Shown piece by piece: positions 1-64,000 of a stretch of 64,000 nt of DNA. The stretch comes from Blastococcus sp. DSM 46786. GTDB lineage: Bacteria; Actinomycetota; Actinomycetes; Mycobacteriales; Geodermatophilaceae. The stretch is taken from contig NZ_FOAO01000024.1 in NCBI RefSeq assembly GCF_900109665.1, positions 21,712-85,711 on the forward strand. The letters are read 5' to 3'. Both the position numbers and the translations under genes were made by a program. The stretch's first letter is position 1. Every line of letters begins with the position of its first letter. Under the pieces are notes generated by a model, which did no database searches, had not been told where the DNA came from, and saw only the letters and a list, made by a program, of their open reading frames with translations.

Positions 1-7
1 GGCACTC

Positions 8-1486
8 ATGGCGTTCGGGTGGAAGCTCTACGGGGACGGCAAGACGCCCCCACTCGGGGAGGCCGTCGCCCCCGACGAACGCCTCTCCTGGCCGCGCACG
101 GTCGGGATCGGCGCGCAGCACGTCGTCGCCATGTTCGGGGCGACCTTCGTCTTCCCGCTCATCATGGGCCTGGACGCCAACCTGGCGATCATGATGAGCG
201 GCATCGCGACGATCATCTTCCTGCTGATCGTCAAGGGGCAGGTCCCCAGCTACCTGGGCACCAGCGCCGCCTTCGTCGGCGGCGTGCTGGCGGTACGGGC
301 GCAGACCGACAGCGACGCCGCCGTCCTGGGCGCGATCCTGGTGTCCGGCGTCGTGCTGGCCCTGGCCGGCCTCGCGATCCACTTCATGGGCGCCCGGGCG
401 ATCAATGCGGCGCTCCCGCCGGCGGTCACCGGCGCGGTCGTCCTGCTGATCGGCTTCAACCTCGCGCCGGTGGTGGCCAACGTGTACTGGCCGCAGGACC
501 AGTGGGTCGGCCTGGCGACCATGACGTTCGTGATCGTCGCCTCGCTGCTGCTGCGCGGCTTCTGGTCGCGGATCTCGATCCTGCTCGGCCTGATCTTCGG
601 CTACCTGCTCTCGGTCCTGCTCGACGCGGCCGCCGGTCCGATCACCTCGCCGGACGGCACGGGAGCGGTCGTCACCCGTGACCGGATCAACTTCGACGCG
701 GTCGCCCAGGCTGACTGGATCGGGCTGCCGGAGTTCACCGCCCCGAGCTTCTCGGTGAACTTCACGCTGCTGGTGCTGCCCGCGGTGATCGCGCTGATCG
801 CCGAGAACGCCGGGCACGTCAAGGCCGTCGCGGCGATGACCAAGCGCGACCTGGACCCGGTCATGGGCCGGGCGGTCTTCGCCGACGGCGTCGCCACCGT
901 CGTCGCCACCTCGGTCGGCGGCTCCCCGACGACGACGTACGCGGAGAACATCGGGGTCATGGCCGCCACTCGCGTGTACTCGACGGCGGCCTACTACGTG
1001 GCCGCGATCGTCGCGATCCTGCTGGGCCTGGTGCCGAAGTTCGGCGCGCTGATCAACATCATCCCGGGCGGGGTGCTCGGCGGGATCACCGTCGTCCTCT
1101 ACGGGATGATCGGCCTCCTCGGCGCCAAGATCTGGAAGGAGAACCGGGTCGACTTCGCCAACCCGATCAACCTGGTGCCGCTGGCGGCCGGGATCATCAT
1201 CGCCATCGGCAACGTGACCCTGAACGTCACGGACACGTTCCCGCTCAGCGGCATCGCCCTGGGCACGATCGTCGTCGTCGTCGGCTGGCACCTGGCCCGG
1301 GCCGTTGCGCCCCCGGAGATGAAGGCCGCACTCCTCGAGGAGGACGGGTTCGTGCAGGGCACCGGGCCGGCCCTGGGGCACGCCGGTAGGCACGAGGTCC
1401 GGCCGGATCCGTCGTCGGTCGACCAGCTGGGCCGCCCCGGCGTGCTGGGTGGCAACACCCCCGGGACGGACACGCGCAAGCGCTGA
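8..1486 (+). CDS. NCS2 family uracil/xanthine permease
   Basis: A 492-residue membrane protein of the nucleobase:cation symporter-2 family, which imports uracil, xanthine or related bases with protons or sodium. Hydrophobic segments run from about residue 35 to 435. The conserved family core is visible around residues 270-315, including a GGSPTTTYAENIG stretch in which the Glu takes part in substrate binding in known members. The hydrophilic C-terminus (about 440-492) is lineage-specific. The ATG is near the window edge, so upstream context and a possible longer start cannot be judged. A strong hairpin follows the stop. The next operon encodes a molybdenum hydroxylase, so supply of a purine-like substrate is possible but unproven. 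The substrate cannot be decided from sequence. Confidence 0.88.
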   Translation: MAFGWKLYGDGKTPPLGEAVAPDERLSWPRTVGIGAQHVVAMFGATFVFPLIMGLDANLAIMMSGIATIIFLLIVKGQVPSYLGTSAAFVGGVLAVRAQTDSDAAVLGAILVSGVVLALAGLAIHFMGARAINAALPPAVTGAVVLLIGFNLAPVVANVYWPQDQWVGLATMTFVIVASLLLRGFWSRISILLGLIFGYLLSVLLDAAAGPITSPDGTGAVVTRDRINFDAVAQADWIGLPEFTAPSFSVNFTLLVLPAVIALIAENAGHVKAVAAMTKRDLDPVMGRAVFADGVATVVATSVGGSPTTTYAENIGVMAATRVYSTAAYYVAAIVAILLGLVPKFGALINIIPGGVLGGITVVLYGMIGLLGAKIWKENRVDFANPINLVPLAAGIIIAIGNVTLNVTDTFPLSGIALGTIVVVVGWHLARAVAPPEMKAALLEEDGFVQGTGPALGHAGRHEVRPDPSSVDQLGRPGVLGGNTPGTDTRKR

Positions 1487-1498
1487 CCCGCTCTCCCC

Positions 1499-1544
1499 GC
1501 CGCCCCCGGCACCCGGACCTCACCGTCCGGGCGCCGGGGGCGGC
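1499..1544 (+). terminator. hairpin terminator after the NCS2 permease
   Basis: Inverted repeat starting 12 bases after the permease stop. The outer arms are 12 bp (1499-1510 and 1533-1544) and an inner 7-bp arm pair lies at 1512-1518 and 1525-1531. No T-run follows, as is common in high-GC actinobacteria. It separates the permease from the operon starting at 1694. Confidence 0.7.
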
Positions 1545-1693
1545 GTGCGTCCGCGGGCCGGTGGGGCTCGGCGCCGTCGTCCCCGTCCGCTGACGGAACT
1601 CGCAACGAAGTTTTAGCGCTGAGGTACTTTCGCCCACCCTCCCGCCGGTGACAGAGTGACGTCTCGCAGCGAGCACGGAGGTGACCGGAGCCG

Positions 1694-2563
1694 GTGAAGC
1701 CCGCCCCCTTCCGCTACGCCGATCCCAGCAGCCTGGGAGAGGCCCTGGCGGTCCTGTCCGACGAGGGCGCCAAGGTGCTCGCGGGTGGCCAGTCGCTGCT
1801 GCCCCTGCTGTCCATGCGCCTGGCGGCGCCGGCCACGCTGGTCGACATCAACCGGATCCCCGGCCTGGACGCCGTCGAGGTGACCGCCGACGGCGTGACG
1901 GTCGGGGCTCTGGTGCGGCACGACGCGCTGCTCCGCCACGAGGGAGCCTCCGCGGTGCAGCCGCTGCTGGCCCGGGCGACCGCGAACGTCGCCCACCCGG
2001 CGATCCGCAACCGCGGCACCACCGTGGGCTCGATCGCGCACGCCGACCCCTCGGGCGAGATGACCTCGGTGTTCGCGCTCACCGACGGCTCGGTCACCGT
2101 GGCGACGACGGCCGGCAGCGAGGTCGTCGGTTGGCGCGACTTCTTCGTCGGCCCGCTGGAGACCTCGATCCCCGCCGGCGCCGTCGTCACCGCCGCCACC
2201 TTCCCGGCCCTGCCCCCGCGCTCGGGCACCGCGTTCGCCGAGGTCGCCCGCCGCAAGGGCGACTACGCGGTCTGCGGCGCCGGCGTCGTCGTCACCCTGT
2301 CCGAGGACCGGCGGGTCGAGCGGGTGCTGGCCTCCTACGTCTCGGTGGGGCTGACCCCCGAGGTGCACGACCTGACCGAGGCCGTCGCCGGCTCGCCGGT
2401 GGAGAAGGCCGACTGGGCCGCCGCCGGGGCGCTCGCGCGCACGCTGGTCGACCCGGACACCGACATCCACGCCAGCGCCGACTACCGGCGCCTGCTGGTG
2501 GGGGTGCTGACCGAGCGGACGCTGGCGGACGCCGCCGCAGAGGCCGCTGGGAGGGCCGCATGA
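1694..2563 (+). CDS. coxM: molybdenum hydroxylase FAD-binding (medium) subunit, CoxM-like
   Basis: A 289-residue FAD subunit of an aerobic CO-dehydrogenase/xanthine-dehydrogenase type enzyme. It passes electrons from the iron-sulfur subunit to FAD and on to an acceptor. The N-terminal FAD-binding stretch AGGQSLLPLLSMRLAAP (about residues 31-47) and a TTVGSIAHADPSGE stretch (about 113-126) match the family signatures, and the C-terminal part fits the CO dehydrogenase flavoprotein C domain. The GTG at 1694 is chosen because a GGAGGTGA ribosome site precedes it. It is the first gene of a four-gene operon and its stop overlaps the next ATG. The true substrate of the enzyme is uncertain (see the large subunit). 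Confidence 0.88.
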   Translation: MKPAPFRYADPSSLGEALAVLSDEGAKVLAGGQSLLPLLSMRLAAPATLVDINRIPGLDAVEVTADGVTVGALVRHDALLRHEGASAVQPLLARATANVAHPAIRNRGTTVGSIAHADPSGEMTSVFALTDGSVTVATTAGSEVVGWRDFFVGPLETSIPAGAVVTAATFPALPPRSGTAFAEVARRKGDYAVCGAGVVVTLSEDRRVERVLASYVSVGLTPEVHDLTEAVAGSPVEKADWAAAGALARTLVDPDTDIHASADYRRLLVGVLTERTLADAAAEAAGRAA

Positions 2564-3078
2564 CCAGCATCGACACCGAACGGACCATCACCGTCACCGT
2601 GAACGGTGTTCCACGTGAAGCCACGGTGCCGGTGCGCCGGCTGCTCTCCGACGCGCTGCGCCACGACCTGGGGCTGACCGGCACGCACGTCGGCTGCGAG
2701 CACGGCGTCTGCGGTGCCTGCACGGTGGTCGTGGACGGCGCCCCGGTGCGCTCGTGCCTGATGCTCGCCGTGCAGGTGGACGGCGCGGAGGTGCGCACCG
2801 TCGAGGGGCTGGCGCGCGAGGACCACCAGGGCGGGCAGGTGCTGCACCCGGTGCAGGAGGCCTTCCGCGAGTGCCACGCGCTGCAGTGCGGGTTCTGCAC
2901 GCCGGGCTTCCTCATGACGATCGCGGCCGGGCTCGAGGCGCGGGACAACGCCGAGGAGCTCACCGAGGACGAGGTCGAGGACATGGTCGGCGGCAACCTC
3001 TGCCGGTGCACCGGCTACGCCAACATCAAGAAGGCCGTGCACCACGCGGCCGCCGCGATGAAGGACGCCGACGCATGA
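2560..3078 (+). CDS. coxS: molybdenum hydroxylase 2Fe-2S (small) subunit, CoxS-like
   Basis: A 172-residue iron-sulfur subunit. The N-terminal plant-type ferredoxin domain carries the CEHGVCGACTVVVDG cluster motif and a further Cys. The C-terminal helical domain carries CGFCTPG and the CRCTGY motif, giving the ligands for both [2Fe-2S] clusters. Known members relay electrons from the molybdenum site to the FAD subunit. Length is normal. The ATG at 2560 overlaps the upstream stop (ATGA) and the stop overlaps the next ATG in the same way, so the subunits are translationally coupled. Confidence 0.92.
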   Translation: MTSIDTERTITVTVNGVPREATVPVRRLLSDALRHDLGLTGTHVGCEHGVCGACTVVVDGAPVRSCLMLAVQVDGAEVRTVEGLAREDHQGGQVLHPVQEAFRECHALQCGFCTPGFLMTIAAGLEARDNAEELTEDEVEDMVGGNLCRCTGYANIKKAVHHAAAAMKDADA

Positions 3079-5498
3079 CCACCAAGCTCTTCGGCGAACC
3101 GGTCCGCCGGCGCGAGGACCAGCGGCTGATCACCGGTAAGGGCCGCTACCTCGACGACATCGGGCACACCGCCCTGGCCGCCGCCTTCGTGCGCTCCCCG
3201 CACGCGCACGCCCGGATCGTCTCGATCGACGTGGACGAGGCGCTGGACGTCGAGGGCCTCGTCGCGATCTACACCTACGAGGACCTCACCGGCCCGATGG
3301 CCGAGCCGCTGCCGGTGCTCATCCCGCACCCGCAGCTGCACTCGCCGCGCACCGGGTTCCCGCTGGCCAACGGCGAGGTCAACCACGTCGGGGAGCCGGT
3401 GGTCATGGTGGTCGCCACCGACCGGTACGTCGCCGAGGACGTCTGCGACCGCATCGTCGTCACCTACGAGGAGCTCCCGGTCGTCGTCGGGGTGGACGCC
3501 GCACGCGCGGCGCAGCACGCGGTGCACGAGGAGATCCCGGACAACATCGCGGCCCGGCACCACCAGGAGACCGGCGACGTCGAGCCCGTGCTGGCCGCCT
3601 CCCCGCGGGCCCTGAGCTTTACCCAGTACATCGAGCGCAGCGCCTGCATGCCGATGGAGGGCAAGGGCGTGCACGCGAAGTGGGACGCCGACGACTCGTC
3701 GCTGCGGGTGTACACGAGCACCCAGGCGTCGACGTCGGTCCGCGCGGCGATCGCGGCGAAGCTGGACCTGAGCCTGGACAAGGTCGAGGTGATCGCGCCG
3801 GACGTCGGCGGCGGCTTCGGCGTGAAGATCGTGCACCCGTGGCCCGAGGAGCTGCTGGTGCCGATGGCGGCGATCGCGCTGGGCCGGGAGGTGAAGTGGG
3901 CCGAGGACCGGCGGGAGCACTTCATCGGCTCCGCGCACGAGCGCCAGCAGCGGCAGGAGATCACCGTCGGGTACGACGACGACGGCCGGATCACCGCCCT
4001 CGACGTGCACATCTGGCACGACAACGGCGCCTACACGCCCTACGGGATCATCGTGCCGATCGTGACGGCGACCCAGCTGGTGGGGCCGTACGCGATCCCG
4101 GTGTACCGCGTCATCGTCGAGTCGGTGTTCACCAACACCGTCATCGTGACCCCTTATCGCGGCGCCGGGCGGCCGCAGGGCTGCTACGCGATGGAGCGGA
4201 CGATGGACCGCATCGCCGACGAGCTGGGCCTGGACCGGGCGCTGGTGCGCGAGCGGAACCTCATCCAGCCCGACCAGTTCCCCTACGACCACCACCTGAC
4301 GTTCCAGGACGGCCGGCCGGTCATCTACGACTCGGGCGACTACCCGGGGCTGCTGGTCAAGCTCAAGGACCTCGTGGGCTGGGACGAGGCCTCGCGGCTG
4401 CGGTCCGACGCCGAGGCGCGCGGCAAGCTGCTCGGCGTCGGGATGGCGCTGTACGTGGAGGGCACCGGACCCGGGCCGTACGAGGGCGGGCACGTGCAGG
4501 TGCTCGGCAGCGGCAAGGTGCTGGTCTCGACCGGGCTGACCTCGCAGGGGCAGGGGCACGAGACGGCGTTCGCCCAGATCGTCGCCAGCGAGCTCGGGGT
4601 GCCGATCGAGGACGTCGAGGTGACCACCGGCGACACCCGCCGCTTCGGGTACGCCGTCGGCACGTTCGCCTCGCGGGCCGCGGTGATGAGCGGCAACGCG
4701 ATCGCGCTGGCCGCCCGCGGGGTGCGCGAGAAGGCCCTGCGGATCGCCGCCGACGTCCTGGAGGCCGAGCCTGCGGACCTCGAGATCGACGAGGGCCTGG
4801 TGCAGGTGAAGGGCGTGCCGGGGACGTCGATCCCGCTGCGCACCGTGGCCGTGCTCTCGAACCCGCTGCGGTACGCCTTCGACGAGGCGGCGCGGCAGGC
4901 CACGCAGTTCGCCAAGCCCGGCGACGACGACAAGCCGCCGATCGCCGAGGGCGACGCGCCCGGGCTCGAGCACCGCGACTACTACTCGCCGATCCGGTCG
5001 ACGTTCGCGTCGGGCGCGCACGCGGCGATCGTGGAGATCGACCCGGCCACGTGGGAGATCGACGTCGTCAAGTACGCGGTGGTGCACGACTGCGGCAACG
5101 TGGTGAACCCGATGATCGTCGAGGGCCAGGTGCACGGCGGCGTCGCGCAGGGCGTGGGCGGGGCGCTGTACGAGCGGATGGCCTACGACGCCGACGGGCA
5201 GCTGCAGAACGCCTCGTTCATGGACTTCCTGATGCCGTACGCCTCCGAGGTGCCCGACATCGACATCGACCACCAGCAGACCCCCTCGCCGCTGAACCCG
5301 CTGGGCATCAAGGGCGCCGGCGAGGCCGGCGTGATCCCGGGGACGGCGGCGCTGGCCTCGGCGATCGAGGACGCGGTGGGGCGGCGGATCGCGTCGATGC
5401 CGATCTCGCCGACCGAGCTGTACGACCTGGTGCGTTCCCCTGATTCGGAGATGACCGCGACGGCCGGGCGCCGGGCGGGGACTGGAGTGATGGCGTGA
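3075..5498 (+). CDS. coxL: molybdenum hydroxylase large (molybdopterin) subunit, CoxL-like with a form II-type active-site motif
   Basis: An 807-residue catalytic subunit holding the molybdopterin-cytosine-dinucleotide cofactor. Seen: the molybdopterin-binding GGGFGVK stretch (about residues 245-251), the active-site loop PYRGAGR at residues 360-366, and the catalytic glutamate E750 in a GAGEAG motif. Known: genuine CO dehydrogenase (form I) has AYxCSFR at this loop, and AYRGAGR marks form II and other family members. The loop here has Pro in place of the first Ala and lacks the Cys that binds copper in form I. The gene order M-S-L nevertheless copies form I operons. Inference: a molybdenum hydroxylase of unknown substrate, perhaps an N-heterocycle or aldehyde, rather than a proven CO dehydrogenase. 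Confidence 0.87.
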   Translation: MTTKLFGEPVRRREDQRLITGKGRYLDDIGHTALAAAFVRSPHAHARIVSIDVDEALDVEGLVAIYTYEDLTGPMAEPLPVLIPHPQLHSPRTGFPLANGEVNHVGEPVVMVVATDRYVAEDVCDRIVVTYEELPVVVGVDAARAAQHAVHEEIPDNIAARHHQETGDVEPVLAASPRALSFTQYIERSACMPMEGKGVHAKWDADDSSLRVYTSTQASTSVRAAIAAKLDLSLDKVEVIAPDVGGGFGVKIVHPWPEELLVPMAAIALGREVKWAEDRREHFIGSAHERQQRQEITVGYDDDGRITALDVHIWHDNGAYTPYGIIVPIVTATQLVGPYAIPVYRVIVESVFTNTVIVTPYRGAGRPQGCYAMERTMDRIADELGLDRALVRERNLIQPDQFPYDHHLTFQDGRPVIYDSGDYPGLLVKLKDLVGWDEASRLRSDAEARGKLLGVGMALYVEGTGPGPYEGGHVQVLGSGKVLVSTGLTSQGQGHETAFAQIVASELGVPIEDVEVTTGDTRRFGYAVGTFASRAAVMSGNAIALAARGVREKALRIAADVLEAEPADLEIDEGLVQVKGVPGTSIPLRTVAVLSNPLRYAFDEAARQATQFAKPGDDDKPPIAEGDAPGLEHRDYYSPIRSTFASGAHAAIVEIDPATWEIDVVKYAVVHDCGNVVNPMIVEGQVHGGVAQGVGGALYERMAYDADGQLQNASFMDFLMPYASEVPDIDIDHQQTPSPLNPLGIKGAGEAGVIPGTAALASAIEDAVGRRIASMPISPTELYDLVRSPDSEMTATAGRRAGTGVMA

Positions 5499-6178
5499 AG
5501 CTCGACGGCTCTGCGGTGCTGCACGGCGACCCCGAGAAGGTGTGGGCCGTGATCACCGACCCGACCGTGCTGGCGCGGACGATCCCCGGCTGCGAGTCGC
5601 TGGAGCAGGTCGGCGACGACGAGTACAAGATGAACGTCTCGGTCGGCGTCGGCGCGATCAAGGGGACCTACGCCGGCGAGGTGCGGCTGTCGGACCAGCA
5701 GCGGCCCTCCTCCTACGTGATGCACGCGTCGGGCGCCGGTGCGCCGGGCAATGCGCGGGCGACGGTGACGATCACCCTGGCCCCGTCCGAGGACGGCGCC
5801 ACGAACCTCACCTACTCGGCGGACGCCGTCATCGGCGGGCCGGTCGCGGGTGTGGGCCAGCGGATGATCACCGGCGTGGCCAAGCGGATGGCCGGCCAGT
5901 TCTTCAAGGCCATCGACGCCGAGCTGACCGGCGCCGCGGTGCCGGCGGCCGTCGCGCCGTCCGCGGCCGCGGTGAGCTCGACGGCGGAGGCGGAGGCGGC
6001 CGGCAAGCACGCCGCCCCCGCTCCCGAGGGCGCGCCGCAGGTGTTCACCGGCCGCGCGGGCGTTTCCGCGGGAACGCCCGGCGATGCGCAGACCCTGGCG
6101 CTCGGCGCCGTGGGCGGCGCTTTGCTGACGCTGATCGGCATCCTGGTCGGCTACCGCATGGGCCGCCGCCGCGACTGA
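5495..6178 (+). CDS. coxG: CoxG-like SRPBCC protein with C-terminal membrane anchor
   Basis: A 227-residue protein. Residues 1 to about 150 form an SRPBCC/CoxG fold (VWAVITDPTVLARTIPGC near the N-terminus; a KRMAGQFF stretch near its end). An Ala/Pro-rich linker follows, then one hydrophobic segment near the C-terminus (LALGAVGGALLTLIGILVGY) and a basic tail. In known cox operons CoxG helps anchor the enzyme to the cytoplasmic membrane; the C-terminal anchor seen here fits that. The GTG start at 5495 overlaps the stop of the large subunit (GTGA), so it belongs to the same operon. Confidence 0.85.
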   Translation: MKLDGSAVLHGDPEKVWAVITDPTVLARTIPGCESLEQVGDDEYKMNVSVGVGAIKGTYAGEVRLSDQQRPSSYVMHASGAGAPGNARATVTITLAPSEDGATNLTYSADAVIGGPVAGVGQRMITGVAKRMAGQFFKAIDAELTGAAVPAAVAPSAAAVSSTAEAEAAGKHAAPAPEGAPQVFTGRAGVSAGTPGDAQTLALGAVGGALLTLIGILVGYRMGRRRD

Positions 6179-6337
6179 ACGCGCCGGTATGCGCGGGTCG
6201 GTCGCCACCCGGTTCTGCCCGACCCGCGCGTGACCCACCGTAAGGAGTCCGGTCCGGGTGGTGACCCTCCGGTGGCGCGGCCTCCGGCGACCCGGCCGGG
6301 TCCGCCCGGCGCCCGTTCCCGCTCACGACGACCGGCT

Positions 6338-6394
<57 letters not shown>

Positions 6395-6423
6395 AGGGTG
6401 ACACCGTCGAGCTTCCCGAGTTG

Positions 6424-7113
6424 ATGACCAGCTCCGACGGATCGGTCCGTCCCGGCGCCGATCCGGTGCGGATCACGCTGCGCCCGCTCGGAAGCGCCGT
6501 GCCGCTGGGTTTCTTCGTCTTCGGCACCGGGATGGCCGTGCTCGGCGGCATCGGGCTCGGCTGGATCCCGATCCCGCAGGTGCCGCAGGCCGGCGTCCTC
6601 CTGCTGACCTTCGTGGCCCCGCTCGAGCTGATCGCCGCGGTCTTCGCGTTCCTCTCGCGCGACGGGCTCGCCGGCACCGGCCTCGGCGTCTTCGCCGGCT
6701 CGTGGGCCACCGTCGGCGTCCAGTACCTCGTCGGTCGGCCGGGCTCCACGAGCGTCGTCCTCGGCCTGTACCTGCTGACCTTCGCCGCTGTGGTCCTCCT
6801 GCTGGGGGTGATCGCGACCAACGGCCAGCTGCTGCTCGCCGTGATCCTCTTCGTCGCCGCGGTCCGGACGCTGCTCGCCGGCCTGTACGAACTGCCGGCT
6901 GCCACCGGGCTGCAGACAGCGGCGGGAACCCTCTCCCTCGCCATCACCGTGCTGGCGTTCTACGGCGCCGCCGCGCTGCTGCTCGAGGACACCGCGCACC
7001 GGACGGTCCTGCCGCTCGGCCGGCGGAACCAGGCCCGGACGGCGCTGGACCAGCCACTGGCCCAGCAGACCGAGCAGCTCGAGCAGGAGGCCGGCGTCCG
7101 CCGCAACCTGTGA
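6424..7113 (+). CDS. multi-pass membrane protein, possibly GPR1/FUN34/YaaH (SatP)-like
   Basis: A 229-residue integral membrane protein with about six hydrophobic segments between residues 20 and 185, and a soluble Gln/Glu-rich tail (about 190-229). The size, the number of helices and the N-terminal PLGSAVPLGFFVFGTG stretch resemble the acetate/succinate transporter family GPR1/FUN34/YaaH, but the classical NPAPLGL signature is not intact, so this is a tentative placement. An ATG at 6424 directly follows an in-frame TTG; no strong ribosome site is visible. The 56-base C tract ends 29 bp upstream and could influence its expression. Confidence 0.6.
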   Translation: MTSSDGSVRPGADPVRITLRPLGSAVPLGFFVFGTGMAVLGGIGLGWIPIPQVPQAGVLLLTFVAPLELIAAVFAFLSRDGLAGTGLGVFAGSWATVGVQYLVGRPGSTSVVLGLYLLTFAAVVLLLGVIATNGQLLLAVILFVAAVRTLLAGLYELPAATGLQTAAGTLSLAITVLAFYGAAALLLEDTAHRTVLPLGRRNQARTALDQPLAQQTEQLEQEAGVRRNL

Positions 7114-7131
7114 GCCCGGACGCCGCCGGGG

Positions 7132-8538
7132 TCAGGACGCGGACACCACGAACGGCACCTCGACCACGCGGTTGTCCGGCCCCAGCGCCGTCATCGCCTC
7201 CGGCTCGCCGTCCGCCCCGAGCGCCGCGTACGGCGTGACGGTGAGCGTGTCGCCGCCCACGGCGGCCAGGAGCAGGTGCGACTGCGCGGCCCACGCCACC
7301 GTGTGCGCCGCCTCGAAATCCCGCGGCGCCTCCTCGCGCAGCTGCCCGCCCGCGCCGGAGAGGAAGTAGTCGATCCCGTCGGCGCGGGAGACCTGGAAGT
7401 TGTGCTCGTGCCCGGCGAACACCGCCCGCACCCCGGAGCGGCGGAACAACGGCACGAGCTTGTCGACCATCGACGCGGTGTTGGGGTGGTGGGGTCCGGC
7501 GCAGTAGGTCGGGTGGTGGGAGAACGGGAACCGCCAGGTCGGGCCCCCGGCATCGTCGGCCGGGAACGCACGGTCGAGGAAGCCCTGGTGCTCCGGGCTC
7601 TCGAAGAAGTGCCGGTTGGGCAGCGAGTCGGCCAGCGACGTGTCCAGGCACACGAATTCGACGTCGGCGCCGAACCGGAAGCGGTAGAACATCCCCGGCT
7701 CCACCGAGGCCCGTTCCCCCGCCGCGGCCGGGGTGAAGCGAAGGTCGGTGAAGAAGTTGTCGCGCACCTCCTCGCGGTCGTCTGCGGTCTCGCTGTCGCT
7801 GGTGTCGTGATTGCCGACCGCCGGGTAGAAGGGCACCCGCGCCAGGGCGTAGCGGTAGGGCTGGTAGAAGCTCGAGTACCAGTCGTCGTCGTGCCCGCCG
7901 CTCTCACCGTCCACCCGGTCGACCTGCCCCTGGTAGACGTTGTCGCCGGTGCCCACCACCAGCCGGACGCCGGACCGGTCCACGAGCCGCTCGAGCACCC
8001 GGGCGACCCGCCGCTGCCGGCGGGCGCTCTCGGAGTCGACGACGATCCCGACGCCGTAGTCGCCCAGGACCACGAAATCCAGGGATACCCGCGCATCCGG
8101 TGCCGGGTGGGTGCGGAAGCGCAGGTCGTAGGACCGTCCGCCCGGCCGCAGGTCCAGCCCGCCGCGCGGCACCGGTCCCCAGTCCCACCGCTCGCCGGCG
8201 GCCCACGGCCGGCCGTCCACGGTGATCCGGTAGCGGTAGCCGGTGTCCGGCCGCAGCCCCTCGACCCAGGTGTGGTTGGCCGTGTCCGTCCGCGCCGCGG
8301 CGACGACGTCGCCGGAGTCGTCGAGCACCTCGACCAGCGCCGCACCGTAGGGGGCCGAGCGCGCACCGATGCTGTCGATCCGGCCTGGATCGACCTCGTC
8401 GAGCAGCTCGTCCTCCACCACCCGCCAGCGCCCCGCAGGCGCGTCGCGTCGGAACCAGAAGCCACCCCAGGCGACGAGAGCTCGCTCGGGGCCGACGTCG
8501 ACGAGGTGGACGAAGGACTCGAATCGGGTCTCCGGCAT
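7132..8538 (-). CDS. metallophosphoesterase, purple acid phosphatase-like
   Basis: A 468-residue protein. Residues 1 to about 145 form a beta-rich N-terminal region ending in a fibronectin-III-like segment (TWVEGLRPDTGYRYRITVDG). A calcineurin-type phosphoesterase domain follows with the metal-binding motifs GDYG (about 159-162), GTGDNVY (about 196-202), GNHD (about 245) and a C-terminal GHEH. Known members hydrolyse phosphomonoesters or diesters with a di-metal centre. No clear signal peptide, so probably cytoplasmic or exported by another route. The start at 8538 (MPETRF) is preferred over the much longer upstream frame, which has no family homology and overlaps the SDR gene antisense. Confidence 0.82.
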   Translation of the reverse strand: MPETRFESFVHLVDVGPERALVAWGGFWFRRDAPAGRWRVVEDELLDEVDPGRIDSIGARSAPYGAALVEVLDDSGDVVAAARTDTANHTWVEGLRPDTGYRYRITVDGRPWAAGERWDWGPVPRGGLDLRPGGRSYDLRFRTHPAPDARVSLDFVVLGDYGVGIVVDSESARRQRRVARVLERLVDRSGVRLVVGTGDNVYQGQVDRVDGESGGHDDDWYSSFYQPYRYALARVPFYPAVGNHDTSDSETADDREEVRDNFFTDLRFTPAAAGERASVEPGMFYRFRFGADVEFVCLDTSLADSLPNRHFFESPEHQGFLDRAFPADDAGGPTWRFPFSHHPTYCAGPHHPNTASMVDKLVPLFRRSGVRAVFAGHEHNFQVSRADGIDYFLSGAGGQLREEAPRDFEAAHTVAWAAQSHLLLAAVGGDTLTVTPYAALGADGEPEAMTALGPDNRVVEVPFVVSAS

Positions 8539-8679
8539 GGACGGGCGCCTACCCGCAACCGCCGCTGGTCCACCACGGTCCGTCGTGCGGCCGAGCCGAG
8601 CCGGGCGCGCTCGTTGCGGGAACAGGACGGGGAACGCACGCGCTGACGAGCCCGGACGCCCGACGAAGGAGACCCCAGC

Positions 8680-9510
8680 ATGGCCAAGACCTGGTTCATC
8701 ACCGGCGCATCCCGCGGCTTCGGCCGCGAGTGGTCGATCGCCGCCCTCGAGCGCGGTGACACCGTCGCCGCCACCGCCCGGGACACCGCGAGCCTCGACG
8801 ACCTGGTGCAGCGGTTCGGCGACCGGGTGCTGCCGATCCGGCTCGACGTCGACGACCGCGAGGCCGTGTTCGCCGCGGTCGCGCAGACGCACGACCGGTT
8901 CGGCGGGCTCGACGTCGTCGTCAACAACGCCGGCTACGGCCAGTTCGGCATGGTCGAGGAGATCAGCGAGGCCGAGGCCCGCGCCCAGTTCGACACCAAC
9001 GTCTTCGGCGCCCTGTTCGTCACCCAGGCCGCGCTGCCCTACCTGCGCGCCCAGGGTTCGGGCCACATCCTGCAGGTGAGCAGCATCGGCGGGATCAGCG
9101 CGTTCCCGAACATCGGCATCTACAACGCCTCGAAGTGGGCGCTGGAGGGGTTCAGCCAGTCCCTGGCCGCGGAGGTGGCCGACTTCGGCATCAAGGTGAC
9201 GATCATCGAGCCCGGCGCCTACTCCACCGACTGGGGCGGCACCTCGGCGAAGCACGCCACCCCCGACCCGGCCTACGACGCCTTCCGCGAGAAGGCCGCC
9301 GAGCAGCGCAAGGCCCGCGCCGGCAACCCCGGCGACCCGCTCGCCACCCGCGAGGCGGTGCTGCAACTGATCGATGCGAAGAACCCGCCGCTGCGGGTCT
9401 TCTTCGGCGACGGGCCGCTGGCTATCGCCACCCGCGACTACGAGTCCCGGCTGGCCGAGTGGCGTGCCTGGGAGCCGCTCTCCGTCGCCGCCCACGGCAA
9501 CAAGCCCTGA
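8680..9510 (+). CDS. SDR family NAD(P)-dependent oxidoreductase
   Basis: A 276-residue classical short-chain dehydrogenase. The cofactor motif TGASRGFG lies at residues 8-15, NNAG at about 87-90, the catalytic Ser in the QVSSIGG stretch and the catalytic YNASK at about 149-153. This subgroup is usually annotated as a 3-oxoacyl-ACP reductase-like or ketoreductase of unknown substrate. A ribosome site (GAAGGAGA) sits before the ATG. It stands alone between oppositely oriented genes, so context gives no clue to its substrate. Confidence 0.85.
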   Translation: MAKTWFITGASRGFGREWSIAALERGDTVAATARDTASLDDLVQRFGDRVLPIRLDVDDREAVFAAVAQTHDRFGGLDVVVNNAGYGQFGMVEEISEAEARAQFDTNVFGALFVTQAALPYLRAQGSGHILQVSSIGGISAFPNIGIYNASKWALEGFSQSLAAEVADFGIKVTIIEPGAYSTDWGGTSAKHATPDPAYDAFREKAAEQRKARAGNPGDPLATREAVLQLIDAKNPPLRVFFGDGPLAIATRDYESRLAEWRAWEPLSVAAHGNKP

Positions 9511-9591
9511 CGCAGCAGGGTCCCTCCCGCACAAGCGAGGGCGAGCGGGGCGGCGACGGGCCGAAGGCGCACGAGACGTCCTCGATGGGAA

Positions 9592-9641
9592 CGGACCACT
9601 GGGGCCGGGTCTGCGATCAGCTGCGGGCGAGCAGTGGTCCG
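9592..9641. terminator. 10-bp inverted repeat between convergent genes
   Basis: CGGACCACTG at 9592-9601 and its exact complement at 9632-9641 with a 30-base spacer. It lies in the 244-bp gap between the SDR gene (+) and vapC (-), where a shared terminator would be expected. The rest of the gap shows no gene. Confidence 0.4.
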
Positions 9642-9754
9642 CAGGGGGCGAGGTCAGCGCGGTGGCAGCCAGCCGAGCCAGGCCCAGGCGACGACGGGCA
9701 GGATCACCCGCGTGCTCCGCAGCAGCGCCGCCGCTGCGGTAGGGAGATGAGCGG

Positions 9755-10150
9755 TCAGGCTCCCGGTTGCGACACGTCCAGTCCGGCCGCGGCGGCCGCC
9801 TCCAGGAGGCGGGCGTCGTAGGCGACGAAGGTCTCCAGGTCGGGATCGAGCGCCAGCGCGCTGGCCAGGTGCAGCGCATCGAGGCTGCGTAGCGACGGCT
9901 CCGGGAGCTCGGCCGCCGCGGTCAGGACGTGGTCATCCAGAGGCACGAGATCCAGCACCGCCAGGACGGCACGCCCCTGCTCCCCCAGCCGCGGGTCGAT
10001 GCGCCGGCACGAGCGGAGCACCTCGACCGGCGCCAGCGCGCTGCTCACGAGTGGCACGTCAGGGCGATCGGTCAGCCAGGCGGCCAGCGCGGCGCTGTGC
10101 TCTTCGGCACGGACCAGCTTCAGGATGGCCGACGAATCGAGGTAGATCAC
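9755..10150 (-). CDS. vapC: VapC-type PIN-domain toxin ribonuclease
   Basis: A 131-residue PIN domain. The four acidic residues expected at the magnesium site are D5 (MIYLDSSAILK), E43 (PVEVLRS), D91 (SLDALHLA) and D112 (VAYDARL). Known VapC toxins cleave specific RNAs and are held inactive by VapB. The ATG overlaps the stop of the upstream antitoxin by four bases, the usual type II toxin-antitoxin layout. The target RNA cannot be inferred. Confidence 0.9.
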   Translation of the reverse strand: MIYLDSSAILKLVRAEEHSAALAAWLTDRPDVPLVSSALAPVEVLRSCRRIDPRLGEQGRAVLAVLDLVPLDDHVLTAAAELPEPSLRSLDALHLASALALDPDLETFVAYDARLLEAAAAAGLDVSQPGA

Positions 10151-10416
10151 CCGCGGTCCGCGCGGAGCTCGTCCAGCACATCGGTGGCGGACGGCCCCTC
10201 GACGACGAGCGGCGCCGGCAACCGACGCGGAGCGGCGGCCGGCCGCAGCTTCCCCGCGGCGATCAGCCGGTCGCGCGCCGCATCCCCCTGGTGCGGAGGC
10301 ACCAGCCGGGCGACGAGCGCGCCCCGCTCGGTGATCTCGACGGTCTCTCCTGCCTTGACCCGCGCCAGATACTTGCTCGCGTTCTGCCGGAGCTCGCGCA
10401 CGCCGATCCGCAGCAT
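10147..10416 (-). CDS. vapB: Phd/YefM-type antitoxin of a VapBC module
   Basis: An 89-residue antitoxin. The N-terminal MLRIGVRELRQNASKYLARV stretch is the typical Phd/YefM DNA-binding fold, followed by ETVEITERGALVARLVP. The C-terminal tail is Pro/Ala-rich and probably wraps the toxin. Known members bind their own promoter together with the toxin, so autoregulation is likely. A short AT-richer stretch just upstream of the start (GAGTAGCACTGGACGTGCTA) is a plausible promoter/operator, but this is inference. Confidence 0.88.
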   Translation of the reverse strand: MLRIGVRELRQNASKYLARVKAGETVEITERGALVARLVPPHQGDAARDRLIAAGKLRPAAAPRRLPAPLVVEGPSATDVLDELRADRG

Positions 10417-10493
10417 GCCGAGCAGAGTAGCACTGGACGTGCTACTAGCCGGTCTGCTGGACGGCGGCTGACCGCGGGCACCATGCTGGCCGG

Positions 10494-10811
10494 GTGCCGG
10501 AGGACGAGCTCGACCGCCTGCGGGCCGACGTCGTCGAGCCGGTGGCCCGCAGCGTCCTGCGCGACGACGAGTTCGAGTCCGCCGAGCTGTGGCGGGAGGA
10601 CGGCGTGGCCCCGGACGAGATCTGGGTGCGCGTCGTCGCCCGCGGCGAGATGTTCCGCGACCTGCTGAGCAGCCCGTCGTGGGAGGGGTTCGAGCGGGCC
10701 GGACCGGGGGCCCTGGCCGCGCGCCTCGCCGACCACCTCGAGGACTGGGTCTGCGAGACCCGCTTCGCCTGGGGAGAGCGCCGCAGGGCCGATCCGACCG
10801 CCCGCCGCTGA
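10494..10811 (+). CDS. small hypothetical protein
   Basis: A 105-residue acidic, charged protein (PEDELDRLRADVVEPVARS at its start, WGERRR near the end). No recognised motif, signal peptide or membrane segment. The codon pattern is coding-like and a GTG at 10494 gives the natural start. It stands between the divergent vapBC module and the convergent thioesterase gene. Function unknown. Confidence 0.55.
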   Translation: MPEDELDRLRADVVEPVARSVLRDDEFESAELWREDGVAPDEIWVRVVARGEMFRDLLSSPSWEGFERAGPGALAARLADHLEDWVCETRFAWGERRRADPTARR

Positions 10812-10879
10812 TCCGGGCGGCTGTGCGGAAACCGGGGTCACGGGGCGGTGGGTGACCCCGGCGAGCGCACACCCGTGAC

Positions 10880-11632
10880 TCAGCCGGCCGGGAGCCGCCG
10901 GGTCTGCCGGCCGCGGGCGACCAGCGAGCCGTCCTCCGCCCGCAGCTCGACGTCGTCGATCGCGACGTCGTCGTCGCACCAGACGGTCCGCTGGTCCACC
11001 CGCACCCACGCCCCGGTCGCCGGCACCGGCCCGGTCAGGTGGGCGGTCAGCTCCACCGTCGGCATCGCCGCCGGGGCGGTGCGGACGGCGAACAGCGACG
11101 GCGGCAGCGCGTCCAGCAGCACGCCGAGCTGCACGAGCGGCGCCAGCTCCCCGCCGCGGATGCGCACCCAGGCGTGCAGCCGCGGCTCGCTGCCCCCGGC
11201 CAGCGGGCGTGACGCGCCGAGCGCCCGGATCTCGGTGTGCTCGGCGACCGGCACGTACTCGCGCGGCAGCTCGAAGGGGATGCCGTCGGCCACCCGCGGC
11301 TGCTCCGCCGGCGCCCCGTGCTCGATCCCCGCGGACGCCGGACGGGCGAGCGTGAGCACCTGGGCCACCGCGCGCAGCTCGCCGCCCTGCCGCAGCTCGC
11401 TGCGCACGCTGCCGGTGCGGCCGGTCCGGTCGGCGGCGGCCGTCACCTCCGCCTCGACGTCGGCGGCCACCCCGCCGAGCAGGTGCGCGGTCACGGCGCG
11501 CGGCGGCGCCCCGGCCAGCGCGGCGGCGGCGTCGAGCAGGTGGCCGACGACCAGCCCGCCCTGCGTCGCGGTGAACGAGCGCCAGGTCGGGTCGAACGAG
11601 AGCCGGCGTCCGGCGGTGGTCGTGGCGGTCAC
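10880..11632 (-). CDS. acyl-CoA thioesterase-like double-hotdog protein
   Basis: A 250-residue protein resembling the TesB/acyl-CoA thioesterase family with two hotdog halves. The N-terminal half carries FTATQGGLVVGHLL and the C-terminal half GAWVRVDQRTVWCDDDVAIDD. Known members hydrolyse acyl-CoA to free acid and CoA; substrate length is not predictable here. The GTG start at 11632 overlaps the stop of the MFS exporter (GTGA), so the two are coupled and share the HxlR-controlled promoter. Coupling with an exporter hints at handling of toxic acyl or aromatic compounds (inference). Confidence 0.75.
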   Translation of the reverse strand: MTATTTAGRRLSFDPTWRSFTATQGGLVVGHLLDAAAALAGAPPRAVTAHLLGGVAADVEAEVTAAADRTGRTGSVRSELRQGGELRAVAQVLTLARPASAGIEHGAPAEQPRVADGIPFELPREYVPVAEHTEIRALGASRPLAGGSEPRLHAWVRIRGGELAPLVQLGVLLDALPPSLFAVRTAPAAMPTVELTAHLTGPVPATGAWVRVDQRTVWCDDDVAIDDVELRAEDGSLVARGRQTRRLPAG

Positions 11633-13053
11633 GGGGCTTCCTCTCGGGGGGCGGGGCGGAGATCGGGGTGCTGGGCGCGGCCGATGGCCAGCGCGAGCGC
11701 ACTGGCCCCGGCGGCGAGGACGACGACGAGCAGCCAGCCCCGGTCGGCCCCGGGCAGCTCCCCGCCGCTGCGGGCGACGGCGGCCAGCAGCAGCGCGACG
11801 CCGAGGGTCGCGCCGAGCTGCCGGGACGCCCCGAACGTGGCGGTCCCGGTGGCCAGCGCACCCGGGGGCAGCGCGGAGGACGCCGCCGCCGACAGGTTGG
11901 TGAGCGTGAGCCCCACGCCGAGACCGGTGAGCAGCTGGCCGGGCAGGAAGGCGGTGAGGTAGTCGGCGTCCGCGCCGACCTGGGTGAGCCACCACAGCCC
12001 GCCCAGCGCGAACAGCGCCGTCCCGGCCGCGGCCACCACCCCGCAGCCGACCCGCGCGCCGAGCCGGCCGGCCGGCACGGCGGCGAGCGCGGCCAGCAGC
12101 GGCCCGGGCACCAGCGCGAAGCCGGCCTCGACCGCCGTGTAGCCCCAGCCGCCGGTCAGCCACAGCACGTTTCCCAGCAGCATCGCGGCGAACGCGGCCA
12201 TGAACGCGGCGATGGACGGGCAGGCCAGCGCGAACGCCCGGGCGCGGAACAGCGGCAGGGGCAGCACCGGCACGAGCCCTGCCGGCGCCCGCGCCGCCCG
12301 GACGACGACGAGCACGCCCGCGACCACGGCCGCGGCGAAGGAGGCGACGACGACCGCGTCGCCCCAGCCCCGCTCGGGCGCGTCGACCAGCGCGTAGGCC
12401 AGCGCGCCGACGGCCAGCACGAGGAGGGCGGTGCCGACGACGTCGGGGCGGCGGGTCTCGGTCTCGTCCCACGACTCGGGCAGCACCCGCAGGCCCACCA
12501 CCAGCGCCGCGACGACGACCGGCAGGTTGACCAGGAACACCCACCGCCACGACGCCTCGACCAGCAGCCCGCCGATCGGCGGCCCCAGCGCGGCGGCGAC
12601 CCCGCCCACCGCCGACCAGACCGCGATCGCCTGCGCCCGCCGGGCCGGCGGGAAGGTGTGCAGCAGCAGCGCCAGCGACGTCGCCGTCACCAGGGCGGCA
12701 CCCACGGACTGCACGACGCGGAAGGCGACCAGGCTGCCGACGTCCCAGGCCAGCGCGCAGCCCAGCGACCCGGCGCCGAAGGCCGCGAGCCCGGTGAGGA
12801 AGACCCGCCGCCGGCCGATGCGGTCGGCGACCCGGCCGGCCGGCGCGAGCAGCGCGGCGAAGCCGATCGTGTAGCCGTTGAGGACCCAGGACAGCGCCGT
12901 CGTCGAGGCGTCGAGCGACCGGCTCAGCGCCGGGAACGCCACGTTGACGATGAACAGGTCGAGGCTGGCCAGGAACACCGCCGCCGACACCACGAGGAGC
13001 ACCAGCCCCGGCCGGGTCGCCCTCGCCGCCTGCGGTTCCGCCGTCGTGCTCAT
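11629..13053 (-). CDS. MFS drug-exporter, DHA2 (EmrB/QacA) family
   Basis: A 474-residue transporter with about 14 hydrophobic segments. The DHA2 N-terminal motif VVSAAVFLASLDLFIVNVAF is at about residues 20-39 and motif A (GRVADRIGRRRV) is in the loop between helices 2 and 3. Known members export drugs, dyes and organic cations by proton antiport. The ATG at 13053 is chosen because the upstream extension runs into the divergent promoter. It is divergently transcribed from an HxlR regulator across an 88-bp region with two matching operators, so inducible export is likely. Confidence 0.87.
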   Translation of the reverse strand: MSTTAEPQAARATRPGLVLLVVSAAVFLASLDLFIVNVAFPALSRSLDASTTALSWVLNGYTIGFAALLAPAGRVADRIGRRRVFLTGLAAFGAGSLGCALAWDVGSLVAFRVVQSVGAALVTATSLALLLHTFPPARRAQAIAVWSAVGGVAAALGPPIGGLLVEASWRWVFLVNLPVVVAALVVGLRVLPESWDETETRRPDVVGTALLVLAVGALAYALVDAPERGWGDAVVVASFAAAVVAGVLVVVRAARAPAGLVPVLPLPLFRARAFALACPSIAAFMAAFAAMLLGNVLWLTGGWGYTAVEAGFALVPGPLLAALAAVPAGRLGARVGCGVVAAAGTALFALGGLWWLTQVGADADYLTAFLPGQLLTGLGVGLTLTNLSAAASSALPPGALATGTATFGASRQLGATLGVALLLAAVARSGGELPGADRGWLLVVVLAAGASALALAIGRAQHPDLRPAPREEAP

Positions 13054-13074
13054 GGGCACCCCTGCACCGTCGAT

Positions 13075-13134
13075 GGTTCGGTTTCCGAACCAGATGGGTC
13101 GGGACGTTACACGAGTCGGTTCGATATGCGAACC
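13075..13134. promoter_or_regulatory. two GGTTCG-N5-CGAACC operators between the exporter and the HxlR gene
   Basis: Two 17-bp palindromes with identical 6-bp arms, GGTTCG and CGAACC, and 5-bp spacers lie at 13075-13091 and 13118-13134. Their centres are 43 bp apart, about four helical turns. They fill the divergent promoter region between the MFS gene start (13053) and the HxlR gene start (13142). They are the probable binding sites of the HxlR protein. Confidence 0.75.
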
Positions 13135-13141
13135 TGTAGGC

Positions 13142-13609
13142 ATGACGACGCGACTGGACGCGCTCCCGGGCCGGCGCTGCTCGATCGCGGGCGCGCTCGA
13201 CGTCGTCGGCGACCGGTGGGCGCTGCTGATCGTCCGCGAGGTGTCGCTGGGCGCGCACCGGTTCAGCGAGATCCTCCGCGGCACCGGTGCTCCCCGGGAA
13301 CGGCTGGCCGCCCGGCTCGCCGCACTCGTCGACGCCGGCGTGCTGGAGCGGCGCGAGTACAGCCGCACCCCGCCGCGCGCCGACTACCACCTGACGCGGG
13401 CCGGCACCGACCTGCTGCCGGTGCTGCAGGCGCTCATGCAGTGGGGCGACCGCCACGTCGCCGACTCACCGCCGGTGGAGCTGCACCACCACGGGCACCG
13501 CATCGCCGCCTCCTGGGTGTGCGACGTCTGCGGGGAACGGGTCGGGCGGGGCACCGAGCGGCACGTGCCCGGCGGCAGCGAGCCCGGGCACGGCCCGCTC
13601 CCCCGCTGA
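13142..13609 (+). CDS. HxlR family transcriptional regulator
   Basis: A 155-residue winged-helix regulator. The HxlR signature is seen in RRCSIAGALDVVGDRWALLI (about residues 11-30), HRFSEILRGTGAPRERLAARL and the wing LERREYSRTPPRADYHLT. A C-terminal CDVCGERV stretch may bind metal or sense redox state (inference). Divergent from an MFS exporter and thioesterase with two shared operators, so it probably represses both itself and the exporter operon. Confidence 0.9.
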   Translation: MTTRLDALPGRRCSIAGALDVVGDRWALLIVREVSLGAHRFSEILRGTGAPRERLAARLAALVDAGVLERREYSRTPPRADYHLTRAGTDLLPVLQALMQWGDRHVADSPPVELHHHGHRIAASWVCDVCGERVGRGTERHVPGGSEPGHGPLPR

Positions 13610-13619
13610 GCCCGGGCGA

Positions 13620-13681
13620 CCCGACTTCCGGGAAACCGGGCCCCGTCGGCCCCACCGGGCCCCTACTTCCCGGAAGTCGGG
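13620..13681. terminator. bidirectional terminator with 15-bp arms
   Basis: A perfect inverted repeat, arms 13620-13634 and 13667-13681, spacer 32 bases that is itself CCGGG/CCCGG-rich. It lies between the convergent HxlR (+) and SDR (-) genes. Confidence 0.65.
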
Positions 13682-13683
13682 GC

Positions 13684-13717
13684 GCGGGCACGCGGGTCAG
13701 GCGGGCACGCGGGTCAG
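13684..13717. repeat. 17-bp tandem duplication at the SDR stop codon
   Basis: GCGGGCACGCGGGTCAG occurs twice in tandem, at 13684-13700 and 13701-13717. The second copy contains the stop codon of the minus-strand SDR gene, so the duplication left a second stop in its 3-prime region. Probably a replication-slippage scar. Confidence 0.8.
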
Positions 13718-14637
13718 GCGGGCGGCACCTCCAGCGGGACGCCGGTCTCCCGCGCCGACACCTCCCACAGGACGTCGATCTGCTCCTGCAGGGCCCACCG
13801 GCGCAGGATCGGCCGGCGCACCGCTGGTCCGTTGGAGCCGAACCGGGGCGCGTAGAGCTCCCCACCCCCGGCCCGCGGGTCGGTCGCCGCCCGCAGCTGC
13901 GGCCGGGCGCCCTCGAACGGCGTCATCCCCGACCGCGCCGTCAGCGCCTCGAAGAACGCCCCCACCCACCCGGCGCCGCCCTCCCGCACCGACCGCGCCT
14001 GCAGGTCGGTGTTCGACAGCCCGGGGTGCGCGACCAGCGAGGCCGCGGACACCCCGGCCCGCGCGAACCGCTGCTGCAGCCCCAGGGCGAAGTGGAGGTT
14101 GGCCATCTTGGCCCGGGCGTAGGAGGCCCACGCCCCGTAGCCGCGCCGCAGGTGCGGGTCGGCCGGGTCCAGCCGCCGGGCGCGGTGGCGCGCCGTGCTC
14201 GTCACCGTCACCACCCGGGCCGACGGCGCATGGAGGAGGGCGGGGAGCAGGTGCGCGGTGAGCGCCCAGTGCCCGAGGTGGTTCACCCCGAGCTGCAGCT
14301 CGAAGCCGTCGACGGTGGTGCACTGCGGCATCGCCATCACCCCGGCGTTGTTCACCAGCAGGTCGACCCGCTCGTGCCCGGCCAGCACCGCGCCCGCCGC
14401 GGCCCGCACTGCCGCGAGATCGCCCAGGTCGAGCGGCACGACCTCCAGCGACGCCGCCGGGTACCGCTCGGCGATCCGGGCGACCGCGGCCGTCGTCTTC
14501 TGCGGGTCCCGCGCGGCCAGGACGACGTGCGCACCCGCACCGGCCAGCGCGAGCGACGTCTGCAGGCCGAGGCCGCCGTTGGCACCGGTCACCACCGCGG
14601 TGCGCCCGGCGAGGTCGGGGATGTCCTTCTCGGCCAA
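13714..14637 (-). CDS. SDR family oxidoreductase, retinol-dehydrogenase-like
   Basis: About 307 residues from a TTG start at 14637. Cofactor motif TGANGGLG near residue 18, NNAGVM near 90, catalytic Ser in VTVTSTARH and the active-site YARAK. This subgroup resembles eukaryotic retinol dehydrogenases; bacterial substrates are unknown. The start is uncertain: an in-frame GTG at 14736 would add 33 Arg/Gly-rich residues with no family match, and none of the candidates has a strong ribosome site. The TTG gives the usual family length. Convergent with the HxlR gene. Confidence 0.78.
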   Translation of the reverse strand: MAEKDIPDLAGRTAVVTGANGGLGLQTSLALAGAGAHVVLAARDPQKTTAAVARIAERYPAASLEVVPLDLGDLAAVRAAAGAVLAGHERVDLLVNNAGVMAMPQCTTVDGFELQLGVNHLGHWALTAHLLPALLHAPSARVVTVTSTARHRARRLDPADPHLRRGYGAWASYARAKMANLHFALGLQQRFARAGVSAASLVAHPGLSNTDLQARSVREGGAGWVGAFFEALTARSGMTPFEGARPQLRAATDPRAGGGELYAPRFGSNGPAVRRPILRRWALQEQIDVLWEVSARETGVPLEVPPA

Positions 14638-14768
14638 GCCATGGGCGGATCGTGCCGGGCGGATGCGCCACGCGTCACGGCCGCCCCCCACCGACGATGT
14701 GCGCCGGCCGCCGGGTGCTGGACGCCGGGCCCTCACTGTCAGCGCGCATGCTCGAAGGGGGTGACGGG

Positions 14769-15323
14769 TCAGGGCAGGCGGCCGGTGGCCTTGAGCTCCA
14801 CCGCCGTCAGCACCTCCCAGCGGACCGCCGAGCTGCCCGGCCGGATCAGCCGCCAGTAGCGGTCGAACCGGCGGCGGGTGACCTCGTCGGTCGACGTGAT
14901 GCGGGTCTCCGAGCTCAGGTCCGTGCCGCCGCCGCGCGCGGTCAACCGGAAGTCGATCGCCGCCTTGACCCAGCCGCGCTGGGTGAACCGGCGGAAGGCC
15001 GGCGCATCCAACGCCGGGCCGTCGTCGCCGCCGTCCAGGCGCCAGGCCTGCAGCGGACCGCCGAAGACCACCGACGACGGCCCCTCGGCGCCCAGCAGCG
15101 GCACCGGCAGCGCGTCCAGGAACGGCCGGTCGTGCAGCTGCCCGAGGCCGCGGCCGGAGAGCACCACCGGCAGGAACCGGGCCGCGCCCAGCACCAGCGT
15201 CACCGGCAGCTGGGAGAGACGGACCGCGTGCAGCGCGTCCCAGACGGCCTCGGGCCCGGCCGCGATCCAGCGCGTCTGCCGGGTGACGTGCTCCGGCCGC
15301 GGCAGGACGTCGTCGAGGTCCAT
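14769..15323 (-). CDS. SRPBCC-like protein, hypothetical
   Basis: A 184-residue protein with the outline of an SRPBCC/START-like lipid-binding fold (TRWIAAGPEAVWDALHAVRL near the N-terminus, then a beta-rich middle and SETRITSTDEVTRRRFDRYW near the C-terminal helix). No catalytic residues can be assigned. Its ATG overlaps the stop of the upstream serine hydrolase by one base (TGATG), so it is translationally coupled to it and may act on the same compound (inference). Confidence 0.65.
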   Translation of the reverse strand: MDLDDVLPRPEHVTRQTRWIAAGPEAVWDALHAVRLSQLPVTLVLGAARFLPVVLSGRGLGQLHDRPFLDALPVPLLGAEGPSSVVFGGPLQAWRLDGGDDGPALDAPAFRRFTQRGWVKAAIDFRLTARGGGTDLSSETRITSTDEVTRRRFDRYWRLIRPGSSAVRWEVLTAVELKATGRLP

Positions 15324-16456
15324 CAGGCCAGCGCGTCGTACACGGCCCGCACGTAGGCCTCGCTGCGCGGCGAGCCGATCAGCCCGCCGCCCATCCGGTT
15401 CATCATGTAGGTGATCGTCAGCCGCCGGTCGAGGTCCACCACCGCCAGCGAGCCGCCCCAGCCGCCCCAGAAGAAGGTCCGGCCCTCGGGCACGTAGGGC
15501 ACCGTCGGGGAGCCGAGGCAGAAGCCCGTCCCCCAGCGGAACGGCGCGCCCAGCACCAGGTCCACGCCGTCGGCCTGCACGTCGAGCACCTTCTCCACGG
15601 TGGCGGGCTGCAGCAGCCGCACCCCGCCGGCCTCGCCGCCCAGCGACAGCGTGCGCAGCACCCGCATGACGCCGCGGGCGTTGGAGTGGCCGTTGAGCGC
15701 ACCGAGGTCGGCGGCCCGCCACTCCGGGCTGTTGGCGGCCTTCGCCGAGGCCAGCGGGCCGGTGAAGGTCTTCACCGCCACCGATTCCGGGTCGAGCGTG
15801 CGCGGGTCGACGTCCGGGCGCGGCGGGGGCACCACCGGCGCGATCCGCGACACCTCCGACTCCCGCGCCCCGATCTGGAAGTCCGCGCCCAGCGGGTCGG
15901 CGATCCGGTCGGCCACGAACTTCTTGAACGTCGTGTTGGTGATCCGCCGGATCACCTCGCCGACCAGGTGCCCCTGGTTGTTGGCGTGGTAGCCCGACGC
16001 CGTCCCCGGCTCCCACCAGGGGCGCTGCTGGGCGAGCCGCTCGGTGGCCAAGTGCCAGTCGTACATGTCGCGGATGGAGAAGGGCTGCTCCCAGCCCGAG
16101 ACGCCGGAGGTGTGTGACAGCAGCTGCCGCACCCGCACGTCCTTCTTGCCCTTCGCGCAGAACTCCGGCCAGTAGTCGCCCACCGGGGCGTCGAGGTCCA
16201 GCTCGCCGCGGTCGACGAGCATGAGGGCGGCCAGCGCCAGCACGCACTTCGTCGTCGACCAGACGTTGACGATCGTGTGCTCCGACCACGGGAGGGTGCG
16301 CGCCTCGTCGCGGTGACCGCCCCAGAGGTCGACGACGGTCTCGCCGTCGAGGTCCACGGCGACCGATGCGCCGAGCTCCTCGCCGTCCAGCTGCTGCGCC
16401 AGCGCCTCGCGCACCCCCGCGAACCGCTCGTCGCACCTGCCGTGGACCTCCGCCAT
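15323..16456 (-). CDS. serine hydrolase, class C beta-lactamase/esterase (EstB-like) family
   Basis: A 377-residue penicillin-binding-protein-like hydrolase. The nucleophile motif S-x-x-K is seen as STTK (about residues 68-71), the second motif Y-x-N as YHAN (about 154-157), and a C-terminal GGWGGS stretch replaces the KTG box. Known relatives include esterase EstB, LACTB-like proteins and D-aminopeptidases, so ester or amide hydrolysis is likely and beta-lactam resistance is not implied. The ATG at 16456 has a strong GAGGAGGT ribosome site. No signal peptide is evident. Confidence 0.83.
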   Translation of the reverse strand: MAEVHGRCDERFAGVREALAQQLDGEELGASVAVDLDGETVVDLWGGHRDEARTLPWSEHTIVNVWSTTKCVLALAALMLVDRGELDLDAPVGDYWPEFCAKGKKDVRVRQLLSHTSGVSGWEQPFSIRDMYDWHLATERLAQQRPWWEPGTASGYHANNQGHLVGEVIRRITNTTFKKFVADRIADPLGADFQIGARESEVSRIAPVVPPPRPDVDPRTLDPESVAVKTFTGPLASAKAANSPEWRAADLGALNGHSNARGVMRVLRTLSLGGEAGGVRLLQPATVEKVLDVQADGVDLVLGAPFRWGTGFCLGSPTVPYVPEGRTFFWGGWGGSLAVVDLDRRLTITYMMNRMGGGLIGSPRSEAYVRAVYDALA

Positions 16457-16668
16457 GGGACCTCCTCGCTCGCCCGCGACCTCGTCGTCGCGTCCGGAAC
16501 CGATCATGGACACACTCCCCGGCCCGGCCGTGCTGCGCCACCGAAGACCTCGCGACGGCGGCGCCGGGGCCGGGGATCCCCTCGGGAGGTTCTGCCCCTG
16601 GTCCGCACGGGGAGCAGAGGCGGAGCGTCGTCCGGGGCGCCCCGCCGGGAGCGCCGTGCCGCACGTGA

Positions 16669-17034
16669 CGCTCCGGGGAGCAGGCCTGGTCCCCGCCGGG
16701 CCCGTCGGCAGGGCGCTTCCTCGACGACCGGGACGACTGGTGGGATGCGCCGGACCTGGGAGCGTGCTCCGCGCAACTGCTGCGCCGGCTCGACGCGGAG
16801 CTGATCGAGCTGCGCGACGATGCCCGGGACGAGGCAGGCAACTCGCCGGTGCCGGGGCCGGCCCTGCTGTCGCACGACACAGCGCGTGCCCTGCTGGCCG
16901 ACCCAGAGCGGTGGTACGAGGAGCGGACGGGCGGCTGCACCCTCGTCCACGCCACCGAGCTCGGGCGGAGCACCCGGCGGTCCGCTGGCCCTGAGGTGGG
17001 CGGCGGCGGGTTCCACGTGGAACCCGCTGCCGGC
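16669..17034 (+). pseudogene. possible gene remnant in a 578-bp gap
   Basis: The 16457-17034 gap holds no intact gene. In the frame starting at 16669 (just after an in-frame TGA) the plus strand reads as protein-like, e.g. RFLDDRDDWWDAP and ALLSHDTARALLADPERWYE, but there is no start codon before 16849 and the frame runs on antisense into the next gene. It looks like a fragment whose 5-prime end is lost. An inverted repeat with 9-bp arms lies at 16621-16629 and 16667-16675. No family assigned. Confidence 0.3.
17006..17027. terminator. 22-bp perfect palindrome after the RibD-C-type gene
   Basis: Arms GCGGGTTCCAC and GTGGAACCCGC meet with no spacer. It starts 8 bases downstream of the stop of the minus-strand reductase gene (17035). 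It could be the terminator of that gene or a protein-binding site; with no spacer a hairpin would lose about two central pairs. Confidence 0.5.
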
Positions 17035-17658
17035 TCACCCCGGGAGCGTCAGGTCCCCGGTCTCCAGCTCGCCCACCCGCCGGTAGGCCGCCATCACGGC
17101 TCCGGTCGACGTCACCTCCGACGAGGTCAGCCGCCACGAGCGCGGCGCCGCGTCGTCGGCGAACAGGCGCTTGCCCGCGCCGACCACGACCGGGAAGGTG
17201 ATCAGCCGCAGCTCGTCGACCAGGTCCTCGCGCAGCAGCGTGTGCACCAGCCCGGCCGAGCCGTGCACCTGCAGCTCGCCGCCGTCCCGCTGCGTCAGCT
17301 CCCGCACCGCCGAGGGCACGTCACCCTCGAGCAGCCGCGCGGTATCCCACTCCAGCGGCGCGGTGAGCGTCCGCGACGCCACGTGCTTGGTCAACGTGTT
17401 CAGCGCCGTGCCGACCGGGTCGCCCTCCGTCGGGGCCTTCGGCCAGTGCGCGGCGAAGATCTCGTAGGTGCCGCGGCCCAGGAGGAAGTCCTCGGCGGGG
17501 GCGAACCACCGCTCCATCTGGGCGCCCATGGCCTCGTCGAAGAACGGCACCAGCCAGCCGCCGTGGCGGAAGCCGCCCGAGGTGTCCTCCTGCGGGCCGC
17601 CGGGGGCCTGCACGACCCCGTCGAGGGTCAGGAACGTGGTGACGACGATCGGGCGCAC
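17035..17658 (-). CDS. dihydrofolate reductase family protein (RibD C-terminal domain)
   Basis: A 207-residue single-domain protein of the RibD-C/DHFR-like superfamily. Seen: the opening beta strand RPIVVTTFLTLDGVVQAPGG, the GRGTYEIFAAHWP segment and the LVDELRLITFPVVVGAGKRLF segment typical of the family. These stand-alone proteins are probably NADPH-dependent reductases; their substrates are mostly unknown and they should not be called FolA. The GTG at 17658 is picked for its AAGGAGGA ribosome site; the longer ATG start at 17721 adds unrelated residues. Confidence 0.85.
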   Translation of the reverse strand: MRPIVVTTFLTLDGVVQAPGGPQEDTSGGFRHGGWLVPFFDEAMGAQMERWFAPAEDFLLGRGTYEIFAAHWPKAPTEGDPVGTALNTLTKHVASRTLTAPLEWDTARLLEGDVPSAVRELTQRDGGELQVHGSAGLVHTLLREDLVDELRLITFPVVVGAGKRLFADDAAPRSWRLTSSEVTSTGAVMAAYRRVGELETGDLTLPG

Positions 17659-17731
17659 GGTGTCCTCCTTGCGTGGGGCGGGACGGTCTCCGGGTAGACG
17701 ACCGCCGGCCCCGGAACTCATCGCCGCCGGG

Positions 17732-18700
17732 TCAGGGCAGCCGCCGCGCCCGCCGCCGCTCCGTGCTCTTCGCCCCGTACATGGCGCGGTCCGCGCGGGC
17801 GATGACGTCGTCCGACGGCTCCCCGGGGCGCCCGATGGTCGCCCCGACGCTCACCCCGATCGACAGCGGCGCGTCGGGCCCCGGGAAGGGCATGCCCAGC
17901 CGGGCGACGACGCGCTGCGACAGGTCGGCCAGCGCCGCCTCGCTGGCCACGGAGCAGAGGATCACGAACTCGTCGCCACCGAAGCGCGCCACGAGGTGCT
18001 CGGGGCCGGCGACCTCCACCAGCCGGGTGGCCGCCTCGGCGAGCAGGCGGTCGCCCACGCCGTGCCCGTACTGGTCGTTGACCCGCTTGAACTCGTCGAG
18101 GTCGCAGAAGAGCAGCCCGCAACCGGTCGTGCTCAACCGCAGCCCCAGCTCGTCGAACAGGGCCCCGCGGTTGGCCACGCCCGTGAGCGGATCGGTGCGG
18201 GTCTTCTCGTGCAGCCGTGCCTCCCGGGCCCGCTCCTCCGTCACGTCGAGGCCCACGCAGGCGATCGCCCAGGGCTGCCCGTCGTCGTCCCGCAGGACGG
18301 TGTTGCGCATGGTGATCCGCCGGAAGCCACCGTGCGCGTCGACCCAGTCGGCCTCCAACGGGTAGGCCTTGCCGCTCCGGATCGCCAGCTGCACGGCCTC
18401 CTCGGCGTAGGGCACGTCGCCGGGGATCACCCACACCTCGACGAACCGCCGGCCGAGCAGCGCGTCGCGGTCGAGCCCGGTGAAGCGCTGCAGGGCGAGG
18501 TTGGCGAGCACGATCCGGCCCTCGGCGTCGATGATGCACAGCAGCGCGTCCACCGCCTGCACGAAGGCGCACGCCAGGTGGGTGTCCGGCAGGCCGGGGC
18601 CCGCGACCCTCCACGGCACGGCGCCCTCCTGCGCAGGCATCCCGCGCTCACCCCCGCTGCTCGTCGGACGGACCGGTTCCGCGCCCGGGGCGGTGACCAT
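17732..18700 (-). CDS. PAS-GGDEF diguanylate cyclase
   Basis: A 322-residue cytoplasmic protein. A PAS domain occupies about residues 45-155, and a GGDEF domain about 160-318 with an intact RFGGDEF active site and TDPLTGVANR opening. It should make cyclic di-GMP from two GTP. No membrane segment, no EAL domain, and no clear RxxD inhibitory site five residues before the GGDEF. The start may instead be the ATG at 18640, which has a GGGGGTGA site upstream. Divergent from the flavohaemoglobin gene, so redox or NO sensing through the PAS domain is a reasonable guess only. Confidence 0.85.
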   Translation of the reverse strand: MVTAPGAEPVRPTSSGGERGMPAQEGAVPWRVAGPGLPDTHLACAFVQAVDALLCIIDAEGRIVLANLALQRFTGLDRDALLGRRFVEVWVIPGDVPYAEEAVQLAIRSGKAYPLEADWVDAHGGFRRITMRNTVLRDDDGQPWAIACVGLDVTEERAREARLHEKTRTDPLTGVANRGALFDELGLRLSTTGCGLLFCDLDEFKRVNDQYGHGVGDRLLAEAATRLVEVAGPEHLVARFGGDEFVILCSVASEAALADLSQRVVARLGMPFPGPDAPLSIGVSVGATIGRPGEPSDDVIARADRAMYGAKSTERRRARRLP

Positions 18701-18802
18701 ACGGCGCGAGGTGACCTCCCGGGACCGTTCCGGACCTGCCCCGGCACCCCGTGTTGCCTAACGTGGCCCTGGTACGGGGAACCGAGGGGGAAGGAGTTCC
18801 GC

Positions 18803-20011
18803 ATGTTGTCCGACAGGTCCGCACCCGTCATCCAGGCCACGCTGCCGGTCGTCGCGGAGAACATCCAGGAGATCGCGCGGCGGTTCTACGCGCACCTGTT
18901 CGGGGAGCACCCCGAGCTGTTCGACGGCACGTTCAACCGCGGCAACCAGGCCGAGGGCACCCAGCAGGTCGCGCTCGCCGGTTCCGTGGCGGTGTTCGCC
19001 AGCGCGCTGGTGAACCACCCCGACCGGCTGCCCGAGCACCTGATGAGCCGCATCGCCCACAAGCACACCTCGCTGGGCATCACGCCCGAGCAGTACCAGG
19101 TGGTGCACGACAACCTGTTCTGGGCGATCGTCGAGGTCCTCGGCGACGCCGTCACGCCCGAGGTCGCCGCCGCCTGGGACGAGGTCTACTGGCTGATGGC
19201 CAACGCGCTCATCAACCAGGAGCGCGGCCTGTACAGCGCCCGGGGCGTCCGCCCGGACACCGTCTGGCGGCAGTGGGAGGTCACCGAGAAGACCCCCGAG
19301 ACCGACGACGTCGTCACCTTCAAGGTCAAGCGGGTCGACGACCGGCTGGTGAAGACCTCGCTGCCCGGCCAGTACGTGACGGTGCGCCCTGTCATGCCCG
19401 ACGGCGTCCGCCAGCCGCGGCAGTACAGCCTCACCCGCGCCGACGACGGCGAGCACCGCCAGTTCTCCGTCAAGCGGGTGCACGGCGGCGGCACGCCCGA
19501 CGGCGAGGTGTCGAACCTGCTGCACGACTCGGTCGGTGTCGGCGACCGGCTCGAGCTGTCGGTGCCGTTCGGCGACGTCGTCCTCGACGACTCCGGGCGC
19601 CCGGTGGTCTTCGCCAGCGCCGGCATCGGCATCACGCCGATGGCCGGGATGCTCTCGCACCTGGCGCACGCCGGTTCCGGCCTGGACGTACGGCTGTGGC
19701 ACGCCGACGTCGACGAGGCCTCCTGGGCGCTGCGGGAGCAGGTGGTCGGCGACGTCCACAAGCTGCCCAACGCCTCGGTGCACGTCTGGTTCGAGCAGGG
19801 CGACGGGTGCTCGATGCCGGTCGCCGGGGCGCACGCCGGCCAGATGGACCTCTCGCAGGTCGACCTGCCCTGGGGTGCCGTGTATTACCTCTGCGGCCCG
19901 CTGCCCTTCATGCAGGCGGTGCGCAGCACGCTCATCGACCGGGGCGTCCCGGCCAGGGACATCCAGTACGAGGTCTTCGGGCCCGACCTCTGGCAGGCCG
20001 ATCTGGACTGA
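18803..20011 (+). CDS. hmp: flavohaemoglobin, nitric oxide dioxygenase
   Basis: A 402-residue two-domain protein. The globin domain (about 1-140) has the B10 tyrosine Y29 and a proximal histidine in the IAHKHTSLGI stretch (H86). The FAD domain carries PRQYSL and the NAD domain carries AGIGITPMAGM, with the C-terminal CGPLPFMQ and FGPD segments. Known function: NO plus O2 to nitrate using NAD(P)H, protecting from nitrosative stress. The ATG at 18803 has an AAGGAG site. No NsrR-type site was identified with confidence in the divergent promoter. Confidence 0.93.
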   Translation: MLSDRSAPVIQATLPVVAENIQEIARRFYAHLFGEHPELFDGTFNRGNQAEGTQQVALAGSVAVFASALVNHPDRLPEHLMSRIAHKHTSLGITPEQYQVVHDNLFWAIVEVLGDAVTPEVAAAWDEVYWLMANALINQERGLYSARGVRPDTVWRQWEVTEKTPETDDVVTFKVKRVDDRLVKTSLPGQYVTVRPVMPDGVRQPRQYSLTRADDGEHRQFSVKRVHGGGTPDGEVSNLLHDSVGVGDRLELSVPFGDVVLDDSGRPVVFASAGIGITPMAGMLSHLAHAGSGLDVRLWHADVDEASWALREQVVGDVHKLPNASVHVWFEQGDGCSMPVAGAHAGQMDLSQVDLPWGAVYYLCGPLPFMQAVRSTLIDRGVPARDIQYEVFGPDLWQADLD

Positions 20012-20059
20012 ACCGCGGGGCCGGGGCGGCGCGGCGCGGCGTGGACGACGGCGCGAGCC

Positions 20060-21901
20060 TCAGCCGGCGAGGGCGGCGTCCCGCTGGGCGAGGCCGGCCA
20101 GCCGGGCGTACCGGCCGCCGAGCGCCAGGAGCTCCTCGTGGGCGCCCTGCTCGGCGACCCGGCCGGCGTCCAGGACGACGATGCGGTCGGCGTCGCGCAC
20201 GGTGGAGAGCCGGTGGGCGATGGTGATGGTCGTGCGGCCGCGGGCGGCCTCGTCCAGCGCGGCCTGCACCGCCCGCTCGGTCTCGTTGTCCAGCGCACTG
20301 GTCGCCTCGTCGAGCACCAGCACCCGCGGGTCGCGCAGCAGCGTGCGGGCGATCGCCAGGCGCTGCTTCTCCCCGCCCGAGAAGCGGTGCCCGCGCGCCC
20401 CGACCACCGTGTCGTAGCCGTCGGGCAGCGCCGCGATGACGTGGTGCACCTGGGCGCGGCGGGCGGCGTCGACCAGCTCGGCGTCGGTGGCGTCGGGCTT
20501 CGCGTGCAGCAGGTTCTCCCGCACCGTGCCGTGCAGCAGGTACGTCTCCTGGGAGACGACGCCGACGACGCGCGCGAGGTCGGCGAGCCGCATGTCGCGC
20601 ACGTCCACGCCGTCGACCAGCACCCGCCCGGTGGTGGGGTCGTTCAGCCGGGCCACCAGGGAGGCGAGCGTGCTCTTGCCCGAGCCCGTCTCGCCCACCA
20701 GCGCCAGGGTGGAGCCGGCGGGCACGGTGACGTCGACGTCGTCGAGCGCGGGCCGCACGCCGTCGGGGTAGCGGAAGCCGACGTGCTCGAAGCGCACCTC
20801 CCCGCGCACCCGCGCCGGGTCGACCGGCACGGGGTGGGCCGGGTCGTCGATGTCGACCGGCAGGTCGAGGTACTCGAACACCCGGCTGAAGAGCGCCATC
20901 GAGGCGGTGAGCGAGACGCCGATGTCCAGCAGCTGCATGAGCGGGCGGAAGAGCGCGCCCTGCAGCGTGGTGAAGGCGACCAGCGTGCCGATCGTCATGC
21001 CGCCCGACGTCGCCGGCAGGCCCGCGGCCAGGTAGATCAGCGCCGGGATGCCGGCGAAGACGACGCTCATCGTGGCCATCCGCCAGCGCCCGGCCAGCTG
21101 CGAGCGGACCTCGAGGTCCACGAGGAACTCCGACGTGCCGGCGAAGCGCTGCGACTGCACCGGCCCCGCGCCGAGGGTCTTGCCCAGCAGCACGCCGCTG
21201 ACGCTGAGCCCCTCCTCGACCTGGGAGTGCAGGTCGGAGAGGTGCCGCTGCCGCTGGGCGGTGATCGTGCGGCGCATGCGGGCCACGCGGCGGGTCAGCC
21301 AGATCGCCGGCGGCAGGACGATCAGCGAGAGCAGTGACAGCCGCCAGCTCAGCACCACCATGGCGACGGCCGTGCCGATGACCGTGGTCGCGCTGGAGGC
21401 GAACGAGGTGGCGGTCGAGGTGACGACCGACTGCATGCTGCCGATGTCGTTCATCAGCCGCGACTGCACCTCGCCGCCCTTGGTGCGGGTGAAGAAGCCG
21501 AGGGACTGGCGCTGCAGGTGGGTGAAGACCGCCGTCCGCAGGCCGTGCATGACCCGCTGGCCGACGGTCGTGCTCATCCACGTCTGCACGACGCCGAAGA
21601 CGGCCGTGACCACGGTGACGGCGAGCATCCCGCCGACCGCCCACAGCAGCAGCGGCACGTCCTGCTCGGGGATCGCCTCGTCGATGACCAGGCGGATGAG
21701 GAAGGGCGTGGCCAGCGCCACGGCCGATGACGCCACGATGAGCGCGACCACGACGGCGAGCTGCCCGCGAAACGGGCGGAACAGCGCCGCGACCCGGCCC
21801 CAGCGCACCGGGGACCGCTCCAGCTGGGCGAGGTCGGCCGGGTCGGGCCTGCGGCCGGAATTGCCCCCGCCGCCACCACCGCGGCCTCCGCCGCCGGTCA
21901 T
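20060..21901 (-). CDS. ABC exporter, fused permease and ATPase
   Basis: A 613-residue half-transporter of the multidrug/lipid exporter type. The N-terminal 20 residues are Gly-rich, then six membrane helices (about 45-340). The nucleotide-binding domain has Walker A GETGSGKST, signature FSGGEKQR, Walker B VLVLDEATSALD and the H-loop IAHRLST, so it should be active as a homodimer. Divergent from a MarR regulator across 82 bp with a palindrome, so it is probably repressed by that MarR protein. Confidence 0.9.
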   Translation of the reverse strand: MTGGGGRGGGGGGNSGRRPDPADLAQLERSPVRWGRVAALFRPFRGQLAVVVALIVASSAVALATPFLIRLVIDEAIPEQDVPLLLWAVGGMLAVTVVTAVFGVVQTWMSTTVGQRVMHGLRTAVFTHLQRQSLGFFTRTKGGEVQSRLMNDIGSMQSVVTSTATSFASSATTVIGTAVAMVVLSWRLSLLSLIVLPPAIWLTRRVARMRRTITAQRQRHLSDLHSQVEEGLSVSGVLLGKTLGAGPVQSQRFAGTSEFLVDLEVRSQLAGRWRMATMSVVFAGIPALIYLAAGLPATSGGMTIGTLVAFTTLQGALFRPLMQLLDIGVSLTASMALFSRVFEYLDLPVDIDDPAHPVPVDPARVRGEVRFEHVGFRYPDGVRPALDDVDVTVPAGSTLALVGETGSGKSTLASLVARLNDPTTGRVLVDGVDVRDMRLADLARVVGVVSQETYLLHGTVRENLLHAKPDATDAELVDAARRAQVHHVIAALPDGYDTVVGARGHRFSGGEKQRLAIARTLLRDPRVLVLDEATSALDNETERAVQAALDEAARGRTTITIAHRLSTVRDADRIVVLDAGRVAEQGAHEELLALGGRYARLAGLAQRDAALAG

Positions 21902-21932
21902 CGTCTCGCTGATGTCGCCACCTCCAGGTTGC

Positions 21933-21958
21933 TGAGGTTACCTCACTGTCCGGTAACC
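21933..21958. promoter_or_regulatory. operator-like palindromes and leaderless promoter between the ABC exporter and marR
   Basis: TGAGGTTACCTCA at 21933-21945 is a palindrome around one central base. A related inverted pair GGTTACC (21936-21942) and GGTAACC (21952-21958) overlaps it. A TACCAT -10 element at 21972-21977 lies 6 bases before the marR GTG, giving a probable leaderless transcript with the palindromes over its -35 region. Likely site for MarR autoregulation. Confidence 0.55.
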
Positions 21959-21983
21959 GGAGCACCGCCGCTACCATTCCCCC

Positions 21984-22400
21984 GTGGCGGAGGACCGGAC
22001 CGGCGAGCTGGGCGACCTGCTGATGCGGGTGGCCCGCACCCAGCGCCGCCGGTGGCGCGACGCGCTGGCCCCCTGGGACCTCTCCCCCCACCAGGCCCGG
22101 GCCCTCCGGGTGGTCTGCGAGCGCGAGGGCGTCCGGCTCTCCGACCTGGCGGAGGCGCTGCACATCGCGCCCCGGTCGGCGACCGAGGTGGCCGACGGGC
22201 TGCAGGAGCGCGGGCTGGTCGAGCGGTCGCCCGACCCCGCCGACCGCCGGGCGGTGCTGCTGCGGCCGACCGACGAGGGGCGGCGGCTCCGGGGCGAGAT
22301 CGGCCGCGCGCGGGCCGCCGACTCCGCCGAGCTCTTCGCCCGCCTGGGCCCCGAGGACCGCGCCGCGCTCGCCCGGATCCTGCGCACGCTCGCCGACTGA
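21984..22400 (+). CDS. MarR family transcriptional regulator
   Basis: A 138-residue winged-helix protein. The recognition region VRLSDLAEALHIAPRSATEVADGLQERGLVER and the wing DPADRRAVLLRPT are typical of MarR. Known members are dimers released from DNA by small phenolic ligands. GTG start preceded by a -10-like element six bases upstream. Divergent from the ABC exporter gene, its likely target. Confidence 0.88.
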   Translation: MAEDRTGELGDLLMRVARTQRRRWRDALAPWDLSPHQARALRVVCEREGVRLSDLAEALHIAPRSATEVADGLQERGLVERSPDPADRRAVLLRPTDEGRRLRGEIGRARAADSAELFARLGPEDRAALARILRTLAD

Positions 22401-22510
22401 CCGCGCCGGGCGCCTGGCCTGCCGAGCTGTTGCCCCCGGGAGGCGCGCAGCCGCGGCGGCGGACGCCCCCGAGAATGGGGCTGACCCACACCGCCGTCCG
22501 GGGAGGCCCG

Positions 22511-23077
22511 ATGAGGGACCAGCTGGGGATCGACTGGCAGACGGCCGGCCTCGTCGTCCTGACCACCGTGTCCATGTACCTGGTGCTGATCCTCTGCGTC
22601 CGGCTGGTCGGCCAGCGCAGCCTCGCCACCATGTCCAGCTTCGACCTCGGCTGCGCCATCGCGCTCGGCGCGGTGATCGGCCGGACCGCGCTGCTGCTCG
22701 ACCCGACCCTGCTCACCGGGGTCGTCGCGATCGTCACCCTCTTCACCACGCAGATCGCGCTGGTGCGGGTCCGGCGCAGCCGCTGGGTGGACCGGCTGCT
22801 GAACCGCCCCCCGGTGCTGCTCATGGCCGGGGACGTGCCGCTGCGGGAGAACCTGCGGGCGGCCCACGTCGGCGAGGACGAGCTGCGGCAGAAGCTCCGG
22901 CTGGCCGGCATCCGCGACCTCGCCGAGGTGGGCTGCGTCGTGCTCGAGCGCACCGGGGCGGTGAGCGTGGTGCGCAGGTCCGAGCGGCTGGACCCGTGGC
23001 TGTTCTCCGACGTGCCCGGCGCCGAGCGCCTCCCCGCGACGGCGGAGGAGCCCGGCGCGCGGCGGGCGCCGGGCTGA
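22511..23077 (+). CDS. DUF421 (YetF-like) membrane protein
   Basis: A 188-residue protein. Three hydrophobic segments occupy about residues 12-85, with the family motif VRLVGQRSLATMSSFDLGCAIALG. A soluble C-terminal DUF421 domain follows (LLNRPPVLLMAGDVPLRENL and ELRQKLRLAGIRDLAEVGCVVLE). Function of the family is not established; some members affect spore or envelope properties. The ATG at 22511 has a GGGGAGG site. It converges on the UAG-containing gene and shares a terminator with it. Confidence 0.85.
   Translation: MRDQLGIDWQTAGLVVLTTVSMYLVLILCVRLVGQRSLATMSSFDLGCAIALGAVIGRTALLLDPTLLTGVVAIVTLFTTQIALVRVRRSRWVDRLLNRPPVLLMAGDVPLRENLRAAHVGEDELRQKLRLAGIRDLAEVGCVVLERTGAVSVVRRSERLDPWLFSDVPGAERLPATAEEPGARRAPG
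23049..23075. terminator. bidirectional terminator shared by DUF421 gene and selenoprotein candidate
   Basis: Arms AGCCCGGCGC (23049-23058) and GCGCCGGGCT (23066-23075), 7-base loop. It overlaps the last codons of the DUF421 gene and lies just after the UAG stop of the minus-strand gene. Its loop lacks the GGU apex seen in the internal SECIS candidate, which fits the terminal UAG acting as a true stop. Confidence 0.7.
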
Positions 23078-23737
23078 CTACTGGCGCTCCGGCGGGTGCT
23101 CGGCCCGCCAGCGGTCGAACGACTCCAGGAAGGAGGCGGCCATCCGGTTCTCGGTGCGGACCTCCTCGCGGTCCCGGTCGTCGCGCATCCGGTCGGCCAG
23201 CGCCATGGTGTTGAACTTGATGGCGCGGAAGTACGGGATGAAGGAGCCGGGCGTGAACGCCCGCTTCGACGGCCGGGGCTCGACGCCCTCCGGGGCCCAC
23301 GGCCCGGGCTCGGGGAGCGGGGGCAGGCCCAGCCCCTCCAGCGCGGTGAGGAAGGGCTCGTCGTCCGTCCGGTCGGTGAAGTCGCGGGAAAGTTCCCGGA
23401 ACACCTCCCGGCCGTCGGGGGCGACCGCGATGACGACCGGCCGGAAGATCGAGGCGTCCTCGTCCCAGGCGTCCAGCGGCTTCGCCAGCCGGGAGCCGTC
23501 GGGATCGCTCACCCAGCGGTAGGGCACGTGCCAGGTGCGGTCGAACGCGAGCTGCACCTCGGGCGGGTCGACCGAGGCGAGCACGACCTCGGTGCCGGCG
23601 GCGGCGAGACGGGGCAGAGACGGGGCCAGGCGGACCGCCTGGGCGCAGCAGTAGGGCTACCAGTCGCCCCGCAGGCCGATCAGGAGCAGGGCCGCGCGGT
23701 CGTCGGACCGCAGCGCGAGCAGGTCGGCGGTGTCCAT
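23078..23737 (-). CDS. candidate selenoprotein: thioredoxin-fold/peroxiredoxin-like protein with in-frame UAG (selenocysteine) at codon 27
   Basis: Read through the UAG at 23657-23659, the frame gives 219 residues from an ATG at 23737. The text before the UAG ends GLRGDW and after it begins PYCCAQAVRLAPSLPRL, so UAG replaces the first Cys of the W-C-P-Y-C redox motif of peroxiredoxin/thioredoxin-like proteins, giving U-x-x-C. The remainder is intact (beta strand TEVVLASVDPP, then WHVPYRWVSDPDG, IAVAPDG). The reading frame has no other lesion. A hairpin downstream resembles a SECIS. Codon 27 lies too early for the rest to fold as a thioredoxin domain alone; an internal GTG at 23584 would lose the active site. 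The terminal stop is also UAG. A -10 element TACCGT ends six bases before the ATG (leaderless). Alternative: a pseudogene. Confidence 0.75.
23626..23642 (-). promoter_or_regulatory. putative bacterial SECIS element downstream of the UAG codon
   Basis: On the mRNA the stem CCAGGC, loop GGUCC, stem GCCUGG forms a perfect 6-bp hairpin. The loop GGU lies 21-23 bases after the UAG. In E. coli fdhF the corresponding GGU of the SelB-binding loop is, by my count of the remembered sequence, 19-21 bases after the UGA. The apical G-U needed by SelB is present. The same bases also encode residues 32-37 of the protein, as bacterial SECIS elements do. Confidence 0.65.
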
Positions 23738-23827
23738 CGGCCCACGGTAGGCATGGGTCCGCGCGGGGCGCACCCGCGGCGGCGGGAGTCTTCCGATCCG
23801 GTTATCTCACCGCTAAGGTTTCTTCCC

Positions 23828-25930
23828 ATGAGCGAGCGCCGGGTCCGCATCGGCATCGACACCGGCGGGACGTTCACCGACGTCGTCGCGGTGGACGAGG
23901 AGACCGGGCGGACGACCACCACCAAGACGCCGTCCACGCCCGCCGATCCGGCCGAGGGTTTCCTCACCGGCGTCCGCAAGGTGCTGGACCTGATGGGCCT
24001 GACCGGCGAGGCGGTGACCGCCGTCAGCCACGGGACGACGGTGGCCACCAACCAGCTGCTCGAGGGCAAGCTGGACCGCCTGGGCTTCATCACCACCGAG
24101 GGCTACGAGTCGGTGCTCGAGATCGCCCGCCAGTCGGTGCCCGACGGCTACGGCAACAGCTACTTCTGGGTCAAGCCGCCGCGGATCGTCCCGGCCGACC
24201 TGGTCCACACCGTGCGCGGGCGGCTGGACCACACCGGCGCGGAGGTGCGCCCCTTCGACGAGGACGACGCCCGCGCCGCCGCCCGCTTCTTCCGCGACGC
24301 CGGCATCACCACCGTCGGCGTCTGCTTCCTGCACGCCTACGCCGACGACGCGCACGAGCGCCGGATGCTCGAGGTGATCCGCGAGGAGCACCCCGACGCC
24401 GTGGTGAGCATCAGCTCCGAGGTGCTGCGCGAGTACCGGGAGTACGAGCGCTCGGTGACGACGCTGGTCGACGCCGCCGTGAAGCCGAAGGTCGGCGCGT
24501 ACGTCACCAACATCCGCACCCGCCTCGACGAGATCGCGCCCGGCGTGCCGTTCTACGTCATGAAGAGCAACGGCGGCGTGCTCTCGGCCGCCGAGGTGGT
24601 GCACCAGCCGATCACCACGATGCTCTCCGGCCCGGCCGCCGGGGCGCTGGGCGCGGCGCTGATCGCGGGCACCGCCGGGTTCGACCGGGTGCTCACCTGC
24701 GACGGCGGCGGCACCTCCACCGACGTCACGGTGGTCATCGACGGGGAGCCCGCGCTCACCACCGAGGGTTCGGTGGGCGACTACCCGTCCAAGATCCCGA
24801 TGATCGACGTCGTCACCGTGGGCGCGGGCGGCGGCTCCATCGCCTGGCTCTCGCCGGAGGGCACGCTCAAGGTGGGCCCGAAGTCGGCCGGTGCCGACCC
24901 CGGCCCGATGTGCTACCGGAACGGCGGCGACCAGCCGACCGTCACCGACGCCCACGTCGTCCTCGGCCGGATCCCCCCGCACCTGCTGGGCGGCGAGATC
25001 CCGCTGTCGGTCGATGCCGCGCGGGACGGGCTGCAGCAGCTCGGCGCGAAGCTGGACATGGACCTCGAGCGGGCGGCCACCGGGATCCTGGAGATCTCCG
25101 CGTGGAACCAGGCCAACGCGCTGCGCCAGGTGACCGTGGCCAAGGGCCTGGACGTCCGGGACTTCACGCTGACCACCTTCGGCGGCTCGGGCTCGCTGCT
25201 GGCCTGCCGGCTCATGGACATCCTCGGCCTGCCCCGCACCCTGGTGCCGCCGAACCCGGGCAACGTCAGCGCCTTCGGCCTGCTCACCGTCGACGTCCGC
25301 AACGACTACGTGCAGACCGTGATCAGCCGGCACGCCGACCTGGACCTGGCCCGGGTGCGCGCCGTCTACGCCGACCTCGAGGCCCAGGCGCAGGTCGCCC
25401 TGGACGGCGAGGGCTTCGGCCGCGACCAGCAGCGCATGCAGCGGACGGCGGACCTGCGCTACGTCGGCCAGGCGTTCGAGGTGCGGGTGCCGGTCGCCGA
25501 CGGCGAGCTCGACGCCGAGGCCACCGAGGCGGTGGCGCGGGAGTTCCACGCCGCGCACCGCCAGCTGTACGGCTACGACTTCGCCGACGACCCGCGCCAG
25601 GCCGTGGAGTGGGTGAACCTGCGGGTCAGCGGGATCGGCCCGATCCGGCGTCCCGACCTCGTCGAGCTGGCGCCGGCCGACGGCGGGACGGACCGGGCCG
25701 TCACGGGCTCCCGTCCCGTCTTCTTCGACGCTGTGCAGCCGTCGTCGTCCTCCGGAGGCGACTGGGTGGAGACGCCGACCTACGACCGCCTGCGCCTGGC
25801 CCCCGGCGACGTCGTCAGCGGCCCGGCGATCGTCGAGGAGTTCGGCTCCACCGTCCCGGTGCACCCCGGCTTCGCCGCCACCGTGGACGCCTACGGAAAC
25901 CTGCTGCTCACGAAGGAGACCGGCCGATGA
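23828..25930 (+). CDS. hyuA: hydantoinase A/5-oxoprolinase family, HyuA
   Basis: A 700-residue ATP-dependent subunit. The N-terminal phosphate-binding loop IGIDTGGTFTDVV (about residues 8-20) and the later SGPAAGALGAALIAG and CDGGGTSTDVTVV segments are the ASKHA-type nucleotide site. Relatives include N-methylhydantoinase, 5-oxoprolinase and acetone/acetophenone carboxylase, so ATP-driven opening or carboxylation of a small cyclic or ketone substrate is expected but not resolved. A TAAGGT -10 element 8 bases before the ATG suggests a nearly leaderless transcript. Coupled to hyuB by an ATGA overlap. Divergent from the selenoprotein candidate. Confidence 0.88.
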   Translation: MSERRVRIGIDTGGTFTDVVAVDEETGRTTTTKTPSTPADPAEGFLTGVRKVLDLMGLTGEAVTAVSHGTTVATNQLLEGKLDRLGFITTEGYESVLEIARQSVPDGYGNSYFWVKPPRIVPADLVHTVRGRLDHTGAEVRPFDEDDARAAARFFRDAGITTVGVCFLHAYADDAHERRMLEVIREEHPDAVVSISSEVLREYREYERSVTTLVDAAVKPKVGAYVTNIRTRLDEIAPGVPFYVMKSNGGVLSAAEVVHQPITTMLSGPAAGALGAALIAGTAGFDRVLTCDGGGTSTDVTVVIDGEPALTTEGSVGDYPSKIPMIDVVTVGAGGGSIAWLSPEGTLKVGPKSAGADPGPMCYRNGGDQPTVTDAHVVLGRIPPHLLGGEIPLSVDAARDGLQQLGAKLDMDLERAATGILEISAWNQANALRQVTVAKGLDVRDFTLTTFGGSGSLLACRLMDILGLPRTLVPPNPGNVSAFGLLTVDVRNDYVQTVISRHADLDLARVRAVYADLEAQAQVALDGEGFGRDQQRMQRTADLRYVGQAFEVRVPVADGELDAEATEAVAREFHAAHRQLYGYDFADDPRQAVEWVNLRVSGIGPIRRPDLVELAPADGGTDRAVTGSRPVFFDAVQPSSSSGGDWVETPTYDRLRLAPGDVVSGPAIVEEFGSTVPVHPGFAATVDAYGNLLLTKETGR

Positions 25931-27801
25931 GCCTCACCGACGCCACGACCGCCGACCCGGTGCTCGTCGAGATCGTCGCCGGCACGCTGGCCGCGATCGA
26001 GAAGGAGGTCGAGACCTCCATCGGCCGCACCTCCCGCTCCCCGATGATCCGCGACGCGCACGACTTCCGGGCCGGCATCCACGACCGGCTGCTGCGCAAG
26101 CTCACCGGCCGCTCGTACTCCGCGCTGGTGCAGCCGGTCGTGCGGGACTACCCGCTGGACTCGATGAACCCCGGCGACGTCTACTTCCACAACGACGTCT
26201 ACCTCTCCGAGGGCGGGATCGGCCACCTGCCCGACCTCTGCGTCACCGTGCCGGTCTTCGCGCACGTGAACGGCGCCGAGAGGGTGGTCGCCTTCATCCA
26301 GGCGTTCGGCCACCACGACGACATCGGCGGCGCCGTGCCGGGCTCGATGCCGTCGGCGGCGACCAGCGTGTACGAGGAGGGCCTGATGGTCCCCCCGATC
26401 AAGCTGTGGGACCGCGGCGTGCCCAACGAGAGCGCGCTGAAGATCATGACCCGCAACTCGCGGATGCCCGACTCGCTCGCGGCCGACCTCGATGCGGAGT
26501 GCTCGGCCTGCCTGGCGGGCGCCCGCCGGCTCGGGGAGCTGTTCGAGCGGTACGGCGTGCAGGCCGTGGAGGCCGCCTTCGACGCGATCCTCGACAGCTC
26601 CACCGAGGTGTACCGGCGGGAGATCCTGTCGCAGATCCCCGACGGCACCTACGTCTGGGAGGACTACGCCGAGCACGACGGCGTCGAGGAGCCGCAGCTG
26701 CACCGGCAGCGGATCACGCTGACCATGGACTCCTCGGAGGAGACGCCGCTGGTCATCGACTTCACCGGCACCGGCCCGCAGGCCAAGGGACCGATCAACC
26801 ACTGCGGCGACTACGCCGACGGCAACTTCCTCAAGAAGTGGCTGGCGCCGATCCTGCGCAACCTGGCCGAGACGCCGGAGCGCATGGCGCAGCTCGACGT
26901 CAACGAGGGCGTCGTCCCGCTGATCGAGATGCGCTTCCCGGAGAAGGGCACGCTGCTCACCCCGATCTTCCCGGCGCCGACCAACGCCCGGACGTTCGTC
27001 ATCCTGCGGCTGCTCGGCGTGCTCGCCGGGGTGCTGGCGAAGGCCACCGGCGGCCGCATGCCCGCCGACCAGGAGACGATCCGATACACCGGCGTCTACG
27101 GCACGGACTTCGACGGCGAGCCGTACCTGATGCGCGAGGTGCTGGGCGGCGGCTCGGGCGGGCGCTACTACGCCGACGGCGAGGACACCATCCACGTCGT
27201 CCCCGACTCGCGGAACCTGCCGACGGAGTTCACCGAGGGCCGCTTCCCGCTGCGGGTCGAGCGGCTGGGGCTGGCGATGGACTCCGGCGGGCCGGGGCGC
27301 TACCGCGGCGGCTGCGGCTACGAGAAGCACATCCGCGTGCTGCGCGACGCCCACTTCATGTCGATCGCCGACCGCTCGATCCTCGCCTGCTGGGGCGTCA
27401 AGGGCGGCAAGGCCGGGCGGCCGTTCCAGATCACCGTCGACCCGGGCGGCCCGGACGAGCACGACGTCGACGCGCTCGCCGACGCCGAGCCGCTGAAGGC
27501 CGGCACCGTGGTGCGCATTCGGACGACGGGCGGCGGCGGCTGGGGCGACCCGCTGGACCGGCCGGTCGACGAGGTGCTGCGCGACATCTCCTGGCGGAAG
27601 GTGTCGGTCGCCGGCGCCCGGGAGGACTACGGCGTCGTCGTCCTCGAGTCGGGTGAGGCCGACCTGGCCGCCACCGAGGAGCTGCGGGCCTCCCTGCGGG
27701 GCGCCCGCACCGGCGACGAGCCGTTCTTCGACCGCGGGCCCGGCTACGCCACCCTCTCCGGCGGTGCGGCGTTCAACGAGTTCGACGTCCTGCCGGGGTA
27801 G
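25927..27801 (+). CDS. hyuB: hydantoinase B/oxoprolinase family, HyuB
   Basis: A 624-residue partner of HyuA. Family stretches seen: RDAHDFRAGIHD, NPGDVYFHNDVYLSEGGIGHLPDL (which includes metal-type ligands), FGHHDDIGGAVPGSMP, and a C-terminal TTGGGGWGDPLDRP motif. In known systems HyuB forms the second half of an ATP-dependent hydantoinase or carboxylase. Length is slightly above the usual 520-600. Ends with a UAG stop followed by a strong hairpin terminator at 27831. The substrate is unresolved. Confidence 0.88.
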   Translation: MSLTDATTADPVLVEIVAGTLAAIEKEVETSIGRTSRSPMIRDAHDFRAGIHDRLLRKLTGRSYSALVQPVVRDYPLDSMNPGDVYFHNDVYLSEGGIGHLPDLCVTVPVFAHVNGAERVVAFIQAFGHHDDIGGAVPGSMPSAATSVYEEGLMVPPIKLWDRGVPNESALKIMTRNSRMPDSLAADLDAECSACLAGARRLGELFERYGVQAVEAAFDAILDSSTEVYRREILSQIPDGTYVWEDYAEHDGVEEPQLHRQRITLTMDSSEETPLVIDFTGTGPQAKGPINHCGDYADGNFLKKWLAPILRNLAETPERMAQLDVNEGVVPLIEMRFPEKGTLLTPIFPAPTNARTFVILRLLGVLAGVLAKATGGRMPADQETIRYTGVYGTDFDGEPYLMREVLGGGSGGRYYADGEDTIHVVPDSRNLPTEFTEGRFPLRVERLGLAMDSGGPGRYRGGCGYEKHIRVLRDAHFMSIADRSILACWGVKGGKAGRPFQITVDPGGPDEHDVDALADAEPLKAGTVVRIRTTGGGGWGDPLDRPVDEVLRDISWRKVSVAGAREDYGVVVLESGEADLAATEELRASLRGARTGDEPFFDRGPGYATLSGGAAFNEFDVLPG

Positions 27802-27830
27802 CCGGCGGAGCCGTGCAGGGGTCCCGAGGA

Positions 27831-27871
27831 CAGTCGCTCTCTGCCCCGTCGAGCGGGGCAGAGAGCGACTG
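27831..27871 (+). terminator. strong hairpin terminator after hyuB
   Basis: Perfect 17-bp arms at 27831-27847 (CAGTCGCTCTCTGCCCC) and 27855-27871, with a 7-base loop. No T-run. It lies 29 bases after the hyuB stop and also faces the small minus-strand gene ending at 27931, so it may serve both. Confidence 0.8.
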
Positions 27872-27930
27872 CGCCCGGCACGGGACACCGTCCGGCCCAG
27901 GTCGCGGCGCGGGACGGGTTCCCGCCCGGC

Positions 27931-28098
27931 TCACGTCACGGGATCGGCGGTCCCGGCGTCCGGCTTGGCCTGGTTCCCGTCCTGGCCCTCGTCACCCCCG
28001 GTGGACGTGTCCTGCTCGACGCCCTCCGGGGTGATCGGGGTCTCCTCGAGCACGTTCTCCCGGGCCTCGTCACGGTCGGTCCCTGGTACCTCGGTCAT
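27931..28098 (-). CDS. small acidic hypothetical protein
   Basis: A 55-residue, very acidic, Thr/Glu/Asp-rich peptide beginning MTEVPGTDRDEARENVLEE and ending AGTADPVT. It has a strong GGAGGAGG ribosome site 5 bases before the ATG at 28098, which is the main support. No hydrophobic segment and probably disordered. It is convergent with hyuB and faces the hyuB terminator. Function unknown. Confidence 0.6.
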   Translation of the reverse strand: MTEVPGTDRDEARENVLEETPITPEGVEQDTSTGGDEGQDGNQAKPDAGTADPVT

Positions 28099-28278
28099 GT
28101 CGGCCTCCTCCTCGGCGGATCCGGCCCCTACCCCGGCCCCACGCCGCCGACGCGGGTTCCGCCACGAGCGGACGCCGCGGCACCCGCTCCACCGGCCCGG
28201 CCGCGCAGCGCCTCCGCCGCACCCAGACGGTGTCGACGCCGGCCTGCGCCGGCGCTGAGGCCGCGGGCCCGGCGGCGC

Positions 28279-28755
28279 TCAGCCGCGCCGGCGCCACCAG
28301 CGCCGGCGCACGGGGGGCGCGGGCGGGGCGGGAGCCGGCTCCTCGGCGGGTCGGTCGCGCCGCCAGCCCTCGACCAGCGCCTCGACGTCGGCCAGCCCCG
28401 GCACCGGCGACCACCGGCTGGGCTGCGGGGTGCGCCAGAAGGCCTCGACCCGCGCGTTGTAGTCCTCGGCCAGCGCCCGGACCGCCTCCTCCGTGCCCAG
28501 CCGGGCCGCGCGCTGCGGGAGCACGTCGCGCTCCCGGCGCAGGGCGAGGCCGGGGGGCAGCATCTCCGCGGTCTCGATGCCCTCGCGCCGGGCCTTGGCC
28601 ACGACCCAGTCGTAGGCGGTGGTGTCGCGCTCCAGGCCCGCGATCGGCTTGCCGGCGCCGTCCAGGCCGTCGAAGTCACCGCGCTCCCGGGCACGCGCGA
28701 TCTGGGTGTCCACCCAGGTCTCGAAGGAGACCCCCGGCGGCTTGCGCTCGGTCAT
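28279..28755 (-). CDS. DUF1992 (DnaJ-family-associated) protein
   Basis: A 158-residue protein with the DUF1992 core: FETWVDTQIARARERGDFDGLDGAGKPI near the N-terminus and DWVVAKARREGIETAEMLPPGLALRRE. The domain is found in bacteria and, fused to DnaJ-like parts, in eukaryotes; its role is unknown. The C-terminus is Pro-rich and ends in a run of Arg/Trp (VRRRWWRRRG). Divergent, with only 8 bases between starts, from the NUDIX gene. Confidence 0.85.
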   Translation of the reverse strand: MTERKPPGVSFETWVDTQIARARERGDFDGLDGAGKPIAGLERDTTAYDWVVAKARREGIETAEMLPPGLALRRERDVLPQRAARLGTEEAVRALAEDYNARVEAFWRTPQPSRWSPVPGLADVEALVEGWRRDRPAEEPAPAPPAPPVRRRWWRRRG

Positions 28756-28763
28756 CGCCGTCC

Positions 28764-29315
28764 ATGGTCCACGTCTCTGGCACGCTCGCCACCGTGCGGA
28801 CGACGAGCAGCCGGGAGGTGTACCGCAACCCGTGGATCCGGGTGCGGGAGGACAGCGTCGAGCGGGCCGACGGGTCCCGCGGCGTCTACGGCGTGGTGGA
28901 GAAACCCCACTTCGCCCTGGTGCTGCCCGCCGAGCGGGACGGTTTCTGGCTGGTGCAGCAGCACCGCCACCCGCTCGGCCGCCGCGCCTGGGAGTTCCCG
29001 CAGGGCACCTGGACCCAGGGCGCGGAGGGCTCGGCCGAGGAGCTCGCCCGGGCGGAGCTCGCCGAGGAGACGGGGCTGCGCGCCGGCACGCTGACCCACC
29101 TCGGCCACCTCGACCTGGCGCCGGGGCTCTCCACGCAGGAGTTCGACGTCTGGCTGGCGACAGGGCTCGTGCCCGGCCCTCCCGCGCGGGAGGCGACCGA
29201 GGCCGACATGGTGACCGCGTTCGTCCCCGAGCAGGAGCTGCGGGCGATGATCCGCGACGGCCGCTTCACCGACGGGCCCTCGCTGGCGGCCTACGCGCTG
29301 CTGCTTCTCGGCTGA
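28764..29315 (+). CDS. NUDIX hydrolase
   Basis: A 183-residue protein. The Nudix box runs through GTWTQGAEGSAEELARAEL and AEETG (about residues 79-102); the usual Arg of the RE motif is Ala, but the metal-binding Glu residues of ELAEETG remain. The N-terminal part (VYRNPWIRVREDSVERADG, VVEKPHFALVLP) resembles ADP-ribose pyrophosphatase-like members, so a nucleotide-sugar pyrophosphatase role is likely. An alternative GTG start lies at 28794. Confidence 0.82.
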   Translation: MVHVSGTLATVRTTSSREVYRNPWIRVREDSVERADGSRGVYGVVEKPHFALVLPAERDGFWLVQQHRHPLGRRAWEFPQGTWTQGAEGSAEELARAELAEETGLRAGTLTHLGHLDLAPGLSTQEFDVWLATGLVPGPPAREATEADMVTAFVPEQELRAMIRDGRFTDGPSLAAYALLLLG

Positions 29316-29425
29316 GAGGCCGCCCCGCGCCCGGGTGGCGACGGAGCGTGGTGACCGGCCCCCGAACGGGTGTGCCGACCCGCCGCCGGCGTGCGCGGCG
29401 CCCGGGCTCCCCGCAGGCTGTCCCG

Positions 29426-30436
29426 GTGCCCCTGTCCGCCCCGGGTCTGCCCGCGCTGCCGCCCGAGCTCGCCGGGCCCGTCGCCGTGGAGCTGGCCAAG
29501 CCGGTCCGCCAGATCCCGTCGCCCGCCGCGCTGAGCGGGGGGTGCCGGTACGAGCCCAAGTGGGACGGCTACCGGCTGGTGGTCGTGCGCGACCGCAGCG
29601 CCACCCGGCTGTGGTCCAAGCAGGGGCGCGACCTCACCGACCGCTTCCCCGACGTCGCCGCCGCCGCGCTCGCCCAGGTTCCTCCCGGCACCGTGGTCGA
29701 CGGCGAGGTCGTCATCTGGCACGACGACCGGCTCGATTTCGGCCTGCTGCAGCAGCGCATGGTGACCTCGGCCGGGCGCATCGCGGCGCAGGTCTCCACC
29801 GCGCCCGCCTCCTACGTGGCCTTCGACCTGCTGGCCGCCGGTGGGGAGGACCTGCGCGGCCGGACGTTCACCCGGCGCCGCGCCGCCCTCGAGCAGCTGG
29901 CCGCCCGCTGGGCCCCGCCGATGCAGCTCTCCCCGGTGACCGCCGACCCCGCCGAGGCGCGGAGGTGGTTCGACGACTTCCGCCCGGCCGGCGTCGAGGG
30001 GCTGGTCGTGAAGGGGGCGGCGACCCGCTACGCCCCCGGGCGCCGGGAGTGGCTGAAGGTCAAGAGCTGGGAGACGACCGAGGTGCTGGCCGGCGGCGTC
30101 ATCGGTGACCTGGACCGGCCGAGCCAGCTGGTGGCCGGCCGCTACCGCGACGGCGAGCTCGTCGTCGTCGGCCGGAGCAGCCCGCTCTCGCCCGCCCAGT
30201 CCGCCGAGCTGGCCGCCGTGCTCCGCCCCGCCGGCCCGGACCACCCCTGGCCCGAGCGGATCGGCACCGGCCGGTTCGGCGGCGGCCGCCTGGCCGTGCC
30301 CCTCACGCGCGTGGAGCCGAGCGCCGTCGTCGAGGTGAGCGCCGACGCCGCTCTGCAGGCCGGGGTGTTCCGCCACCCCCTGCGCTTCGTCCGGGTGCGC
30401 CCCGACCTCCGCCGCGAGGACCTCCCCGCGATCTGA
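29426..30436 (+). CDS. ATP-dependent DNA ligase
   Basis: A 336-residue ligase of the LigC/LigD-ligase type. The AMP-accepting lysine is K45 in the motif EPKWDGYR. Further nucleotidyltransferase motifs include DGEVVIWHDDRLDF, YVAFDLLA, GVEGLVVKG and the EWLKVKSW motif V, followed by an OB-fold domain to the end. Known relatives seal nicks in repair or non-homologous end joining. No polymerase or nuclease domain is fused. The GTG at 29426 fits the start of family similarity; longer GTG starts (29351) add basic residues. Confidence 0.88.
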   Translation: MPLSAPGLPALPPELAGPVAVELAKPVRQIPSPAALSGGCRYEPKWDGYRLVVVRDRSATRLWSKQGRDLTDRFPDVAAAALAQVPPGTVVDGEVVIWHDDRLDFGLLQQRMVTSAGRIAAQVSTAPASYVAFDLLAAGGEDLRGRTFTRRRAALEQLAARWAPPMQLSPVTADPAEARRWFDDFRPAGVEGLVVKGAATRYAPGRREWLKVKSWETTEVLAGGVIGDLDRPSQLVAGRYRDGELVVVGRSSPLSPAQSAELAAVLRPAGPDHPWPERIGTGRFGGGRLAVPLTRVEPSAVVEVSADAALQAGVFRHPLRFVRVRPDLRREDLPAI

Positions 30437-30502
30437 GGGGGGGCCCTCCCCCCTGCGGGTGAACCGGATCACCCACCCGCGGTCGGCGGCCGATGGGATC
30501 GG

Positions 30503-32356
30503 GTGACCACCTCTCCCTCCCGGGCCCCGGCCACCGCGCGCGCCGCGTGGTGCCACGCCGGGCTGGCCGCGGTCGTGGCGCTCCTCGTGTCCACGGTCGT
30601 GCCGATCGGTCCCTGGCGACCGGCGGCCGAGGTGCCGCTCTTCCTGCTCGGCGTGGCGGCCGGCGCCACCGCGCTGCGCGACCACCGGTCACCGCTGACC
30701 ACCGCCTGGCGCGCGCTCTGCGTGGGGCTGGCCTGCTTCGCCGCCAGCAGTGCGGTGGAGACGCCGGCCCTCGCCGGCGTGCTCCCGGGGCCGCTCGGCA
30801 CCGTGGAGTCCGGTCTCGACGTCGCTGCCTACCTGGCGGTCGTGGTGGGCGCGATCGCGGTCGTGCGCGGCCCCCGGCGGCGCGACTGGGCCGCCACCGG
30901 CGACACCGCGACCTTGCTGCTGGCCGCCGGGCTCGCCGTCCTCGCCATCGTCGGCGGCCGGCACGACGTGCCGGCCGACCTGCTCGAGACCGGCATCGGC
31001 ACGCCGCTGATCACCGTGGTGCTCCTCATCGTCTGCGTCCCGCTGGCCATGGCCCGCGGCCGTCGGTCGGTGAGCTCCCTGGCCCTGCTCGCCGCGGGGG
31101 TCCTCACCGTCGCCGGCTACGCCGGACGCCTGGTGGCCGGACCGCTCCGCGAGAACCCCTGGCTGGACCCGCTGCCGCTGCTGGCGATCGCCGCCCTCGT
31201 GCTCGCCATGCGGCACCCGTCGGTCCGCGCCCTGGGCGCACGCCCCGAAACCGAGCAGGAGGCCGCGTCGAGCCGGGTCCTCGGCCTGGGCGCCGCCCTG
31301 CTGATCAGCCCGGCGCTGCTGCTCCTGTGGAGCATCGGCCACGGCGGCGTCGGCTACCTCCTGGGCCTGGGCAGCACGCTGCTCACCGGGCTGGCGCTGT
31401 GGCGGCTGGCAGCGCTGACCCGCGAACGCGAACGGGCCCGGGCCGCCCTGGCCGCCGGCGAGGCACGCCTCCAGATCCTGCTCGAGAACGCCGCCGACGT
31501 CATCGCCATCGTCGACGCCGCGGGATCGGTCGCGTACATGAGCCCGGCGGTCCAGTCGCTCCTCGGCCGCCCCCCGGCGGACTACGTCGGGCGCGACGCC
31601 ATCTCGCTGGCCGATCCCCGCGACCAGCCGCGCCTGCAGGCTGCTGTCGCCGCGGCCGGCCGCTCGCCGGGCGGCGGCTCCGGCGTCGTGGACACCGACA
31701 TCCGCGTCCAGCACAGCTCGGGCGGCACCCGGTGGGTGGAGATGCGGATCAGCGGTCGCGTGGACGCCGTCGGCATCGAGGGCTGGGTCGTGAACTTCCG
31801 CGAGGTCACCGACCGGAAGCTGTTCGAGGACGAGTTGCGGCGCCAGGCGCGCACCGACCCCCTGACCGGGCTGCTCAACCGGACCGCCTTCAACGAGCGG
31901 CTCGCCTCCGCGACCGCCGACGCCGGACCGGGCACCTCGCCGGCGGTGCTCTTCGTCGACGTCGACGATTTCAAGGACGTGAACGACACCCTGGGGCACG
32001 CGGCCGGGGACGAGCTGCTGCTGGCCGTCGCCGCCCGGCTCTCCGCCGGCGTGCGCGGGGAGGACGTGGTCGCGCGGCTGGGCGGTGACGAGTTCGCCCT
32101 CCTGCTGGCCGACGCCGATGCCGTGCGGCTGCGCGAGGTCGCCGACCGGCTGCTGACCGCGCTGCGCGCGCCGGTCCGGGTCGGCACCCGCACCATCACC
32201 GTGACCGTGACCGCCAGCATCGGCGGCGCGCTCGGGACGGCCGGCTGCACCGCCGAGGAGCTGCTGCACCGCGCCGACACCGCCATGTACGCCGCCAAGC
32301 GGACCGGCAAGGACTCGCATGTCCTGCTGGGGGCGGCGGAGGACGCGCTGCCCTGA
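30503..32356 (+). CDS. membrane PAS-GGDEF diguanylate cyclase
   Basis: A 617-residue protein. The first roughly 310 residues form about nine hydrophobic segments, a likely membrane sensor. A short helix leads to a PAS domain (about 325-440) and a GGDEF domain (about 450-610) with TDPLTGLLNR and an intact RLGGDEF. It should synthesise cyclic di-GMP in response to a membrane or cytoplasmic cue. No EAL domain. It is the second GGDEF protein of the window. GTG start. Confidence 0.87.
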   Translation: MTTSPSRAPATARAAWCHAGLAAVVALLVSTVVPIGPWRPAAEVPLFLLGVAAGATALRDHRSPLTTAWRALCVGLACFAASSAVETPALAGVLPGPLGTVESGLDVAAYLAVVVGAIAVVRGPRRRDWAATGDTATLLLAAGLAVLAIVGGRHDVPADLLETGIGTPLITVVLLIVCVPLAMARGRRSVSSLALLAAGVLTVAGYAGRLVAGPLRENPWLDPLPLLAIAALVLAMRHPSVRALGARPETEQEAASSRVLGLGAALLISPALLLLWSIGHGGVGYLLGLGSTLLTGLALWRLAALTRERERARAALAAGEARLQILLENAADVIAIVDAAGSVAYMSPAVQSLLGRPPADYVGRDAISLADPRDQPRLQAAVAAAGRSPGGGSGVVDTDIRVQHSSGGTRWVEMRISGRVDAVGIEGWVVNFREVTDRKLFEDELRRQARTDPLTGLLNRTAFNERLASATADAGPGTSPAVLFVDVDDFKDVNDTLGHAAGDELLLAVAARLSAGVRGEDVVARLGGDEFALLLADADAVRLREVADRLLTALRAPVRVGTRTITVTVTASIGGALGTAGCTAEELLHRADTAMYAAKRTGKDSHVLLGAAEDALP

Positions 32357-32369
32357 CGGAACGGGCGGC

Positions 32370-32882
32370 TCAGGGCTGCTGCGGCACCCGCCCCAGGCCC
32401 ACGAGAAGGCGGCGCAGCAGCGCCGCCAGCTGCTCCCGGTCCTCCGACGGCAGCGCCTCCAGCAGCCGCCGCTCGGTCTCCAGGTGATCGGGCAGCGCCG
32501 CGTCCAGCGCCGCGCGCCCCGCGTCGGTGAGCGTGACGACGACGGCCCGGCCGTCGGCCTCGCTGCGCTCGCGGGTGATCAGGCCCCGCTCCTCCAGCCG
32601 GTCCAGCCGCTGCGTGATCGCGCCGGAGGTGACCAGCGCCGTGCGCATGAGGGCGGTCGGCGTGAGCTGGTAGGGCGCGCCCGCCCGCCGCAGGGCCGCC
32701 AGCACGTCGAAGGACGGCGCGTCGAGGCCATACCGGGCGAACGTGGCCCGCTGGGCGAGGTGGACCTCGCGCTGGAGCTGGGTGATGCGCCCGACGATCC
32801 CCATCGGCGAGCAGTCGAGGTCCGGACGCTCCCGGGCCCACTGCTCGAGGATCAGGTCGACGGCGTCCTCCACGTCGCTCAC
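32370..32882 (-). CDS. MarR family transcriptional regulator
   Basis: A 170-residue winged-helix regulator with an N-terminal extension. The helix-turn-helix region is PTALMRTALVTSGAITQRLDRLEERGLITRE and the wing is SEADGRAVVVTLT. It is separated from the MEDS gene upstream by 37 bp on the same strand and is convergent with the diguanylate cyclase gene. Target genes unknown. Confidence 0.87.
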   Translation of the reverse strand: MSDVEDAVDLILEQWARERPDLDCSPMGIVGRITQLQREVHLAQRATFARYGLDAPSFDVLAALRRAGAPYQLTPTALMRTALVTSGAITQRLDRLEERGLITRERSEADGRAVVVTLTDAGRAALDAALPDHLETERRLLEALPSEDREQLAALLRRLLVGLGRVPQQP

Positions 32883-32919
32883 CGTAACGGCCCCGGCGGC
32901 GCAGACGGATCGGCGCGCA

Positions 32920-33930
32920 TCAGCGCAGGCGGGAGCTGAGCCGGACGGTGAAGCCGGCCGGCCCCGGGACCAGGTCGACGTGGTCCCAGAGCTTGCGGGT
33001 CAGCCACAGGCCCATGCCGCCCTTCGCGAGGTCCACGCCGTGCGCCGGGTGGAAGCCGGGGAAGGGGACGTCGGTGCCGTGCCCCTGGTCGGTGATGGCG
33101 CACACCAGCCGCTCGCCGTCGCCCCACACGCGGGCCGACACGGGGCGGGCCCCGTGCCGGAAGGCGTTGCTGGCGATCTCGCTGGCGGCGAAGTGCAGGT
33201 CGGCGGCCTGGTCGGGATCGGGCACCCGGGCCTGGATCACCGTCCGCAGGAGCCGGCGCAGCTCGGAGAGCGACGGGGCGTCGTCCACCGCCAGCGCCGG
33301 GGCCTGCCCCTCCAGCGGCTCACGGGGCACCGGCAGCCGGCGCGCGTAGCCGGCAGGGTCCTCGAAGGCCCCGCTCGGGACCACCCGGCCGCCGGTGAGC
33401 ACCCAGGGGTGCGTGGCGGCCACGCCGGCGAGCACCTCGGCGGAGAGCTCGCGGCGGTCGAGCAGGCACAGGCCCGACACCGGCCGGGCGGCCAGCAGCA
33501 GGTTCGCGGCGGCCTCGTAGCGCAGCCCCTCGCACCAGTCGCGCGGTGTCGGCCCGAACCGGACCTGACCCGCGACCCGCAACCGGCCCGATCCGGTGCC
33601 CCGCGCCCGCCGCACCAGGTCGCGGCCGGCGGCGACGGCGTCGGGCACCGTCGTGCCGAGGAGGCACAGCCGGGTGTCCTCCTCGACCGTTCCGGCACGC
33701 TCGCCCAGCGCACCGGTGACCAGCGCCGCCGTCTCCGGGGGGCAGGAGAGGACGACCAGGTCGTCCGCCCGCAGCCCCTCGTCGATGTAGGGCAGGACGG
33801 CGGCCAGCAGCTCCTCGTCGGAGCCGACCGGCGCGGCGAGGTGCGCGACGCCCGGGAGGGTGTCCACCGGGCGGGCACGGGAACGGTCGGGCGCAACCGT
33901 CGCCGCGCCCTCGCCGGTTCCCTGCTCCAT
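32920..33930 (-). CDS. MEDS-domain anti-sigma/serine-kinase-like ATPase
   Basis: A 336-residue regulator. An N-terminal MEDS (DcmR-type sensory) domain occupies about residues 25-190 (LPGVAHLAAPVGSDEELLAAVLPYIDEGLRADD). A C-terminal HATPase_c_2 domain has the N-box SEIASNAFRHGARP and the GGMGLWLTRKLWD loop. Known relatives are RsbW-like anti-sigma factors in general stress or light responses. The ATG at 33930 has a GCAGGAGA site and is preferred over the longer start at 34011. It lies downstream of a chemoreceptor gene, from which it is separated by a terminator. Confidence 0.85.
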   Translation of the reverse strand: MEQGTGEGAATVAPDRSRARPVDTLPGVAHLAAPVGSDEELLAAVLPYIDEGLRADDLVVLSCPPETAALVTGALGERAGTVEEDTRLCLLGTTVPDAVAAGRDLVRRARGTGSGRLRVAGQVRFGPTPRDWCEGLRYEAAANLLLAARPVSGLCLLDRRELSAEVLAGVAATHPWVLTGGRVVPSGAFEDPAGYARRLPVPREPLEGQAPALAVDDAPSLSELRRLLRTVIQARVPDPDQAADLHFAASEIASNAFRHGARPVSARVWGDGERLVCAITDQGHGTDVPFPGFHPAHGVDLAKGGMGLWLTRKLWDHVDLVPGPAGFTVRLSSRLR

Positions 33931-34071
33931 CCGGTCTCCTGCACCCTCGGACCGGAACCTTCCCGGCCGACTGGTTGAGCATTCTGCGACATCGTCGGTC
34001 AGGTCCCGCACCGGGGCGCGGCGAACGACCGGTCCTCACCCCTCGGGGCGACCGCAGAGGCCCGGACGCGA

Positions 34072-34106
34072 CCGGTGGCGGTGGGGTCGGACCCCACCGC
34101 CACCGG
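34072..34106 (-). terminator. 17-bp-arm hairpin terminator after the chemoreceptor gene
   Basis: Arms CCGGTGGCGGTGGGGTC (34072-34088) and its exact complement (34090-34106) around a single G. The stem can be prolonged past a 2-base bulge by GCGACCGG and CCGGTCGC. It lies between the stop of the minus-strand chemoreceptor (34149) and the MEDS gene. The rest of this gap holds no gene. Confidence 0.75.
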
Positions 34107-34148
34107 CCGGTCGCGCCGCGCCGCGCCGCGCCCACGGCTACCGGCGGG

Positions 34149-35732
34149 TCAGCTCTGGAACGCCCCGGCCACCTTCCGCAGCTCACCGGACATGCGCACG
34201 AGATCGTCCGCCGCGGTCTGCATCGCGGCCACCCCTGCGGAGGTCTCCTGAGCACCCTGGGCCACCTCGCCGACGGTGCCGGCGATCGACCGGCCGCTCT
34301 CCGCGGCGTCCCCGATCGCCCGGCTCATCTCGTTCGTCGTCGCGGTCTGCTCCTCGACGGCGGAGGCGATCGTCGTCTGGTAGTCGTTGATCTCCGCGAT
34401 GATCGCGGTGACGCTGCCGATCGCCTGGACGGCGCTGCCCGTGTCGGTCTGGATGGCCTCGACCCGCCTGGCGATGTCCTCGGTGGCCTTCGCCGTCTCC
34501 TGCGCCAGCTCCTTGACCTCGTTGGCGACGACGGCGAAGCCCTTGCCGGCCTCACCGGCCCGCGCGGCCTCGATCGTGGCGTTCAGCGCCAGCAGGTTCG
34601 TCTGCTCGGCGATGCTCGTGATGACCTTCACCACGTTGCCGATCTCCGCCGAGGACTCCCCCAGCTTGCCGATCGTGGCCGAGGTCGACTCCGCCGCGGA
34701 CACCGCGCTGCCGGCGATGCGCGCGGCCTCGGCGGCGTTGTGCGCGATCTCGCGGATGGATGCGCCCATCTCCTCCGCGCCCGCGGCGACCGCCTCGATG
34801 CCGTTGCTCACCTCGCGGGTGGCCTCGGTGACGTCCCGGGCCTGGCCCTGCGAACGATCGGCCGTGCCGGCGATCGACTCGCTGGTGGACGACAGGGTGC
34901 GGGCGGCCTCCTCGAGCAGCTGCGATGCCTGGCCGACCTCGCGCACGACGCCGGAGACCCGCCCCAGCGTGGTGTTCACCGCGCCGGCGAGCTGGTCCAG
35001 CTCGGTCCTCCCGGCCCCCTCGTCGAGCCGGCGCTGCAGGTCACCGGTGCTCAGCACCTCGGTCATGGTGCGCAGCGGCCGGCTGATGCTGCGGGAGATG
35101 ACCAGCGACAGGGCCACGATGAGCAGGCACACCGGTGCGACCCAGAGCGCCATGACGAGCAGCTCCGCGCGGAAGGCGCCGTCGAGGTCGGCGACGTAGA
35201 TGCCGGACCCGACCACCCAGCCCCACGGCTCGTAGCCGGTCACGTAGGAGACCTTGGGCTGCGGCTCCTCCTCGCCAGGCTTCGGCCACAGGTAGTCGAC
35301 GAAGCCGCTGCCCTCGGCCTCGACGACCTCCACGAACTCCACGAAGAGCTTCTTGCCGTCGGGGTCCTCGTTGGCCGAGAGGTCCTGCCCGTCGAGCTCC
35401 GGCTTGATGGGGTGCATGACCATGCGGGGGGTCATGTCGTTGATCCAGAAGTACTCCTCGCCGGAGTACCGCAGGCCACGGACCGCGGCGACGGCCGCCG
35501 CCTGCGCCTCCTCCCGGGTCAGCTCGCCCGCCGCCTCCCGCTCGCCGAAGTGGGCGATCACACCCAGCGCGGCCTCGACGGCCACCCGGGCCTGGCTGCG
35601 CTGCTCCTCCTCGATCGTCGAGCGCACCTGCAGTGCCCCGATCACGGCGATCGTCGCCATCCCGATCACCGCGACGAGCACCAGCGTCATCAGACGGGTG
35701 CTCACCTTCACGCGGCGCAGTCGCCCGGTCAT
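34149..35732 (-). CDS. methyl-accepting chemotaxis protein with single Cache domain
   Basis: A 527-residue chemoreceptor. One membrane helix at about residues 15-37, an extracellular single-Cache sensor (about 40-190, with the family stretch [20 protein letters not shown]), a second helix at about 192-215, a HAMP linker and a cytoplasmic MA domain. The signalling hairpin [20 protein letters not shown] and [11 protein letters not shown] is fully conserved, so coupling to CheA/CheW is expected. No other chemotaxis genes are in the window. The ATG at 35732 has a GAAGGAG site. Confidence 0.92.
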
Positions 35733-35852
35733 GGATGCTCCTTCGGTCGGATCCTCTCCTCCCGTGGTCGGGCCGCGCGGCGCAGGCTCAACTCGAACGG
35801 ACCCACCGATGCCGGATGGTGACCTGGATCGCCATGCGGGATCCACCGACCC

Positions 35853-36983
35853 TCAGCGCCGCCGCGACACCGTCACCGTGAACTTCGGGTCCCGGTGGGC
35901 CACCCGGGTCGGCCCGACCACCCGGTTCAGCGCCGGGCGGTAGCGCAGCGCCGAGTTGTAGACCGTCCACAGCTCGCCGCCGGGGCGCAGCAACCGCGCC
36001 GCCGCCGCGAACAGCCGGTCGGCGGCCGTCGTCACCACCGCCGCACCCACGTGGAACGGCGGGTTGCAGACCACCAGGTCCACCGAGCGGTCCGGCACGG
36101 TCGCGGCGGCGTCGTCACGGCGGACCTCCACCCGGTCGGCGACGCCGTTGGCGGCCGCCGTCGCCGCGGCGGAGGCGACGGCCGCGGCGGACTGGTCCAC
36201 GGCAAGGACGCGCAGCTCCGGGCGGTCGCGGGCCAGCAGCGCGGCCAGGACGCCGGTGCCGCAACCGAGGTCCACGGCGGTCCGCGCACCGGGCGCCATC
36301 TCCGGGAGCGCCCGCAGCAGCGCCCGGGTGCCGATGTCGATCCGCGTGCCGGCGAAGGCTGCCCCGTGGGCGCACACCGTCAGGCCGAGGTCCGGGTGCT
36401 CCTGGCGCCGGGGGAACGACGACGGGCGCGGCTTCGGCCCGCGGGCCACCAGCACCCGGGACTTCTGCCGCGCCAGCGTCGCCTGCACCTCGCCGAAGGA
36501 GGCGCCGAGGACGTCGTTCATCGCGTGCGTCATGTGCTTGACCCGGCCGCCCACCAGGACGGTGACGTCGGGGGCCGCAGCCCCGGCGACCACCTCGGCG
36601 ATCTCGCGCAGCGCGTCCAGCCCCTTGGGCGCCTTGACGAGCACCACCCGCGCCCCGGCCGCCAGCTCGGGGCCCAGCGGCAGGGACCGGGACGAGCCGG
36701 CCAGGCCGACGCGCTCGGCGTTCGCGGCCAGCGCCCGCTCCCCCACCAGCAGGTCCTGGCCCACCCGCACGCCGGTCCGCCCGTGCCGGGCGACGAGCCC
36801 CAGCGCGAGCGCGCCGTAGGAGTCGTCGACGACGGCGACCTCGCCCGGCCCGCAGCCGGGGACCAGCTCGGCCGCGAGGTCCAGCAGCAGCCGGTCGGTC
36901 GCGTCGACGGCGACCAGGTCGGGCGCCTCGACGTCCGGGGTGCGCCGGAGCGCGCCCAGGACCTCGTCGGGGGTCAGCGCCAC
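35853..36983 (-). CDS. RsmC/RlmG-like rRNA guanine-N2 methyltransferase
   Basis: A 376-residue protein with two methyltransferase-like halves. The N-terminal half is degenerate. The C-terminal half has the S-adenosylmethionine loop DLGCGTGVLA and the target-base motif NPPFH typical of guanine-N2 methyltransferases. Known relatives RsmC and RlmG methylate 16S G1207 and 23S G1835 in E. coli; which of these applies here cannot be decided. It follows the dehalogenase gene on the same strand with 7 bases between them, so co-transcription is likely. Confidence 0.82.
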   Translation of the reverse strand: MALTPDEVLGALRRTPDVEAPDLVAVDATDRLLLDLAAELVPGCGPGEVAVVDDSYGALALGLVARHGRTGVRVGQDLLVGERALAANAERVGLAGSSRSLPLGPELAAGARVVLVKAPKGLDALREIAEVVAGAAAPDVTVLVGGRVKHMTHAMNDVLGASFGEVQATLARQKSRVLVARGPKPRPSSFPRRQEHPDLGLTVCAHGAAFAGTRIDIGTRALLRALPEMAPGARTAVDLGCGTGVLAALLARDRPELRVLAVDQSAAAVASAAATAAANGVADRVEVRRDDAAATVPDRSVDLVVCNPPFHVGAAVVTTAADRLFAAAARLLRPGGELWTVYNSALRYRPALNRVVGPTRVAHRDPKFTVTVSRRR

Positions 36984-36990
36984 GCCGGCC

Positions 36991-37908
36991 TCAGGTGCGC
37001 GGTGTCGCGGCGACGAGGTCGGCGACGACGCGGGCGAGCTCGGGGCCGACGTCCTCCTGCAGGAAGTGGCCGCCGCCGGGCAGCGTCGTGTGCGCCATCC
37101 CCCGGGCGCCGGGCACCAGCTTCTGGAACACCCGGTCGCCCCCGCCGGTGATCGGGTCGCCGTCGGAGAAGGCCGTGAGGAACGGCTTCTCCCAGCTCAT
37201 CAGCACCTCCCAGGCGGCCCGGTTGGCCGCGGCCGCCGGGTCGTCGGGCGACGTCGGGACCAGCGCGGGGAACTGGCGGGCGCCGGCGGTGTACCGGTCG
37301 TCGGGGAAGGGCGCGTCGTAGGCGGCCAGCACCTCCGGGGCGAGCCCGCCGACGGTGCCGTTGCCGACGATGCGGCCGATGTGGAACTCGGGGCTCTCCT
37401 GGGAGAACCGCTGCCAGGCCAGGAACGCCTCGCTCATCCGCTGGTCGCCGGTGGGGAGCCCGGTGTTGGCGACGACGACGCGGGCGAAGCGGTCGGGGTT
37501 CTCGGCGACCAGCCGCAGCCCGATGAGGCCGCCCCAGTCCTGGCAGACCAGCGTGGCGTCGCGCAGGTCCAGCTCGTCGAGCAACGCCTGGCGCATCCAC
37601 CCGACGTGCCGGGCGTAGGTGTAGGCGGACCGCTCGACCGGCTTGTCGGAGCGGCCGAACCCGACCAGGTCGGGCGCCACGACGCGCAGGCCGGCCTCGA
37701 CCAGCACCGGGATCATCCGGCGGTAGAGGAAGGACCAGGACGGCTCGCCGTGGAGCAGCAGCACCGTCTCGCCGTCGGCCGGGCCCTCGTCGACGTAGGC
37801 GACCCGCAGCCGGCCGCCGTCGCCGTCGTCGACCTCGACGTAGCGGGGCTCGTACGGGAAGCCGGGCAGATCGGCGAAGCGCTCGTCAGGGGTGCGGAGA
37901 GTGTCCAC
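36991..37908 (-). CDS. haloalkane dehalogenase, DhlA-type alpha/beta hydrolase
   Basis: A 305-residue alpha/beta hydrolase. The nucleophile D124 and halide-binding W125 in CQDWGG fall at exactly the residue numbers known for DhlA of Xanthobacter. The oxyanion HGEPSWSF motif is at about 53-60 and the catalytic His is H281 in GGGHFLQED; the acid is probably in FSDGDP (D249 or D251). W165 in AFLAWQRF may be the second halide ligand. Family length matches. Known role: hydrolysis of haloalkanes to alcohol and halide; the natural substrate is unknown. The GTG at 37908 has a GGAGG site. A large inverted repeat lies upstream. Confidence 0.83.
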   Translation of the reverse strand: MDTLRTPDERFADLPGFPYEPRYVEVDDGDGGRLRVAYVDEGPADGETVLLLHGEPSWSFLYRRMIPVLVEAGLRVVAPDLVGFGRSDKPVERSAYTYARHVGWMRQALLDELDLRDATLVCQDWGGLIGLRLVAENPDRFARVVVANTGLPTGDQRMSEAFLAWQRFSQESPEFHIGRIVGNGTVGGLAPEVLAAYDAPFPDDRYTAGARQFPALVPTSPDDPAAAANRAAWEVLMSWEKPFLTAFSDGDPITGGGDRVFQKLVPGARGMAHTTLPGGGHFLQEDVGPELARVVADLVAATPRT

Positions 37909-37927
37909 GGTCCGGCCTCCACGTCCT

Positions 37928-37989
37928 GGGCATAGGAAGCTATGCATGCGGTTTCGGGGCCTGAACCGTATGCATAGCTTCCTATGCCC
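37928..37989. repeat. 20-bp-arm inverted repeat between msrA and the dehalogenase gene
   Basis: Arms GGGCATAGGAAGCTATGCAT (37928-37947) and the exact complement (37970-37989) around a 22-base spacer with a further CGGTT/AACCG pair. Each arm contains its own small palindrome CATAG-GAAG-CTATG. The block is AT-rich against a very GC-rich background. It lies between the msrA stop and the dehalogenase start, so it is either an msrA terminator, a paired operator for the dehalogenase, or both. Confidence 0.85.
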
Positions 37990-38007
37990 GGGGAGGGCGG
38001 GCCTGGT

Positions 38008-38661
38008 TCAGACGCCGGGGAGGCCCACCGGGCAGGAGACGCCGGTCGAGTGCACCGGGCAGTAGCCGTTCGGCACCTTGTACAGGTACTGCTGGTGGTA
38101 GTCCTCGGCGTAGAAGAACTCGCCCAGCGGCGCGATCTCGGTGGTGACCTCGCCGTATCCGGCCGCCGTCAGCCGCTCCTGGTACGCCTCGCGGGTGGCC
38201 CGCGCCGCGGCCTCCTGCTCCGGTGAGGCGTGGTAGATCGCCGAGCGGTACTGGGTGCCGACGTCGTTGCCCTGCCGCATGCCCTGGGTGGGGTCGTGGT
38301 CCTCCCAGAACGCCTTCAGCAGCTGCTCGTAGGAGGTCTGCGCCGGGTCGAAGACCACGAGGACGACCTCGGTGTGACCGGTGCGCGCCGAGCAGACCTC
38401 GTCGTAGGTCGGGTTCGGCGTGTGGCCACCGGCGTAACCGGCCGCGGTCGAGTAGACGCCGGGCAGCTGCCAGAACACCTTCTCGACGCCCCAGAAGCAC
38501 CCGGCGCCGAAGACGGCGGTCTGCAGGCCCTCGGGGAAGGGCGGCTGGATGCGGTTGCCGTTCACCGCGTGCACCTCGGGCACGTGCGGCAGCGGGTCGG
38601 GACGGCCCGGGAGGGCGTCCTCGGCCGAGACGGGCTGCGTCTTGTACCGGGAGAAGAGCAT
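38008..38661 (-). CDS. msrA: peptide-methionine (S)-S-oxide reductase MsrA
   Basis: A 217-residue MsrA. The catalytic motif GAGCFWG is at about residues 52-58, followed by the conserved [23 protein letters not shown] and [23 protein letters not shown] segments. The C-terminal Cys-containing YCPVHSTG and SCPVG stretches can serve as resolving cysteines. It reduces methionine-S-sulfoxide in proteins using thioredoxin. Full length, intact. Confidence 0.95.
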
Positions 38662-38766
38662 GCCCCCACTCTAGGTCGGTCGTGCAACACCGATCCGGGC
38701 GTGGAACACCTCCCCCGACGGCACCGGGGGCTTGCCCCCGGCGGCAACCACCGCTACCGTCGTTCT

Positions 38767-38782
38767 ATAAGTTGTTGCTTAT
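38767..38782 (+). promoter_or_regulatory. ArsR-type operator upstream of the SRPBCC-arsR operon
   Basis: ATAAG-N6-CTTAT forms a 16-bp palindrome, AT-rich, 15 bases before the ATG at 38798 and overlapping the expected promoter. Its form matches the short AT-rich palindromes bound by ArsR-family repressors; the operon encodes such a repressor as its second gene. A strong AGGAGG ribosome site follows. Confidence 0.6.
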
Positions 38783-38797
38783 GGATAGGAGGACGAC

Positions 38798-39454
38798 ATG
38801 ACCACCACCGATCCGGTCTCCACGGCCGGCCTGGTCACGCGCGAGGTGCGCACCGGCTCCCGCGACGGGGCGCCGACGCGCATCGCCGTCGCCCGGCGCA
38901 CCTACCGCGCCGACCGGGCGCAGGTCTGGGGGGCGCTCACCGACGCGGAGCGGCTCCCCCGCTGGTTCCTGCCGGTGAGCGGCGACCTGCATCTCGGCGG
39001 CCGGTACCAGCTCGAGGGCAACGCCGGCGGCGTGGTCGAGCGGTGCGAGGAGCCCGAGTCCTTCGCCGTCACGTGGGAGTTCGGCGGGATGGTCTCCTGG
39101 CTCCAGGTGCACCTCTCGCCGGCGGACGGCGGGACCGCCATGGAACTGGTGCACGAGGCGCCCGTGGACCCCGGGTTCTGGGCGCAGTTCGGGCCGGGCG
39201 CGGTGGGCGTGGGCTGGGACCTGGCGCTCATGGGCCTGGGGCTGCACCTGGACACCGGCGCCCCGGTCGACCCGGAGCTCGCGGCGACGTTCACCCTGAC
39301 GCCCGAGGGGGCCGAGTTCGTCCGCCGCGCGGCCGCCGGGTGGGGCGAGGCGGCGGCCGCCGACGGGGACGACCCCGCCGCCGCGCGCGAGGCGGCCGAT
39401 CGTACGGTGGCGTTCTACACGACCCCGCCGTCCGAGGATGCCGCCGGGAGCTGA
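38798..39454 (+). CDS. SRPBCC (AHSA1-like) domain protein
   Basis: A 218-residue protein with an activator-of-Hsp90-ATPase-type SRPBCC domain: [29 protein letters not shown] near the N-terminus and [14 protein letters not shown]. The C-terminal region (about 160-218) is Ala/Glu-rich. Such proteins bind small hydrophobic ligands. It is followed directly by an ArsR regulator with no gap, a very common actinobacterial pair in which the regulator controls the operon. The ATG has a strong AGGAGG site. Confidence 0.82.
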
Positions 39455-39841
39455 GTGAACGGGACCTTCGAGGCGCTGGGGGATCGCACCCGCCGGCAGA
39501 TCCTGGAGCTGCTCTCCGGCGGCGAGCAGCCGGCGGGGGCCCTCGTCCAGGCGCTGCAGGGCGCGGCACCGATCTCGCAGCCCGCGGTGTCCCAGCACCT
39601 GCGGGTGCTGCGGGAGGCCGGGCTGGTCACGGTGCGCGCCGAGGGCACCCGCCGGCTGTACGCCCTGGACCCGTCCGGGCTCGCCGCGGCCCAGGCCTGG
39701 CTCGTCGCCCTCGCCGACCCGCTGGCCGCGTTCGCCCAGCCCCTCGACGCGCTGGCCACCGAGGTGGCACGGGGGCAACGGGCCCGGCGCGCGGCGCCGG
39801 GGCACCCGGGAGCGGGGGAACGCGACGGCCGCTCGGCCTGA
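39455..39841 (+). CDS. ArsR family transcriptional regulator
   Basis: A 128-residue winged-helix repressor. The core [14 protein letters not shown] and [20 protein letters not shown] is typical of ArsR proteins of the SRPBCC-linked type, which lack the metal-binding ELCVCDL motif, so it senses an organic ligand or nothing. The GTG start follows the SRPBCC stop immediately. It probably binds the ATAAG palindrome upstream of the operon. Confidence 0.9.
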
Positions 39842-39891
39842 CCTCCGCCCGCCGCTCGGCCCGAGCCCCGGCCGCTCGCCCGCCCCTCTGG

Positions 39892-39954
39892 CGACGAGTG
39901 CGACGACGTCGTGGCCATCGCACGCTGATCACCACGAGTTCGTCGCACTCGACG
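39892..39954 (+). terminator. 23-bp imperfect hairpin after arsR
   Basis: Two 23-base arms (39892-39914 and 39932-39954) pair at 20 of 23 positions around a 17-base loop. It lies 51 bases after the arsR stop and before the next plus-strand gene, fitting a terminator. The rest of the gap holds no gene. Confidence 0.6.
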
Positions 39955-40048
39955 CGGGCACCCGCCGGCCGGGGAGAGCGATGGCCGCTCGGCCCGAGCC
40001 CGCCGGGCCGGACGGCGCCGGCGCCCCCTCGCCCGGCAGGATGTCGGC

Positions 40049-41062
40049 ATGCCGATCACGACCCGCGAATGGCAGCTGGCGGCCCGTCCGCACGGCGAGC
40101 CCACCCCCGACGACTTCCGGCTCGTGGAGCTCGAGCGCCCGGACCCGGCCGAGGGGCAGGTCGTCGTGCGGATGCTGGTCATGTCGGTCGACCCCTACAT
40201 GCGCGGCCGGATGAACCCGGGGAAGTCCTACGCGGCCCGCTGGGAGATCGGCGAGACGATGAAGGGTGGTGCGGTCGGCCGGGTCGTGGCCTCCCGCTCC
40301 CCCGACGTCTCCGAGGGCGCGCTGGTGCTCGCCGACGCCGCGTGGCGGGACGTCGCCGTCCTGGACGCCGCGCACGTGCGGGTGCTGCCCGAGCTCCCGG
40401 GCATCCCGGCCAGCTACCACCTCGGCGTGCTCGGCATGCCGGGGCTCACCGCCTGGGCCGGGCTCTTCCGGCTCGCGGAGTTCCGGGAGGGCGACACCGT
40501 GTTCGTCTCCGGCGCCGCGGGTGCGGTCGGCAGCCTGGTCGGCCAGTTCGCGAAGCTCAACGGGGCCGCCGCCGTCGTCGGCAGCGCCGGGACGCCGGAG
40601 AAGGTGCGCTGGCTGACCGAGGAGGCCGGCTTCACGCGGGCCTTCGACTACCACGACGGCCCGGTGGCCGAGCTGCTCGCGGGCGCCGCGCCCGAGGGCA
40701 TCGACGTCTTCTTCGACAACGTCGGCGGCGAGCACCTCGAGGCCGCCATCGGCGCCTTCAAGGAGTTCGGCCGGGGCGCCCTGTGCGGCGCCATCTCCGG
40801 CTACAACGCCACCGAGCCGGCGCCGGGGCCTCGCAACATGTTCATGATGGTGACCAAGAAGCTCAGCCTGCGCGGCTTCATCGTCGGCGACCACGCCGAC
40901 CTGCGCGACGAGTTCACCACCAAGGTCACCCGCATGGTCACCTCCGGGGACCTCGTCGTCCGGGAGACCGTTCGCGAGGGCCTGGAGAACGCCGTCGACA
41001 CGTTCCTCGACCTCCTGCGCGGCGGGAACACCGGGAAGATGGTGGTGAAGCTCGCGGACTGA
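40049..41062 (+). CDS. NADP-dependent oxidoreductase, CurA/zinc-independent MDR family
   Basis: A 337-residue medium-chain dehydrogenase/reductase. Seen: [11 protein letters not shown] near the N-terminus, the [11 protein letters not shown] segment and the nucleotide loop [17 protein letters not shown] (about residues 152-168), followed by [13 protein letters not shown]. It lacks zinc ligands. Known relatives are curcumin/double-bond reductases and leukotriene B4 dehydrogenase-like enzymes that reduce alpha,beta-unsaturated ketones or aldehydes. A stand-alone gene. Confidence 0.88.
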
Positions 41063-41102
41063 CGCCGGTTCCCGCCGGGCGGGACGGGGCAGAGTCCTGG
41101 GC

Positions 41103-41312
41103 ATGTGGCTCTTCCTCACCCGCCGGCTGCGCATGTGGCTGGTCCTGACCGTCCTCGTCCCGCTGGCCACCGGCGTCCTGCGCCGGCTCGGACGTGGCCT
41201 CGAGCGGCGCCGCGGACCGTCCACGGTCAGCAACGCCCTGCTCAAGGCCGGCGATCTGGGGGATCGGGCCCGCGCGAGCCTCCGCGGCGGACGCCGGTCC
41301 CGCCGGGCGTGA
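41103..41312 (+). CDS. small membrane protein
   Basis: A 69-residue basic protein with one hydrophobic segment (about residues 10-27, [18 protein letters not shown]) and an Arg-rich tail. No family recognised. Its stop overlaps the GTG of the hydrolase downstream (GTGA), which supports real coding and coupling. Confidence 0.6.
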
Positions 41313-41995
41313 CCGAGCCGGTCCTGGAGACCCGTCCCGCGACCGGATCGCCGCGGGCGGTCGCGCTGTTCTGCCACGGCGGGACGGTGGCCAGCGTGGA
41401 GCCGCCCAAGGAGCGGGCGCTCTCGCTGGTGCGCATGCGCGCGATCGAGCAGTTCGTCTCCGGTGCCGCCGCCGGGCAGGGGCTCACGACCTGCCTGCTG
41501 CGCTACCGGGTGGCCGGCTGGAACGGGGCCGCGGCCGACGCCTACGCCGATGTGCACCGGGCGCTGGACCGCATCCGCGCCGAGCACGGGGAGCTGCCCG
41601 TCGTCCTGGTCGGGCACTCGATGGGCGGGCGGGCCGTGCTGCGCGCGGGTGGGCACGACGGCGTCGCGGCGATCTGCGCGCTGGCGCCCTGGACGCCGCC
41701 CGGCGAGCCCGTCGACCACCTGCGCGACCGCACCGTCGCGATCCTGCACGGCCGGCGCGACCGATGGGTGCCCGCGCAGCTCTCGGCCGACTTCGCCGTC
41801 CGGGCGCAGCGCGCGGGCGCGCGGGTCGCCCGGTTCACCATCACCGGCGGCCACAGCATGCTGCGCTCGGCGCACCGCTGGCACGCGTTCACGCGCGACG
41901 TCGTCCTCGCCGGCGCGGGGCTGGCCCCGCTGCGACCCGACCTCGCCGGGGCGCTGGCCCGGCCGGCGCCGGAGGGCCTCGCCGTCCCGCTGTGA
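41309..41995 (+). CDS. alpha/beta hydrolase, dienelactone-hydrolase-like
   Basis: A 228-residue alpha/beta hydrolase. The nucleophile elbow GHSMGG lies at about residues 105-110, a probable acid in the LHGRRDRWVP stretch and a probable catalytic His in ITGGHSMLR. N-terminal RAVALFCHGGTVAS is the oxyanion loop. The substrate is unknown. The GTG start at 41309 overlaps the stop of the small membrane protein; the two form one unit. Confidence 0.82.
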   Translation: MTEPVLETRPATGSPRAVALFCHGGTVASVEPPKERALSLVRMRAIEQFVSGAAAGQGLTTCLLRYRVAGWNGAAADAYADVHRALDRIRAEHGELPVVLVGHSMGGRAVLRAGGHDGVAAICALAPWTPPGEPVDHLRDRTVAILHGRRDRWVPAQLSADFAVRAQRAGARVARFTITGGHSMLRSAHRWHAFTRDVVLAGAGLAPLRPDLAGALARPAPEGLAVPL

Positions 41996-42082
41996 GGTCG
42001 GCAGCTCCGCTGCGCCGATCGGCAGCCGGGAGCCTCGCCGGCGGGGGCAGGGCGCCGCTATCGTCGGCCCCGGCCCCGGGCG

Positions 42083-42652
42083 TCAGCTGCGGGTGCTGAT
42101 CTCGGGCGCCGGGTCGTCCGCGAGGCGGGCCCACAGGAGCTCGTCGTGCTTCACGCCGTCGCCGTAGCGGTAGGAGCGGCGCAGCCGGCCCTCGCGGGTG
42201 AAGCCCGCCTTCTCGGCGACCCGGCCGGAGGCGGGGTTGTCCACCGCGTGGCACAGCTCGACCCGGTCGACGGGCAGCGCGCCGAAGGCCCAGCGGCAGG
42301 CGGCGTCCACCGCGGCCGGGGCCAGGCCGCGCCCCCGCGCCGCCGGCACGGTCCAGTACCCGATCTGCACGTTCCCGTGCAGCCGGTCGAGGGAGTGCAG
42401 GGAGACCGAGGCGAGCAGGTCGTCCACCGCCGGGTCGACGAGCGCCCAGGACGCGTGGTCCCCGGACGTCCAGTCCATCCGGCGGCCCAGGAGCACCAGG
42501 GCGTCGGTGCGGGAGGTCACGCCCCCGCCGTTCCAGCGCCGGAGCTCGGGGTCCTGGAACGCGGCCCAGATGCCCTCGATGTCGGTCTCCCGCCACGGCC
42601 GCAGCAGGAGGTCGCCGACCGGGAGGTCGATGGGCTGGAGCGGCTCGGGCAC
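42083..42652 (-). CDS. GNAT N-acetyltransferase, RimJ/RimL type
   Basis: A 189-residue acetyltransferase. The N-terminal LLLRPWRETDIEGIWAAFQDPE and the acetyl-CoA site segment VPAARGRGLAPAAVDAACRWAFG are characteristic, and the DRVELCHAVDNPASGRVAEKAGF and TREGRLRRSYRYGDGVKHD segments match RimJ/RimL-like members. Such proteins acetylate protein N-termini or small amines. The 21-base gap to the SDR gene upstream on the same strand suggests co-transcription. Confidence 0.87.
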   Translation of the reverse strand: MPEPLQPIDLPVGDLLLRPWRETDIEGIWAAFQDPELRRWNGGGVTSRTDALVLLGRRMDWTSGDHASWALVDPAVDDLLASVSLHSLDRLHGNVQIGYWTVPAARGRGLAPAAVDAACRWAFGALPVDRVELCHAVDNPASGRVAEKAGFTREGRLRRSYRYGDGVKHDELLWARLADDPAPEISTRS

Positions 42653-42673
42653 GCCCCGATCGTGCCGGACCCG

Positions 42674-43477
42674 CTACTGCTCGGCCGAGCCCGGGGCGAT
42701 CATGGGCTTCTGGACCTTGCCGGCGACCGAGTCGGGCACGACCGCCGAGAGGCGGCCCATCAGCTTGCTGGTCACCGACCCGGCGAACACCGAGGTCTCG
42801 CCCTTCATCAGCCCCTCGAATCCCTGCCGGGCCACCAGCGCCGGGTCGTCCTTGCTGTCGCTGGCGCCCAGCTTGGTGTCGGTGAGTTCGCCGCGGTCGA
42901 AGAACTCGGTGTCGGTAGGGCCGGGCAGCAGCGCGGTGACGGTGACGCCGGTGCCGTCCAGCTCCTCGCGGATGCCCAGGGCGAGGAACTGCACGAACGC
43001 CTTGGTCGCGGAGTAGACCGCCTGGAACGGCGCGGGCGCCTGCGAGACCACCGAGGAGGTGAACAGGATCCGCCCCTCCCCCCGGCCCACCATGTCCTGC
43101 GCCACGCGCTTGGCCAGGTGCATCGTCGAGACGCAGTTCAGCTCGACCATGCCGATCTCCGCCTCGAGATCAGTCTCGACGAAGCGGCCGCCGACGCCGA
43201 CGCCGGCGTTGAGGGCCGCCGCGTCCAGCGGCCGGCCGGACCCGCGCACGGCCGCGACGACCTTCTCGACCTCCTCGCGCCGGGTGAGGTCGGCCCGGAC
43301 CGGCGATACGGCGGCGCCGCGCTGGCGCAGCTGCTGGGCCGCCGCGTCGAGCTCGGCGTCCTCGGCGACCACCACGAGGTCGAACCCGTGCTCGGCGAAC
43401 TGCTTGGCGAGCTCCAGCCCGATGCCGCTGGACGCACCGGTGACGAGGGCGAGGGGACGGGGCGTTGCGTCGGGCAC
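42674..43477 (-). CDS. SDR family oxidoreductase
   Basis: A 267-residue short-chain dehydrogenase: cofactor motif TGASSGIG at residues 14-21, NAGVG near 91, catalytic Ser in LFTSSVVSQ and YSATK near 158. The C-terminal part carries an extra segment with repeated Lys/Gly (GLMKGETSVFAGSVTSKLMG). Substrate unknown; this group is often annotated as a ketoreductase. Ends with UAG, another example of UAG acting as an ordinary stop. Confidence 0.87.
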   Translation of the reverse strand: MPDATPRPLALVTGASSGIGLELAKQFAEHGFDLVVVAEDAELDAAAQQLRQRGAAVSPVRADLTRREEVEKVVAAVRGSGRPLDAAALNAGVGVGGRFVETDLEAEIGMVELNCVSTMHLAKRVAQDMVGRGEGRILFTSSVVSQAPAPFQAVYSATKAFVQFLALGIREELDGTGVTVTALLPGPTDTEFFDRGELTDTKLGASDSKDDPALVARQGFEGLMKGETSVFAGSVTSKLMGRLSAVVPDSVAGKVQKPMIAPGSAEQ

Positions 43478-43557
43478 GGGACCTCCAGGGTGGGACGGCG
43501 GACGGCCACCCCTCCGTGCCCAGGAAGGCCCCGGCGCACGCCTGGCGCGTCCCTGGC

Positions 43558-43621
43558 GCGCGTGTCGGCGGCCGTCCGGGCGGGGTAGCGCGCGTGTCGG
43601 CGGCCGTCCGGACGGGGTAGC
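43558..43621. repeat. 32-bp tandem duplication upstream of the Mut7-C gene
   Basis: Two adjacent 32-bp copies (43558-43589 and 43590-43621) beginning GCGCGTGTCGGCGGCCGTCC differ at one position (G/A). They fill the promoter region between the divergent SDR and Mut7-C genes and end 8 bases before the Mut7-C GTG. A recent local duplication. Confidence 0.85.
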
Positions 43622-43629
43622 CCGGCGCC

Positions 43630-44349
43630 GTGGAGGTGCACGTGCGGCCGGCGCCGGACCTGCGGTGGCTGCTGTCCCCGCGGTACCGGGGAGCGGGCGA
43701 GCGCCCGCTGCCCTTCGACCCGGACGCGACGGCCGGGCACCTCGTGCAGGCCGCCGGGATCCCGCTGACCGAGGTCGGGGCCATCCGGGCGGACGGCGCG
43801 CCGGTGACGACCGCCGCGCGCGTCCGCCCCGGCACCGTGCTCGAGGTGGACCCGGTGACGCGGCCCGTGGCCGTCCCCCCGGGCGGGTTCCTGCTCGACG
43901 TCGGGCTGGGCGCCCTCGCGCGGCGGCTGCGGTTGCTCGGGACCGACGCCGCGTGGTCGAACGACGCCGACGACCCGGCGCTGGTCGCCCGGGCGGCGGA
44001 GGAGGAGCGGGTGCTGCTGACGCAGGACCGCGGCCTGCTCATGCGCCGGGCGCTGCCGCACGGCGCGCTCGTGCGGGGCGGCCGGCCCGACGAGCAGCTG
44101 GACGACGTGCTCGACCGGTTCGCCGTCCCGCTGGCGCCGCTCACCCGCTGCACCGCCTGCGGCGCCGCCCTCCACCCGGTGCCGAAGGAGGAGGTCGCCG
44201 ACCTGCTGGAGCCGGGCACCCGCCGCAGCGTCGACGAGTTCTCCCGGTGCCCCGGCTGCGGGCGGGTGTACTGGCGCGGCGCGCACGGCGCGCGCATCGA
44301 CGCGCTGGTCGAGCGGGCCCGGCGCGGCGGCCGGGGCAGGCAAGCCTGA
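43630..44349 (+). CDS. Mut7-C RNase domain protein with ubiquitin-like N-terminus
   Basis: A 239-residue protein. The first 80 or so residues form a beta-grasp/ubiquitin-like domain; a Mut7-C RNase (PIN-like) domain follows with FLLDVGLGALARRLRLLGTDAAWSN, LLTQDRGLL and a zinc ribbon CTACG...CPGCG near the C-terminus. Known members are predicted ribonucleases; their cellular role is little studied. The GTG start at 43630 has no strong ribosome site. Confidence 0.83.
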   Translation: MEVHVRPAPDLRWLLSPRYRGAGERPLPFDPDATAGHLVQAAGIPLTEVGAIRADGAPVTTAARVRPGTVLEVDPVTRPVAVPPGGFLLDVGLGALARRLRLLGTDAAWSNDADDPALVARAAEEERVLLTQDRGLLMRRALPHGALVRGGRPDEQLDDVLDRFAVPLAPLTRCTACGAALHPVPKEEVADLLEPGTRRSVDEFSRCPGCGRVYWRGAHGARIDALVERARRGGRGRQA

Positions 44350-44446
44350 CCTTGGCCCCGGAGGGCCACGGGTCGGCCCCGGCGTGACACGCGGGGCGGG
44401 CAGAGGAGGGGCGACCGCCCACCCCGGAACCGCCTGCGAGGCCGCC

Positions 44447-45739
44447 GTGTACCTGTCGAAGACCGAGGCCGCCGTCCTGCCGACGACGCTGCGCGCCCCC
44501 GCGCACCGCACCCCGCGGGCCGAACCGGGACGCCGGCGGCTGTGGTCGATGCTCGGCCCGGCCTTCGTCGCCGCCGTCGCCTACGTCGACCCCGGCAACT
44601 TCGCGACCAACTTCTCCGGCGGCGCCGCGTTCGGCTACACGCTGCTGTGGGTCATCGTCGCGGCGAACCTGATGGCGATGCTGATCCAGTCGCTGACGGC
44701 GAAGCTCGGGCTGGCCACCGGCCGCGACCTGGCCACGCTCTGCCGCGAGAACCTGCCCACGCCGGTCACCCGGGGGCTGTGGCTGCAGGCCGAGGCGGTC
44801 GCCATCGCCACAGACCTGGCCGAGATCGTCGGTGGCGCTGTGGCGCTGTACCTGCTGTTCGGGGTCCCGCTGCCGATCGGCGGGGTCATCACCGCCGTCG
44901 TCGCCTTCATCCTGCTGGCCGCGCAGTCGCGCGGGTACCGGCCGTTCGAGCGGGTCATCGCCGGCCTGCTGCTGGTCATCGGGATCGGGTTCGGCTACAC
45001 CCTGCTGGGCTCGGGCGTCGACCCGGGCGGGCTCGCCGGGGGCATGGTGCCCTCCTTCGACGGCGCCGAGAGCGTCGTGCTGGCCACCGGGATCCTGGGT
45101 GCCACGGTGATGCCGCACGTGATCTACGTGCACTCCGCGCTCACCCCCGGCCGCTACGGCGACGCCGTCACCGCCGGCCGCACCCGGGAGGGCCGGGGCC
45201 GGCTCCTGCGGGCGCAGCGCATCGACATCGTCGTGGCCATGGGCCTGGCCGGGCTGGTCAACGCCGCGATGCTGGTCATCGCCGCGCAGCTGTTCACCGG
45301 CGACAGCGGCGTGGACAGCCTCGAGGGCGTGCACGCCGGGCTCGGCGACCAGCTCGGCACCGGCGCCGCGCTCGCGTTCGCCCTCGCGCTGCTGGCCTCC
45401 GGCTTCGCCTCCTCGTCGGTGGGCACGCACGCCGGGCAGGTCGTGATGGCCGGGTTCCTCAAGCGGCACATCCCGGTGCTGACCCGCCGGCTGATCACCC
45501 TGGCCCCGGCCCTCGCCGTGCTCGTGCTGGGCGGGGACCCGACGACCGCGCTGGTGTGGTCGCAGGTCGTGCTCTCCTTCGGCATCCCGTTCGCCCTCGT
45601 GCCGCTGCTGTGGCTGACCAGCCGCCGCGACCTGATGGGCGGGTGGGTGAACCGCCGGACCACCACCGTGGCCGGGACCGTCATCGCGGCCCTGATCATC
45701 GGGCTGAACGCCCACCTGCTGCTCGGCCTGCTCGGTTGA
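44447..45739 (+). CDS. mntH: Nramp-family divalent metal transporter, MntH-like
   Basis: A 430-residue transporter with about 11 hydrophobic segments. The metal-binding DPGNFATN motif of helix 1 is at about residues 47-54 and the MPHVIYVHS motif of helix 6 is present. It imports Mn2+ (or Fe2+) with protons. Start uncertain: an earlier in-frame GTG at 44384 would add 21 Gly/Ala-rich residues that do not look like protein. No Mn-box or MntR site was recognised. Confidence 0.88.
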   Translation: MYLSKTEAAVLPTTLRAPAHRTPRAEPGRRRLWSMLGPAFVAAVAYVDPGNFATNFSGGAAFGYTLLWVIVAANLMAMLIQSLTAKLGLATGRDLATLCRENLPTPVTRGLWLQAEAVAIATDLAEIVGGAVALYLLFGVPLPIGGVITAVVAFILLAAQSRGYRPFERVIAGLLLVIGIGFGYTLLGSGVDPGGLAGGMVPSFDGAESVVLATGILGATVMPHVIYVHSALTPGRYGDAVTAGRTREGRGRLLRAQRIDIVVAMGLAGLVNAAMLVIAAQLFTGDSGVDSLEGVHAGLGDQLGTGAALAFALALLASGFASSSVGTHAGQVVMAGFLKRHIPVLTRRLITLAPALAVLVLGGDPTTALVWSQVVLSFGIPFALVPLLWLTSRRDLMGGWVNRRTTTVAGTVIAALIIGLNAHLLLGLLG

Positions 45740-45761
45740 CCGGGCCGCGCGGAACCGTCCG

Positions 45762-46379
45762 CTAGGGCGTGCGCCAGGCCGCATCGAAGAAGTCGAGCTC
45801 CAGCCGCATGGCCCGGCGGTAGGCGGTGCGCACGGCCGGGCCGTCGCCGACCACTGCGTCCAGCAGCCGCTCCAGGGTGGCCGCCAGCTCCTCGAAACCC
45901 GGATCGGCGTACGTGGTGACCCACTCCGCGTAGGGGCCCGACGCCCGATCGGCCAGCGAGCCGCCGAGGTGGGCGTAGAGCCGCATGCACGGCGTCATCG
46001 CCGCGCAGGTGACACCCACGCCGCCCAGCGACGCCGCCGCCAGCAGGAAATCGGTGTAGGCCGACGTGGCCGGCGCCGGCTCGACCTCCGCCAGGTCGAT
46101 GCCCCACCGGGCGGCGTACCCGGCGTGCAGCCGCAGCTCCTCGCGCACCCCGGCGAGCAGGTCGGCGAAGGCGTCCAGCGTGGCCCGGTCGGGGCTGTGC
46201 GCCACCCCGAGCGCGTAGGCCCGGGCGAAGGACTCCAGGAAGTACGCGTCCTGCGCCACGTAACCGGCGAACCGGTCGCGGGGCAGGCTGCCGTCGGCGA
46301 TCCCGGTGACGAAGGGGTGGACGAGCGCCTCGGCGGCGAGGTCGGCGTTGGCCGCCCACAGCTGCGCGGACAGGCTCAC
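45762..46379 (-). CDS. tenA: TenA family protein, TenA_C type (thiaminase II)
   Basis: A 205-residue TenA protein. Seen: ALVHPFVTGIADGSLPRDRFAGYVAQDAYFLESFARAY near the N-terminus and the MTPCMRLYAHLG stretch holding the catalytic Cys (about residue 123). Known TenA_C enzymes hydrolyse amino-HMP or thiamin to salvage the pyrimidine. The GTG at 46379 overlaps the stop of the second TenA gene (GTGA). The pair reads away from the CytX/Thi operon. Confidence 0.87.
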   Translation of the reverse strand: MSLSAQLWAANADLAAEALVHPFVTGIADGSLPRDRFAGYVAQDAYFLESFARAYALGVAHSPDRATLDAFADLLAGVREELRLHAGYAARWGIDLAEVEPAPATSAYTDFLLAAASLGGVGVTCAAMTPCMRLYAHLGGSLADRASGPYAEWVTTYADPGFEELAATLERLLDAVVGDGPAVRTAYRRAMRLELDFFDAAWRTP

Positions 46380-46972
46380 GACGCCGCCACCGCCATGTCC
46401 CAGAAGGCGGTCTCGGCGGCGACCACCTCGAGGAACACCTCGTCGGGGAGCGGTCCGCCCACCGCGTCGGCCGCCGCCTCGAGCCCGGCGACGTAGCCGG
46501 CGAACTCGGGCACCGTCCAGTGCGCCACGAACTCCCGGTACGCGGGCGCGCCGGGGCGGGCCGCGGACCAGGCGTCCAGGTACGTGCGCTCGATCGTCCA
46601 CAACGCCGTCAGCGCGGTCGGGACGTCGGCGCCGTCGAGCCGGTCCAGCAGCCCGGCGTAGGCCACGGTGGCCGGCAGCAGCGCGGCGGAGAGGTCCAGG
46701 CCCCGGGACGCCGCCTGCCGATCGAACCAGGCCAGCTCGTCGACGAGCGCGACCGCCCCACCGGCGAGCACCGCCTGCGCCGGCCGGGGCGCGCGGGCCA
46801 GCAGCCGGGCCTGGAACGCGAGCAGGTCGGCCACGAAGCGGGCGTCCTGCACCAGCCAGGTGTCGAACGCCGGCTCGGCGAGGGTGCCGTCGCGGACGGC
46901 GGCGAGGAAGGGATGGGCGGTGGCGCCCCGCCAGGGCACGGCGTGGCGCTGCAGCAGCTCGGCGACCGGCAC
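46376..46972 (-). CDS. TenA family protein, TenA_E type lacking the catalytic Cys
   Basis: A 198-residue TenA-like protein. It has the family start VPWRGATAHPFLAAVRDGTL and the ALWTIERTYLDAW segment, where the expected Cys is absent and a Glu stands in the helix, as in TenA_E proteins. Known TenA_E members act in thiamin salvage with a different chemistry, e.g. on amino-HMP precursors. Coupled to the downstream TenA_C gene. Divergent from the first TPP riboswitch and cytX. Confidence 0.82.
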   Translation of the reverse strand: MPVAELLQRHAVPWRGATAHPFLAAVRDGTLAEPAFDTWLVQDARFVADLLAFQARLLARAPRPAQAVLAGGAVALVDELAWFDRQAASRGLDLSAALLPATVAYAGLLDRLDGADVPTALTALWTIERTYLDAWSAARPGAPAYREFVAHWTVPEFAGYVAGLEAAADAVGGPLPDEVFLEVVAAETAFWDMAVAAS

Positions 46973-47023
46973 GGCGGGGACTCTACGGAAGTGGTTATGG
47001 TGGCCGCGTCGTGGCGCAGGCCA

Positions 47024-47118
47024 CGTGCGGGAGCTCGGAGGACCGGGCTGAGAGGGCGGCTGGATGCGCCGCCGACCGCTGGAACCTGACCGGGTAATGC
47101 CGGCGTAGGGAGCGCATC
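47024..47118 (+). promoter_or_regulatory. TPP riboswitch upstream of cytX
   Basis: Conserved core GCTGAGAGGG (47047-47056), GAACCTGACC and GGGTAATGCCGGCGTAGGGA match the TPP aptamer. P1 is closed by TGCG (47026-47029) with CGCA (47113-47116). The P1 3-prime strand holds the AGGGAG that also serves as the ribosome site of the GTG at 47121, so ligand binding would directly hide it. A TATGGT -10-like element lies near 46997. Confidence 0.9.
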
Positions 47119-47120
47119 TC

Positions 47121-48466
47121 GTGAGCACATCCGCCACCCCCCGATCCGCCGAAACCTCCGGGGACGCACCTCTCACCCTGGCCGGACCGCCGCCGCAGAG
47201 CCTCGGCATGCGCGATGCCGCGGGGCTGTGGGGCAATCTCGGCATCAGCCTGCTGCTGCCGGTGGCCGCGGTCTTCGTCGTGCTGCCGGGCCGGCCGCTG
47301 GCCGTCACGATCGGCGCGATCGTGGTCGGTGCGGTCGTCGGGGCCCTGCTGCTCGGGGCGGCGTCCGCCGTCGGCGCCCGGGAGCGGGTGCCGGGCATGG
47401 TGCTGCTGCGCGGCCTGCTCGGCCGGCGCACCTCCTACCTGCCGACGGCGTTCAACCTCGTGCAGTGCATCGGCTGGGCGACCTTCGAGATCGTGATCAT
47501 CGCCGAGGCGGCCTCCCGTGTCCTGGACGCCCCCCGCTGGCCCTTCGTGGTCGCCGCCGGTGTCCTGGCCACCGCGATGGCGCTCCGGCCGCTCGGCGTG
47601 GTCCGCGTGCTCGCCCGCTACGCGGTCTGGGCGGCCCTGGCCGCGATCGTCTACCTGTACGTGCAGGTGCTGGCCGAACCGCTGCCCCCGCTGGAGGGCG
47701 GCGGGGCGACCTCGTTCTGGACGGCGGCGGACATCGTCATCGCCCTGCCGGTCTCCTGGTTCCCGCTCGCGGCCGACTACACCCGGCACGTGCGCAGCGG
47801 ACGCGCCGCCTTCGCGGGGGCCTCGGTCGGCTACGGGCTGGCCACCGTGGCCATGTTCACCCTGGGCGTGCTGGCGCTGGCCGCCTACGGGAGCGCGGGC
47901 CTCGACGTGATCGACGCGCTCCTCCTCGTCCCGCTGGGTGCGGTGGCCGTGCTGGTGCTGGTGACCGTCGAGCTCGACGAGGCGTTCGCCAACGTCTACT
48001 CGACCGCGGTCTCCGCGCAGAACGTGGTCGCCCGTCTGGACCGTCGGGTGCTCGCCGTCGCCGTCGGCACGGTGGCCACGCTGCTGGCCCTCACGTTCGA
48101 CATCGCCGCGTACGAGCCGTTCCTCTTCCTGATCGGAGCCGTGTTCGTGCCGCTCGTCGGGGTCCTCCTGGTCGCCTACTGGCTGCACCCCCGCGGCAGC
48201 TGGGACACCTCCGACCGCGCGCCCGCACGACCGCTGCTCCTGCTGCCGTGGGCCGCGGGCTTCGTGGCCTACCAGCTGACCCTGCCCACCTTCTTCGGCG
48301 GGCCGGGTGCGGGCTGGACGGCGTGGTGGGCGCAGCGGCAGGTCGACCTGGGCATCGACCCGGCCAACGGCTGGTCGGCCTCGCTGGTGAGCCTGGCCGT
48401 GGCCGCCGTCCTCACGCTGCTCGTCGTCGGACCGGGCCTCGTCCGGCGCCGCCGGGGAGCGCGCGC

Positions 48467-48470
<4 letters not shown>
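47121..48470 (+). CDS. cytX: HMP (hydroxymethylpyrimidine) permease, CytX-like
   Basis: A 449-residue NCS1-family transporter with about 12 membrane segments. The family segments GLWGNLGISLLLPVAAVFVV and ALPVSWFPLAADYTRH are seen. CytX imports the thiamin pyrimidine precursor HMP in known genomes, and a TPP riboswitch directly precedes this gene. The GTG starts 4 bases after the aptamer end. Its stop overlaps the thiE start (GTGA), heading a long thiamin operon. Confidence 0.87.
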
Positions 48471-51970
<3,500 letters not shown>

Positions 51971-52000
51971 GCTGACGGCGTACAACTGAACACATCCATC

Positions 52001-52090
52001 AACAGCAGGGGAGCGCTTCGGCGCTGAGAGTGCGGGACACCGCAGACCCTCGAACCTGATCCGGGTCATGCCGGCGCAGGGAGTCTGGAG
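52001..52090 (+). promoter_or_regulatory. TPP riboswitch upstream of ykoE
   Basis: GCTGAGAGTGCGG (52022 onward), CGAACCTGATCC and GGGTCATGCCGGCGCAGGGA fit the TPP aptamer consensus. It lies 9 bases before the ATG of the YkoE-like gene (52099), and the GGAGG at 52087-52091 follows the aptamer 3-prime strand. A likely promoter -10 TACAACT lies near 51981. Confidence 0.88.
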
Positions 52091-52098
52091 GAAAGACA

Positions 52099-52725
52099 AT
52101 GGCCGAACCGGCCGTCCGCCCGTCGTCCGCCGCGACCGCCGGGGCGCAGCCCCGCACCGCCCGCTGGCGCACCGTCGACATCGTCGTCACCGCCGTCCTG
52201 GGCGTCGCCTTCGGCGTCGTCTTCTGGGCCTGGAACCTCGTCTTCGGCGTGCTGGCCGAACCGCTGGACTTCTTCCCGCCGCTGTCGGCGGTCCTCAACG
52301 GCGTCTACCTGATGCCGGGCGTGGTGGCCGGGTTGCTGGTGCGCAAGCCGGGGGCGGCGACGTTCGCCTCCACGCTGGCCGCGGCGGTGAGCCTGCTGAT
52401 GGGCTCCCCCTACGGCGGCATCATCGTCGTGTACGGCCTGGTCCAGGGCCTGGGCGCCGAGCTCGGCTTCCTGCTCACCCGCTACCGCAGCTTCGGGTGG
52501 GGCACGGCCCTGCTGGCCGGCGTCACCGCCGGGCTGTCGACGGCGATCCTCGACAACTCGCTCTACTACAGCGAGCTGGGCTTCCTGACCTACCAGGTGC
52601 CCTACACCGTCTTCACCGTGCTCTCCAGCGTGCTGCTCGCCGGGGTCGTCGGCCTGCTGCTGGTGCGCGCGCTGGCCCGCACGGGGGCGCTCGGTGCCTT
52701 CGCCGCGGGTCGCGAGCGGGTCTGA
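52099..52725 (+). CDS. ykoE: ECF transporter substrate-binding subunit YkoE-like (HMP/thiamin)
   Basis: A 208-residue membrane protein with about 6 helices. It matches YkoE in length and in the segment TVDIVVTAVLGVAFGVVFWAWN and LNGVYLMPGVVAGLLVRKPG. In known genomes YkoE-YkoD-YkoC import HMP or thiamin under TPP riboswitch control, as here. A GGAGGAAAG ribosome site precedes the ATG. Confidence 0.87.
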   Translation: MAEPAVRPSSAATAGAQPRTARWRTVDIVVTAVLGVAFGVVFWAWNLVFGVLAEPLDFFPPLSAVLNGVYLMPGVVAGLLVRKPGAATFASTLAAAVSLLMGSPYGGIIVVYGLVQGLGAELGFLLTRYRSFGWGTALLAGVTAGLSTAILDNSLYYSELGFLTYQVPYTVFTVLSSVLLAGVVGLLLVRALARTGALGAFAAGRERV

Positions 52726-52733
52726 CCTCGCGG

Positions 52734-54200
52734 GTGCCCAGGCGCGGTACCCGCGACGCTCTGCCTCTGGTGCCTCCTGGGAGCAGCGGCAGAGCGTCCG
52801 GGGCACCCGGTCCTGCCCGGGTCGTCGCGCGCGGGCTGGGGGTCCGGCACGCCTCGCGGCGGGCCTGGGCGCTCACCGGCGTCGACCTCGTCGTCGAGCC
52901 CGGGGAGCGGGTGCTGCTCACCGGCGCGTCGGGAGCGGGCAAGTCCACGCTGCTGGCCGCGCTCGCCGGGATCCTGGACGACGAGGGCACCGAGGTCGCC
53001 GGTGAGCTGACCGTCGGCGGCGCGCACCCGCGGGCCGCCCGCGACCGGCTCGGCCTGCTGGCGCAGGACCCCGACAGCCAGCTGGTCATGACCCGCGCCG
53101 GCGACGACGTCGCCTTCGGGCTGGAGAACGCCGGCCTGCCACCGGCGGAGATCTGGCCGCGGGTCGACGCGGCGCTGGCCGCCGTCGGTTTCCGGTACGG
53201 CCGCGACCGGGCGACGCAGGCGCTGTCCGGCGGGGAGAAGCAGCGGCTGGTGCTCGCCGGCGCGCTGGCCCGGCGGCCCGGGCTGCTGCTCCTCGACGAG
53301 CCCACCGCCCAGCTGGACCCCGACGGGGCGGCGCTCGTCCGCGATGCGGTCGCCCGCGCCACCGCCGACCGCTCGGCCACCGTGCTCGTCGTCGACCACG
53401 ACGCCGCCCCCTGGCTGCCGCTGGTCGACCGGGTGGTGCAGCTGGTCCCCGGTGGCCTGGTCGCCCACGACCCGGGCTGGCGGCCGGTCCCGCGGACGGC
53501 GGGGCTGCGGCTCCCGCCCGCGGTGGACGGACCGGTCCTCCTGGCCGCCGAGGCGGCCGGCTACACCTACCGGGGCACCGCGCAGCCGGCGCTGGCGCCC
53601 ACGGACCTGCAGCTGCACGCCGGCCGTGTCACCGCCGTCACCGGGCCCAACGGCACCGGGAAGTCCACGCTCGCGCTGCTGCTGGCCGGGTTGCGGGCAC
53701 CCACCACCGGGCGGGTGGCCGCCGCGGCCGAGCTGGCCGGCGACGTGCGCAAGGGGTTCCGGGAGCCGCACCGGTGGCGGGCCGGGGAGCTGGTGAGCCG
53801 GATCGGCACGGTGTTCCAGCACCCGGAGCAGCAGTTCCTGACCGGCCGGCTGCGCGACGAGCTGGCCCTGGGACCGCTGCGCTCGGGCGAGCACGCCGAG
53901 GCGGCCCGGCGCACCGCCGAGGACCTGCTCGAGCGGCTCGGGCTGACCGCCTTCGCCGACGCCAACCCCTACACCCTCTCCGGCGGGCAGCAGCGCCGGC
54001 TGTCCGTGGCCACCGCCCTGGCGACCGCCCCACGGGTGCTGGTGCTCGACGAGCCCACGTTCGGCCAGGACGCCGGCACGTGGCGCGAGGTGGTGGCGCT
54101 CCTCGCCGAGCAGCGGGCCCGGGGGTGCGCGATCGCGGCGGTCACCCACGACGCCGACCTCGTGGCCGCGCTCGCCGACGCGCGGGTGGCGCTGGGATGA
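52734..54200 (+). CDS. ykoD: ECF transporter double ATPase YkoD-like
   Basis: About 488 residues with two ABC domains in one chain. First domain: Walker A GASGAGKST, signature LSGGEKQR, Walker B LLLLDEPTAQLD. Second: GPNGTGKST, LSGGQQRR and VLVLDEPTFGQD. It powers the YkoE importer. The start is uncertain: only GTG codons at 52734 and 52770 fit, and an 11-bp-arm hairpin (52755-52798) covers this region. Coupled to ykoC by an ATGA overlap. Confidence 0.85.
   Translation: MPRRGTRDALPLVPPGSSGRASGAPGPARVVARGLGVRHASRRAWALTGVDLVVEPGERVLLTGASGAGKSTLLAALAGILDDEGTEVAGELTVGGAHPRAARDRLGLLAQDPDSQLVMTRAGDDVAFGLENAGLPPAEIWPRVDAALAAVGFRYGRDRATQALSGGEKQRLVLAGALARRPGLLLLDEPTAQLDPDGAALVRDAVARATADRSATVLVVDHDAAPWLPLVDRVVQLVPGGLVAHDPGWRPVPRTAGLRLPPAVDGPVLLAAEAAGYTYRGTAQPALAPTDLQLHAGRVTAVTGPNGTGKSTLALLLAGLRAPTTGRVAAAAELAGDVRKGFREPHRWRAGELVSRIGTVFQHPEQQFLTGRLRDELALGPLRSGEHAEAARRTAEDLLERLGLTAFADANPYTLSGGQQRRLSVATALATAPRVLVLDEPTFGQDAGTWREVVALLAEQRARGCAIAAVTHDADLVAALADARVALG
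52755..52798 (+). repeat. 11-bp-arm inverted repeat at the ykoE-ykoD junction
   Basis: GACGCTCTGCC (52755-52765) and its complement (52788-52798) around 22 bases. It sits where the ykoD start must lie, so it could lower translation or transcription of ykoD relative to ykoE. The arm resembles the hyuB terminator arm (CGCTCTCTGCC). Confidence 0.65.
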
Positions 54201-54958
54201 CCGCCTCGCTCGCGCTCGGGCCCGCCCCCGACACCGCGCTGTCCCGCATCAACCCGGTGGCCCAGCTGACCGCGATGGCCGTCGTCACCCTCGTCCTGCT
54301 CACCAGCCTGGACGTGGTCACCCCGGCGGTCGTCGTGCTGTTCGAGCTCGCGCTGTTCCCCGCGGCCGGGCTCACCTCCCCCCGTGCCGTGTGGGTGCGC
54401 ACCTGGCCGATGCTGTTCGGCGCCGTCAGCGTGGGCCTGGTCAACGTCTGGCTGGCCGAGGATGCCTCGCTGGTCACCGGCACGGGCCTCGCGCTGCGCG
54501 TGGTGGGCCTGGCCCTGCCGGGCGTGCTGCTGGTCGCCAGTACCGACCCGGTGCGCCTGGCCGACGCGCTCACCGTGCACTGGCGGCTCTCGCCGCGGTT
54601 CGCCTTCGGCGCGCTCGCCGCGCTCCGGTTGGCGCCGCTGCTCGTCGCCGAGTTCGAGGCGCTGCGCCTGGCCCGGCGCACGCGGGGGGTCGAGGCCGGG
54701 CGCAACCCGGTGGCACGGGTCAGGCTGCTGGCCGGCATCGGCTTCGCGCTGCTCGTGGGTGCGGTCCGCCGCGGCTCCCGCCTGGCGACGGCGATGGACG
54801 CCCGCGGCTTCGACTCCGGGGTCCCCCGCAGCAACGCGCGCGGCTCCGTGCTGCACCGGCGCGACGTCTGGTTCGTCGTCGCCGCGGTCGCGGTGTGCGC
54901 GCTCGCGGTGACGGCGAGCGTGCAGACCGGCTACTGGTCCCCGGTGTTCGTCGGCTGA
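54197..54958 (+). CDS. ykoC: ECF transporter transmembrane subunit YkoC-like
   Basis: A 253-residue EcfT-type membrane protein with 4-6 helices. The coupling helices ALRLAPLLVAEFEALRLARRTRG and MDARGFDSG carry the characteristic Ala-Arg-Gly motifs that contact the ATPase. Coupled to ykoD (ATGA). It completes the HMP/thiamin importer. Confidence 0.87.
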   Translation: MTASLALGPAPDTALSRINPVAQLTAMAVVTLVLLTSLDVVTPAVVVLFELALFPAAGLTSPRAVWVRTWPMLFGAVSVGLVNVWLAEDASLVTGTGLALRVVGLALPGVLLVASTDPVRLADALTVHWRLSPRFAFGALAALRLAPLLVAEFEALRLARRTRGVEAGRNPVARVRLLAGIGFALLVGAVRRGSRLATAMDARGFDSGVPRSNARGSVLHRRDVWFVVAAVAVCALAVTASVQTGYWSPVFVG

Positions 54959-55063
54959 TCAGGTGTGACCTGCGCGACATCAGGTTTAGCAGCCCCCGCT
55001 GCGGCCGATAGCGAACGGTCAGGCCCTCGTGCTCCGGGGCCGGGAACCGAGGAGAGCAGAGGC

Positions 55064-55486
55064 GTGACGAGGCAGGCGGCCGGCACGATCTGGCCGTCGG
55101 CGTACCCGCCCGCGGCCGAGCCGCTCGTCGTCTGGCACCTGCACGACGTCGCCGAGCTGCCCGGGGTGCGGGCGCAGGTCCGTGCCCGGATCGGTGGGGC
55201 CGGCCTCGACGACCTCCTCGACCAGCTGGTCCTGGCCCTGGACGAGATGGCGTCCAACGCGCTGCGCCACGGCGGCGGGCAGGTGCGGGCGGCGCTGCAC
55301 ACGACCGGTGACGGTTACCTGCTCGAGGTGACCGACCAGGCCGCCCGGACCCCGCCGACGCCGGCCGTCGGCCGCGACCCGAGCCTCGGCGGGCTGGGGC
55401 TGTACCTGATCGCCGAGCTCGCCGCCGAGCACGGCTGGTACGCCGAGGCCGGCGCGAAGCACGTCTGGGCGCTGCTCCGCCGCTGA
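55064..55486 (+). CDS. HATPase_c_2 anti-sigma regulatory protein (RsbW-like)
   Basis: A 140-residue ATPase-fold regulator. N-box DEMASNALRHGGGQVRA, G1 motif DQAARTPP and a GGLGLYLIAELAAEHGW loop are seen. Known relatives phosphorylate anti-anti-sigma factors and hold sigma factors. It is closely similar to the protein at 61857. The GTG at 55064 lies behind GAGGAGAG. It is convergent with the SpoIIE phosphatase gene. Confidence 0.85.
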   Translation: MTRQAAGTIWPSAYPPAAEPLVVWHLHDVAELPGVRAQVRARIGGAGLDDLLDQLVLALDEMASNALRHGGGQVRAALHTTGDGYLLEVTDQAARTPPTPAVGRDPSLGGLGLYLIAELAAEHGWYAEAGAKHVWALLRR

Positions 55487-55502
55487 GCGCAGCCGGCCGG
55501 CG

Positions 55503-58052
55503 TCAGCCCTGCGGGTGCAGGCGGACCGCCACGAGGGCGACGTCGTCCTGCAGCCCCTCGGGCCGCAACCGCTCCAGCAGGGCGTCGCACAGCTCGGGCA
55601 GCGGCCGGTCGGCCAGCTCGGCCAGCGCCGATCGCAGCCGGGAGGTGCCCTCGTCGAGCGAGAGGTCGCGCCCCTCCACCAGGCCGTCGGTGTACAGCAG
55701 CAGCGTCGTGCCCCGCGGCACCGCCACGACCGTCTCGGTGCGCCGCGTGGCCGGCTCCACCCCGAGCATCAGCTCGGCCCGCTCCCCCGCGAGCTCCTCG
55801 ATCCGGCCGTCCGGCCGCAGCACCAGCGGCGGCGGGTGGCCGGCGTTGGACCAGCGCAGCCGGGTCACTCCCGCGGTGCACTCCTCGTCGCTCTGCTCGA
55901 CCCGCACGACCGCGGCGGTGGCCAGCGTCCCCACGCCCAGACCCCGGATGGCGAGGTCGAGGTCGGTGAGCACCCCGGCCGGGCCGATGTCGCGGTAGGC
56001 GATGCCGCGCAGCATCCCGCGCAGCTGCCCCATGGCCGCCGCCGCCTCGGTGTCGTGCCCGACCACGTCACCGATGACCAGCACCGTCGCGCCCGAGGGC
56101 TGCTGGAAGGCGTCGTACCAGTCACCGCCGACCTCCGCGACCGCCACCGCCGGGTGGTAGCGCGCCACGATCTCGGAGTGGCCCGGCTGGGGCGGTGCCG
56201 TGAGCAGGCTGCGCTGCAGCCCCTCGGCCAGCCGGCGCTGCTGCTCGTAGAGCCGGGCGTTGTCCAGCGCCAGCGCCACCCGCCCGGCGACGTCCCGCGC
56301 CGTCGCGACGTCCTCCTGGTCCGGCACCGGCCGATCGGCGGACCGGTAGACGCTCAGCGCCCCGAGCGTGCGGCCCCGTACGGCCAGCGCCAGCGCCAGC
56401 GCCGACCGCGGCGCCAGCTCCCGGAACGCGTCACTGACCTCGCCCTCGGGCAGGGTGCGGCCCACGGTCGCGCCCACGTCGGGCACCACCATCACATGCC
56501 CGGTGGCCAGCGCCCTGAATACCGGGGCGTCGGGCGAGATCGAGGCCAGCCGCAACGCCGCGTAGCGGCGGGCGGTGGCCCTGAGCGCCGGGTCGCGGTG
56601 CCAGCTGGCGACGTCGCGCATCCGGCCGTCCTCGTCGGTGAGGCTCAGGATCGACCAGTCGCCGAGCTCGGGCACGAGCAGCTCGGCGACCCGCTGCAGC
56701 GCCTCCTCCTCGCGCGGCCGGGTGTCCAGCGACGCCCCCATGGCCGTCGTGGTGTGCGCGACCAGCGCGATGCGGGCGGCGCTGCGGCGGGCCTGCTCCT
56801 CCGCCCTCCGCCGCTCGGTGACGTCGAGGAAGGAGACCGACAGCCCGTCGGGAGTGGGCCAGCTGCGCACCTCGAACCAAGCGCCCAGCGGCGCGGGGTA
56901 GTACGCCTCGAAGAACTGCTCCTCACCGGTGTCCACCGCGGCCCGGTAGTACCGCTCGAAGTCGCTGCCCACGGCGGCCGGGAAGAGGTCCCACACCACC
57001 CCGCCGATCAGGTCGTCGCGGGAGGCACCCAGCACCCGCTCGGCCTCGGCGTTGACGTAGGTGAAGCGCCACTCCCGGTCCAGCGAGAAGAATGAGGCCT
57101 TCATCGCGTCCAGCAGGCGGGCGATCCGGACATCCTCCCGGCGCTGCGGCGTCGTGTCGAAGGCAGCACCGAGCAGCCGCACCGCGGTCCCGCCGTCGTC
57201 GGAGACCACCCGGCCGCGGCCCCGCACCCAGCGCGTCTCCCCCGAGGGGAGGACGACCCGGAACTCGGCGTCGTAGTCACCGCGCCCCTCGATGGCCGCC
57301 TGGAATGCCTCGGTCGTCCGCTCCTGGTCGTCGGGGTGCACGCGGGAGACGAAAGCGTCGATCGTCTCGTCGAAGTCGGCCCGCTCGTAGCCGAACAGGG
57401 CCAGCAGCCGGTCGTCCCAGAGCAGCCGGCCCGTCTCCAGGTTCCAGTCGAAGCTGCCGATGCCGGCGGCGTCGATGGCCAGCTCGAAGCGCACCCGGTG
57501 CGCCTCGTACTCCGCCGTGAGCGCCATCAGCTGGAGCTCGGTGCTGACCGAGTCGGCGAGCTGCCGCAGCAGGGCGACGTCCCGGTCGGTCCACTCCCGC
57601 ACCCGCGGCTCGAAGGCGCACAGCGCGCCGATCGGCTCACCGCCCGTGGCGCGGACCGGGATGCCGAGGTAGGCGGCGACCTCCCCGGACCGGACGGGAT
57701 CGCGGCCGGCCAGCCGCGCGTCGCGGGCGGTGTCCGGCACGACCAGCGGCGCATCCTCGCTCACCGCGACGGCGCACAGGGAGCGGTCGAGCGGCACCCG
57801 GGCCCCGATCCCGCCCGGCGGCAGCCCCGTGCCGGCCACCGCGGTCTGCACCTCCCCGACGAGCGAGACCTGGACGGAGGCGCAGTCCAGCAACCGGGTG
57901 GCGAGGTCGGTGAGGCGCTGGAGGCTACGGGAGCCGAGGGCCTCGCCGGCGAGCGCGCGGACCAGGTCGACGCGGCGCTCCGCGCCGGGCGCCGTCCCGT
58001 GGGGCGCCGTCCCGTGGGGGGCCGGGCCGTCGGGGCGCTCGGCGGCGGTCAC
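55503..58052 (-). CDS. multidomain sensor phosphatase: GAF, PAS, PAS, GAF, SpoIIE
   Basis: An 849-residue protein. A GAF domain (about 25-180), two PAS domains (about 190-320 and 330-450), a second GAF domain (about 470-620) and a C-terminal PP2C-type SpoIIE phosphatase (about 640-849, with GGDWYDAFQ and GDVVGHDTEAAAAM metal motifs and a DDVALVAVR ending). Known relatives (RsbU type) dephosphorylate anti-anti-sigma factors. GTG at 58052 has a GGAGGGGA site. Residues 14-23 come from a perfect 15-bp tandem repeat (57988-58017). The adjacent anti-sigma gene is probably part of the same switch. Confidence 0.87.
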   Translation of the reverse strand: MTAAERPDGPAPHGTAPHGTAPGAERRVDLVRALAGEALGSRSLQRLTDLATRLLDCASVQVSLVGEVQTAVAGTGLPPGGIGARVPLDRSLCAVAVSEDAPLVVPDTARDARLAGRDPVRSGEVAAYLGIPVRATGGEPIGALCAFEPRVREWTDRDVALLRQLADSVSTELQLMALTAEYEAHRVRFELAIDAAGIGSFDWNLETGRLLWDDRLLALFGYERADFDETIDAFVSRVHPDDQERTTEAFQAAIEGRGDYDAEFRVVLPSGETRWVRGRGRVVSDDGGTAVRLLGAAFDTTPQRREDVRIARLLDAMKASFFSLDREWRFTYVNAEAERVLGASRDDLIGGVVWDLFPAAVGSDFERYYRAAVDTGEEQFFEAYYPAPLGAWFEVRSWPTPDGLSVSFLDVTERRRAEEQARRSAARIALVAHTTTAMGASLDTRPREEEALQRVAELLVPELGDWSILSLTDEDGRMRDVASWHRDPALRATARRYAALRLASISPDAPVFRALATGHVMVVPDVGATVGRTLPEGEVSDAFRELAPRSALALALAVRGRTLGALSVYRSADRPVPDQEDVATARDVAGRVALALDNARLYEQQRRLAEGLQRSLLTAPPQPGHSEIVARYHPAVAVAEVGGDWYDAFQQPSGATVLVIGDVVGHDTEAAAAMGQLRGMLRGIAYRDIGPAGVLTDLDLAIRGLGVGTLATAAVVRVEQSDEECTAGVTRLRWSNAGHPPPLVLRPDGRIEELAGERAELMLGVEPATRRTETVVAVPRGTTLLLYTDGLVEGRDLSLDEGTSRLRSALAELADRPLPELCDALLERLRPEGLQDDVALVAVRLHPQG
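57988..58017. repeat. 15-bp tandem repeat within the phosphatase gene
   Basis: GGCGCCGTCCCGTGG occurs twice in tandem (57988-58002 and 58003-58017). It keeps the frame and encodes two copies of a five-residue Ala-Pro-His-Gly-Thr unit in the N-terminal tail of the phosphatase. Confidence 0.85.
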
Positions 58053-58811
58053 GTGGGTTCCCCTCCACAGACGGTCCGCAGGTGGCCGGCGGCACGGTTG
58101 TTCCGGCCACGGCCAGGGGGAGAGCCTGTCACACCGGTGGAGCGCCGGGTGCACCACCGTCCGCGGGGCCCGGGGCGGGCGCCCGGGCGGGGCCGGATCG
58201 ACCACGGGTCCGGCCCGCTCCGGCGGGCGCCCGCCGTCCGGCGGGAGGGAGCGGACGGGGTACCCGTCCACCGGCGCGTGCCCACGGACTCCGCGGCGCC
58301 GTCCGTCGCGTCGTCCCGGAGCACCGGCCGGGGATCGCGGACCCGGTCCCGGGCGACGTCCGCATCCCTGCCGGCCGGGGGGACCGGTGGCCCGCCACAC
58401 CGCAGCCGGCCAGGCACCGGCCGGTCAGAGACCCGGGTGGTCGCGAGAGGGGTCGCGCCGCCGGGTACCGGCAGGGGCCTGTCGTCCACCACGCCGGACG
58501 GTTCGCCGGACCCGCGGTCGCCCGCCGTCCGCGATCCGCGCCTCCCTGGAGGGTCCGCGCGCTGCGTGCGGGAGCAGCAGCCGGCGGGAGGTCGAGGCCG
58601 GATCGGTGGAGCGGCGAGGCGTGCGGGTGCCGGGAGGGGCACCGTCGGGGGTGGGCCAGGTGCGGCCGAGGTCGGCCGGGGGAGGACGTGCTCAGGGGCC
58701 GGGTCGACGGTCCGCGACCACCCGGGGAAGGGGGTGGCCGGTTCCGGCGTGCTCGACGGGAGAGCGGTGGGACGGCGTGCCGCGGCTGGGTGCCGTGGTC
58801 GCGCTGCAGGA

Positions 58812-59789
58812 TCAGCCTGACGCCGACGGCGCCGGGCGGGGGTGCGACGAGGGTGCCCGCACGGTGGACGGCGCCGGGTCGGTGCCGTCCGCGGGCCAGG
58901 TTCGTCGCGGGGAGCCGCGGACGGGGGGCGGATCACCCCGCGCCCCGGCTCCACCGGATCCCTGCGGGGATCTCGGTACCGGCACCCGGGGTGCCCGGTG
59001 CATCGGTGCGAGGGCGCGGACCGGGATGGACGGCGGCGTGGACCGCGCCCCGTACCGACCCGGGGACGGCCAGTCCCGCGGTGCACGCCCGCCGATGCGT
59101 GGCCGGCTCCGTGCCGCGGGGTCCGTGGGACCCGGGTGGGGGGTGGGACGGGCGGTCGCGTCAGGTGCGGCCGTACCGGTTCGCGACCCCGGCGACGACG
59201 CCGGTCCCGCGGGAAGGAGCGCCGCGGCGGGGGAAGACGCCACGGGCTGGATCGAGGGGGTGCTGGGCAGCTCGCGCAGCACCACGGGGGGATCGAGGTC
59301 GCGCAGCACCGGCGAGGCGGGCCGGCCCCACGCCAGGTGCCGGCCCTGCTCGCCGGCACCCCACAGCGCCATCCGGCGGGTGAAGGCCCGCAGCGCGGCG
59401 CGACGCCGGCCGGGGGCCGGGATGGGCGGGGCCGGGGTGCGCCAGGCCAGGTTCTGGCCCTGGTCACCGGCGCCCCACAGCGCCATCCGCCGGCTGATGC
59501 CGCGCAGCCCGCCCAGGGGCTCGCGGACGCGCTCGGGCACCACGGTGACCCGCGGGGTGGGCGTCGGGGGCACGGCGACCCGGGGCGCCGGTGCCGGCTG
59601 GACCGACCGCAGCGGGGCGGGCCGGGCCGACCGGTGCGCGGCCGGGCGGGGGCGGGAGCGGGGACGCGCCTCGTCCGCCCGGTCCAGGACGTCGATGAGG
59701 CCCAGCAGCGTGCTGGCCGGCTCGTGCAGCGAGCGGTCGGCGCGCACGGCTGCGGATGCCGGCCCGAAGGCCTGCCGGCTGCTGCTCAT
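58812..59789 (-). CDS. proline-rich protein of unknown function with two RRMALWGAG repeats
   Basis: A 325-residue protein from an ATG at 59789 with a GGGAGG site. The first 45 residues look structured (RSLHEPASTLLGLIDVLDR). Two near-identical 17-residue repeats lie at residues 100-116 (RRMALWGAGDQGQNLAW) and 138-154 (RRMALWGAGEQGRHLAW), separated by a basic/Pro linker. The rest is Pro/Arg/Ser-rich, probably disordered. No family recognised. The C-terminal 150 residues are weakly supported; the frame may end earlier or shift. The 759 bp from 58053 to 58811 downstream hold no gene I can support. Confidence 0.5.
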   Translation of the reverse strand: MSSSRQAFGPASAAVRADRSLHEPASTLLGLIDVLDRADEARPRSRPRPAAHRSARPAPLRSVQPAPAPRVAVPPTPTPRVTVVPERVREPLGGLRGISRRMALWGAGDQGQNLAWRTPAPPIPAPGRRRAALRAFTRRMALWGAGEQGRHLAWGRPASPVLRDLDPPVVLRELPSTPSIQPVASSPAAALLPAGPASSPGSRTGTAAPDATARPTPHPGPTDPAARSRPRIGGRAPRDWPSPGRYGARSTPPSIPVRALAPMHRAPRVPVPRSPQGSGGAGARGDPPPVRGSPRRTWPADGTDPAPSTVRAPSSHPRPAPSASG

Positions 59790-60091
59790 GTCGCCTCCCG
59801 AAGTCGTGTCCGCAGCAGGGGAAGGTGCCGCGGACAAGGAGAAAAGTAGGGACCGGCGGGCCCGCGGACCGGTTCCTCCGACACCCCTCCGGAGCCGCGT
59901 GACCGAACCGTTGCCCAGGCCCTCCGCGCCGGTCGGTCACCCCCCGCCCGGCGCATGTCCTTGTCGATTCGACGGCGCTCCGCGAGCGTGGAACGGCGGT
60001 TCCGGGCCGTCGGTCACCTCGGGACGACGCGGTGCGACCGGCGTGTCGGGGCCCGGGACGGCTCGGGCGATGCGGCTGCGAGGATGCGCCG

Positions 60092-61036
60092 GTGACCGAC
60101 CGCACCCCGCTGGTGATCGACACCGACCCGGGCATCGACGACGCCCTCGCCATCCTGCTGGCCCTGGCCAGCCCGGAGGTCGAGCTGCAGCTGGTCACGA
60201 CCGTGCACGGCAACGTGGAGCTGGCGCAGGTCACCGAGAACGCCCTGCGGGTGCTGCACCTCGCGGGGCGCTCCGACGTGCCGGTCGCCGCCGGCGCGCG
60301 GGCCTCGCTGGTCCACCCCCAGCCCGAGCGGGCCGGGCACGTGCACGGCGCCGCGGGCCTGGGCGGCGTGCAGCTGCCCCCCTCGCCGTCGGCGGTGGAC
60401 CCCCGCCCCGCGGTCGTCGCGCTCGCCGAGCTGCTGACGGCCTCCCCCACCCCCGTCACCGTGGCCGCCATCGGACCGCTGACCAACATCGCGCTGCTGC
60501 TGGCCGCGCACCCGGAGGCCGCGGCACGCATCGGCCGGCTCGTGGTGATGGGCGGCTCGGCCGGGCGCGGCGGCAACGTCACCGCCGCCGCCGAGTTCAA
60601 CATCTGGTCAGATCCCGAGGCGGCCCAGGTCGTGCTCTCCTCCTCGGTGCCGACGGTGCTCGTCGGCCTGGACGTCACCCTGCCCACCGTGCTCACCGAG
60701 GAGGGCATCGCCCGCTTCGCCGGGGCGGGGCCGGTCGGTCGCAGCGCGGCGGCGATCCTCCAGCAGTACCTGGACCACTCGCGGGACGCGTACGGCGCCG
60801 CGGGGGTCGTGGTGCACGACGCCCTCGCCCTCACCGAGGCGATCGCGCCGGGCACCCTGGGCACGGTGCGGCGCGACGTCGTCGTCGACACCACGCCGGG
60901 CCCGGGCCGCGGCCAGACCTTGGTCGACCGGCGGGCGGTCTCGCGCTCGGCGAGCGCGGTCGAGGTGGCCGAGACGGTCGACAGCGGCGCCGCCGTGGAG
61001 TTCCTGGTCTCCCGGCTGGCGCGGCTGGACGCCTGA
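60092..61036 (+). CDS. inosine/uridine-preferring nucleoside hydrolase
   Basis: A 314-residue IUNH-family enzyme. The calcium-binding DTDPGIDDALAILLAL is at the N-terminus (about 10-25), with MGGSAGRGGNVT and AEFNIWSDPEAA later and a conserved VHDALAL segment. It hydrolyses nucleosides to base plus ribose. GTG start at 60092; the 302-bp gap before it (59790-60091) holds only promoter-type sequence, no gene seen. Convergent with the ANTAR gene. Confidence 0.92.
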   Translation: MTDRTPLVIDTDPGIDDALAILLALASPEVELQLVTTVHGNVELAQVTENALRVLHLAGRSDVPVAAGARASLVHPQPERAGHVHGAAGLGGVQLPPSPSAVDPRPAVVALAELLTASPTPVTVAAIGPLTNIALLLAAHPEAAARIGRLVVMGGSAGRGGNVTAAAEFNIWSDPEAAQVVLSSSVPTVLVGLDVTLPTVLTEEGIARFAGAGPVGRSAAAILQQYLDHSRDAYGAAGVVVHDALALTEAIAPGTLGTVRRDVVVDTTPGPGRGQTLVDRRAVSRSASAVEVAETVDSGAAVEFLVSRLARLDA

Positions 61037-61735
61037 TCAGCGGTGCGTCTGGGTGCCCGCGACGATGCCGGCGGCGATGTCGCGCAGCTTGCGGTTGTAG
61101 CGCTGGGAGGCCTGCCGCAGGATCTCGAACGCCTGCTCGGCGTCGACGTGCCGCTCGGCCATGAGCACGCCCTTGGCCTGCTCGATGACGGCACGCGACT
61201 CCATGGCGATCCGCATGTTGCGGGCCTGGTCGGCGAGCTGGGCGTGCGCGTCGGCGTTGGCGACGGCCACCGCGATGGTCTCCGCCACCGCGAGACCCGC
61301 GGCCAGCGAGTCCGGCGACGCGAACGCCGCCGGCTCCGAGGAGTAGACGTTGAGCGCCCCGATGCTCGACCCCTGGTAGGGCAGCGGCACCGACAGCGAA
61401 CTGCGAGCATTCGTCTCCCGGACGACCCTGGCGACGTAGTCGGGCCAGCGCTGCTCGGTGTGCATGTCGTCGATGCGCAGCACCACGCCGCCGCGACCGG
61501 CGTCGACGCAAGGCCCGTAACCCTGCTCGTACTGCAGCTCGTCGGCGGCCAGGGCCATCTCGCTCGAGAAGGCGGCCGTGAACGGCTTGTCGCCGCGGAT
61601 CAGCGTGGTGGAGACGGACTCGGCGCCGGGGATCGCCCGGGCCGCGATGGCGGTGATCTCCCCGAGCACGTCGGCGAGCTCCCGCCCGCCCAGGCTGACC
61701 CTGGTGAGTTCCCGCAGCACGTCGTCCACCGGCAC
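61037..61735 (-). CDS. GAF-ANTAR antitermination regulator
   Basis: A 232-residue regulator. GAF domain at about 12-165 and a C-terminal ANTAR RNA-binding domain at about 170-228 (AVIEQAKGVLMAERHVDAEQAFEILRQASQRYNRKLRDIA). Known ANTAR proteins bind paired hairpins in nascent RNA and prevent termination. The start may be GTG at 61735 or 61729; neither has a strong ribosome site. Divergent from the anti-sigma gene at 61857. Confidence 0.88.
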   Translation of the reverse strand: MPVDDVLRELTRVSLGGRELADVLGEITAIAARAIPGAESVSTTLIRGDKPFTAAFSSEMALAADELQYEQGYGPCVDAGRGGVVLRIDDMHTEQRWPDYVARVVRETNARSSLSVPLPYQGSSIGALNVYSSEPAAFASPDSLAAGLAVAETIAVAVANADAHAQLADQARNMRIAMESRAVIEQAKGVLMAERHVDAEQAFEILRQASQRYNRKLRDIAAGIVAGTQTHR

Positions 61736-61856
61736 AGTGTGCCTGGTCAGCGGCGCACGGCCCGCCCCCCTTCGCGCGCGGCGTCCGCATCGGTCAGGAT
61801 GGTGCGGCCGGGGCCCGGTCCCGGCGGTGCGTTCGGAGCAGACGCGAGAGGACGAG

Positions 61857-62366
61857 ATGGCCGACGAGCTGGGCCACGACGCGTGGCCGTGCGCGCCCGT
61901 CCCGTCCGTCCCGGGTGATGTCTGGCACTGGCAGCTCGAGGCGATGCAGGTGGTGTCCCGGGTGCGCACCGACCTCCGCGCGCGGATCGCCCACCCGTCG
62001 GTCTCCGCCGCTTCGACCGAGGACGCGCGGGACGGGCTGCTCCTGGTGTTCGAGGAGCTGGCGTCCAACGCGCTGCGGCACGGCGGGGGCGACGTGCGCG
62101 CACTGGTGGTGGCCGGGCCCGCGGGCTGGCTGCTCGACCTCAGCGACGAGGCCCCCGACCGGCCGCCGGTGCCGGCGGTCGACCGGGATCCCGCGCTCGG
62201 CGGCATGGGCCTGCACCTCGTCGCCCAGCTCTCCACCGACTACGGCTGGGAGCGGCGGCCCGGCCGCAAGCACGTCTGGGCGCTGCTGCCCTCCGGGAAG
62301 GAGCCCGCCGAGCCGCTGCGGGAACGGCTCCCCGAGCAGCGCTCCCCCGGGATCACCCGGGACTGA
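61857..62366 (+). CDS. HATPase_c_2 anti-sigma regulatory protein (RsbW-like)
   Basis: A 169-residue protein. N-box EELASNALRHGGGDVRA, DLSDEAPDRPP and GGMGLHLVAQLSTDYGW match the anti-sigma ATPases; a C-terminal tail of about 25 residues is extra. It is close to the protein at 55064 in both sequence and layout, so the two look like paralogues. An ATG at 61857 has GAGAGGACGAG in front. Confidence 0.85.
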   Translation: MADELGHDAWPCAPVPSVPGDVWHWQLEAMQVVSRVRTDLRARIAHPSVSAASTEDARDGLLLVFEELASNALRHGGGDVRALVVAGPAGWLLDLSDEAPDRPPVPAVDRDPALGGMGLHLVAQLSTDYGWERRPGRKHVWALLPSGKEPAEPLRERLPEQRSPGITRD

Positions 62367-62503
62367 AGCACTGGCGGTCACCCGGCGTCGTCATCGGCGG
62401 TAGGCAGGTCCCGCACACCGGGGCAACACCCGATCCGGTGGCGCGGGCGGGCTGTCCACAGTTACGGAACCGGATGCCGCCGAACTCTGCGTAGTCTCCC
62501 GCT

Positions 62504-63085
62504 GTGCGTGATCTCCGTGGGGGCCTGATCCGGACGACGCTCGGCTGCGTGCTGGCCGGCACCGTGCTGTTGACGGGGTGCTCGGAGAGGCAGGAGGCCA
62601 GCACCACCCTGCCGACGACGGCCGCCGCCCCGACCACCGAGGCGCTCCCGCCCCTGGGGCCGGCGGACATGCCGATGCCCGACGAGGCCCGGGAGCAGAC
62701 GGCGCAAGGTGCCCAGGCGTTTACCGAGTACTACGTCGAGATCTACAACCGCGCTCTGCGGACGCTCAACACCACTTCCATGCGTGAACTGAGTCAGGGC
62801 TGTGAAGCTTGCGACCAACTGGCGGAGCAGCTGGAGCTCACCGCCTCGCGTGGCGAGGCCATCGCGGGCGGAGAAATGCGCATCGTCGCCAGTACCGCGC
62901 CGCATCTGCGCGGGCTGGAAGCGGATGTCGTTTTCGACGTCGCACAGGAATCCATCACTGCGACGGTCGGCGGCGAGCCAATCGAGGGTCGTACCTATCC
63001 GGGCAGCCAGTCCACCGGCGGAGGAGGGGTCCTCCGGTGGGACGATGACCGGTCAACGTGGGTGTTGATCCAGTGGAACGTCTAG
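62504..63085 (+). CDS. lipoprotein, DUF6318-like
   Basis: A 193-residue protein. A lipoprotein signal peptide ends in the lipobox LLTGC (Cys about residue 26), then a Thr/Ala/Pro-rich linker and a soluble domain with conserved features FTEYYVEIYNRALRT and QGCEACDQLAEQL, which resemble DUF6318 of actinobacteria. It should be anchored on the outer face of the membrane. GTG start with a TAGTCT -10 six bases upstream (leaderless). Its UAG stop overlaps the next GTG. Confidence 0.8.
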   Translation: MRDLRGGLIRTTLGCVLAGTVLLTGCSERQEASTTLPTTAAAPTTEALPPLGPADMPMPDEAREQTAQGAQAFTEYYVEIYNRALRTLNTTSMRELSQGCEACDQLAEQLELTASRGEAIAGGEMRIVASTAPHLRGLEADVVFDVAQESITATVGGEPIEGRTYPGSQSTGGGGVLRWDDDRSTWVLIQWNV

Positions 63086-64000
63086 TGACCGGCCCGTGCC
63101 GAGTAGTCGGGTTGTTGGGCCTCTCCTTGATTCTGCTCATCAGCCAAGCTTTTCCGGCCCTGGCGAACCACGACCCCAACTGCCTGGGCAGAGCTTGTGT
63201 ACACACCGAGTTCGATGACGCCGGCATCGCGGTTGAGGCGCAGTACCTGTCACCCCCGGATGACACAAGCGTGAGGCGGGCAACCAACACGCCGCCGTCC
63301 GACCCGCCACCCTTCAGGTGGCGCCTTCAACTTCCCTGTACAGCCGAGGACGCTGCCACCGTTTCCTGCGACTCTCGCTCTCAGCGCGTGTGCCCGCGAG
63401 TCGAGGGGCGGCTCATCGAGTTCCGAGTCGTCCAGCGCCAGCGGCTCGCTCAGGGGGACGGAGTAGCAGTCGAGGGCTCCGTGCCTGTGCCTGGCACCCC
63501 GGTAGGCACGCCGTTCGCCGGCTGGATTCCCGATGGCAGCGCCTGTGTTGACATTACGGATCTGAATCCGCCGCCATCAGGCGCCGAGGTGTTCCGCTAC
63601 TTTCAGCGTCTGCCGCTGCCGCAGCTGATGACCCGGCACCAGCCGCCCGGGAACGGCCTCACGGGGCTGCCGGTGATCTTCTACACCGATTCCCCGACCA
63701 CCCAGACCTTCACCGTCGACATCCGCGGTTTCACCGTGGTCATCGACGCCACCGCCGAACAGTTCACCTGGCACACCGGCGACGCCGGCGGCCCGATCAC
63801 CACCACCGACCCCGGCGCCCCCTATCCCGCCCACAGCATCGAGCACAGCTACCGGTCGGGCACCTACACCGCCTCCCTCACCGTCACCTGGGGCGCCACC
63901 TTCACCGTCGACGGGAGCGCCGAGACCGACGTCCCCGGCACCACCACCACCGAGGGCCCACCGGTCACCTTCGCAGTCCTGCAGGCCCGCACCGTGCTCA
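63084..64000 (+). CDS. secreted protein of unknown function, cut by the window end
   Basis: An open frame of at least 305 codons from GTG 63084, with no stop before the window end. A signal peptide occupies about residues 1-30 (hydrophobic LLGLSLILLISQAFPALA). The mature part has several Cys in its first 150 residues and a Thr/Pro-rich C-terminal stretch with a PKD-like feel (FTWHTGDAGGPITTTDPGAPYPAHSIEHSYRSGTYTASLTVTW). The 63100-63560 part is less GC-rich than its surroundings. Overlaps the lipoprotein stop (TAGTG), so the two are coupled. Confidence 0.8.

Follow-up and report, generated by a model that had tools for sequence, protein, structure and literature searches.

UAG-programmed selenocysteine (Sec) was reportedly described in Geodermatophilus and Blastococcus by Mukai and colleagues in 2016 (Angew. 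Chem. 55:5337). The first-pass annotation of the DNA studied here had noted that this kind of recoding has been known in the family since then, and in this it was right, as the discovery is cited in a later survey (Santesmasses, Mariotti and Guigo 2017, PMC5330540). According to this survey, three Geodermatophilaceae genomes have a tRNASec with a CUA anticodon, the 2016 discovery is credited with the formate dehydrogenases and UGSC proteins of the Geodermatophilaceae, and a peroxiredoxin-like gene was added in 2017, namely the Sec-TAG AhpC gene of Blastococcus saxobsidens DD2.

The window, by which we mean the whole stretch of 64,000 nucleotides of Blastococcus sp. DSM 46786 that was analysed, contains a gene that invites comparison with both. 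The Mukai system shares with the window's genome the UAG codon, the CUA anticodon, the bacterial family and the UGSC-type selenoproteins, but where PMC5330540 credits that system with formate dehydrogenases, the window's gene is instead peroxiredoxin-like. With the DD2 AhpC gene, as it is described in that survey, the window gene has in common the genus, the family, the UAG Sec codon, the tRNASec(CUA) and a SECIS after the codon. The genome that we take to be that of DD2 (G008) carries an orthologue with UAG that is 84% identical to the window gene, and there is no second match in G008; on this comparison the window gene is almost surely the orthologue of the AhpC Sec-UAG gene of B. saxobsidens DD2. 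The DD2 gene belongs to another species, and PMC5330540 names one genome for it, as against the 30 UAG orthologues reported here. A 2026 review (PMC13188914) treats peroxiredoxin-like selenoproteins that resemble the window protein in being of the AhpC/TSA type with Sec at the redox site; rows of its table give U-x-x-S (cd02970) and T-x-x-U (PF00578), whereas the window protein has UAG in a U-x-x-C motif. The text of that review contains neither the word Geodermatophil nor the word Blastococcus.

UAG-encoded Sec is thus not new as a kind, and an AhpC-like UAG gene has already been predicted in print; because of these reports the novelty of the window gene is lower than the first-pass annotation implied. 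The breadth of the distribution, the comparison of Cys, UGA and UAG forms and the evidence from synonymous sites were not found in the prior literature, of which our search covered few subscription journals.

The interrupted gene and its product

Three features of the window define the locus:

23078..23737, minus strand: predicted peroxiredoxin-like (AhpC/TSA) selenoprotein gene, 219 residues, with UAG at codon 27 probably read as Sec
23657..23659, minus strand: in-frame UAG, the predicted Sec codon at the first position of the U-P-Y-C redox motif, conserved in relatives
23078..23584, minus strand: the part likely to be called as the gene by standard annotation, with a GTG start, 168 aa

Translation of positions 23737-23078 (minus strand) yields one frame from M1 to Q219, the sole internal stop of which is the UAG at codon 27 (23659-23657) in the context G-D-W-UAG-P-Y-C-C; this agrees with the first-pass description of a frame intact except for the UAG at W-UAG-P-Y-C. 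The terminal stop at codon 220 (23080-23078) is also UAG. We think it very likely that the gene encodes a peroxiredoxin-like selenoprotein in which the single internal UAG is read as Sec by a dedicated tRNASec(CUA) under the direction of a hairpin. Upstream of the UAG (codons 5-26) the ratio pN/pS is 0.20; downstream it is 0.33 over codons +12..+90 and 0.43 from codon +91 to the end. Protein-level selection therefore acts on both sides of the UAG. A two-sided coding scan of the TAG codons of the window returned one further candidate, at 42674, which is without a redox motif and resembles an ordinary gene end. The UAG gene is adjoined by a pair of long ORFs (window 23830-27801, plus strand), which by their look are presumably subunits of the hydantoinase/oxoprolinase type.

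The first-pass suggestion of a peroxiredoxin/thioredoxin-like protein is borne out at the level of both profile and fold. The read-through product scores 41.9 bits against the Pfam family PF00578 (AhpC-TSA; cut-off 26), and its predicted structure, built on an alignment of 25 sequences, has a mean pLDDT of 94.2 and a pTM of 0.90; all 50 PDB matches listed are peroxiredoxins, for example AhpE 1xxu (TMt 0.74, TMq 0.52). Membership of PF00578 follows from the two together, a profile score above the gathering score and a peroxiredoxin fold. A search of NCBIfam with the window protein matched no family. In the predicted structure residue 27 directly precedes the helix at 28-46. The PF00578 profile alignment places the second Cys of the W-U-P-Y-C motif on the S-P-V-C cysteine of a solved peroxiredoxin, which we take to be the peroxidatic residue, and the Sec on the Ser. 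Compared with the peroxidatic T-x-x-C of PF00578, the W-U-P-Y-C site may be read as a thioredoxin-like U-x-x-C, and in the mature protein this U-x-x-C pair would form the redox centre where helix alpha-1 of a thioredoxin-type fold begins.

The first-pass annotation had also anticipated that standard gene calls would start past the UAG, and so they do: public homologues numbered 183, and for the 120 that were listed (117-193 aa) the alignment always begins after residue 27, and the W-x-P-Y-C motif is present in 0/120. Most bear the name 'hypothetical protein', that of DD2 is a 'protein of unknown function', and a few are named 'peroxiredoxin' or 'AhpC/TSA'. Taken at face value, this annotation of 120/120 listed homologues without the part up to the UAG, together with the availability of a GTG start at 23584, would agree with the UAG being an ordinary stop, with an upstream frame that encodes either nothing or a leader peptide and with a true protein start near 23584. 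We regard this as very improbable. The purifying selection on codons 5-26 (pN/pS 0.20) acts on the part that it would discard. A protein starting at 23584 finds no match in Pfam and misses three elements of the predicted fold, namely the first strand, helix alpha-1 and the redox pair. Where orthologues have a Cys codon the frame is uninterrupted, and where they have UGA the motif is the same. On the selenoprotein reading, the listed public homologues would be without their active site as annotation trims the protein after the stop codon.

Conservation of the UAG and of the hairpin that follows it

Orthologues were sought in 112 genomes of the family at E 0.001; 34 genomes matched, but four of the matches, being weak (E 1.6e-4 to 5.9e-4) and lacking a stop, were not counted as orthologues. 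The orthologues of the remaining 30/112 genomes, from five genera, have UAG at codon 27 in 30/30, and an orthologue with Cys at codon 27 was not seen in the 112 family genomes at this threshold. Twenty-eight of them, the window's own included, are full length with one internal TAG; in G104 and G028 an identical one-base deletion splits the gene shortly downstream of the TAG. The retention of TAG in 28/28 full-length orthologues, and in the two with the later 1-nt deletion, excludes chance, in line with the first-pass argument against a random nonsense mutation. The two deletion loci (L048 in G104, L049 in G028) are from different genera, and the deletion falls within a run of C at the hairpin's base, leaving the stem intact but breaking the frame; it may reflect decay, assembly error or frameshifting. 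In a second collection, close orthologues occur in named records from Blastococcus, Geodermatophilus and Modestobacter. No match was found in 78/112 family genomes at E 0.001, and four more have only weak ones; the UAG gene is therefore dispensable.

Shortly 3' of the UAG there is a putative recoding element:

23626..23642, minus strand: SECIS-like hairpin CCAGGCG-GUC-CGCCUGG, with a loop that begins 22 nt past the UAG

In 28/28 orthologues the stem has 7 bp and the loop contains GU, a combination that a median of 5.5% of synonymous shuffles attain (maximum 11%). For the 45 nt that follow the UAG, the native sequence folds no more stably than its synonymous shuffles (-15.4 versus -15.9 kcal/mol), and we have discarded folding energy as proof of a SECIS for this reason; with an energy like that of the shuffles and a stem in about 5% of them, the case for the hairpin rests on conservation and not on energy. 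Among the 28 UAG genes, 9/11 of the codons after the UAG are synonymously invariant, as compared to 22/83 of the invariant-residue codons elsewhere, and the share of the commonest codon differs between the 11 post-UAG codons and the rest (Mann-Whitney P 0.002). Consistent with this, pS is 0.10 in codons +1..+11 and 0.32-0.34 in the rest of the gene, an approximately threefold drop. By its conserved stem and the synonymous constraint the hairpin may be counted as a SECIS element, to which SelB is predicted to bind. The sequence GGUC occurs at about equal distance in 17/24 of the UGA genes from outside the family, and in 1/4 of the Cys genes tested.

The terminal stop of these genes provides an internal control. 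The orthologues divide evenly, with UAG in 14/28, among them the window gene, and UGA in 14/28. After the terminal UAG the GU-loop stem amounts to 0 bp in the window gene and to no more than 4 bp in 12/14, the exceptions being L040 (6 bp) and L035 (18 bp), the latter possibly a terminator. Most likely, then, one and the same gene uses UAG for Sec at codon 27 and for termination at codon 220. The presence of UAG at both codons, the terminal one without a GU-loop stem, fits SelB/SECIS-directed recoding and not a global reassignment, and the terminal UAG would presumably terminate via release factor 1.

Decoding machinery and the proposed codon switch

The window's genome (4.59 Mb in 47 contigs) has a single clear tRNASec, at G000:C18:67468-67559, which scores 67.7 bits against the Rfam cut-off of 47, has the anticodon CUA and lies directly upstream of selA; a second match above the cut-off, at 52.3 bits, is a tRNA-Ser(UGA). 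SelA (TIGR00474, 421 bits, cut-off 267.9), SelB (279 bits, cut-off 242) and SelD (390 bits, cut-off 125) are all present above their curated cut-offs, and the genes for SelB and SelD are on the tRNASec contig. The genome accordingly holds the tRNASec(CUA) and all three proteins that the first-pass annotation had named as partners of a UAG-encoded Sec. A CUA tRNASec is also present in 30/30 of the family genomes with the UAG gene. Following the known bacterial pathway, SerRS would charge tRNASec(CUA) with serine, SelA would turn the seryl-tRNA into selenocysteyl-tRNA with selenophosphate from SelD, and SelB would bring the product to the ribosome at UAG27 by binding the hairpin just downstream.

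Two further genes of this genome have a similar organization:

G000:C16:75516-75941 (L320): UGSC-family gene with UAG, followed by a GU-loop stem
G000:C14:189547-189954 (L321): UGSC-family gene with UAG, followed by a GU-loop stem

In both, the UAG is at U-G-S-C and an 8-bp GU-loop stem comes after it; the first scores 133 bits and the second 102.9 bits, which is below the family cut-off of 125. The UGSC rows listed across the Geodermatophilaceae have TAG or no stop, and none has an internal TGA. We infer that at least three genes of the window's genome use UAG for Sec. An AhpD/CMD-like gene without an internal stop (C16:76126) comes after the UGSC gene at C16:75516-75941. FdhA (TIGR01591) was considered as a further UAG gene and rejected: it is matched in 97/112 family genomes at E 1e-100, and among the matches listed there is no TAG inside. 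Its internal stops are TGA only, in G071, G073 and G074 of genus g7; G073 and G074 have a UCA tRNA, and G071 gave no tRNASec match. A UAG formate dehydrogenase is not claimed from the present data, though such reports in the family are cited in PMC5330540.

Homologues beyond the family were sought in 396 genomes of the phylum at E 1e-8, of which 39 matched, the window's own included. The first-pass annotation had pointed to homologues at this codon as informative, and the 29 other loci read, from other classes of the phylum, have UGA there in 24 and Cys in 5, within the motif R-G-D-W-x-P-Y-C (R-G-D-W-C-S-Y-C in L205). Thirteen further phylum matches have a TGA somewhere inside in six (one of them twice) and no stop in seven. 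A search for tRNASec in 30 of these outgroup genomes was positive in 26, with 27 genes and the anticodon UCA in 27/27; there was a match in 22/24 of the UGA genomes, the two without one being G613 and G840, and in 3/5 of the Cys genomes. In one genome of the phylum, a distance of about 9 kb separates a pair of tRNASec(UCA) genes (G526:C96:70099-70187 and 79295-79385).

Within the family there are 110 tRNASec genes in 108/112 genomes, 102 with CUA and 8 with UCA; in one genome (G036) a pair of CUA genes is split between two contigs. Of the eight UCA genes, seven belong to genera g5-g7, where tRNASec(UCA) has been kept in G066, G068, G069, G070, G072, G073 and G074, and the eighth is an extra gene of G058. 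As UAG goes with CUA in the family and UGA with UCA outside it, codon and anticodon change together. The tRNASec(UCA) genes of the sister genera are close to the CUA genes (L054, for example, is up to 93% identical), and genera g5-g7 probably represent the state before the codon switch. In an unrooted SelA tree of 29 family rows, in which the UCA genome G070 appears twice and the longer L088 was used instead of L054, one branch (100/100) splits CUA (25 rows) from UCA (4 rows from 3 genomes); no SelA match was found within the examined stretch near the 27 outgroup tRNA loci or near L052, L053, L056, L059, L068 and L074. The simplest account would be that UAG replaced UGA once within the family, and we infer this direction because the 26 outgroup genomes with a tRNASec all have UCA (27/27 genes).

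These comparisons also bear on whether the UAG could be read as some other residue, such as pyrrolysine or the amino acid of a suppressor tRNA. The ARAGORN label of the gene, 'tRNA-Pyl', would agree with such a reading, but it is owed to the CUA anticodon; Rfam calls the same gene tRNA-Sec at 67.7 bits, selA is its neighbour and selB and selD share its contig, the sister-genera tRNASec(UCA) are close relatives (L054, as above), and the homologous residue is Cys, or Sec by UGA with tRNASec(UCA), all of which make another residue highly unlikely. That the gene is a pseudogene or its UAG an assembly error is scarcely credible, for although a frameshift is found in 2/30 orthologues, the conservation of TAG in 30/30 genomes of five genera, with pS of about 0.33 outside the hairpin region, refutes it, short of an artefact common to all. 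The first-pass proposal that UAG encodes Sec is therefore supported by the tRNASec(CUA), by selA, selB and selD, by the hairpin and by the exchange of UAG, UGA and Cys at the codon.

A possible second Sec codon in Geodermatophilus marinus

The extra UCA gene of G058, identified as Geodermatophilus marinus by a protein with 100% identity across 72% of the query, is part of an unusual locus:

L081:1169-2157 (G058:C17): tRNASec(UCA) and a UGA-type AhpD/CMD-like gene, in a transposase-flanked island of foreign character

None of the other tRNASec compared shares more than 75% identity with this second tRNASec of G. marinus (81.8 bits, anticodon UCA). Some 0.3 kb separate it from the divergently oriented AhpD/CMD-like gene with C-F-Y-UGA, in which the UGA (L081:1870-1872) is at the U of C-x-x-U and is followed by a 7-bp GU-loop stem; the protein scores 28.2 bits with PF02627 (against 23) and 112.6 bits with TIGR01926 (against 81.8). 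The GC content of the island is 0.61, versus 0.72-0.77 in the remaining contig, and there are transposase genes on both sides. The AhpD/CMD-like protein has matches in 75/112 family genomes at E 1e-5, with an internal UGA in G058 only, and in 6/396 phylum genomes at E 1e-25, of which 6/6 have one UGA somewhere inside. No match to selA, selB or selD was found on the island contig at E 1e-10; G. marinus has a native CUA tRNASec locus with selA, selB and selD, plus a UAG-type UGSC gene.

We lean slightly towards the view that G. marinus decodes Sec by two stop codons at once, the island being a mobile Sec cassette that would bring its own tRNA and use the SelA, SelB and SelD of the host. A plasmid origin of the island found no support: the 10 plasmid matches listed to L081:1-8000 each cover no more than 15% of the query and fall at 6.8-8.0 kb, off the island, in a part where most of the named features are IS30-type transposases. 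No earlier report of a G. marinus with two Sec codons was found in the literature, in a search that was thin on subscription journals, and the tRNASec(UCA) and UGA-type gene beside a native CUA/UAG system are apparently new. The two-codon relative is a more novel lead than the window gene.

In summary, the UAG gene offers a clean natural record of a codon swap with the amino acid kept, in which one active-site codon is traceable through three states within a phylum, Cys, Sec(UGA) and Sec(UAG), and the tRNA anticodon changes in step. If the reading of G. marinus is true, a cell with a switched Sec codon can acquire foreign UGA selenoproteins when it imports the tRNA that fits them, and this organism would provide a direct test of how a cell separates two Sec codons and two termination signals.
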